Shown: positions 1 to 32,576, counted from the stretch's first letter. The stretch: 32,576 nucleotides of DNA from Bacteroidales bacterium (GCA_028703095.1 JAQVNO010000012.1:1-32576); one strand, 5' to 3'. The notes: generated by a model not told the origin, from the letters alone. Numbers and translations: made by a program.

Positions 1-147
1 AAACGCTTAATGAATAATTATTAATCTATTATTTTGTATATTAAGACGTCATTGCAGCTATGTAGTAACGTCTTTTTCATGTGTATATCCCCTTCATAAA
101 ATTTAATTATAAAACATTCATAATCAACACATATCGACATGCTCTAC

Positions 148-301
148 TTCGATGCGTCGAAATGTTGAGTTCGATGCGTCGAAGTACTCCGGTTCGACAT
201 GTCGAAGTACTCTACCTCGACGTGTCGGAGTTAAAACTTCGACATGTCGAACCATATAGGTTCGACACGTCGAACTGAAAACTTCAACGCATGGAGCCGA
301 A
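148..301. repeat. Array of 14-bp palindromes, 22-23 bp period
   Basis: Six copies of the self-complementary word TTCGAYRYGTCGAA start at 148, 170, 193, 216, 238 and 261, with a decayed seventh at 283. Start-to-start spacing is 22, 23, 23, 22, 23 and 22 bp. Copies at 193 and 238 are perfect palindromes (TTCGACATGTCGAA), as is 261 (TTCGACACGTCGAA apart from its centre). Those at 148 and 170 are TTCGATGCGTCGAA, and 216 is CTCGACGTGTCGGA. A half-copy (ATCGACATG) lies at 133. The linkers of 8-9 bp are partly shared (GTACTC after two copies). No gene is associated and the function is unknown. Confidence 0.9.
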
Positions 302-402
302 CACTTGCTACTTGTCTTTTTTTTTCGTTCCGAAAAAATATGGGTAGGCTGTGTGTATCTCTTTGCGTAAAACCTCGGCGTTCTCTGCGGTTAAATATAA
401 TC

Positions 403-441
403 AATTAAAAATTAAAAATTAAGAATTAAGAATTAAGAATT
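403..441. repeat. 7-bp tandem repeat
   Basis: About five and a half units of AATTAAR (AATTAAA, then AATTAAG) run head to tail. The first units carry A and the later ones G at the last position, so the array looks grown by slippage. It lies just after the CTCTGCGGTTAAA segment, inside the gene-free region. Confidence 0.85.
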
Positions 442-741
442 GCTTTTTCATCACCACATCATCACATTAACAATCGTCTTGCGACTTGTGACTTGCGACC
501 TGTGACGTTTTTCTCGGGACTCGGCACAAAAAACACTGACAGCTGAGAGCTGATAGCTTTTTATCTGTGGGCAGAATTATTTGCGCCCTTTGCGGTTTCA
601 TCATCACATCATCACATTACCACATCAACAATCGTAATTTTTAATTCGTAATTTGCTTTCAATTTGTAACTTTCTACTTTTGATTCCCATAGGAGTGATC
701 TATATATTTATTATTTATTTTCTCCGAAAGAAATAAAATGA

Positions 742-749
742 TATTTTTG
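742..749 (+). promoter_or_regulatory. Bacteroidota -7 promoter element for yraN
   Basis: TATTTTTG matches the phylum's TAnnTTTG element exactly and lies 26 nt before the yraN ATG, leaving room for a short leader. No clear -33 TTG element is visible. Confidence 0.6.
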
Positions 750-775
750 CAAAATAAAATTTAAATAAAGTACAT

Positions 776-1138
776 ATGACAAACAATAAAGAAACCGGCA
801 ATAAAGGTGAAAGTATTGCTAAAGATTACCTGATTGAAAAAGGGTACAGCATACGCGATTGCAATTGGCATTTTGGTCATTTAGAAATAGATATCATAGC
901 CGAGAACAACACATACATAATATTTTGCGAAGTTAAAACAAGAGCATCGAATGCATGCGGAAATCCGGAAGAGTTTGTTTCACGCCAACAGCAAAAAAAC
1001 ATAATTCGAGCTGCCAACGCATACATGAATTTTAAAAACTGTGAAAAAGAAGTACGATTTGACATACTGTCAATATTGCAATCGGCTGATATTGTCGACA
1101 TAAAACACATTGAGGGGGCATTTCTCCCCTCGTGGTAA
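776..1138 (+). CDS. yraN: YraN family (UPF0102) endonuclease-like protein
   Basis: Small soluble protein of the YraN/UPF0102 family, which has a PD-(D/E)XK nuclease fold. Its cellular role is not settled in the literature I know, though a link to DNA processing is suspected. The 120 residues match the family length. The N-terminal GNKGESIAKDYL helix is present, then E37-x-D39 in a HLEIDIIA strand, then E52-V-K54 in CEVKTR, which together form the expected nuclease core. The C-terminal FDILSI strand is also typical. The ATG at 776 follows a TATTTTTG promoter element. sufC begins 64 bp downstream with its own promoter, so the gene is probably transcribed alone. Confidence 0.9.
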   Translation: MTNNKETGNKGESIAKDYLIEKGYSIRDCNWHFGHLEIDIIAENNTYIIFCEVKTRASNACGNPEEFVSRQQQKNIIRAANAYMNFKNCEKEVRFDILSILQSADIVDIKHIEGAFLPSW

Positions 1139-1167
1139 AAAAAATAGGTTTTAATTAAAAAATCATG

Positions 1168-1175
1168 TACTTTTG
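1168..1175 (+). promoter_or_regulatory. Bacteroidota -7 promoter element for sufC
   Basis: TACTTTTG is an exact TAnnTTTG match, 27 nt before the sufC ATG at 1203. Its last bases include the TTG codon that would otherwise extend sufC by ten residues, so the element argues against that extension. Confidence 0.7.
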
Positions 1176-1202
1176 CACTCTAAAAAATATTCTGAAATAA
1201 GC

Positions 1203-1964
1203 ATGAGCGCATTACTGGAAATTAAAAATTTACACGTATCCATCAACGGAAGAGAAATCTTAAAAGGGGTTAATTTAATCATTAATAAAGGAGAAATACA
1301 TGCCTTGATGGGTCCGAATGGAAATGGGAAGAGTACATTGGCAGCTGTTATAGCCGGAAGAGATGTATTTGAAGTAACACAAGGAGAAATTATCTACAAA
1401 GATAAAAATATTTTCGATCTTTCTATCGAAGACAGAGCCAGAGAAGGTATCTTTTTAGGTTTCCAATATCCAATAGAAATACAAGGTGTCAGCATGACAA
1501 ATTTTATGCGTACCGCCATCAATGAAATTCGAAAATACCGCCATCAGGAACCTTTATCGGGAGCTGAATTTTTAGCGTTTATGGAAGATAAAAAGAAAGT
1601 GGTAGAAATGACGGCTAAACTTTCAAATCGATCGGTTAACGAAGGGTTTTCAGGTGGAGAAAAAAAACGAAACGAAATCTTTCAAATGGCAATGCTTGAA
1701 CCTGAATTAGCCATATTGGATGAAACCGATTCCGGTTTGGATATTGATGCCTTACGCATTGTAGCTACCGGGGTAAATAAACTGCACAGCGAAAAAAACG
1801 GAATGTTAGTCATTACACATTACCAACGTTTATTAGATTATATTGTGCCTGATTTTGTCCATATTTTATACGAAGGAAAAATCGCCATGAGTGGAGATAA
1901 AGACCTTGCCATAAAATTGGAACAAAACGGCTATGAATGGGTAAAAAAAGAATTAGGTTTATAA
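1203..1964 (+). CDS. sufC: Fe-S cluster assembly ATPase SufC
   Basis: ABC-type ATPase of the SUF iron-sulfur assembly machinery. In the known complex it pairs with SufB and SufD and drives conformational change during cluster building in the cytoplasm. From the ATG at 1203 it is 253 residues, the usual length. Walker A is GPNGNGKST (37-45). The signature is FSGGEKKRNE, Walker B runs into the SufC-type LDETDSGLDID, and the switch histidine is in VITHYQR. An in-frame TTG at 1173 is rejected because it lies inside the promoter element. sufB, sufD and sufS are not adjacent. sufE and sufT occur about 14 kb away, so the suf genes are scattered here. Confidence 0.95.
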   Translation: MSALLEIKNLHVSINGREILKGVNLIINKGEIHALMGPNGNGKSTLAAVIAGRDVFEVTQGEIIYKDKNIFDLSIEDRAREGIFLGFQYPIEIQGVSMTNFMRTAINEIRKYRHQEPLSGAEFLAFMEDKKKVVEMTAKLSNRSVNEGFSGGEKKRNEIFQMAMLEPELAILDETDSGLDIDALRIVATGVNKLHSEKNGMLVITHYQRLLDYIVPDFVHILYEGKIAMSGDKDLAIKLEQNGYEWVKKELGL

Positions 1965-1968
1965 TGCT

Positions 1969-2691
1969 ATGACGGCACATACTTACGGTAAACTTTTCCT
2001 CATTCCTACTTTTATAGGCAGCAAAGACATCAACCGGTGTATCCCTGCTTTTAATATTTCGATCATTCAAAGTTTATCATTTTTTATAGTAGAAGAGTTA
2101 CGTAGTGCCCGTCGATTTTTGCGTAGGCTAGACCCGGAATTTCCAATTGACAACACTAATTTTCAAATACTCAACGAGCATACAACCCAAATCAACGCTG
2201 AAGAAATGCTCTTTCCCATACTTTCCGGTCATGACATGGGCTTGCTTTCCGAAGCCGGATTACCTTGCATCGCCGACCCGGGAGCTGCCATTGTCTTAGC
2301 AGCACAACAAAAGGGAATAAGAGTCATGCCATTAATTGGACCTTCTTCCATTTTTATGGCATTAATGGCATCCGGACTATCCGGACAAAATTTTGCTTTT
2401 CACGGTTATTTGCCAACAGAAAAACATGCATTGGCAAGTAAACTTCACACATTAGAACTTCTTTCGGAAAAACACAGACAAGCACAAATATTCATGGAAA
2501 CACCTTATCGCAATATGCAGATGTTGGATTGTTTATTAAAAACATGCTCCCCCTCTACTTTTCTCTGTATCGCCGTTAATCTGACAATGCCGGATGAATG
2601 TATTAAAACACAAACCATTGGAGAATGGAATCGAAGCACACTTCCGGAACTACACAAAAAACCGGCTATTTTTGTTTTACAAAAATATTAG
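1969..2691 (+). CDS. RsmI-like SAM-dependent methyltransferase (tetrapyrrole methylase fold)
   Basis: Member of the tetrapyrrole-methylase superfamily most like RsmI, the enzyme that 2'-O-methylates C1402 of 16S rRNA. The 240 residues hold the family blocks SEAGLPCIADPGA (94-106) and LIGPSSIFMALMASG (122-136), then a FHGYLP block. The N-terminal motif is divergent from classical RsmI (LIPTFIGSKDI at 11-21). Bacteroidota commonly carry this shorter form, sometimes beside a canonical rsmI, so the exact substrate is uncertain. It starts 4 bp after the sufC stop, so the two are probably co-transcribed. Its TAG stop overlaps the TAA of the convergent gene at 2688. Confidence 0.8.
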   Translation: MTAHTYGKLFLIPTFIGSKDINRCIPAFNISIIQSLSFFIVEELRSARRFLRRLDPEFPIDNTNFQILNEHTTQINAEEMLFPILSGHDMGLLSEAGLPCIADPGAAIVLAAQQKGIRVMPLIGPSSIFMALMASGLSGQNFAFHGYLPTEKHALASKLHTLELLSEKHRQAQIFMETPYRNMQMLDCLLKTCSPSTFLCIAVNLTMPDECIKTQTIGEWNRSTLPELHKKPAIFVLQKY

Positions 2692-4334
2692 TTCTTCTTT
2701 TTTACCCGTTTTAGCACCAATAAATTCATTGCATTATTTTCCATGTTTTCTACCTCATTTCTCACAAATCGCAATACTTGATCGTAATACAAAACAATAA
2801 CGGGAGCATCTTCCATCACTAATTTATCCATTTTTCGATACAAATCCATACGTACACTATCATTGATCGTCCGTTGTGATTGTTCATACCATTTATCAAA
2901 CTGAGGATTAATATAATGTGTATAATTAGGTCCCTGTGGACAAAAATTTTTAGAATAGAATAGCGACATATAATTCTCAGCATCCGGATAATCAGCAATC
3001 CATGAACCTCTGAAAAAAGGTAATTCCGATTTAGCAATCATCTGACGTTGTGTTCCTGACTGTAACTTAGAAATCTTAATTTTAAAGCCTATTTGTTCCA
3101 ATTCATACGCCATATATTGTACTATATCCATATAGCTTTCCGAGACAGAAATTGTAATTATCGGCAACCCTATGCCGTTGGGATAACCGGCAGCCGCCAT
3201 TAAAGCACGCGCTTTCTCCGGATTATACACATATCCATAGGTGTTATTGGTATCGAATGGAGGTAAATCATAGGGTATCATGCCATAACATCCAGGTTTC
3301 CCAATATTGCTTCTGAGGAAACGCAACATTTTTTTTCTATCAAAACCATAGTTTAATGCTTGTCGTATTTCTTTGATTAAAAGGGGATTGTTTTTTGCGT
3401 TTTCTTGATTTTTATCCATTAAAAAACCTAAATACTCTGTATTTAAGTAAGGCATCGTAAGCATGTACATATGTTTGTTATAAACAGGATTCAAACGACC
3501 ATCTTTTGTTAACAATTCATCTTTATAAGAAGCATCCAATCCGGACATAAAGTCAAGGTTTCCTTTTACAAATTCCATGAATACAGACTGTTTATCAATA
3601 ATAAAAGAAACCGAAATTGCATCTAGATAAGGAAGTCGATTGTTTCCTTCATATTCAAAATAATTCGGATTTTTAAGCATTACCAATTTTAAGCCTTCTT
3701 TCCATGTTTTAAACATAAAAGGTCCTGTACCTACCGGATATTTACGAAAATCTTTTTGATATTTTTCAACTACTTCATATGGTACAACGGAACAATATTG
3801 CATACTCAATAATCCAAGAAGAGGAGGAAAACTTTCTGTTAGACGTAACACAAAAGTAGTATCATTTAAATCAAAAAATGCATATTCTCCTTGATCATTG
3901 GTGTCCACCATATTAAATATCCAAGTTCCCGGAGATGCAACTTTTTTATCAACTATACGCTTAAAGCTATACACCACATCGGAAGCAAGCATTTTTCGTT
4001 TACTTTCGGGAAAAGTAAAAAAATCAGTATTATGAAAATATACATCATCCCTTAAATAAAAAGTATAGGTTTTCCCGTCTTCTGAAATAGTCCATGATTT
4101 TGCAAGACAAGGACGAATCCTTAATTGACTGTCTATCTGCACTAATCCATTATACAATTGGTTACACGCCCAGATATTTGCCTGATCTTTAGCAAAAGCA
4201 GGGTCTAATGAGGTAATCCCTGCCGATTCATTGTAGCGAAAAACAGTTCTATTTTCTTTATTTTCCGAATTGTTACAAGCATAAAAAAAAATAATTATAC
4301 TGAAAATAACACATAAAATATACTTATCCTTCAT
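2688..4334 (-). CDS. Family 5 extracellular solute-binding lipoprotein (OppA/DppA-like)
   Basis: Periplasm-facing lipoprotein of solute-binding protein family 5, usually the peptide or nickel capture subunit of an ABC importer. From the ATG at 4334 it has 548 residues. A hydrophobic signal ends in a lipobox with Cys20 (FFYAC). The mature start has the family's FRYNESAGITSLDPAFAKD pattern, then a YTFYLRDDVYFHNTD strand and a DRKKMLR helix, and the full two-lobed length is present. An upstream ATG at 4394 is rejected because it overlaps kdsC and buries the signal. It begins 1 bp after the kdsC stop, implying translational coupling. No permease or ATPase genes are nearby, so its transporter partner must be elsewhere or it acts as an orphan. 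Confidence 0.9.
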   Translation of the reverse strand: MKDKYILCVIFSIIIFFYACNNSENKENRTVFRYNESAGITSLDPAFAKDQANIWACNQLYNGLVQIDSQLRIRPCLAKSWTISEDGKTYTFYLRDDVYFHNTDFFTFPESKRKMLASDVVYSFKRIVDKKVASPGTWIFNMVDTNDQGEYAFFDLNDTTFVLRLTESFPPLLGLLSMQYCSVVPYEVVEKYQKDFRKYPVGTGPFMFKTWKEGLKLVMLKNPNYFEYEGNNRLPYLDAISVSFIIDKQSVFMEFVKGNLDFMSGLDASYKDELLTKDGRLNPVYNKHMYMLTMPYLNTEYLGFLMDKNQENAKNNPLLIKEIRQALNYGFDRKKMLRFLRSNIGKPGCYGMIPYDLPPFDTNNTYGYVYNPEKARALMAAAGYPNGIGLPIITISVSESYMDIVQYMAYELEQIGFKIKISKLQSGTQRQMIAKSELPFFRGSWIADYPDAENYMSLFYSKNFCPQGPNYTHYINPQFDKWYEQSQRTINDSVRMDLYRKMDKLVMEDAPVIVLYYDQVLRFVRNEVENMENNAMNLLVLKRVKKKN

Positions 4335-4335
4335 G

Positions 4336-4857
4336 TTACCAAATACTTGCCCCATTACGAAACCAATTACCTTGCAAACGCATGGTATGTTCAATCACAT
4401 CTCTCACACAGCCTTCCCCTCCCTTAAATGAAGAAATGTAGTCCGAAATAGTTTGAATTTCTATAGCAGCATCCTGAGGACATGCTTTTACACCCACTAA
4501 TTTCATTACTTCATAATCAGGAATGTCATCACCCATAAACAAAACTTCTTTATTTTTTAATTTGTTTGTTTCCAAATATTCATTATACACTGTAACCTTA
4601 TCGGATACTTTTAGAAAAATATCCATTCCTTCAAATATATTATAGCGTTTTTTCATGCCTTCGGAATAGCCACCTGAAATAACACAAACTCTATAACCTT
4701 GTTTTAATGCATATTGAATAGCGTAACCATCTTTCACATTCGTATTTCTAATTTGATCTCCGTTGCTTGCTACCCATACCTTACCATCACTTAAAACTCC
4801 ATCAAAATCAAAAATGAATGTTGTAATATTTTTTAATTTCTCTTTATAACTTAGCAT
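4336..4857 (-). CDS. kdsC: 3-deoxy-D-manno-octulosonate 8-phosphate phosphatase (KdsC)
   Basis: HAD-superfamily phosphatase that converts Kdo-8-phosphate to Kdo for the inner core of lipopolysaccharide. From the ATG at 4857 it is 173 residues, the normal KdsC size without a cap domain. HAD motif I is FDFDGVLSDG (nucleophile and acid Asp pair), motif II is the Ser of VISGGYSEG, motif III is the Lys of the KVSDK segment, and motif IV is MGDDIPD. The start at 4857 is chosen because a TACTTTTG promoter lies between it and the longer frame beginning at 4911. The gene leads a two-gene unit with the solute-binding lipoprotein. lpxK elsewhere in the window serves the same lipid A/Kdo pathway. Confidence 0.93.
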   Translation of the reverse strand: MLSYKEKLKNITTFIFDFDGVLSDGKVWVASNGDQIRNTNVKDGYAIQYALKQGYRVCVISGGYSEGMKKRYNIFEGMDIFLKVSDKVTVYNEYLETNKLKNKEVLFMGDDIPDYEVMKLVGVKACPQDAAIEIQTISDYISSFKGGEGCVRDVIEHTMRLQGNWFRNGASIW

Positions 4858-4880
4858 GTAATTGTCTTTTATTTCATTTG

Positions 4881-4888
4881 CAAAAGTA
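4881..4888 (-). promoter_or_regulatory. Bacteroidota -7 promoter element for kdsC
   Basis: On the minus strand this reads TACTTTTG, an exact TAnnTTTG match, 23 nt before the kdsC ATG at 4857. It fixes the start of kdsC and probably drives the downstream solute-binding lipoprotein too. Confidence 0.65.
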
Positions 4889-5101
4889 CAAAATTTTAAC
4901 ATACCTCTCATTAATTTCGTTACAAAGTAGTAAATATTCTATTTTTTCAAGCAAATATAAACAAGAAAAAAGTATTTTTTTTTTACATCTTATTAAGCAA
5001 AATTATATCATTTTGTTTATCTTATATTTACCATTATATATTATATCAAAGAAAACTGAGAATATTTTTGTCAAATGTAAGAAACATAATAATATTTTTA
5101 G
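4889..5101. other. AT-rich divergent intergenic region
   Basis: The full gap between the kdsC start (4857) and the infC ATG (5190) is 332 bp. This core part is very AT-rich with T-runs (4972-4983) and separates two divergent promoters. I see no gene, RNA or clear operator in it. Confidence 0.6.
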
Positions 5102-5109
5102 TATTTTTG
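5102..5109 (+). promoter_or_regulatory. Bacteroidota -7 promoter element for the infC operon
   Basis: TATTTTTG matches TAnnTTTG. It lies 53 nt before the candidate AUA start and 80 nt before the first ATG of infC, giving a longer leader than for the other genes here. Confidence 0.6.
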
Positions 5110-5148
5110 CAAGCTAAAATTTTTACATAAAATTGTTTAACTAAAGAT

Positions 5149-5153
5149 AGGAG
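5149..5153 (+). promoter_or_regulatory. Shine-Dalgarno-like site upstream of a candidate AUA start of infC
   Basis: AGGAG stands 9 nt before an in-frame ATA at 5163. Strong Shine-Dalgarno sites are uncommon in this window, and this one is 36 nt from the ATG at 5190, too far to serve it. It therefore favours initiation at the ATA. Confidence 0.5.
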
Positions 5154-5189
5154 ACACATACTATAGCTGCGAACTTTAATAGATCCGGA

Positions 5190-5723
5190 ATGAGGGGGCA
5201 TAGAAGCTTTCATAAAAAAGAACAACCTCATAAAATCAACAAAGAAATAACCTCATTGGTTGTTCGAATTATCATTGAAAATGGAGAATCCAAAATAGTT
5301 TCATTAAAAGAAGCATTAGAATTAGCAAATCAACTTGATTTAGATTTAGTGGAAATTTCGCCACAGACAAATCCTCCGGTTTGTAAAATAATGGATTATC
5401 AAAAATTTCTGTATAATTTAAAGAAAAAACAAAAAGACATTAAAGCTAAAACAGCCAAAGTTACCATTAAAGAAATTCGATTAGGACCAAACACTGATGA
5501 TCATGATTTCAATTTTAAAGTAAAGCATGCTATTGGATTTCTTGAAGAAGGGAACAAAGTAAAAGTGGATGTGTTTTTTAAAGGTCGTTCCATCATGTAC
5601 AAAGAGCAAGGTGAAGAGATGTTGATGCGATTCGCCAAAGCATGCGAAGAAGTTGGGAAACCCGACCAAATGCCTAAGTTAGAAGGCAAAAGAATGATAT
5701 TGATTCTTTCTCCTAAGAAATAA
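5190..5723 (+). CDS. infC: Translation initiation factor IF-3
   Basis: Binds the 30S subunit, prevents premature 50S joining and checks start-codon pairing. From the ATG at 5190 it is 177 residues. The N-domain carries [28 protein letters not shown] and the basic linker [10 protein letters not shown]. The C-domain carries [29 protein letters not shown] and a final [14 protein letters not shown]. The frame stays open upstream to an ATA at 5163 with AGGAG 9 nt before it, which would add nine residues (IAANFNRSG) resembling the N-terminus of many IF-3 proteins. infC is known in other bacteria for rare AUU/AUA-type starts, so 5163 may be the true start. First gene of the infC-rpmI-rplT operon. 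Confidence 0.97.
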
Positions 5724-5767
5724 GAAATTGATTGTAAACACTATAAATAACCATTAAATTAAGCAAA

Positions 5768-5962
5768 ATGCCAAAAGTAAAGACAAAAGCCAGTGCAAAA
5801 AAAAGATTTTCTTTTACAGGTACCGGCAAAATTAAAAGAAGACATGCCTACAAAAGTCATATTTTGACTAAAAAATCTACCAAACGTAAACGTAATTTAG
5901 GATACGTTACCATTGTAGACAAAACAAATACAAAAGCTGTAAAGCAAATGTTAAATTGTTAA
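5768..5962 (+). CDS. rpmI: 50S ribosomal protein L35
   Basis: Small basic protein of the large ribosomal subunit, 64 residues as usual. It begins with the family's [14 protein letters not shown] block, followed by [16 protein letters not shown] and KSTKRKRNL. It sits 44 bp after infC and before rplT, in the conserved operon order. The ATG is preceded by an A-rich stretch rather than a Shine-Dalgarno site. Confidence 0.97.
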
Positions 5963-5986
5963 TTCAATAAAGTATTAATTTACCCT

Positions 5987-6019
5987 CAGCACAATAAGTT
6001 CGATGATAGATCGACGCTG
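5987..6019 (+). promoter_or_regulatory. Possible stem-loop in the rpmI-rplT spacer
   Basis: CAGC (5987-5990) can pair with GCTG (6016-6019), and GTTCGAT (5998-6004) with ATCGAC (6010-6015), allowing one bulged T and an internal loop. This lies 27 nt before the rplT start, just ahead of an AGGAAA ribosome-binding stretch. In other bacteria L20 represses its own operon by binding mRNA that mimics its rRNA site, so this could be such a site, but that is inference. The stem is GC-richer than the surroundings. Confidence 0.35.
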
Positions 6020-6046
6020 ACGTAAAAAAAAGAAAGGAAAATAAAC

Positions 6047-6394
6047 ATGCCAAGATCAGTAAATCATGTAGCATCAAGAGAAAGAAGAAAAAAACTCCTC
6101 AAATTAACCAGAGGATACTTCGGAAAACGTAAAAATGTATGGACTGTTGCCAAGAACACATGGGAAAAAGGCCAACAATATGCATATCGCGACAGGAAAC
6201 AGAAAAAACGTAATTTCAGAAGTTTATGGATAACACGTATTAATGCAGGTGTAAGAGAATACGGAATGTCGTATTCATCTTTTATGGGACTACTCCATAA
6301 AAAAGAAATCGAATTAAACCGAAAAGCTCTTGCCGACCTTGCAATGAATCATCCGGAGGCATTTAAAGCCATTGTCGATTTAATTAAAAAATAA
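6047..6394 (+). CDS. rplT: 50S ribosomal protein L20
   Basis: Binds 23S rRNA early in assembly of the large subunit and, in several bacteria, represses its own operon. The 115 residues are the normal length. The sequence starts [16 protein letters not shown] and continues with the typical [18 protein letters not shown] and [22 protein letters not shown] blocks. The C-terminus ([16 protein letters not shown]) is intact. It is the last gene of the operon and is followed by a strong bidirectional terminator. AGGAAA lies about 8 nt before the ATG. Confidence 0.98.
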
Positions 6395-6419
6395 CATTAG
6401 TTTTATGTTTATAATCAAT

Positions 6420-6450
6420 AAAAAAAGGAGCAATAATGCTCCTTTTTTTA
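6420..6450. terminator. Bidirectional intrinsic terminator between rplT and the first lipoprotein
   Basis: The stem GGAGCA (6427-6432) / TGCTCC (6437-6442) has an ATAA loop, an A-run on the left and a T-run on the right, so it works on both strands. It ends the infC operon (+) and the lipoprotein gene (-), whose stop is at 6468. Confidence 0.9.
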
Positions 6451-6467
6451 TTAGTATATCTTCCTTC

Positions 6468-7331
6468 TTAATCTAAATATTCATAATACGTCGTTGAAGA
6501 AAATTCTTGTCCCATGAAGGTTTGTGTTGTTTTTTGTTCTGTAGGCCATTTGCCATCATACACATAAGAATAAGTAACTGTTGAACTAAATGACTGCCCT
6601 GCTATTGTTGCGGTTAAAGTTCCTGATAATGGATTATTTACTGATAAAGCCATTGCGTTTTCACTACTAAATAAACCATCGTAAAATGGGTTAATATTTG
6701 CATCATAAGTATAAGCAGTTGAATATGAAACATCTTCATCAATTAGTTTTTCGCTAATTACATTGTCTCCATCATATGTAAATTCTATGGTTGACACATA
6801 GGTTGTGCTTTTATGAATTCTTTCCATCATCTTATCAAGTAATGGTTTTGATACAAATAAACGTAAGGCACGGGACAATAACCTTTGGTGAGAAACACTC
6901 TTTAGCGTTTCATAGTCTTGCTCATAACTAGTCATTATTAATTTTATGATTTTTTTTCCGTCATGAACTACTTCGATGCTTTCGGTTAATTCGTTGTCTT
7001 TATTATATGCTTCAACCTTTGACAAAGATGCTTTGTCATAAATAAAAGAAACATACCCATGATCAACGCCGAAATAATAATCCGTAATTTTTACAACTTG
7101 TTTTTTGTCGTATTCAAATAATTGATATTCATCTTGCGATGTTCCATAAGCTACCTTGGTAAGCAAATTTTTATCCCATGTCCATGATTCGGAAAGCACT
7201 TTTGAGCCTTCTTGGTCGTAATAAATTTTACTGATTTTTTCTTTAGGATTGTAAACCCCGTCTTTATCACATGATGTGACAAACATAAGTAAGAGCACGG
7301 ATGCTGCTGTTAAAATAAGATACTTTTTCAT
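6468..7331 (-). CDS. Putative surface lipoprotein, tandem paralog A
   Basis: Function not recognised. The 287-residue product has a lipoprotein signal (MKKYLILTAASVLLLMFVTSC, Cys21), so it should be anchored in the envelope. The mature part is made of short beta-rich segments of YD-repeat flavour: KISKIYY, SWTWDKNLLTKVAY, FEYDKKQVVKI, FTYDGDNVISE, YTYDANINPFYD, YVYDGKWPTEQ. This resembles Bacteroidota lipoproteins with DUF4595-like repeats. The neighbour at 7474-8352 is clearly homologous along its full length, showing tandem duplication. A TATATTTG promoter lies 48 nt upstream and the shared terminator at 6420-6450 follows, so it is probably monocistronic. Confidence 0.82.
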   Translation of the reverse strand: MKKYLILTAASVLLLMFVTSCDKDGVYNPKEKISKIYYDQEGSKVLSESWTWDKNLLTKVAYGTSQDEYQLFEYDKKQVVKITDYYFGVDHGYVSFIYDKASLSKVEAYNKDNELTESIEVVHDGKKIIKLIMTSYEQDYETLKSVSHQRLLSRALRLFVSKPLLDKMMERIHKSTTYVSTIEFTYDGDNVISEKLIDEDVSYSTAYTYDANINPFYDGLFSSENAMALSVNNPLSGTLTATIAGQSFSSTVTYSYVYDGKWPTEQKTTQTFMGQEFSSTTYYEYLD

Positions 7332-7378
7332 TTTTTTTTAATTTTAAGTTGATAATTTTTTTAATTATTAATAATTTG

Positions 7379-7386
7379 CAAATATA
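7379..7386 (-). promoter_or_regulatory. Bacteroidota -7 promoter element for lipoprotein A
   Basis: Minus-strand TATATTTG, an exact TAnnTTTG match, 47 nt before the ATG at 7331. Confidence 0.55.
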
Positions 7387-7434
7387 TATTTTTTTTTACT
7401 AACATTCTAATATTTCTCTAATTTTTTAATAAAC

Positions 7435-7470
7435 AAAAAGAAAGGAGTCTTAAAAAACTCCTTTCTTTTT
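7435..7470. terminator. Intrinsic terminator after lipoprotein B
   Basis: AAAGGAGT (7441-7448) pairs with ACTCCTTT (7457-7464) around an 8-nt loop, flanked by A- and T-runs. It lies 4-39 nt beyond the stop of the lipoprotein gene at 7474 and upstream of the promoter of its paralog, insulating the two copies. Confidence 0.85.
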
Positions 7471-7473
7471 TTA

Positions 7474-8352
7474 TTATTCATATTCGTAAAAAGTAGTTAT
7501 AGTATATGTATAATATTCATCTTCATAAATATATGTTTGCTGTGTTGGCCAATTACCCTCATACACATAGGTGTAATTTTGAATAGAGGAATAACCACTT
7601 GATGACACTGCTTCAGATTGAATATTATTTTCCGATAAAGCTAAAACCGGATTATCTCCTGAAACAAACAAAGCATCGTAAAAAGGATTCTTCTTATCGT
7701 CATAGGTATAAGATAGATTATAGAAAGATTCCCCTGTATTATATATAATGGATATAATGTTATTTCCATCGTATGTTAAATCATAGGTTTGTATTACAGC
7801 TTTACTTTTTTGAATATTTTCGGTTATTCTTTTTACTATAGGTTCAGATAGAAAAAGACGCATAATACGTGCAAATGAGTTTGAATTTTTAATCGTTTTT
7901 TCAGATGCATAGTCATAGTCATATTCATCATATTCTGCCACTATACTTATTTTTGTAATTTTATTACCATCGTATGTAAAGTTAGCCGTAAATGCGAGTT
8001 CTCCACCATCATAATATTCCATTTTTTCTAATTCCTTTTTACCGCCTAATAAGGAAGTTTTATAAACAAATGACATATAATAATACTCTCCGATAACGCC
8101 TATCAATTGATTTCCATCGTACTCCATTACCGCACTTTCGCCTTCTTGGATATAGTTGATTTTTACAAGCTTGCCTCCTTCCCATGTCCAAATTTGGTCA
8201 ATCATCTTACCGGAGGTTTCACCTTCAGCACTGTATTGATAGTAAATTTTACTGATTTTTTGTCCGGGCTTATACATCCCTTCTTTATCGCAGGATGTAA
8301 TTAATACTACGGATAAAATTAAAACTGATGTTAAAATAATGTACTTTTTCAT
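7474..8352 (-). CDS. Putative surface lipoprotein, tandem paralog B
   Basis: Paralog of the gene at 6468-7331, function unknown. The 292 residues start with a lipoprotein signal (MKKYIILTSVLILSVVLITSC, Cys21). Blocks shared with the other copy, in the same order, are KISKIYY, WTWEGGKLVKINY, RLFLSEPIVKRI, LTYDGNNIISI, YTYDDKKNPFYDALF and YVYEGNWPTQQ. The spacing regions have diverged, so the duplication is not recent. Tyr and Asp/Glu are frequent. It has its own TATTTTTG promoter and terminator. No SusC/SusD genes are nearby, so a glycan-uptake role has no contextual support. Confidence 0.82.
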   Translation of the reverse strand: MKKYIILTSVLILSVVLITSCDKEGMYKPGQKISKIYYQYSAEGETSGKMIDQIWTWEGGKLVKINYIQEGESAVMEYDGNQLIGVIGEYYYMSFVYKTSLLGGKKELEKMEYYDGGELAFTANFTYDGNKITKISIVAEYDEYDYDYASEKTIKNSNSFARIMRLFLSEPIVKRITENIQKSKAVIQTYDLTYDGNNIISIIYNTGESFYNLSYTYDDKKNPFYDALFVSGDNPVLALSENNIQSEAVSSSGYSSIQNYTYVYEGNWPTQQTYIYEDEYYTYTITTFYEYE

Positions 8353-8389
8353 TTTTTTTTTTTATTTTGATACTATTTTATTTATTTTG

Positions 8390-8397
8390 CAAAAATA
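8390..8397 (-). promoter_or_regulatory. Bacteroidota -7 promoter element for lipoprotein B
   Basis: Minus-strand TATTTTTG, an exact TAnnTTTG match, 37 nt before the ATG at 8352. Confidence 0.55.
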
Positions 8398-8448
8398 TCT
8401 TATTTTATTAATAAATACAAAAAAAACAAGAAAAATAATCTTTTTTTT

Positions 8449-9030
8449 TTAAAATTCTTTTACCGCTCTCACATACAAAGAATTAACGCTTAACTTAACG
8501 GCGTAAAAACTCATTTCTCCTATAATAAAATCTGCATGATACACTTCAAATTGACTATATTCTGTTGAAGACCAATAGTTTTTCCCGAATAATGATTCAG
8601 CTCCTATACTTTCCAATGTTTCATTAATTTTTTCTCTATTTACAATAATCTCTTGTAATTCGTTTTTAGCGGGCATATACCAACCGTTTATTCCATCAAT
8701 ATTTTTAGAATCACACCAGAAAAAGGCAGGAAATTTTTCTTTCCATTGATTTATTTGTTTTATAATTTTCATGTTTTCGTTTCCATTTAAGGTATCGTTT
8801 GTTTGCATAAGTAAAGTATCGCCCCATGCACATTGAAATTCATTTAAAGAAAGTATTTTCCCGTGTGCTCCGTCATCAGACGCTTGAAAAACAACTCCCA
8901 TAACGCCTTCTTCCGAATAAAAATCACCTATTTCGTAAGGATAAATGGTTACATTTTGAAAATCTTTAATACAAGACGTCTCCGAAACTGATACTAAAAA
9001 AACGCAAATTATTAGATATATATATTTCAT
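8449..9030 (-). CDS. DUF1566/Lcl-like putative lipoprotein
   Basis: From the ATG at 9030 this is 193 residues; a TTG at 9036 adds two more and is less likely. The N-terminal hydrophobic segment ends in SETSC with Cys20, a weak lipobox, so lipidation is probable but not certain. The mature part has the Bacteroidota pattern GVVFQASDDGAHGKILSL, then WCDSKNIDGINGWYMPAKNELQEI and YWSSTEYS, typical of DUF1566/Lcl-type C-terminal domains found in secreted and surface proteins. The molecular role is unknown. It is the last gene of a packed minus-strand set and starts 16 bp after the stop of the beta-barrel-like gene. Confidence 0.75.
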   Translation of the reverse strand: MKYIYLIICVFLVSVSETSCIKDFQNVTIYPYEIGDFYSEEGVMGVVFQASDDGAHGKILSLNEFQCAWGDTLLMQTNDTLNGNENMKIIKQINQWKEKFPAFFWCDSKNIDGINGWYMPAKNELQEIIVNREKINETLESIGAESLFGKNYWSSTEYSQFEVYHADFIIGEMSFYAVKLSVNSLYVRAVKEF

Positions 9031-9046
9031 AATCAAAAGTTTTATG

Positions 9047-9676
9047 TCAGAATCTCGCTGCAGGCAATGCTACACCAACACCAGCACTTATTTCAAAATA
9101 AGGGGTTTTATTTCCCATAGGAAGCATAGCAGCCCCACAAGATACTGTAATCATTTGTATATTGACTGTAAGACCGGCTTCTAATTCTACAGAATTATAG
9201 CGATTAAAATAATATTTTTCAGTGTAAGACTCTCTATTTTCATTCAAACATATTGCATTAATTAATTGCTTTCTATAACCGTAACCTATGCCGAAATATA
9301 AATATGCAGGATCCATTACTTTTAAATAAACCCCTAGTAAAGCCGCATGTCGTTGAAATTTAATTTCTTCAATATCTTTAAAATCACTATTAAATTGTAA
9401 AGCGCTCTTATATGCTGTTTTAAAATTAAAATTCGATTTTACTTTTACATAAAATCCGACTTTAGAAACCATTCCGAAATACAATTCACAAGGATTAATA
9501 GAAAAATGTTTATCAATTAATGGAAATCCCACATTGTATCCCAATAAAAACATCTGATTATTTATGGAAGAGACATAATTATGTAAGTGTAAATCATAAT
9601 TATTGGCATTAATAGTATTGAAATGTATTGCTATTATTAAGAATAAAAAAACTTTTTTTAAATTACATTTCTTCAT
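9047..9676 (-). CDS. Exported protein, probable outer-membrane beta-barrel
   Basis: Unrecognised 209-residue protein. An N-terminal signal peptide (basic KKCNLKK, then a hydrophobic stretch to about residue 24, ending INA) suggests export. The rest alternates hydrophobic and polar residues in strand-length runs (FGMVSKVGFYVKVKSNF, YLYFGIGYGYR, VELEAGLTVNIQ, FEISAGVGVAL) and ends in Phe, all consistent with a small beta-barrel inserted by the BAM machinery. It lies 10 bp after holB and before the DUF1566-like gene. The two exported proteins may work together, but that is inference from position only. Confidence 0.6.
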   Translation of the reverse strand: MKKCNLKKVFLFLIIAIHFNTINANNYDLHLHNYVSSINNQMFLLGYNVGFPLIDKHFSINPCELYFGMVSKVGFYVKVKSNFNFKTAYKSALQFNSDFKDIEEIKFQRHAALLGVYLKVMDPAYLYFGIGYGYRKQLINAICLNENRESYTEKYYFNRYNSVELEAGLTVNIQMITVSCGAAMLPMGNKTPYFEISAGVGVALPAARF

Positions 9677-9686
9677 GTTTATATAT

Positions 9687-10850
9687 TTATGCAGATTTAA
9701 CTTTTTTTGAAAATCTAGTTACAATTTGGAATAATAAATCAGTAAATAAGATTTTAGCACTTGCGTTTGTTTGAATATGTTTGATTGATTCATTAAAATA
9801 CTTATAATAAAAAGGACCATTGTGTCGGTCAATATAAGGTTTAAACTTTATTATCCAATCTTTTTCCTCCGGTGTATAAGTAACAATATGTTCCAATTCG
9901 TAATCCCAAAAAATACATTTACGAACAAAGGTAATGGCATATTTAAGAAAACTCTTTTGTCTTTCGCGACCTAATTTTTCAATATCACTGATAAAGTCAG
10001 TTACCATATTAAAATCAAACGTATGATTTGAAGATAACAGGAAAGATATTCTCATCATTTGAACAAAAAGCTTTAAATCTTCATTTTCGTTATTTTCATT
10101 TTTATGTAAACGAAACGCTTCGATTAGGTTGTTATCGGAAGCAAAAGCTATCTTTCTGGCAGTATCTCTATCGGACGCAAATTTTTCCATTAATGTAGCC
10201 ATAATTTCGTCAGTGTTTAATTTATTCACTTTTACAAGTTGAGCACGAGATAAAATTGTATCAATAATTTTTTCTTGATTTTCAGTTATCAATATAAATA
10301 GAGTTTTACCATCAGGTTCTTCTAAAGTTTTTAACAATTTAGGAGCCCCCTCATGACGTAATTTGTCGACCATCCAAATGATAAAGACTTTATATTCTGA
10401 TTCATAAGGCTTCATGGACGCTTTATAGATAATATCTTCAACGTCTCTAACATTTATAAAAGCTTGTTTAGATTCTAACTCCAATTTTTGGTACCAGTCA
10501 TTTTCTGTAAAAAGCATGTGAGAAGAAGTTAGCATTTCTCTCCATTCATCATAAAAATCCGAACTCATGGGCTTATCCTTCACCGTATTATTCGTTGCAG
10601 TAGGGAAATAAAAATGCAAATCCGGATGAGCTAAATGCTTGTACTTAACACAGGATTCACAAACACCACAAGCATCGGTAATCGTTCTGTTTTTACAATT
10701 AATATATTGTGCATATGCTATTGCCAATGCCAGTGTATGGGATCCTTCCGTACCAAGGAAAAGTTGTGTATGACTGACTCTTTGATTAATAACTGTATTA
10801 ATCAATTTATTTTTCACAACTTCGTTCACAAAAACATCAGAAAATAACAT
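9687..10850 (-). CDS. holB: DNA polymerase III subunit delta'
   Basis: Clamp-loader subunit that, with gamma/tau (dnaX, also in this window) and delta, loads the sliding clamp. The 387 residues include an AAA+ fold with a degenerate P-loop (GTEGSHT at 33-39, lacking the Lys), as expected for the non-hydrolysing delta'. A zinc-binding set C52, C61, C64, C67 follows, then LLKTLEEPDGKTLFILIT and an SRAQ motif (201-204) in place of the usual SRC. The C-terminal helical collar region is present. The gene begins 10 bp after punA and is followed 10 bp later by an exported-protein gene. Confidence 0.92.
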   Translation of the reverse strand: MLFSDVFVNEVVKNKLINTVINQRVSHTQLFLGTEGSHTLALAIAYAQYINCKNRTITDACGVCESCVKYKHLAHPDLHFYFPTATNNTVKDKPMSSDFYDEWREMLTSSHMLFTENDWYQKLELESKQAFINVRDVEDIIYKASMKPYESEYKVFIIWMVDKLRHEGAPKLLKTLEEPDGKTLFILITENQEKIIDTILSRAQLVKVNKLNTDEIMATLMEKFASDRDTARKIAFASDNNLIEAFRLHKNENNENEDLKLFVQMMRISFLLSSNHTFDFNMVTDFISDIEKLGRERQKSFLKYAITFVRKCIFWDYELEHIVTYTPEEKDWIIKFKPYIDRHNGPFYYKYFNESIKHIQTNASAKILFTDLLFQIVTRFSKKVKSA

Positions 10851-10860
10851 AGTCCTTATA

Positions 10861-11673
10861 TTATAAAACCAAAACCAATTCTTTTAATAATTTTGTCAAT
10901 ATCGGTTCCGCTTTTAAAGCTTGTTCCAATACTTCTTCATGAGTAACTTTTTGCAGATTATTCTCTCTCCACACATCTGTTATTACAGAAAAACAAACAC
11001 ATTTCATTTCTGAATGATGCGCTACAATCGCTTCAGGAACAGTAGACATCCCCACACAATCGCCTCCCATACGATAAAACATTCTATATTCGGAAGGGGT
11101 TTCGAAAGTGGGTCCTGATACACCCAAATACACTCCTTTTTTTAATTGTATTTTATGTTTATGAGCTATCTCTTCAGCTTTTAAAATTATTTGTTTATCG
11201 TATACTTCACTCATATCGGGGAAACGTGGTCCTAAAGAATCGTTATTTTTCCCCCGCAGAGGATTATCGGGGAAAAAATTAATATGATCTTCTACAAGAA
11301 TAATATCTCCTAAGTTATACGAAGGATTCATCCCTCCTGCAGCATTGGATAGTACCAATGTTTCAACTCCCAATGCCTTCATGATGCGTATAGGAAATGT
11401 TATTTGTTTCATATCATAGCCTTCGTAGAAATGAAACCTCCCTTGCATTGCCATGACACTTATTCCATTCAATTTACCAAATAACAACATCCCTTTATGT
11501 CCCACTACTGTTGAAATTGGAAAATTTGGAATTTTTGCATAAGGAATTGATACATTTACCAACATTTCATTGGCTACATTATTCAACCCACTTCCTAAAA
11601 CAATTCCAACTTTTGGATGATCTTTAATCCTACTATTTATAAAAGCAGCTGTTTCATTTATAACTTTCAACAT
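10861..11673 (-). CDS. punA: Purine nucleoside phosphorylase (class I, trimeric type)
   Basis: Cleaves purine nucleosides with phosphate to free base and (deoxy)ribose-1-phosphate in purine salvage. The 270 residues fit the trimeric PNP family. Visible blocks are the phosphate loop VLGSGLNNVA, GRFHFYEGY, LSNAAGGMNPSYNLGDI, DHINFFPDNPLRG, the purine-site region GVSGPTFETPSEYRM, and GMSTVPEAIVAHH. The base-contact position reads Asp (VITDVW) rather than the Asn of mammalian PNP, so specificity for 6-oxo versus 6-amino purines should not be assumed. Its start overlaps the end of lpxK by 20 bp and holB follows 10 bp later, indicating one transcript. Confidence 0.94.
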   Translation of the reverse strand: MLKVINETAAFINSRIKDHPKVGIVLGSGLNNVANEMLVNVSIPYAKIPNFPISTVVGHKGMLLFGKLNGISVMAMQGRFHFYEGYDMKQITFPIRIMKALGVETLVLSNAAGGMNPSYNLGDIILVEDHINFFPDNPLRGKNNDSLGPRFPDMSEVYDKQIILKAEEIAHKHKIQLKKGVYLGVSGPTFETPSEYRMFYRMGGDCVGMSTVPEAIVAHHSEMKCVCFSVITDVWRENNLQKVTHEEVLEQALKAEPILTKLLKELVLVL

Positions 11674-12706
11674 ATTCTAATATTTGATTATTAAAATCTT
11701 CTTTATATTTTTGATGGAAATCAACAACAATAGGAATATAATAAATAGGTAGCATTTGTATCATATCCTTTAAGGAAGGGTCTAGTAACCTTGTCGCATC
11801 TTTTTCGGTTGTAATTATCGCTTTATGGTGTGATATAGAACGGCTTAATAAATATTTTACCTTTTCTATATCTGCAATTGTAAACTTATGATGATCCCGA
11901 CAAGTATAAATTTGAATATCTTTATATTTTTCTTTTAAATGAGTAATTAAAGGATATGAATTATATATCCCCGTAAAAACCACTACACTTTTAGGCTCTT
12001 CCATTTGAGTGTTTGCTACACTTGTTAAAGGAATTAAATTTCCATAACGCAAAAATGAAAAACACACTTTTTGATGAGCCAATGGTTTAATTTTATCTAA
12101 AATAACTCTTTCATCGATAGGTGATATAACCGTAGGTGATTTTGTTATCACAATAATATCTGCTTCTTTAGCTGCACTAGCAGGTTCACGTAAATTACCT
12201 GAGGGAAAAACAAAATCATCGGGATATAAATGATAATAATCTGTTAATAAAATGCTTAATCCAGGCTTAAGTGATAAATGTTGATGTGCATCGTCCAATA
12301 AAACTGCTTTTATTTCAGGTAATTTTTCCCAAATTGTCTTTAAGCCTTCTACCCTATTTTCACACACAGAAACTGCAATATGAGAATATTTTTTATAATA
12401 TAACAATGGTTCATCTCCAATCGTTTTGCTTGTAGATGTTGAATCTGCAAATAAAAACCCTTTCGTAAATCTTCCATACCCGCGGCTAAGAACTGCTAAT
12501 TGATAATTACCCCCTAACAAACGAACTAAATATTCAATATGAGGTGTCTTACCTGAACCGCCCATGCACAAATTACCAACACTAATAACCGGTTTATTAA
12601 ATTTTACTCTTCTTTTTTCAGAATTACTGTTATAAAAATTACGTCTATTGGACATTATTAATGCCCAAACAACGGAAATAGGAAAAGACAATAATCTTCT
12701 TATCAT
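11654..12706 (-). CDS. lpxK: Tetraacyldisaccharide 4'-kinase
   Basis: Inner-membrane-associated kinase that phosphorylates the 4' position of the lipid A disaccharide precursor. The 350 residues begin with a hydrophobic membrane-anchoring helix (RRLLSFPISVVWALIM). The P-loop is GNLCMGGSGKT (44-54), followed by LSRGYGR and GDEP (Asp98, matching the catalytic Asp region). The family block LLDDAHQH (137-143) has Ala-His in place of the more frequent Gly/Ala-Phe. DHHKFT and the TTEKDATRL block complete the kinase. It heads the minus-strand unit with punA and holB. No clear TAnnTTTG element is visible in its 140-bp divergent upstream region. Confidence 0.95.
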   Translation of the reverse strand: MIRRLLSFPISVVWALIMSNRRNFYNSNSEKRRVKFNKPVISVGNLCMGGSGKTPHIEYLVRLLGGNYQLAVLSRGYGRFTKGFLFADSTSTSKTIGDEPLLYYKKYSHIAVSVCENRVEGLKTIWEKLPEIKAVLLDDAHQHLSLKPGLSILLTDYYHLYPDDFVFPSGNLREPASAAKEADIIVITKSPTVISPIDERVILDKIKPLAHQKVCFSFLRYGNLIPLTSVANTQMEEPKSVVVFTGIYNSYPLITHLKEKYKDIQIYTCRDHHKFTIADIEKVKYLLSRSISHHKAIITTEKDATRLLDPSLKDMIQMLPIYYIPIVVDFHQKYKEDFNNQILEYVESYK

Positions 12707-12796
12707 TTATAACACTCTCATTAAATTATAATTAAAAAATATATATAATTTTAACTACAATTTATATTTAAAAGGCTAAATTAACATTTTTTTTTA

Positions 12797-12804
12797 TACT
12801 TTTG
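12797..12804 (+). promoter_or_regulatory. Bacteroidota -7 promoter element for the nif3-like gene
   Basis: TACTTTTG, an exact TAnnTTTG match, 42 nt before the ATG at 12847, in the divergent region shared with lpxK. Confidence 0.6.
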
Positions 12805-12846
12805 AAAAATAATAAAAAATATTTTATTTATATATTTTAATTAAAA

Positions 12847-13935
12847 ATGAAGATATCAGATGTCATTGACTTTTTAGAACACATTGCACCCCCATCCTAT
12901 CAAGAAAACTACGATAATTCAGGTCTTATTGTCGGCAATGTAAATCATATTTTACAAAAAGGATTAATTTGCCTGGATATAACAGAAAATACACTTAGCG
13001 AAGCTATTTCAGTGGGGGCAAACTTTATTGTTTCGCATCATCCGTTGATATTCAAAAGTTTAAAATCCATTACCGGAAAATCATTGGTTGATAAACTATT
13101 GATTCAAGCTATCAAACACGACATTACTATATACGCTATGCATACCAATTTAGATAATGTGTATGAAGGTGTAAATTACTGTTTTTGTAAAAAATTGGCA
13201 TTAAACAATTTGCATATTCTACATCCTAAAAATCAAATTTTGCGCAAATTAATTACCTATGTCCCGCTTTCGTATGCTGAAAAAGTACGCAATGCCATAT
13301 TTGAAGCCGGGGGTGGACATATAAGCAATTATGATTGCTGTAGTTTTAATGCAAATGGGATAGGGACATTCAAAGCCAATGATAAAGCAAATCCTTTTGT
13401 CGGAAAAAAAAATGAAATACATGCTGAAAATGAAACACGCATTGAAATCACTTTTCCCGATTATTTAGAAAAACAAATTATATCCACATTACTAAAAACA
13501 CATCCCTATGAAGAAGTCGCTTACGATATATATCTTTTAGAAAACTCACATCCACAAGTCGGCTCCGGTATCATTGGCACACTTTCGGTTGAAATGCATG
13601 CTCATGATTTTTTAAACTATTTAAAAGAAGAAATTAAGCTTACTCAATTAAAACATAGTAAGATTTCCGAAAAAAAAATCAAAACTGTAGCGTTTTGCGG
13701 TGGAAGCGGTGCTTTTTTAATACAAGATGCAATCGCTCAAAAAGCCAACGTTTTTATTACAGGAGAAATCAATTATCATGACTTTATTAACTATGGCGAT
13801 GATATACTAATAATCGCTATCGGACATTATGAAAGTGAAATTGAAATAAAACATTATTTATATGACAAACTAATTAAAAAATTTAGTACATTTGCAGTTT
13901 CAAAATCAGAAACTAATCCGATTTATTATTTATAA
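12847..13935 (+). CDS. Nif3-like dinuclear metal centre protein (DUF34)
   Basis: Member of the widespread Nif3/YbgI/DUF34 family, toroidal hexamers with a two-metal site and no firmly established reaction. The 362 residues are the long form. The N-terminal part has SHHPLIF (His64, His65) and MHTNLDN (His99, Asp103). A central PII-like insert (about 125-235) ends near HPYEEVAYDIY. The C-terminal part returns to the Nif3 fold with AFCGGSGAFLI, TGEINYHD and GHYESE, which carry the remaining metal ligands. It has its own promoter and is followed 119 bp later by a coiled-coil zinc-ribbon gene, an association that recurs across bacteria. Confidence 0.94.
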   Translation: MKISDVIDFLEHIAPPSYQENYDNSGLIVGNVNHILQKGLICLDITENTLSEAISVGANFIVSHHPLIFKSLKSITGKSLVDKLLIQAIKHDITIYAMHTNLDNVYEGVNYCFCKKLALNNLHILHPKNQILRKLITYVPLSYAEKVRNAIFEAGGGHISNYDCCSFNANGIGTFKANDKANPFVGKKNEIHAENETRIEITFPDYLEKQIISTLLKTHPYEEVAYDIYLLENSHPQVGSGIIGTLSVEMHAHDFLNYLKEEIKLTQLKHSKISEKKIKTVAFCGGSGAFLIQDAIAQKANVFITGEINYHDFINYGDDILIIAIGHYESEIEIKHYLYDKLIKKFSTFAVSKSETNPIYYL

Positions 13936-14054
13936 TATTATATTGATTTTTAAATGAATGTAATTCAAATGCACCTAAAAAATAAATAATTAATCAGATA
14001 AATATTTTATAAATTAATAGAATTATAATAATTTAATATAAAAATTATACTAAA

Positions 14055-14873
14055 ATGGAAAACATTTCACTCCAGAACAATCATATCGACACCTCAAATC
14101 AAGATACTGAACTTTTAATAAAAAAAACCGTTGAGGATAGTTTATTAGCTTTGTATAAATTACAGCTTATTTATTCTAAAATTGATAAAATAAGAATAAT
14201 AAGAGGTGAATTGCCACTTGAAGTGAGAGATTTAGAAGATGCTTGCTCCGGTATTCAAACACGTATAGAAAAGTTTCAGGATGCTATCAATGATTTAAAT
14301 ATAGAAATCGAAGAGAAAATCGCTCTAATGAAACGATCTAATATGATGGTTGTTAAATATAAAGAGCAATTAGACAATGTTAAAAACAATCGTGAATACG
14401 ATGCTTTGAACAAAGAAATTGAATATCAAAATCTGGAAGTTCAATTATGTGAAAAAAGAATAAAAGAATTCAATGCTAAAATAGTCGAAAAGAAAGAAGA
14501 AACAGCCACATTGCAGAATGAATTGAATTTATTAAACAACGAACTATCTGTCAAAAAAAGTGAACTTGACAATATCATAGCCGAAACAGAAAAAGATGAA
14601 ATCATTATGTTGGAAAAAACAAAAGAATTCGAACAAAACATTGAATCTCGGCTATTAAATGCATTTTCTCGCATTAGAAACAATATGAGAAACGGCTTAG
14701 CAGTCGTAAAAATTGAACGTGATGCTTGTGGTGGTTGTTTCAGTAAAATCTCACCTCAACGCCAATTAGATATTAGAATGCATAAAAAAATCATTGTTTG
14801 TGAGTTTTGTGGTCGCATCCTAGTTGACAATGAAATAGCAGAAGAATCAACTAAAATATTAAATTTAGATTAA
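14055..14873 (+). CDS. Coiled-coil zinc-ribbon protein (zf-RING_7 / CT398-like)
   Basis: Cytoplasmic protein of 272 residues with a long N-terminal coiled coil (about 20-210, rich in Glu, Lys, Leu and Asn and without Pro breaks except near residue 55) and a C-terminal C4 zinc ribbon made of CGGC and CEFC, 20-odd residues apart. This architecture matches the PF02591 C4-type zinc-ribbon family, whose members include chlamydial CT398. The biochemical role in Bacteroidota is not known. Association with nif3 is common. The spacer before it (13936-14054) is AT-rich and has no clear promoter element, so read-through from nif3 is possible. Confidence 0.88.
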   Translation: MENISLQNNHIDTSNQDTELLIKKTVEDSLLALYKLQLIYSKIDKIRIIRGELPLEVRDLEDACSGIQTRIEKFQDAINDLNIEIEEKIALMKRSNMMVVKYKEQLDNVKNNREYDALNKEIEYQNLEVQLCEKRIKEFNAKIVEKKEETATLQNELNLLNNELSVKKSELDNIIAETEKDEIIMLEKTKEFEQNIESRLLNAFSRIRNNMRNGLAVVKIERDACGGCFSKISPQRQLDIRMHKKIIVCEFCGRILVDNEIAEESTKILNLD

Positions 14874-14962
14874 TATTTTAACTACTATTTGATATATACA
14901 AATCCGCCATATATTAGTTTTAAATTATCGTCATTGGCGATACATCTTAACAATAGGTTAGC

Positions 14963-16033
14963 ATGTCGGGCAATACTTTTGGAAACAGTTTTCGTTTAAC
15001 TTCTTTTGGTGAATCATACGGAAGTTTTGTTGGAGGAGTGATTGAAGGATGTCCTCCCAATATGGATATTGATTTTGCATTAATAAACAACGCAATCAAA
15101 GCTCGTCAAACTTCTATATTTGCCTATGCCTCTCAACGCAAGGAAAATGATGAAGTCCAATTTATTTCGGGCATTATGAATGGTAAAACTACCGGAACAC
15201 CCATTGCTTTTTTAATAAAAAATCAAGAAACATCATCTACTGCTTACAACAAAAACAAAAATGTCTTAAAACCTTCTCACGGCTATTTTACGTATTGGAA
15301 AAAATACGGAATATACGATTATAAAGGAAGTGGAAGAGCATCCGCTCGTGAAACCATCGTTCGGGTAATCGGAGGCTGCTTTGCCATGATGTATCTTCAA
15401 CAATACAATATAACAATTAAAGCATATACTACTCAAATCGGGCAAATTCAAACAAATAAAAAAAACTTATTTTATGGGGAGACTATCTCTTCCAATCCTT
15501 TACATTGTCCGGATAACGAAAGCTATGTAAAAATGCTTGAAGTTTTAGAATCAGCAAAAAAAAATAAAGATACCATTGGAGCCCAAGTAAGTTGTGTAAT
15601 TAGAAACACACCTATAGGTATAGGAGAGCCTGTTTTTGATAAATTACATGCCGATTTAGGCAAAGCAATGTTAAGTATTAATGCGGCTAAGGGTTTTGAA
15701 ATTGGATCCGGATTTACTTCTGCGAGCATGCATGGCCGCGAACATAACGATTTGTTCACAAAGGAATTTCATACTAAAACCAATCATTCCGGAGGCATAC
15801 AAGCCGGTATCAGCAATGGAGAAGTAATCTATTTTTCTGTTGCTTTTAAACCCATATCTTCCATAATGAAAGACCAAGAAAGCATTGATATTAAAGGTAA
15901 TCCTGCTGTTTATATAGCCGGCGGAAAGCACGACATTTGCGTCGTTCCGAGAGTAATTCCTGTCGTTGAAGCAATGGCTGCTTTAGTTATTGCCGATCAT
16001 ATTTTACGTTTTAATGCATATAAAAATAATTAA
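14963..16033 (+). CDS. aroC: Chorismate synthase homologue with altered active site
   Basis: Homologue of chorismate synthase, the FMN-dependent last step of the shikimate pathway. The 356 residues are full length and most blocks are recognisable: MSGNTFGNSFRLTSFGES, KYGIYDYKGSGRASARET, SINAAKGFEIGSGF, TNHSGGIQAGISNG, KPISS and KHDICVVPR. Several positions that are almost invariant are changed. The catalytic His of GESHG is Tyr19 (TAC), RRRPG reads ARQTS (47-51), HADYT reads HGYFT (the His106 is kept), GGGRSS reads GSGRAS, and GRHD reads GKHD. The frame is intact, so this is either a weakened enzyme, a divergent active one or a repurposed paralog. sufE follows 2 bp later. Confidence 0.9.
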   Translation: MSGNTFGNSFRLTSFGESYGSFVGGVIEGCPPNMDIDFALINNAIKARQTSIFAYASQRKENDEVQFISGIMNGKTTGTPIAFLIKNQETSSTAYNKNKNVLKPSHGYFTYWKKYGIYDYKGSGRASARETIVRVIGGCFAMMYLQQYNITIKAYTTQIGQIQTNKKNLFYGETISSNPLHCPDNESYVKMLEVLESAKKNKDTIGAQVSCVIRNTPIGIGEPVFDKLHADLGKAMLSINAAKGFEIGSGFTSASMHGREHNDLFTKEFHTKTNHSGGIQAGISNGEVIYFSVAFKPISSIMKDQESIDIKGNPAVYIAGGKHDICVVPRVIPVVEAMAALVIADHILRFNAYKNN

Positions 16034-16035
16034 GA

Positions 16036-16467
16036 ATGTCAATACAAGAATCTGAAAAAAAAATAATTGAAGAATTTTCCTATTTTGAAGATTGGATGGA
16101 CAAATACAATTACATCATTGAATTGGGGAAAACATTACCCTTAATCAATGAATCATACAAAACGGACGCATATTTGATTTCCGGATGTCAATCCAATGTT
16201 TGGCTATATGCCGAATATCAAAACGAACTGATACACTTCAGTGCCGATAGCGACGCCATCATCACTAAAGGAATTGTAAATTTATTAATTCGTGTTCTTT
16301 CGGGTCATACTCCCGATGAAATACTCCAAGCAAAATTGGATTATATTGATGTAATAGGATTGAAAAATCACTTATCTCCTACCCGTTCTAACGGATTAGT
16401 ATCAATGATTAAACAAATGAAACTATATGCCTTGGCTTTCAAAAATAAAGAAAAGCAATCACTGTGA
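16036..16467 (+). CDS. sufE: Cysteine desulfuration protein SufE
   Basis: Accepts persulfide sulfur from the cysteine desulfurase SufS and passes it to the SufBCD scaffold. The 143 residues match the family. The acceptor is Cys51 in LISGCQSNVWL. The N-terminal IIEEFSYFEDWMDKYNYIIELGK and the GLKNHLSPTRSNGLVSMI block near the C-terminus are both typical. It begins 2 bp after aroC and its stop overlaps the start of sufT, so aroC-sufE-sufT are surely co-transcribed. No sufS, sufB or sufD gene lies in the window. Confidence 0.94.
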   Translation: MSIQESEKKIIEEFSYFEDWMDKYNYIIELGKTLPLINESYKTDAYLISGCQSNVWLYAEYQNELIHFSADSDAIITKGIVNLLIRVLSGHTPDEILQAKLDYIDVIGLKNHLSPTRSNGLVSMIKQMKLYALAFKNKEKQSL

Positions 16468-16778
16468 AAAGTAGAGAAATATTACGAGAAAAAATCATTA
16501 AAGCCTTAAAGCAAATTTACGACCCGGAAATTCCCGTGAACATCTGGGACATGGGATTAGTCTACGATATAACATTTTATGGAAACAATGAGGTTGCCAT
16601 CATCATGACCTTAACATCCCCCAATTGTCCGGTAGCAGAAAGTTTACCTTTAAACGTCAAAAATAGTTTAGAACAAATTTCTGAATTAAATAAAGTTACC
16701 GTTAAGATTACGTTTAATCCACCATGGGATATGGATAAACTATCCGATGAAGCTAAATTAGACCTTGGATTATTATAA
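16464..16778 (+). CDS. sufT: SufT-like DUF59/MIP18 family Fe-S protein maturation factor
   Basis: Small DUF59 (MIP18/PaaD-like) protein of 104 residues that assists Fe-S protein maturation in known cases. Family marks are ALKQIYDPEIPVNIWDMGLVYDI, MTLTSPNCPVAESLP with the conserved Cys, and NPPWDMDKLSDEAKLDLGLL at the C-terminus. It starts with GTG at 16464, overlapping the sufE TGA (GTGA), which implies translational coupling. No strong terminator follows. Confidence 0.9.
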   Translation: MKSREILREKIIKALKQIYDPEIPVNIWDMGLVYDITFYGNNEVAIIMTLTSPNCPVAESLPLNVKNSLEQISELNKVTVKITFNPPWDMDKLSDEAKLDLGLL

Positions 16779-16913
16779 TAAGTTAACTGTATCATAATTT
16801 ATTATCTATAGCAACAATACATTGTTCGGGATAATTTATACATCCTACCAAACTCTTCCCATCAAAGCTTTACTCTCTGTTTAAAGATAGAGAACTATAG
16901 TTAAACCACAACT
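16779..16913. other. Spacer after sufT
   Basis: AT-rich spacer with a short palindrome AACAAT-AC-ATTGTT (16813-16826) and no run of T that would make it a terminator. I see no gene in this part; a possible micro-ORF follows. Confidence 0.5.
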
Positions 16914-17006
16914 TTGCAAAAAGAAGAAAGAATAAATATTAGTAACTGTCCGTTTTATCGTTTATGCGGTGAAAATAACAAATGCTTGACATTATGCTAT
17001 TGGTAA
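16914..17006 (+). CDS. Possible Cys-rich micro-ORF without ATG start
   Basis: A 30-codon frame from TTG at 16914 to TAA at 17004-17006 encodes a peptide rich in rarer residues: Cys at positions 12, 18, 24 and 28, in CPFYRLC and KCLTLCYW. The Cys spacing is C-x5-C-x5-C-x3-C, suggestive of a metal or Fe-S site or disulfides. There is no ATG. TTG 16914, ATA 16932 or ATT 16938 are possible starts, and the TTG lies in an AACTTTGC context that resembles a degenerate -7 box. It fills the gap up to 2 bp before the end of the convergent gene. It may be a real small protein, a remnant, or chance. Confidence 0.3.
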   Translation: MQKEERINISNCPFYRLCGENNKCLTLCYW

Positions 17007-17008
17007 CA

Positions 17009-18409
17009 CTAAAAACTATATTTCAGGTTAAGCATAAACATATTGTAATCTTTCAAATTAGCAAACATATTGTCCCCTTTGCCGAAAAAGAATACTGATG
17101 ACAGGTTTATTTCCACATCAGCAGTTGCTTTGTAAAAAATTTGCGGATTATAAACAATCGCATAGTTATCTTTTACTGCCTTCCAATCGGTTACTATAAA
17201 AGCGCCACCAATAGGAACAATTTTGAGTCTTTCGTTGAAAAAGCTTTTGTCATACTGCAAAAAGAAGTAATCATTTAGGTTTTCACTCCCTTTCTCGTGA
17301 ATAAAACCATGTAGGTATTGTAAATTTAAATAAGATCCATCGCTAAAAAGATAATCGACCCCAACAACAAATTTAACATATGGTTTGTTTTTTTCTAAAA
17401 GGATTGAATCCTGTGTAACAGGTACGGGAGACATCGGATAAAAGGCGGATAAATCATTTGTCATAATTACATCTTTTTCGGGTAAAAACATTGCTGCTTC
17501 TCCCCAAAATCCAATACCAAAAACACTTGTTGAAAAGTCGGCACCTATGATATGATTTCTTGTGTACGATAATTGTGAATTTATATTAGTCCCACCAGAC
17601 GTATCAACAGGGATAAAAGTATTTCGGGTAGATACAGGGAGTCCATCCCGCCCCCAAATATAACTTAAGGAAAAATCAAATCCTTTTACCATACCTTTAA
17701 ATTTAAATCCCGCAGTAGAACTTTCACCTAAATTATATTTCGACATAAGTAAGGTATCTGATAAACCTCTTAATGTCATTCCTTTGGGCAATTCCATCGT
17801 CGGATATAAAGCGTTTGCAAAAACTCCAAGAGGCAAATTAGCAGGCTGAAAAAATGGGATAAAAACACCTTGCAATGAAAAATTATTGTTTATATAATAA
17901 TTCAGATTAATAGCATCCGATGCACGATGACGACCAAAATCCAAAATATCTTCCATGTCATACGGATTAAGATTGTCTGTTGGATTTAACTTGTCTGCGG
18001 TGCCCCATGTAATACGCTGACGTCCTATTTTTAAATCCAAATTTTTTGTCAGAAATCCTATAACCTGAATATAAGCTTCCCTGATTTCAATATTGTAAGG
18101 ATCAATAATTCCTTTGTTATACAAGTCGCTTGATTTTGCGATATTTGGAAGTCCAATATTTCGCAACCATACTTCACTATGAAATTTTGATTTTTTTTCA
18201 ATTTTCTTATCAAGTTTTAAAGTCAGGCGGTTTTCATTCCATACCCAATCATTATCTTTTTTTAATAAAAAACGCTCATCTGTAAGGAATTCACCTGAAA
18301 TTACAAATTTCGGTTCCTCTTGTAGCTCCTGCGATACAATTGTATCTTGCCCTCTGGCGATTAAAGTACCTACCAGAAGAATAATTGAGAACAAAGTTGT
18401 TTTTTTCAT
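17009..18409 (-). CDS. DUF1302-like outer-membrane beta-barrel protein
   Basis: Exported 466-residue protein with a signal peptide (MKKTTLFSIILLVGTLIARGQ). It has strong beta-barrel character: alternating strands such as KFVVGVDYLFSDGSYLNLQYLHG, and a C-terminal strand ending KYSF with terminal Phe. The block KIGRQRITWGTADKLNPTDNLNPYD matches the pattern of DUF1302 proteins, which in proteobacteria sit with DUF1329 proteins and RND pumps. It probably forms the outer-membrane part of the cassette with the upstream LolA-like and RND genes. The ligand is unknown. It lies 37 bp after the DUF2141 gene and is the last gene of the minus-strand unit. Confidence 0.78.
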   Translation of the reverse strand: MKKTTLFSIILLVGTLIARGQDTIVSQELQEEPKFVISGEFLTDERFLLKKDNDWVWNENRLTLKLDKKIEKKSKFHSEVWLRNIGLPNIAKSSDLYNKGIIDPYNIEIREAYIQVIGFLTKNLDLKIGRQRITWGTADKLNPTDNLNPYDMEDILDFGRHRASDAINLNYYINNNFSLQGVFIPFFQPANLPLGVFANALYPTMELPKGMTLRGLSDTLLMSKYNLGESSTAGFKFKGMVKGFDFSLSYIWGRDGLPVSTRNTFIPVDTSGGTNINSQLSYTRNHIIGADFSTSVFGIGFWGEAAMFLPEKDVIMTNDLSAFYPMSPVPVTQDSILLEKNKPYVKFVVGVDYLFSDGSYLNLQYLHGFIHEKGSENLNDYFFLQYDKSFFNERLKIVPIGGAFIVTDWKAVKDNYAIVYNPQIFYKATADVEINLSSVFFFGKGDNMFANLKDYNMFMLNLKYSF

Positions 18410-18446
18410 AAATAATATATTTTTATATTTGATACAATTACATGGT

Positions 18447-18893
18447 TTATATATACCTTAATTTTGAAATGATTTTTTGCGTTTGCCCTTTTTCTAATGT
18501 AAATTTGAATGCGTTAAAAGAGGGTTTAAATATACCAGAATGATAAAAATTTGAAAAACCAAAACCTTCAAGGGGTATTCCCAAAAAATTGTAATTCATC
18601 TTATTGTCATTATTTTTATCGTCATGAACACAAATTCCATAAATTCCAGGCTCCAAAGTAAAACTCACCGTCAGTTCGCCATTTAACATACCAGTCTTTT
18701 CAAATATTTTTATCATAAATGGGTTCTCTTTCTCAAAAGAATTTTTATCTTTAAAAACACCAATTATTATCTGCCCCTGATTTGATTGGATGTTTGAAAT
18801 TTTAACTTCAACGTTTTGAGCGACTAAAGTGAACGAACAACCCATTAATATAAATAGGGAACAAACGCTTATATGTTTCTTTAGTAATAACAT
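18447..18893 (-). CDS. DUF2141 family exported protein
   Basis: Small secreted protein of 148 residues with an N-terminal signal; cleavage after VAQ or lipidation at Cys19 (LMGC) are both possible. The mature part follows the DUF2141 pattern: VEVKISNIQSNQGQIIIGVF, a SFTLEPGIYGICVHDDKNNDNKMN strand pair, and the hallmark NFLGIPLEGFGFSN. The family has a beta-sandwich look, is common in Bacteroidota and Proteobacteria, and has no assigned function. Position between the LolA-like gene (12 bp) and the DUF1302 gene (37 bp) makes it an envelope accessory of this cassette. Confidence 0.87.
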   Translation of the reverse strand: MLLLKKHISVCSLFILMGCSFTLVAQNVEVKISNIQSNQGQIIIGVFKDKNSFEKENPFMIKIFEKTGMLNGELTVSFTLEPGIYGICVHDDKNNDNKMNYNFLGIPLEGFGFSNFYHSGIFKPSFNAFKFTLEKGQTQKIISKLRYI

Positions 18894-18905
18894 GGCTTGA
18901 TTGAA

Positions 18906-19637
18906 TTAATCTTTTAATTTTCTTAAACTAAATTCATCATCTGTTAAACCTGTATCGTATTTTACTTCCGACATTTGCATTTTAGTTTTGTGATTGGTTT
19001 TTAAATCTGTCATTTGAATTTCTGTTGCACTCCAATAATTACCAACTTTTTTAAAAATGTATTTTGCTTCTTTTACTTTTTTCCCTCCTTTATCATAGTA
19101 TTCGATTAATTCGGGGTAAAAGTTAACTTTATTAATGTATATAATTAACTTAGAATAATCTGACGACGCTTTTGGAGTTAATTCAATGACAAATACATTT
19201 GTTTCTATTTTTAATAATTTAGGAGTATATTTATTTGAATATGATTTTGACTCCATGTCATCATATGAAAAATCAGTGCCTGCAAATTTTTGATTTTTTG
19301 CGCTTGAGGCAATTCGTCTTTCCTTGCCAAAAGCCGGCAAATACAAATACATCACGTCGTTAGGAAGTGATAAAACAGAAATTCCAGCTTGTGAAGCGGG
19401 AGAGGTAAAACGCATCAAACGTTTTTCGGTACCCTTTTGTTTTATGGTACTTTCGCGTGTTTCCTTATTGCCATTTTTACTAATTAAAACAACTTTCTGT
19501 TTCCCTACCATATCTTTGGAAGAAAACATTACATTATCCATTTTTTTTAGAATTGTTGATGCATCCTGTGCATTTACGTAAGTTCCAGCCAGAAGGAGGA
19601 CTGAACTTACTAAAAGTGAAAATGTCATTTTTTTCAT
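18906..19637 (-). CDS. LolA-like outer-membrane lipoprotein-sorting family protein
   Basis: Periplasmic protein of 243 residues with a cleavable signal (ending YVNAQ). The mature region matches the LolA-fold 'outer membrane lipoprotein-sorting protein' family (PF17131-type): TILKKMDNVMFSSKDMVGKQKVVLIS, KRLMRFTSPASQAGISVLSL, MYLYLPAFGKERRIASSAKNQ, FSYDDMES and the late SEVKYDTGLTDDEFSLRKL. These proteins form half-barrels able to shield hydrophobic ligands and are repeatedly found beside MMPL/RND pumps. Here it lies 31 bp after the RND gene. It is distinct from true LolA, which carries lipoproteins from LolCDE. Confidence 0.88.
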   Translation of the reverse strand: MKKMTFSLLVSSVLLLAGTYVNAQDASTILKKMDNVMFSSKDMVGKQKVVLISKNGNKETRESTIKQKGTEKRLMRFTSPASQAGISVLSLPNDVMYLYLPAFGKERRIASSAKNQKFAGTDFSYDDMESKSYSNKYTPKLLKIETNVFVIELTPKASSDYSKLIIYINKVNFYPELIEYYDKGGKKVKEAKYIFKKVGNYWSATEIQMTDLKTNHKTKMQMSEVKYDTGLTDDEFSLRKLKD

Positions 19638-19668
19638 ATTATTTTTATTTTTTTGAGTTAATATTTAG

Positions 19669-21942
19669 TTACTTACTTGTGATTTTCTTTTTTCTATTTA
19701 CAAAAATCAATACAGCTGGCAGTAATGTCAATGCGCCAAAACCTGAACTAATCATACTTATAGAAACTAACAATCCAAAATTTTGAAGGATTACTATTTG
19801 TGAGAATAATAACACCAAAAATCCAGCTGAAACCGACAATACATTAATAATTACGGCATTCCCACTTCCCAATATTGTATCTTCAATTGCCTGATTAACG
19901 TCACCTTTCTCCTTTAATGCATAATTAAAATGAGTAATTACATGTATTGAATAGTCAATGCCTATCCCAAGGGCAATACTTCCAACCAAAACAGTTACTA
20001 TATCAAGCGGAATTCCTGTAAATCCCATAAAACCAAAAAGGAAAATAATAGTGGCAATAATTGGAATAGTAGCATAAAGACCTTTTTTAAATGATTTAAA
20101 CATAAAACCAACAATAAGAAGCACCAAACACACTGCCAATAGTAAACTAGTTGCTTGGCTACGAATTATATTGCTATTGAGGCGATTATAAATATGTGGA
20201 AGTCCAGTTACTTCAATTTTACAATTTTCAGTGGAATTCTCTTTCGTAAATATATTCATATATTCCTCAAATTCTTCCGTTGCTGAGCTATTTATAGAAG
20301 CAAATTTTGACTGAATAATCCCCTCATCAAGGTCTTCATTAACAAGTTGCGACATAATATCTTGTCCATCCAATAAAAACCATAATTGCTCTATTTTAGC
20401 TCGTTCGTCTGGTATTTTTTTCCCTTCGCCCATAACATCATTCATTTCTGCCACTAAATCAGCTATTGATTGAGCAAATGTTATATCCTTAAATTTTTTC
20501 ATGTATACTTCTGTTTCATACATTACTTTTAAAACTTCAGGACTTTGCATATCTCCTTTAATAGAAACAAATACCGGCATTGAACCACCAAATTTCTTCT
20601 GCATAATATTTTCCGAAACTCTGGTAGGATTATCTTTCTTAAAATATTCCGTAATATTTGAATTAGTTTTAATTAAAAATGCCCCCCATATTCCTAATAC
20701 AATCACTACTAACCAAAAAGCGAAAGTGTATTTCGGATGTTTTATAAGAAGATTCACGATAGGTTTCAGCAGATACTTAGTAAGAATTGATTTTTTTTCA
20801 TGACTTGCTTTATTAATACGCTCATTATTAATTTTAGGTGTTTTTTTGTTAAACGAAAATACGGCAATAATAGCTGGGACAAAGGTTAATGATAATAGTA
20901 GAGAAATTGAAACACCAATTGCCGTAAACATGCCAAATTCGCGTATCATAGTAAGGTAAGAGCCAAAAATAAAAGACACAAATCCGACGGCAGTTGTCAA
21001 TGCGGCCAGAAACACAGGCAATGCTATGTATGTTATCGCCTTGATTAATACTTGTTTTGGGTCGTTTTCAATACTTTGATTAATACGGTTTATAACATGG
21101 ATAGAGTACGCACTGCCAATTGCAAGTAAAATGACTGGTATAATGCTGGAAATCAAATTAAATTCGTACCCCAACCAAGAGATGATGCCCACCGTCCATA
21201 TTACTGCAATCCCAGCAACAACCAATGGCAATACAACACCTTTTACGGAGCGAAAACTAAGTAATAATACTAAAATAATTACAATAAAAGCAATAGGAAT
21301 AAGCCATATCATATCGCCTATGATTATATCTGTCAAGTCATTTACCATGTTTGGCATACCAGCAAAATATAATTTTTCAGGCAAATCAATAGACTGCACT
21401 TTCTGTTTAACATCCCTCGCTACCATTTCCTTGTGGGCATCAGGAAGTAGGGTAAACATAATAAGTGTTGCGGTGCCATCTTCGGAAACAATAGAGCCTT
21501 TGTACATTTCTTTTGAAAATACATAGCTCCTTAAACTGTCTAATTTTTGTTTCGTATCAGGTAAATTATATTCATCAACCAGATTTCCTATTTCTATACC
21601 CCATTCGCTATTTTTAATATCAATAATATTTGTAAGACTGGTAACTGTCGAAACTCCATCAATTAGCTTTATACTATCTGTTATTTGGTGTATATGCGAT
21701 AAAACTTTCTTTGTAAAAATATTATCTGATTCCAAAATAACCATCCCAATATCATTACCCCCAAACTGAGTTCCCATTTTCTTATATAATATGGAAACGG
21801 AATCTGTATCAGGCAAAGAGCCCAATATGTCTGCATCAATTTTTAATGTTCTTGCCTGATACGCAAAAAATGCGGTCAATCCTACTACGACAATAATTAT
21901 TAGCCATTTTAGCTTAATTATTGATTCTGCAAATCGTCTCAT
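19669..21942 (-). CDS. RND/MMPL family transporter
   Basis: Inner-membrane pump of 757 residues from the ATG at 21942. It shows the MMPL/HpnN-like duplicated layout: one N-terminal helix (WLIIIVVVGLTAFFAY), a large periplasmic domain (about 35-210), five clustered helices, then a second helix (about 400), a second periplasmic domain and five more helices. A GSAYSIHVINRINQ segment in the first half is mirrored by GIDYSIHVITHFNY in the second. An upstream in-frame ATG (22029) is rejected because the promoter TATCTTTG (21987-21994) lies inside that extension. Substrates of related pumps are lipids or hydrophobic molecules; none can be read here. It heads the cassette behind tetR. Confidence 0.93.
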   Translation of the reverse strand: MRRFAESIIKLKWLIIIVVVGLTAFFAYQARTLKIDADILGSLPDTDSVSILYKKMGTQFGGNDIGMVILESDNIFTKKVLSHIHQITDSIKLIDGVSTVTSLTNIIDIKNSEWGIEIGNLVDEYNLPDTKQKLDSLRSYVFSKEMYKGSIVSEDGTATLIMFTLLPDAHKEMVARDVKQKVQSIDLPEKLYFAGMPNMVNDLTDIIIGDMIWLIPIAFIVIILVLLLSFRSVKGVVLPLVVAGIAVIWTVGIISWLGYEFNLISSIIPVILLAIGSAYSIHVINRINQSIENDPKQVLIKAITYIALPVFLAALTTAVGFVSFIFGSYLTMIREFGMFTAIGVSISLLLSLTFVPAIIAVFSFNKKTPKINNERINKASHEKKSILTKYLLKPIVNLLIKHPKYTFAFWLVVIVLGIWGAFLIKTNSNITEYFKKDNPTRVSENIMQKKFGGSMPVFVSIKGDMQSPEVLKVMYETEVYMKKFKDITFAQSIADLVAEMNDVMGEGKKIPDERAKIEQLWFLLDGQDIMSQLVNEDLDEGIIQSKFASINSSATEEFEEYMNIFTKENSTENCKIEVTGLPHIYNRLNSNIIRSQATSLLLAVCLVLLIVGFMFKSFKKGLYATIPIIATIIFLFGFMGFTGIPLDIVTVLVGSIALGIGIDYSIHVITHFNYALKEKGDVNQAIEDTILGSGNAVIINVLSVSAGFLVLLFSQIVILQNFGLLVSISMISSGFGALTLLPAVLIFVNRKKKITSK

Positions 21943-21986
21943 TGTTATAATTAATAATTGAATAAATCTTTTTTTAAAAATCAATG

Positions 21987-21994
21987 CAAAGATA
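21987..21994 (-). promoter_or_regulatory. Bacteroidota -7 promoter element for the RND gene
   Basis: Minus-strand TATCTTTG, an exact TAnnTTTG match, 44 nt before the ATG at 21942 and just downstream of an inverted repeat. It lets the transporter genes be transcribed separately from tetR. Confidence 0.65.
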
Positions 21995-22003
21995 ATAAAA
22001 TTA

Positions 22004-22030
22004 TTTGACCTATTTTGTTTTTTAGTCAAA
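22004..22030. promoter_or_regulatory. Candidate operator: TTTGAC / GTCAAA inverted repeat
   Basis: TTTGAC (22004-22009) and GTCAAA (22025-22030) are exact inverted arms separated by 15 bp. The centre lies about 36 bp upstream of the expected start of the RND transcript, over the -33 region, where a TetR-type repressor could block transcription. The arms are short, so chance is possible. Confidence 0.4.
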
Positions 22031-22049
22031 CTATTTTTAAAAAAAATAA

Positions 22050-22637
22050 TTATGGCAATTTTTGAGCTTTTAAACTGTTAATTATCATTGAAACAAGCTC
22101 ATCTAAAACACTTTCATATTCTTCATATTTATTTTGAAGAAATAAAGGAATTTCTATGCTGTTTAGCAGCATCATAATGATATTTACAGAAGGGATTATG
22201 TTATCAACATAAAGATACCCTTCCTTTTTCGCCTTTTTTAAAACAAAAATAATTTGGTTACGTTCAAATTCCGCAAAATCATCTCTAACATCTTTAACGA
22301 AGTAGTATTTATCAAAGAAATCAGCTTTTAGCGTTTCGTGATAGTTTACGGCTTTATGTAATAATTTTAAACGAGTAAGAATATACTCATTTATTATTAT
22401 TAGAGAGTCTTTATCACTATTTACTATTTTCAATAATTCTATCTTAACACTATTCAATTCATGCCTAAGCACCTCATTAAAAAGCTCTTCTTTGTTTCTA
22501 AAATAATAATAAAGACTGCCTTTAGCTTTATGTATATGTTTGGCTATCTCATCCATAGTGGTTTTATGAAAGCCATATTTAGAAAAATATTTTGTAGCCG
22601 ATTCAATAATTAAATGCTTAACGGTTAAATCCGACAT
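22050..22637 (-). CDS. TetR/AcrR family transcriptional regulator
   Basis: DNA-binding repressor-type regulator of 195 residues. The N-terminal helix-turn-helix is classical: LIIESATKYFSKYGFHKTTMDEIAKH followed by the recognition region KGSLYYYFRNKEELF (about 39-54). The C-terminal part is a variable helical ligand domain and gives no clue to the inducer. The gene lies directly upstream of, and in the same direction as, the RND transporter unit. It has its own TATATTTG promoter overlaid by a perfect inverted repeat, which suggests autoregulation and control of the downstream transport genes. Confidence 0.94.
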   Translation of the reverse strand: MSDLTVKHLIIESATKYFSKYGFHKTTMDEIAKHIHKAKGSLYYYFRNKEELFNEVLRHELNSVKIELLKIVNSDKDSLIIINEYILTRLKLLHKAVNYHETLKADFFDKYYFVKDVRDDFAEFERNQIIFVLKKAKKEGYLYVDNIIPSVNIIMMLLNSIEIPLFLQNKYEEYESVLDELVSMIINSLKAQKLP

Positions 22638-22658
22638 TATACTCTAATTTTTATTTTG

Positions 22659-22666
22659 CAAATATA
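22659..22666 (-). promoter_or_regulatory. Bacteroidota -7 promoter element for tetR
   Basis: Minus-strand TATATTTG, an exact TAnnTTTG match, 21 nt before the ATG at 22637, with a perfect inverted repeat starting 2 bp upstream of it. Confidence 0.65.
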
Positions 22667-22668
22667 AA

Positions 22669-22697
22669 TTATTTTTCAATGAAAACTTGAAAAATAA
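22669..22697. promoter_or_regulatory. Perfect 11-7-11 inverted repeat upstream of tetR
   Basis: Arms TTATTTTTCAA (22669-22679) and TTGAAAAATAA (22687-22697) are exact reverse complements around a 7-bp spacer. The repeat covers the -12 to -40 zone of the tetR promoter, the classic place for an autoregulatory operator. It cannot be a terminator for tetR because it lies upstream of the gene. Confidence 0.55.
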
Positions 22698-22793
22698 ATC
22701 ATTTCTAATAAAAAAAATACTGAGATTGTAAAAATAAACGAAAATTCAAAAAAAATAACGCTAAAATCAAGTAATATAGATTAAGTAAAACCA

Positions 22794-23081
22794 TTAAAAA
22801 AACAAAAATTTAATATTTCCACGGATTGTATATCCAATATATTTCGAATTGTGTTCATGCGATTTTTCATTCCGTGTTATATGTTCATAATAATTGCGTT
22901 GCCATAATATTCCATTTATTGATTGACAATTCAATATTTTTACGATGCTTATATATTCCACCTTAACAATAGATTGATATGCATCAACCATATTCCCAAT
23001 GGTTTTTCCATTTTCTGTATGACCTATCCCTTGCGGTTGCCTTCCTTCGATAACCACATTATTTTGGGCGAAAACGTTATT
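22794..23081 (-). pseudogene. Decayed IS200/RAYT-like Y1 transposase, C-terminal fragment
   Basis: The minus-strand frame between stops holds about 95 codons; the longest reading starts at a GTG at 23057. It matches the C-terminal part of REP-associated tyrosine transposases (Y1_Tnp family): EGRQPQGIGHTENGKTIG, then MVDAYQSIVKVEY, then the hallmark LWQRNYYEHITRNEKS. After that the expected ISxYIxxNPxxW ending is degenerate (KYIGYTIRGNIKF). The catalytic HUH and Tyr region is absent, and a stop closes the frame upstream, so this is a non-functional relic. A short palindrome at 23075-23091 may be part of the old element end. Confidence 0.75.
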
Positions 23082-23091
23082 TTATATAACG
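23075..23091. repeat. Palindrome CGTTAT-N5-ATAACG
   Basis: Perfect 6-bp arms around TTTAT, beside the transposase relic. It may be a remnant of the hairpin ends used by Y1 transposases, or chance in AT-rich DNA. Confidence 0.45.
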
Positions 23092-23114
23092 GCTATTTAT
23101 TTTAAGAAAAGCGT

Positions 23115-23145
23115 TGTTTTTCAAGCATTAAAGTTTCGAAAAACA
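23115..23145. repeat. Inverted repeat TGTTTTTC / GAAAAACA
   Basis: Eight-base exact arms (23115-23122 and 23138-23145) separated by 15 nt, in the gap before the dnaX promoter. No clear role. Confidence 0.5.
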
Positions 23146-23211
23146 GTTAAAACATTACACTTATTATTTACGAAATTAATAGTTTTTTATTTTTTTATCA
23201 TTTTTTTTTAT

Positions 23212-23219
23212 TACTTTTG
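23212..23219 (+). promoter_or_regulatory. Bacteroidota -7 promoter element for dnaX
   Basis: TACTTTTG, an exact TAnnTTTG match, 25 nt before the dnaX ATG. Confidence 0.65.
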
Positions 23220-23244
23220 CCAATTATTAGATTGAAAAAAATAA

Positions 23245-25020
23245 ATGGAAAATTTCATTGTATCAGCAAGAAAATATCGCCCTTCAACATTTAAAACCAT
23301 TGTTGGACAATCAGCTATAACGACTACATTAAAAAATGCCGTACGTCAAAATCAGGTTGCTCAAGCATTTTTGTTTTGTGGACCAAGAGGTGTAGGTAAA
23401 ACAACCTGTGCACGCATTTTAGCTAAAACCATCAACTGTCATAATCTTACCGAAGAAGGGGAAGCTTGTAACCAATGTGAATCCTGTATCTCCTTTAATC
23501 AATCTGCTTCTTTTAATTTCTTTGAGCTGGATGCAGCTTCAAATAATTCTGTAGATGATATCCGAACATTGGTCGAACAAGTACGCATACTTCCGCAAGG
23601 AGCTACTTACAAAGTATATATCATTGACGAAGTACATATGTTGAGTGCTCAAGCGTTTAATGCCTTTTTAAAAACATTAGAAGAACCTCCTCCGTATGCT
23701 AAATTTATATTAGCAACAACCGAAAAGCATAAAATTATTCCAACCATACTTTCAAGATGTCAAATTTTTGATTTTAAAAGAATTAAAACCAATGACATCG
23801 TTTCACATTTGGAATATGTAGCCAAACAAGAAAATGTATTGTTCGAACAAGCTGCTCTTGAAATTATCAGTCAAAAAGCAGAGGGTAGTCTACGCGATGC
23901 GTTATCTATTTTTGATCAAGCCGTTAATTTCTCGGAAGGAAATATTACATATGAACATATCATTGAGAATTTAAATATTATAGACTTTAATTACTTTTTT
24001 AAAATTATAAAAGCACTCCATGAAGGTGATATCGCTGAAGTGTTAATTGATTTTAATGACATAATTGATAAGGGATATGACGGACAAATTTTCCTGGAAA
24101 GCATTAGTGAACACATTCGAAATCTGATGGCATGTAAATTAGGTGTTACTAGTTTATTAGAAACAGGTGAAAACATCAAACACCAATACATTGAACAAGC
24201 CAAACAATTGGACTCCAACTTCATGTTGAATTGTCTATCAATTTTCAGCCGATGTGATGCTACTTATAAAACAGCCAACAACAAACGTCTACATATAGAA
24301 ATATCCCTAATGCTTATTTGCAACGAAAAGACGAAACTACAAACAAATACGACTACGAATGAAGCTCCAACATCCTATAAACAAAATGCTCAACCAATCC
24401 AAAAACCTAAACAAATCGACTCAAATCCTGAACTTTCAGTACAGTCCTCTCCTACTTTTAAAAGACAAATAAAAACAGAATCCTCCGGAATGTCCACAAT
24501 TCCCATTAAAGATATTCTTGAAAATGAAAAAGGAAACACGCAAAAAACTAATTCCAAGATTGAACCTCCGGAAAACCCTATAAAAAAAGAGGAAATAAAT
24601 TATGCTGATGAACCCGAAGATAATGAAGAAAATATAGTTGAAGAATGTAGGTGTGAAACAAAAGACGCTATAGAATTATTAACTAAAAATTGGGTGAAAT
24701 ATGTAGAAAAAGCTACCCCAAATGCCATTGCAGCTCGTATGCTACTAAACGAAGAAGTGCCGCTTATAAAAGATGAAAATAAATTAATGTTTGAAGTAGC
24801 CAACTCCATTGCAGAAAAGGAAATCAAAGACAACATAAATAACCTCTTACAAATTATTTATGCCGAAACTAACGTAAAATATTCTTACGAAATACACATT
24901 GATCATAACAAAAAAATTGAAAGCAAAATCATAGATCCGGATGAAAAATTCAAAAAAATGAATGAATCCAATCCTTCATTATTAACATTTAAACAACAAC
25001 TAAATTTAAACATTTTTTAA
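23245..25020 (+). CDS. dnaX: DNA polymerase III subunit gamma/tau
   Basis: ATPase of the clamp loader and organiser of the replisome. The 591 residues carry Walker A GPRGVGKT (46-53), a zinc set C65, C75, C78, C81, the sensor-type ELDAASNNSVDDIR, Walker B IIDEVHML (126-133), LKTLEEPPPYAKFILATT and SRCQIFDF (170-176). After domain III (to about 360) comes a low-complexity linker rich in Lys, Pro, Thr and Glu, then a folded C-terminal region (about 470-591) that should contact the polymerase. No internal frameshift site is obvious. The M16 peptidase gene starts 11 bp downstream and may share the transcript. Confidence 0.96.
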   Translation: MENFIVSARKYRPSTFKTIVGQSAITTTLKNAVRQNQVAQAFLFCGPRGVGKTTCARILAKTINCHNLTEEGEACNQCESCISFNQSASFNFFELDAASNNSVDDIRTLVEQVRILPQGATYKVYIIDEVHMLSAQAFNAFLKTLEEPPPYAKFILATTEKHKIIPTILSRCQIFDFKRIKTNDIVSHLEYVAKQENVLFEQAALEIISQKAEGSLRDALSIFDQAVNFSEGNITYEHIIENLNIIDFNYFFKIIKALHEGDIAEVLIDFNDIIDKGYDGQIFLESISEHIRNLMACKLGVTSLLETGENIKHQYIEQAKQLDSNFMLNCLSIFSRCDATYKTANNKRLHIEISLMLICNEKTKLQTNTTTNEAPTSYKQNAQPIQKPKQIDSNPELSVQSSPTFKRQIKTESSGMSTIPIKDILENEKGNTQKTNSKIEPPENPIKKEEINYADEPEDNEENIVEECRCETKDAIELLTKNWVKYVEKATPNAIAARMLLNEEVPLIKDENKLMFEVANSIAEKEIKDNINNLLQIIYAETNVKYSYEIHIDHNKKIESKIIDPDEKFKKMNESNPSLLTFKQQLNLNIF

Positions 25021-25031
25021 ATAATACACAT

Positions 25032-27938
25032 ATGACAAGAATCAAACTATCGTTAACAGTAATATGCTGTTTTTTAATATGTATCGGTTATGCTCAACCA
25101 GATATTAATTGGGAAAAAGAAATTCCTAACGATCCTAGGGTAAGAATCGGAAAACTTGAAAACGGATTAGTTTACTATATACGTAAAAATTCCAAACCGG
25201 AAAATCGAGTGGAATTACGTTTAGCAGTAAAAGCCGGTTCTATGCAAGAAACCGACGAACAAGTGGGACTTGCTCATTTTACAGAGCATATGGCTTTTAA
25301 CGGAAGTACACATTTTAAGAAAAATGAATTAATAAATTACATGCAATCTATCGGCATGCGTTTCGGAGGTGATATAAATGCATATACCAGTTTTGATGAA
25401 ACCGTATATATGTTAACTGTCCCAACTGAAAACAAGGGACAATTAGATACCGGCTTTTTGGTTCTAATGGATTGGGCTGCCAATTTAAGTATGGAAAGCA
25501 AAGATATTGATGCCGAACGCGGTGTTATCATTGAAGAGTGGAGAACCGGAAAAAATGCAGACGAACGCATGCGCAATGTATGGTTTCCTGTTGTTTTCAC
25601 CAACTCTCTTTATGCAAAACGCTTACCTATAGGCACCTATGAAAACCTTAAATCATTCAAACATGAAACCATACGTAACTTTTACAAAACATGGTATCGC
25701 CCAGAATTACAAGCTATTATAGTAGTAGGTGATATCGATATTGATTATGCAGAAGCTAAAATTAAAGAACTCTTTGGAGAACTTAAAAATCCAATCAATG
25801 CACCTGAAAAAATCATGCATCCTATTGGAGAAAATAAAGAGATTCTAATCGCACGTGCAACTGATAAAGAAGCTACACACAGTCAAATCATGACGATTCG
25901 CAAACACAAAGGCTTTCCTCCTAAAACCCTACAAGACTACCGTACCAGCTTAATGCATCGTTTATACAATATGATGATAGCTGAACGCTTTAATGAATTA
26001 CAACAAGATCCCGCTTGTCCTGTTATCGGCGCCGGAAGTTACTATGGCAAATTTATCGGCAATGTAGATGCTTATACGGGCTACGCTATCGCCAAAGAAA
26101 ACAAAATGAAAGAATCACTACTTCTCCTAATGAAAGAAGAAGAACGCATCAAACAACATGGGTTTCTTGAATCTGAGCTTGAACGTGCTAAAGAAGAGTT
26201 AATGGCAAACCTTGAAAAAGCTTCTAATGAAGCTGAAAAAACATTGTCTTCATCATTTGCAAGTTCTTATATAAATCATTATTTGAATGAAAGCCCAATA
26301 ATGGGTGCTAAAATTGAATATACACAAGCTAAAAATATAATTGAAAACATTAAAGTTGAAGAAATCAGTGCATTCGCAAAACAATGGATTACGGAAGAAA
26401 ACTTTGTGGTAGTTATTTTAGGCCCTGAAAAAGACGGATTGAATATTTTAACGGAACCCGAAGCAAAAAACATTATTAAAAAAGGTGAATATAAAAATGT
26501 CAGTCCTTATGTTGACAACTACAAACCGGAACCACTCATTAATAAGGAATTAACAGGATCTAAAATCCAATCATCAAAAGAATTAACAGATATTGATGCT
26601 ACAGAATATACTTTAGAAAACGGCATCAAAGTAATTTTAAAATCCACTGATTTTAAAGATGATGAAATACTAATGAAAGCCGAAGCCCCCGGAGGTTCAA
26701 GTTTGTTTGGATTGTACGACTTTCCCTCTACTTTATTTGCTACTGAACTGGTAGAGCGCTCAGGATTAGGCGCTTTCGATTATATTTCATTGCAAAAAAA
26801 ATTAAAAGGAAAAAACATTAGTATTTCCCCTGTTATAGGAGAACTATGGAATGGATTCTATGGGAACACAACTCCCAAAGATTTTGAAATCATGCTACAA
26901 CTCCTTTATCTATATTATGATGCACCCCGTTTTGATGAAACGGCATTTCAAGCTATTATTTCTGAAACCAACAATCAAATAAAATTTATTTCATCCAATC
27001 CAATGTATGTTTTTTTGGATACACTTATTAAAATCAGCACCCAATTTGACCCGCGAATTCAAGTTGTTCCCGATGAAGATCTTATAAACAATGCTTCTTA
27101 TAAACAAGCACTCGATGTTTATAAAGACAGATTCAATAATGCCGGAAATCTGATTTTTACGTTTGTAGGAAACATTAATAAAGAAGAAATGTTACCGCTG
27201 ATTGAAAAATACATTGGAAGTCTTCCCGTTGCAGATAAAAAAGAAATGTTTAAAAATGTATATTTCGGATTTCCTAACGAAACTCAAGACATCAATATTT
27301 ATGTAGGCGTTGACAATAAAAGTTCAATGGGAATTATTTTCAACCATGAGTATGAATGGAATACTAAAACAAATCTATGTTTAGATATCTTTCAAGAAAT
27401 ACTTGACATGCAATTGTACGAAGTAATTCGTGAGAAAATGGGAGGCACTTATTCTCCTACTCTACAATTTAATTACAGCAAATATCCGGAAACTGAATAT
27501 AGTATGATGATTTATATTAATTGTGATCCAAAGAAAACAAAAAAAATCAGCAAAACTGTTTTTAGCATTATCAACAAAACTCTAAGTAAAGGATTTACAA
27601 ATGAAGAACTGCATAAAGCGAAAGAACAAATTAAAAAATCCTTAGAACTTAATTTTGAAAAAAATTCGTATTGGCAAAATTATATTTCCGAACAATATTT
27701 CAATGGGGATCCTTTAAACGAATACAAAATTTATCAACAATTATTAAATGAAATAACTGCTGAAGAAATTCTTAAAACCATACAGCCTATTTTTAACACT
27801 TCTCATTATGTAAGCGTCTATCAATATCCGGAAAAAAAGAATACAAAAGTTAAAGACGACAAAAACAAGGATACTGAAGAAATCGATGATGCAAATAAAG
27901 AAAGTGAAAAACCTATAAAGAAGTCTAAGGCTAAATAA
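25032..27938 (+). CDS. Secreted M16 family zinc metallopeptidase (pitrilysin-like)
   Basis: Exported peptidase of 968 residues with a signal peptide (cleavage near YAQ, residue 22). The first half has the inverted zinc motif HFTEH (82-86: His82, Glu85, His86) and the distal Glu region DAERGVIIEEW, making it the catalytic M16 domain. The second half (about 530-930) repeats the fold without the zinc motif (ATEYTLENGIKVILKSTDFKDDE, then VIREKMGGTYSPT), as in two-domain pitrilysins. The C-terminal 30 residues are a charged Lys/Asp/Glu tail. It probably degrades peptides in the periplasm. Its gene follows dnaX by 11 bp, a functionally unrelated neighbour. Confidence 0.95.
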   Translation: MTRIKLSLTVICCFLICIGYAQPDINWEKEIPNDPRVRIGKLENGLVYYIRKNSKPENRVELRLAVKAGSMQETDEQVGLAHFTEHMAFNGSTHFKKNELINYMQSIGMRFGGDINAYTSFDETVYMLTVPTENKGQLDTGFLVLMDWAANLSMESKDIDAERGVIIEEWRTGKNADERMRNVWFPVVFTNSLYAKRLPIGTYENLKSFKHETIRNFYKTWYRPELQAIIVVGDIDIDYAEAKIKELFGELKNPINAPEKIMHPIGENKEILIARATDKEATHSQIMTIRKHKGFPPKTLQDYRTSLMHRLYNMMIAERFNELQQDPACPVIGAGSYYGKFIGNVDAYTGYAIAKENKMKESLLLLMKEEERIKQHGFLESELERAKEELMANLEKASNEAEKTLSSSFASSYINHYLNESPIMGAKIEYTQAKNIIENIKVEEISAFAKQWITEENFVVVILGPEKDGLNILTEPEAKNIIKKGEYKNVSPYVDNYKPEPLINKELTGSKIQSSKELTDIDATEYTLENGIKVILKSTDFKDDEILMKAEAPGGSSLFGLYDFPSTLFATELVERSGLGAFDYISLQKKLKGKNISISPVIGELWNGFYGNTTPKDFEIMLQLLYLYYDAPRFDETAFQAIISETNNQIKFISSNPMYVFLDTLIKISTQFDPRIQVVPDEDLINNASYKQALDVYKDRFNNAGNLIFTFVGNINKEEMLPLIEKYIGSLPVADKKEMFKNVYFGFPNETQDINIYVGVDNKSSMGIIFNHEYEWNTKTNLCLDIFQEILDMQLYEVIREKMGGTYSPTLQFNYSKYPETEYSMMIYINCDPKKTKKISKTVFSIINKTLSKGFTNEELHKAKEQIKKSLELNFEKNSYWQNYISEQYFNGDPLNEYKIYQQLLNEITAEEILKTIQPIFNTSHYVSVYQYPEKKNTKVKDDKNKDTEEIDDANKESEKPIKKSKAK

Positions 27939-27945
27939 TAATAAT

Positions 27946-27973
27946 AAAAAGGCTGTCATAAGACAACTTTTTT
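27946..27973. terminator. Bidirectional terminator between the M16 gene and hydE
   Basis: A hairpin made of AAGGCTGTC and GACAACTTT around ATAA, with one mismatch and a G-T pair, is flanked by A-run and T-run sequence. It lies 7 bp after the M16 stop and overlaps the last bases of the convergent hydE gene. Confidence 0.75.
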
Positions 27974-29018
27974 ATTTATTAATGGGAATAAAGTCACCTC
28001 GTGTTATTTTGATGGTATACCCTATTTTTTCCATATGAAGTTTTAACATTGGCAAATATTCTGAAGCTTCCAAGCCTGTGGCTATTTTATTATCATAAAT
28101 CATATACTTCTCTCTAACACTTAAAGGCGAGAGATTGGGCATCACTACATTCGCTCCCGCTAAAATTCCATATTCTCTTCCCACTTTATCTATAGTACCT
28201 AATGCCGTAGTAGATGGCAATAATGCGCTGGGGAGTATCAGACGTAAAATTGCCAACATAAACAATGTCAATTCAAGCGTTCCGGCTTTTTCGTCAGCAA
28301 AAGGAGTCTCATGATGTGAAATAAAGGGTCCTATTCCAACCATTTGAGGTTGTAAATCGGCAATAAACAATAAGTCTTCCACAAGATTTTCGATGGTTTG
28401 AAAAGGAGAACCAACCATAAATCCGGAACCCACCTGATAACCGATACTTTTCAAATCGTATAAACATTGTTTACGTTCTTCACCGGACATACTTTTAGGA
28501 TGTAGCTGTTTATAATGAAGTGTATTAGCTGTTTCATGCCGCAACAAATACCTATCAGCACCTGCTTGATATAGTTTTAGATAACTTTCGTATGATTTTT
28601 CACCCAAAGACAACGTTATGGCACAATCGGGATGATTTTTTTTAATACCACTTACTATATCCACCATACGAACATCATTATAATAGGGATCATCTCCTCC
28701 TTGCAATACAAATGTCCGAAATCCAAGCGTATAACCTTCTTTACAACAATCTAAAATTTGTGATTTAGTTAATCTATAACGTATAACATTTTTATTAGCT
28801 TTACGAATGCCACAATAATAACAATCGTTTTTACAATAATTGGTTAATTCTATTAATCCACGAATATAAATATCTTTCCCATAATAACTTTCTCTAACTT
28901 CTCTTGCTTTTGAAAATAAATAATCACTGATAAGTGAATTTCTATTTGTAATTAAATCAATAAATTCTTCTTTAGAAAGTATGTGGGTTTTCGTTAACTT
29001 ATCAATTAATGAGTACAT
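27972..29018 (-). CDS. hydE: [FeFe]-hydrogenase maturase HydE (radical SAM)
   Basis: Radical SAM enzyme of 348 residues that, with HydF and HydG, builds the H-cluster of [FeFe] hydrogenase. The CX3CX2C cluster motif is C62-x3-C66-x2-C69 in the diagnostic context RGLIELTNYCKNDCYYCGIR. It continues with RYRLTKSQILDCCKEGY, TFVLQGGDD, LLRHETAN, GSGFMVGSPFQTIENL and IGPFISHHETPF, all HydE-like. The second cysteine set seen near the C-terminus of some HydE proteins is absent, and it is known to be dispensable. hydF, hydG and the hydrogenase are not in the window. A weak TACCTTTT element (29037-29044) is the best promoter candidate. Confidence 0.9.
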   Translation of the reverse strand: MYSLIDKLTKTHILSKEEFIDLITNRNSLISDYLFSKAREVRESYYGKDIYIRGLIELTNYCKNDCYYCGIRKANKNVIRYRLTKSQILDCCKEGYTLGFRTFVLQGGDDPYYNDVRMVDIVSGIKKNHPDCAITLSLGEKSYESYLKLYQAGADRYLLRHETANTLHYKQLHPKSMSGEERKQCLYDLKSIGYQVGSGFMVGSPFQTIENLVEDLLFIADLQPQMVGIGPFISHHETPFADEKAGTLELTLFMLAILRLILPSALLPSTTALGTIDKVGREYGILAGANVVMPNLSPLSVREKYMIYDNKIATGLEASEYLPMLKLHMEKIGYTIKITRGDFIPINK

Positions 29019-29044
29019 AATTATTTATTAGTAATTAAAAGGTA

Positions 29045-29100
29045 ATTTCACACTTATCATAACACCGATAAGCATAGAGTGTTCATTGTGTTATCTTTTT
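29045..29100. promoter_or_regulatory. Hairpin-rich spacer upstream of hydE
   Basis: CTTATC and GATAAG form a 6-bp inverted repeat inside a larger partly paired ACAC...GTGT segment (about 29051-29084). It lies between the subtilisin stop and the hydE start and could be a weak terminator or a leader structure. There is no strong T-run on the minus strand. Confidence 0.3.
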
Positions 29101-29111
29101 TGCAAGTATTG

Positions 29112-30827
29112 TTACTCCTGTAGTTCTTTCTTTTCCTTTTCCATACCTAAAACATAATGACAATTCACAATATCCCCTTTCAGATAAACATCAACAAATC
29201 CGTAATCCATAGCCCCTAATGACGGGAGTTCTTTTATTTTTATTACTTTTTTTCCCTTGGGAATTTTGTACTCTTTAACTTCCATTGATTCGCCGTTTCG
29301 TAATTTCAATTGAAGGGTGCATTTGCTCCGCTCCTTGGATTTAATCTTGATTATAATCGGCTTATTGTTATACACAAACGTATTAAATTGAATTTCAAAC
29401 ATAGGATTTCCACTTGCATCATACGTCATTGGAGGCTGTAAAAGAAGGTTATACGCTTTAAAAAAATCCGCAATACCATATCCCAAGGAACTATCAGGTT
29501 TTGCTGCCTGGTGTCCGCTTTGACGAATAGCATTCATAATCTCATAGGTTGATTTGTCGGGAAAAGCTTGCCACAAACAACTGACCATGCCCGCCAACAT
29601 GGGAGAAGAAAACGAAGTACCATCAGCATGCAACGTTTTACCAAAAGGATTGGCTACATAGGTTGCTCTTCCCACAGCACAAGCATCGGGTTTTACCCGC
29701 CCATCGGAAGTTGGTCCATAAGAACTAAATTCAGCTCTCTCGCCCTTCACATTTATTCCACCTACTGCAAGTATATCTTCTGCATCAGCAGGACAGCCAA
29801 TATATCTCCATTTATCATTACCTGCATTTCCGGCACTGTTACAAACAATTATTCCTTTTCTTGCTGCGATGGCAGCCGCTTGTGATGCCCTACTTACTTT
29901 CCCGTTTAAATCAGCTGCCGTCCTTGGTTGATTGGGATCATCAAATTTAGTATAGCCTAAGGATGAATTTAAAACATCGCAACCCAAACTATCAGCCCAC
30001 TCAATTCCTGCTACCCAATTATCTTCTTCAATTTTATTTTCAGAACGGCTATCTTCTGTTTGAGCCAAATAGACCAACACTTTTGGAGCAGAACCTATCA
30101 ACTCATCCGGCACTTCGGAGGCAATACATGAAAGCACATAGGTGCCGTGACTATGCTTACGCATCGGATCGACACAAGGTTCAACAAAATTTCGAGCCCC
30201 TAACAAACGATTTTCTTTGAGTAAAATTTCAAAATGGCGTATTGAATCTACATTATGAAAGCCCCCATCCATTATCATCATGTGTATTCCTTGACCGGAA
30301 TATCCCAAACGATGCAACCAATGTATGTTATTAATTCGAATCTGATTTGTGGATTTGCCATAGGGAAATAGTGTATTTGTATCCATCCCTATGACATTAT
30401 TGTTATTTCCTTTTGATTTATAGTAAAATATTTCATCACAAATTACTTCTTTTTCTTTCAATAAAATTGTTCTTTCAGCAAATGCCACAAATGGAAGGTT
30501 TTTGATTTTATTTAAAATTTCTTCTTCCTCGGCATATACTGTAATTCCATTTAACCATTTGGAACAAGTAAACAAAATCATAGTTGTATCTAAAGATAAT
30601 ACCTCTTGCACATACTGTTTATTTACAGGAAAATCCTCTTCGGTTACAGGAATATTAAAACGCTTTCTTTTTTCAACAGCTCTTGGCGAAAGAAATTCAT
30701 TGGGTCTATCAACAGAATATTCACTCTTATTCTTATCCGTAAACTGAATCCAATATTTTGCCGGTGTCTGCGAAAAACCGCTTAAAAGAAAAAATAAAAA
30801 CGGCAAATAAACACATATTTTTTTCAT
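29112..30827 (-). CDS. Secreted subtilisin-like S8 serine peptidase
   Basis: Exported serine peptidase of 571 residues from the ATG at 30827; the signal peptide ends near GFSQ (residue 20). An inhibitor-like pro-region follows (about 21-120, YWIQFTDKN and LNGITVYAEEEEI). The catalytic triad is Asp187 (MIMDGGF), His227 (KHSHGTYV) and Ser405 (GTSFSSPM), with the oxyanion Asn334 in NSAGNAG. A beta-rich tail of about 110 residues completes it, with no recognisable type IX secretion signal. An upstream frame to 30857 is rejected because it overlaps the previous gene; AGAGGA stands 8 nt before the chosen ATG. It lies 16 bp after the DUF3857 gene, so the two form an operon. Confidence 0.93.
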   Translation of the reverse strand: MKKICVYLPFLFFLLSGFSQTPAKYWIQFTDKNKSEYSVDRPNEFLSPRAVEKRKRFNIPVTEEDFPVNKQYVQEVLSLDTTMILFTCSKWLNGITVYAEEEEILNKIKNLPFVAFAERTILLKEKEVICDEIFYYKSKGNNNNVIGMDTNTLFPYGKSTNQIRINNIHWLHRLGYSGQGIHMMIMDGGFHNVDSIRHFEILLKENRLLGARNFVEPCVDPMRKHSHGTYVLSCIASEVPDELIGSAPKVLVYLAQTEDSRSENKIEEDNWVAGIEWADSLGCDVLNSSLGYTKFDDPNQPRTAADLNGKVSRASQAAAIAARKGIIVCNSAGNAGNDKWRYIGCPADAEDILAVGGINVKGERAEFSSYGPTSDGRVKPDACAVGRATYVANPFGKTLHADGTSFSSPMLAGMVSCLWQAFPDKSTYEIMNAIRQSGHQAAKPDSSLGYGIADFFKAYNLLLQPPMTYDASGNPMFEIQFNTFVYNNKPIIIKIKSKERSKCTLQLKLRNGESMEVKEYKIPKGKKVIKIKELPSLGAMDYGFVDVYLKGDIVNCHYVLGMEKEKKELQE

Positions 30828-30843
30828 ATTATTATCCTCTTTG

Positions 30844-32576
30844 TTATTGTTTTTCAAATATTAATACTGCATGGTTAAACGCTGCAGCGGCATTGACAAC
30901 TTTTTGATAACTTTCATAATCTTCAACAGGATAGAACAAGCAATCGTAAAACTCTTCCGATTCAATGACGATGGTATTTCCTTCTTTTTTAGTCTTCACC
31001 AAAAAAACAGCTTGTTCGTCTTTATCGGTTACTTTCACTGCAATATCATTATAATTAACACACGTATAACCATCCGGGATATCACACACAATAATACGAT
31101 AATAATGAGATTTATGGGTTCTTTCCACCGGAAGTAAACGAGGTTTTTCTTGTTTAAATTCGCTTTGTTTCCCTATCAAGGCTCCAATGGTTACAGTAAT
31201 TTTATTTTCCTCAAACTTCGTTAAATAATAATCAATTATATCCGCATTCATAACGAGTGGATGTGCAAATATGTCTTCGGGTGTAGCATTTACAATCTCA
31301 ACAGCATCCAAACTTATACTTTCACTTCCCAATGCCAAGTAATGATCTATTACTTCATTTTTATCTTCTTCTTCCATATCGGGAAGATTAAACTGCAAGC
31401 CAAATCCATAATATCCTGTCATAACTCTTTTTATATGACCTCTGAGAATCTTTTTATTCAAATCAACACTGACATGAACATCAATTGAATCTCCGCTGTA
31501 TTTTTTATCTAAGACAGGTATCGATTTGAATATAGGAACAAAAGAAGTTAAATTACCTACTGTTACCGGCTCTAAAAACAAAGCATCTTGACCGGCAAGC
31601 ACTGAAGGGGTTAAGCCAACACGCAAGGCTCTAAAAGTTGGGGCTATATACTGTTTGATTTCGGGAATATAAAACATTACATCACGCAAATAGTTCGGAC
31701 CGTTGAAAGACTTATCAAAACGTTTGTATGTCTTATCATTTGTAAATACTACTTGATTGTCAATTTTATAATAATTGAGTAAATAATAATAAATTTTTGT
31801 AAATCCGATTACATTGGTCATTTTATTTTTCAAGCCAAATGTTAAATCTGAAAAGAAACTGGCATTGAAATTAATAAATAATATTTCTTTTTTAACGTAG
31901 TTTTCAATTGCTTGTACTTTTTCTAAAGTTGACATTTTTTTATTAATCGGAATTTGGGATGCAAATTTCTTAAGAAGTTTAATTTCCGCTTTTTCCGGTT
32001 CGGCAATGATAGTATATAAATTTTGTGAAATTGAACCTATGGTATTCAGTCGCATCTTTCCTCTGCTATAATTATAAGCAAGCACAAACTCTATACGTGG
32101 CTCATAAGCATCGTAGAACGACATCTCTTGATCACTGATTTTCGGTAAATTTTCAGCAGTAATGTAAGTATAACGCAATTCTTTTTGCTCAAAAATAGTA
32201 TCTGTGATTTCAGACAACCCATTATACAACGTAAATTCAGATTTTAAATAATCCGGCATTATCATGGTAAACTCAGCTTTTTTTATAGGATAATTTCCCG
32301 GAAAATAATAACTCCCATCTTCCATAATGCTAGATTTACGTATTATATAATAAAATTCCAGAACATCTTCGGTTTCGGCTTTATCAAGAATTAGAAAATT
32401 ATCTTTATCGCCGTCATCATCTACTTCAACCATATCGCTTTGGGTCAATTCAATTATAGTTCCATCTTTTTTAATACAACGGGCTTTGCAATCTAAAATG
32501 TTTTCATCGCTACCGGGAATGTTAAGTTTTCTGTTTCCTTCAAGTTTTTCATAATCATATACTTTAAGCATAACAT
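30844..32576 (-). CDS. DUF3857/transglutaminase-like exported protein (N-terminus outside window)
   Basis: At least 575 residues; the frame is still open at the window edge and the first methionine inside (32571) is probably internal. The visible part begins within a DUF3857 beta domain (VYDYEKLEGNRKLNIPGSDENI, then a CIKKDGTIIEL strand) and continues into a transglutaminase-like region (about 215-330, MSTLEKVQAIENYVKKEI and a YYLLNYYKIDNQVVF block). The Cys-His-Asp triad of active transglutaminases is not clear: the expected Cys position in the MTNVIGFTKIYYYLL segment holds no Cys. A DUF3858-like beta region ends the protein. Such proteins are periplasmic and common in Bacteroidota; their function is unknown. 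It precedes the subtilisin gene by 16 bp. Confidence 0.8.
   Translation of the reverse strand, partial: VMLKVYDYEKLEGNRKLNIPGSDENILDCKARCIKKDGTIIELTQSDMVEVDDDGDKDNFLILDKAETEDVLEFYYIIRKSSIMEDGSYYFPGNYPIKKAEFTMIMPDYLKSEFTLYNGLSEITDTIFEQKELRYTYITAENLPKISDQEMSFYDAYEPRIEFVLAYNYSRGKMRLNTIGSISQNLYTIIAEPEKAEIKLLKKFASQIPINKKMSTLEKVQAIENYVKKEILFINFNASFFSDLTFGLKNKMTNVIGFTKIYYYLLNYYKIDNQVVFTNDKTYKRFDKSFNGPNYLRDVMFYIPEIKQYIAPTFRALRVGLTPSVLAGQDALFLEPVTVGNLTSFVPIFKSIPVLDKKYSGDSIDVHVSVDLNKKILRGHIKRVMTGYYGFGLQFNLPDMEEEDKNEVIDHYLALGSESISLDAVEIVNATPEDIFAHPLVMNADIIDYYLTKFEENKITVTIGALIGKQSEFKQEKPRLLPVERTHKSHYYRIIVCDIPDGYTCVNYNDIAVKVTDKDEQAVFLVKTKKEGNTIVIESEEFYDCLFYPVEDYESYQKVVNAAAAFNHAVLIFEKQ

Follow-up and report, generated by a model that had tools for sequence, protein, structure and literature searches.

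The question raised by the locus described here is whether a compact group of five genes of a Bacteroidales bacterium forms a path across the cell envelope and, if so, what is carried along it and in which direction. The window (the whole stretch of DNA analysed, 32,576 nucleotides) is the entire contig C91; the draft genome to which it belongs measures 2.29 Mb, is divided into 192 contigs and is 93.9% complete. As the first-pass annotation had claimed, the five reading frames are open and lie on the minus strand in the order TetR, MMPL/RND, LolA_like, DUF2141 and DUF1302; each of them gave a Pfam match above the respective cut-off. The first gene (22050..22637) encodes a TetR-family regulator of 195 aa (TetR_N, 61.9 bits), a predicted autoregulator whose counterparts come first in most related cassettes. 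The intergenic distances range from 12 to about 107 nt. The flanking genes (sufE, chorismate synthase and dnaX) have housekeeping functions and are located on the opposite strand, and the cassette can therefore be considered a self-contained unit. Scans for sigma-70 promoters and terminators, and likewise for the Bacteroidota promoter pattern, revealed nothing exceeding shuffled sequences. The nearest loci by sequence were found in Bacteroidales MAGs.

The second gene (19669..22029) encodes an MMPL/RND inner-membrane transporter (MMPL, 185.5 bits in two stretches), whose length is 786 aa when read from a TTG codon and 757 aa from the ATG at residue 30 (about 21942); the latter is the likelier start, since related RND proteins have about 750 aa. 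The protein contains 12 hydrophobic segments and matches the HAE3 RND model (TIGR00921) over its full length with 311.3 bits (cut-off 351.9), while the hopanoid HpnN and sterol BstA transporter models gave 116.5 of 751.85, 69.3 of 1100 and 54.7 of 1400 bits (the last being BstA), all below the cut-off. The relay Asp of the C-terminal half (GIDYSIH) is kept in 52/52 homologues, and in the N-terminal half GSAY is found in place of the relay Asp, with Ala at this site in 43 of the 52. RND/MMPL proteins are driven by the proton gradient, and the closest solved relatives by sequence are the MmpL4/5 exporters. The next gene (18906..19637) encodes a LolA_like periplasmic carrier with a signal peptide (PF17131, 172.7 bits), a model that fits far better than DUF1329, which matched weakly and in the C-terminal part only (25.8 bits; cut-off 23.1). 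Its solved relatives are 3bk5, 9tp6, 3buu and 4z48, and LolA-fold proteins serve to shield acyl chains in the periplasm. The LolA chaperone models NF053572 and NF053579 (NCBIfam LolA1 and LolA3) scored 20.8 of 100 and 30.1 of 83, below their cut-offs. In this 93.9% complete genome, the RND gene is the only one of its kind and the LolA_like gene the sole full-length one. The last gene of the cassette (17009..18409; DUF1302, 34.6 bits, cut-off 23.2) gave a predicted structure of moderate confidence (pLDDT 74) with many strands, whose best Foldseek matches were the porins OmpM1, OmpF and MOMP (E about 1e-12). Judging from this model, its product is probably an outer-membrane-type barrel and may function as such.

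The conservation of this arrangement was examined in 80 LolA_like loci retrieved from GTDB genomes with a LolA_like alignment; these are the best 80 of 578 candidates and the sample therefore leans to close relatives. Among these best 80 of 578, RND was present in at least 72 loci, DUF1302 in at least 72, both in at least 65, TetR in at least 46 and DUF2141 in at least 1, the counts being lower bounds because several loci end at a contig edge. The order TetR-RND-LolA-DUF1302 is the rule among the 80, and the core extends over Bacteroidota, WOR-3, Cloacimonadota, Neomarinimicrobiota, KSB1, Myxococcota and others. Since the order of the core is conserved across phyla (at least 65 of the best 80 of 578), it is well supported that RND, LolA_like and DUF1302 constitute a trans-envelope unit and not a chance cluster, which agrees with what had been proposed from the window. 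Many of the cassettes comprise transport genes only. In four loci (L091, L093, L096 and L097), which have a DUF1302-like gene, RND is replaced by an ABC ATPase and a pair of FtsX permeases alongside LolA_like, and LolA_like with an ABC set is also found in L087-L090, L092 and L094. The inner-membrane engine thus appears exchangeable, and LolA_like and the barrel constant. The RND tree was computed in a quick version only.

The small exported DUF2141 protein (18447..18893; PF09912, 91.8 bits, gathering score 24.4) does not belong to this core. All five families had been expected to form one conserved set; the four-gene core is indeed ordered in distant phyla, but DUF2141 was seen in at least one locus among the best 80 of 578, and none of the 30 top-scoring DUF2141 genes of the phylum adjoins a cassette, and its candidacy as a core member was rejected on these counts. 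Among 18 full-length DUF2141 genes of the first 60 related genomes and the window genome, three besides that of the window lie in a cassette. Where it occurs within a cassette (the window, L159, L045, L046 and L047), its position differs: between TetR and RND (L159), after a natural RND-LolA fusion (L045), after LolA (L046), or between DUF1302 and RND (L047). Elsewhere it adjoins an AcrB-type pump (L039), an OEP channel (L044), SCP2 proteins (L040 and L042) or 3-beta-HSD-like reductases (L032 and L036). DUF2141 thus seems to be an accessory, recruited more than once. Its AlphaFold model (pLDDT 90) is a beta-sandwich with no confident fold match in the PDB by Foldseek; the idea of a deep-pocket lipid carrier found no support, as only weak transthyretin-like and CBM20-like matches were obtained. 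When the genome's contigs were scanned with the DUF2141 protein by itself, no hit was obtained. In Sphingomonadales, a DUF2141 gene adjoins crtG among carotenoid genes, a published link that comes with no assigned function (PMC5989583).

What the unit may carry is suggested by the additional genes of related operons. From the lack of an adjacent synthesis gene, the first-pass annotation had considered that the cargo might come from outside; the window operon has indeed no biosynthetic gene of its own, but the operon of its Bacteroidales relatives holds lipid-type families, namely KASIII, acyltransferase, patatin, glycosyltransferase, methyltransferase, GNAT and SDR. Seven lipid-gene profiles, drawn mainly from a second locus of the window genome (contig C84, see below) and not from the loci scanned, gave 36 matches within the non-core part of the relatives' cassettes (58 kb) versus 7 in 528 kb outside. 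The fullest operons (L102 and L125) read TetR-RND-LolA-KASIII-methyltransferase-GNAT-SDR-LPLAT-patatin-GT2-GT2-DUF1302, and L102 possesses an additional GlsA-like acyltransferase. The operon methyltransferase scored 137 bits against the phthiotriol dimycocerosate methyltransferase model (cut-off 300). L208, which belongs to the same taxonomic family as the window genome and is interrupted by a transposase-looking ORF, carries a serine palmitoyltransferase above the cut-off (668.6 vs 640) and a CDP-alcohol phosphatidyltransferase. A sphingolipid as the cargo in the window genome nevertheless found no support, since the best serine palmitoyltransferase score there was 337 of 640 and the idea comes from the relative L208 only. 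Of the lipid, sterol-like or pigment cargo suggested earlier, the lipid part is consistent with these operons, but neither sterol nor pigment enzymes could be recognised there. A search with KASIII also revealed KASIII-TetR neighbours without the transporter core in about nine other genomes.

The second locus, C84 (L095), is a 9-kb contig of the same genome with the order TetR-radical SAM-KASIII-LPLAT-patatin-GlsA type-GT2-GT2-DUF1302. Its GlsA-type acyltransferase exceeds the curated cut-off (NF053697, 270.1 bits, cut-off 260), its TetR shares 41% identity with that of the window over 191 aa, and its DUF1302 is 73% identical to the window counterpart. C84 contains no RND, and LolA is reduced to its last 28 residues: the reading frame of the radical SAM protein continues beyond the natural end of other radical SAM homologues and closes with 28 residues that match the LolA C-terminus of L102, L208 and L099 exactly. 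For this reason C84 looks like a KASIII-type operon from which RND and most of LolA have been lost or replaced. That C84 is a recent duplicate of the window cassette was rejected on the DUF1302 tree, in which the C84 protein is sister to that of L125 and not to that of the window. The GC content of C84 (0.356) is inside the range of the genome sample (0.31-0.38), its tetranucleotide fit (0.814) is the lowest of the sample (others 0.83-0.93), on account of which mis-binning into this MAG is possible, and no housekeeping gene was found on it. As the only such RND and the only full LolA_like of the genome are both in the window, we propose a model in which the C84 synthesis locus would be served in trans by the transport genes of the window.

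A further connection between the two loci is provided by their upstream regions. The pattern TTTG(T)AC-N15-GT(A)CAAA with an AAAACAA core occurs before TetR and is often repeated between TetR and the next gene; in the window it is an inverted repeat (TTTGAC-N15-GTCAAA, AAAACAA core; 22004..22030, minus strand) in the space that separates TetR from the probable start of RND. The pattern was drawn up after the sites had been seen, and the independent evidence consists of held-out counts, held-out matrix scores and a genome-wide count. With a matrix built from ten other cassettes, the window site scored 19.3 and the next best independent site in 32 kb 8.8, with Markov null maxima of 10-18 per window, and C84 gave 33.1 and 15.3. 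In the whole genome the consensus pattern has exactly 3 matches, one in the window cassette at 22004-22026 of C91 and two in C84, whereas the reversed control has 0. In the held-out loci (window and C84 included), 17 sites fall within 24 kb near TetR ends versus 3 in 565 kb elsewhere; the site is present in 12/41 of these loci, which suggests that distant TetRs use other sites. Across 115 relatives the pattern matched 16 times versus 15 for the reversed control, giving a background of about 0.14 per genome, and one of the 16 lies in the cassette of G044. This site is a predicted operator that the TetR of the window or of C84 may bind, and the window cassette and the C84 lipid cluster seem to be under the same genetic switch.

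On balance, we lean towards the view that the cassette is a TetR-controlled RND-LolA-barrel exporter of an endogenous envelope lipid, which would be made at one locus and exported by another, the two being co-regulated. It is read as an export machine for a cell-made lipid because the sets of the relatives hold lipid-making genes and C84 seems to share its switch. In such a machine, the proton-driven RND would draw the lipid out of the inner membrane, LolA_like would ferry it across the periplasm, and the DUF1302 barrel would take it at the outer membrane and either insert it or hand it to the surface, with DUF2141 as an optional exported helper. In the window genome the lipid enzymes would be those of C84, which has no RND and LolA of its own and might be supplied in trans, both loci being under one type of TetR operator. 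Export as the direction, like the lipid nature of the cargo, is a prediction from sequence, based on the synthesis genes found with the set and on the exporter function of the closest solved RND relatives. Some observations stand against it: the window operon has no synthesis gene, C84 is a separate contig, many cassettes are transport-only, and the DUF1302 proteins of the window and C84 are not sisters. The ties of the named relatives AmeABCD and PP_0765/0766 to exogenous hydrophobic compounds count against it as well.

Those ties lead to a rather unlikely alternative, in which the cassette would handle hydrophobic compounds from outside, either by efflux of toxic membrane-active molecules or by uptake of fatty acids or terpenes, under TetR induction. 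In Castellaniella, AmeABCD has its place in the tolerance and metabolism of monoterpenes (PMC6394551), and growth of Pseudomonas putida on Tween 20 requires PP_0765/0766 together with PP_2018/2019 (PMC10866462); TetR control is typical of efflux, and the many transport-only cassettes would suit such a role. However, lipid-synthesis genes are strongly concentrated in the cassettes of the nearest relatives, where no catabolic genes were recognised, and the same operator-like site precedes the synthesis locus C84. The lipid genes in the relatives' operons and this second locus favour a cell-made cargo over an exogenous one. Less probable still is that the cargo consists of ordinary envelope lipids (in phospholipid or general outer-membrane lipid homeostasis) and that C84 is unrelated or mis-binned, as its separate contig, slightly poor tetranucleotide fit and non-sister DUF1302, and the commonness of transport-only cassettes, might suggest; against this, all three operator-like sites of the genome are in the window cassette and C84, C84 lacks the RND and LolA of which the window has the only ones, and its GC content falls within the range of the genome. 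Sorting of lipoproteins by LolA_like, released by RND or, in other cassettes, by a LolCDE-like ABC set, would fit the Pfam name of PF17131 and the FtsX/ABC variants with a DUF1302-like gene but is very improbable, as the LolA1 and LolA3 equivalogs are far under their cut-offs, the cassettes are accompanied by lipid enzymes and not by lipoproteins, and we know of no RND that releases lipoproteins.

The exporter reading may tentatively be carried further: acylated, glycosylated envelope lipids of a class not yet described (made by a KASIII, acyltransferase, patatin and GT2 pathway, in some genomes also of sphingoid type) would have a dedicated RND-LolA_like-DUF1302 exporter. The set would be widespread in Bacteroidales under one TetR operator, and here it would be split into a synthesis locus that has lost its pump and an export locus that makes up for the loss. 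DUF1302 and LolA_like adjoin RND pumps in many genomes with no cargo assigned, and the operons with lipid genes give a testable cargo hypothesis, while the shared operator-like site is a handle for finding the rest of the regulon. This bears on the question of how lipids apart from LPS and phospholipids reach the outer membrane of Gram-negative bacteria.

Partial parallels exist among known systems. For the mycobacterial MmpL lipid exporters, such as MmpL7 with LppX, an MMPL protein and a LolA/LolB-like lipid carrier are encoded in the same region as genes for an unusual acylated or glycosylated lipid. These systems differ from the window cassette in their actinobacterial envelope and in having no DUF1302 barrel, and their RND is related through the common domain only. 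Searches of open-access text yielded no paper on LolA together with MMPL, aryl polyene or LppX. The sterol transport system BstABC of Methylococcus (PMC10942540) likewise combines RND, periplasmic and outer-membrane-associated proteins beside the genes making the bound lipid, but BstB and BstC belong to other families and the window RND is far under the BstA cut-off. Like Bacteroides, in which glycine lipids are synthesized by GlsA/GlsB (PMC12746155, PMC11631085), C84 has a GlsA-type O-acyltransferase; unlike there, it lies among KASIII, patatin and GT2 beside an export gene, and no GlsB gene was recognised in C84.

The theme of RND, LolA/DUF1329 and DUF1302 is itself already known (PMC6394551, PMC10866462); for its union with a lipid pathway, the common operator-like site and the split arrangement, no description was found in the open-access literature. 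In P. putida, fitness data and co-folding led to the proposal that PP_0765/PP_0766 and PP_2018/PP_2019 form a transport system (PMC10866462); this set shares the DUF1302 barrel, periplasmic carrier and RND with the window cassette but is encoded at two separate loci, is linked to growth on Tween 20 and has DUF1329 as the carrier. AmeABCD of Castellaniella defragrans consists of DUF1302, DUF1329/LolA-superfamily, YCF48-like and RND proteins and is linked to monoterpenes (PMC6394551). It differs from the relatives' operons in this link and in that no lipid-synthesis genes were reported in the set, and from the window cassette in its second periplasmic protein, which is YCF48-like (AmeC) where the window has DUF2141 and no YCF48-like gene, yet both combine a DUF1302 outer-membrane protein, a DUF1329/LolA-superfamily protein, a second periplasmic protein and an RND pump.

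In one of the loci from related genomes (L045, positions 1959-5039), the RND pump and the LolA-like carrier form a single protein of 1026 aa; this natural fusion supports a putative direct hand-over between them. As for the cargo, the RND-LolA-DUF1302 operon of L208 (G073:C80, 2633-5819), from a genome of the same taxonomic family as the window's, contains serine palmitoyltransferase, SDR and GNAT genes, which point to a possible sphingolipid-like cargo in that genome (G073).

In the second locus of the window's own genome (L095, G000:C84), a radical SAM/SPASM protein gene (707-2221) carries the last 28 LolA-like residues joined in frame; this tail looks like a scar left by lost RND and LolA genes. 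Homologues of the C84 KASIII (46-49% identity; L211-L219) adjoin a TetR gene in several genomes, and the transporter core is absent around them.

Elsewhere in the window, two tandem lipoprotein-like genes (6468-7331 and 7474-8352) share 37% identity, and neither has a Pfam match. In variant cassettes (L087-L097), the RND pump is replaced by an ABC ATPase and two FtsX permeases, adjoined by the same LolA-like and DUF1302-like genes.
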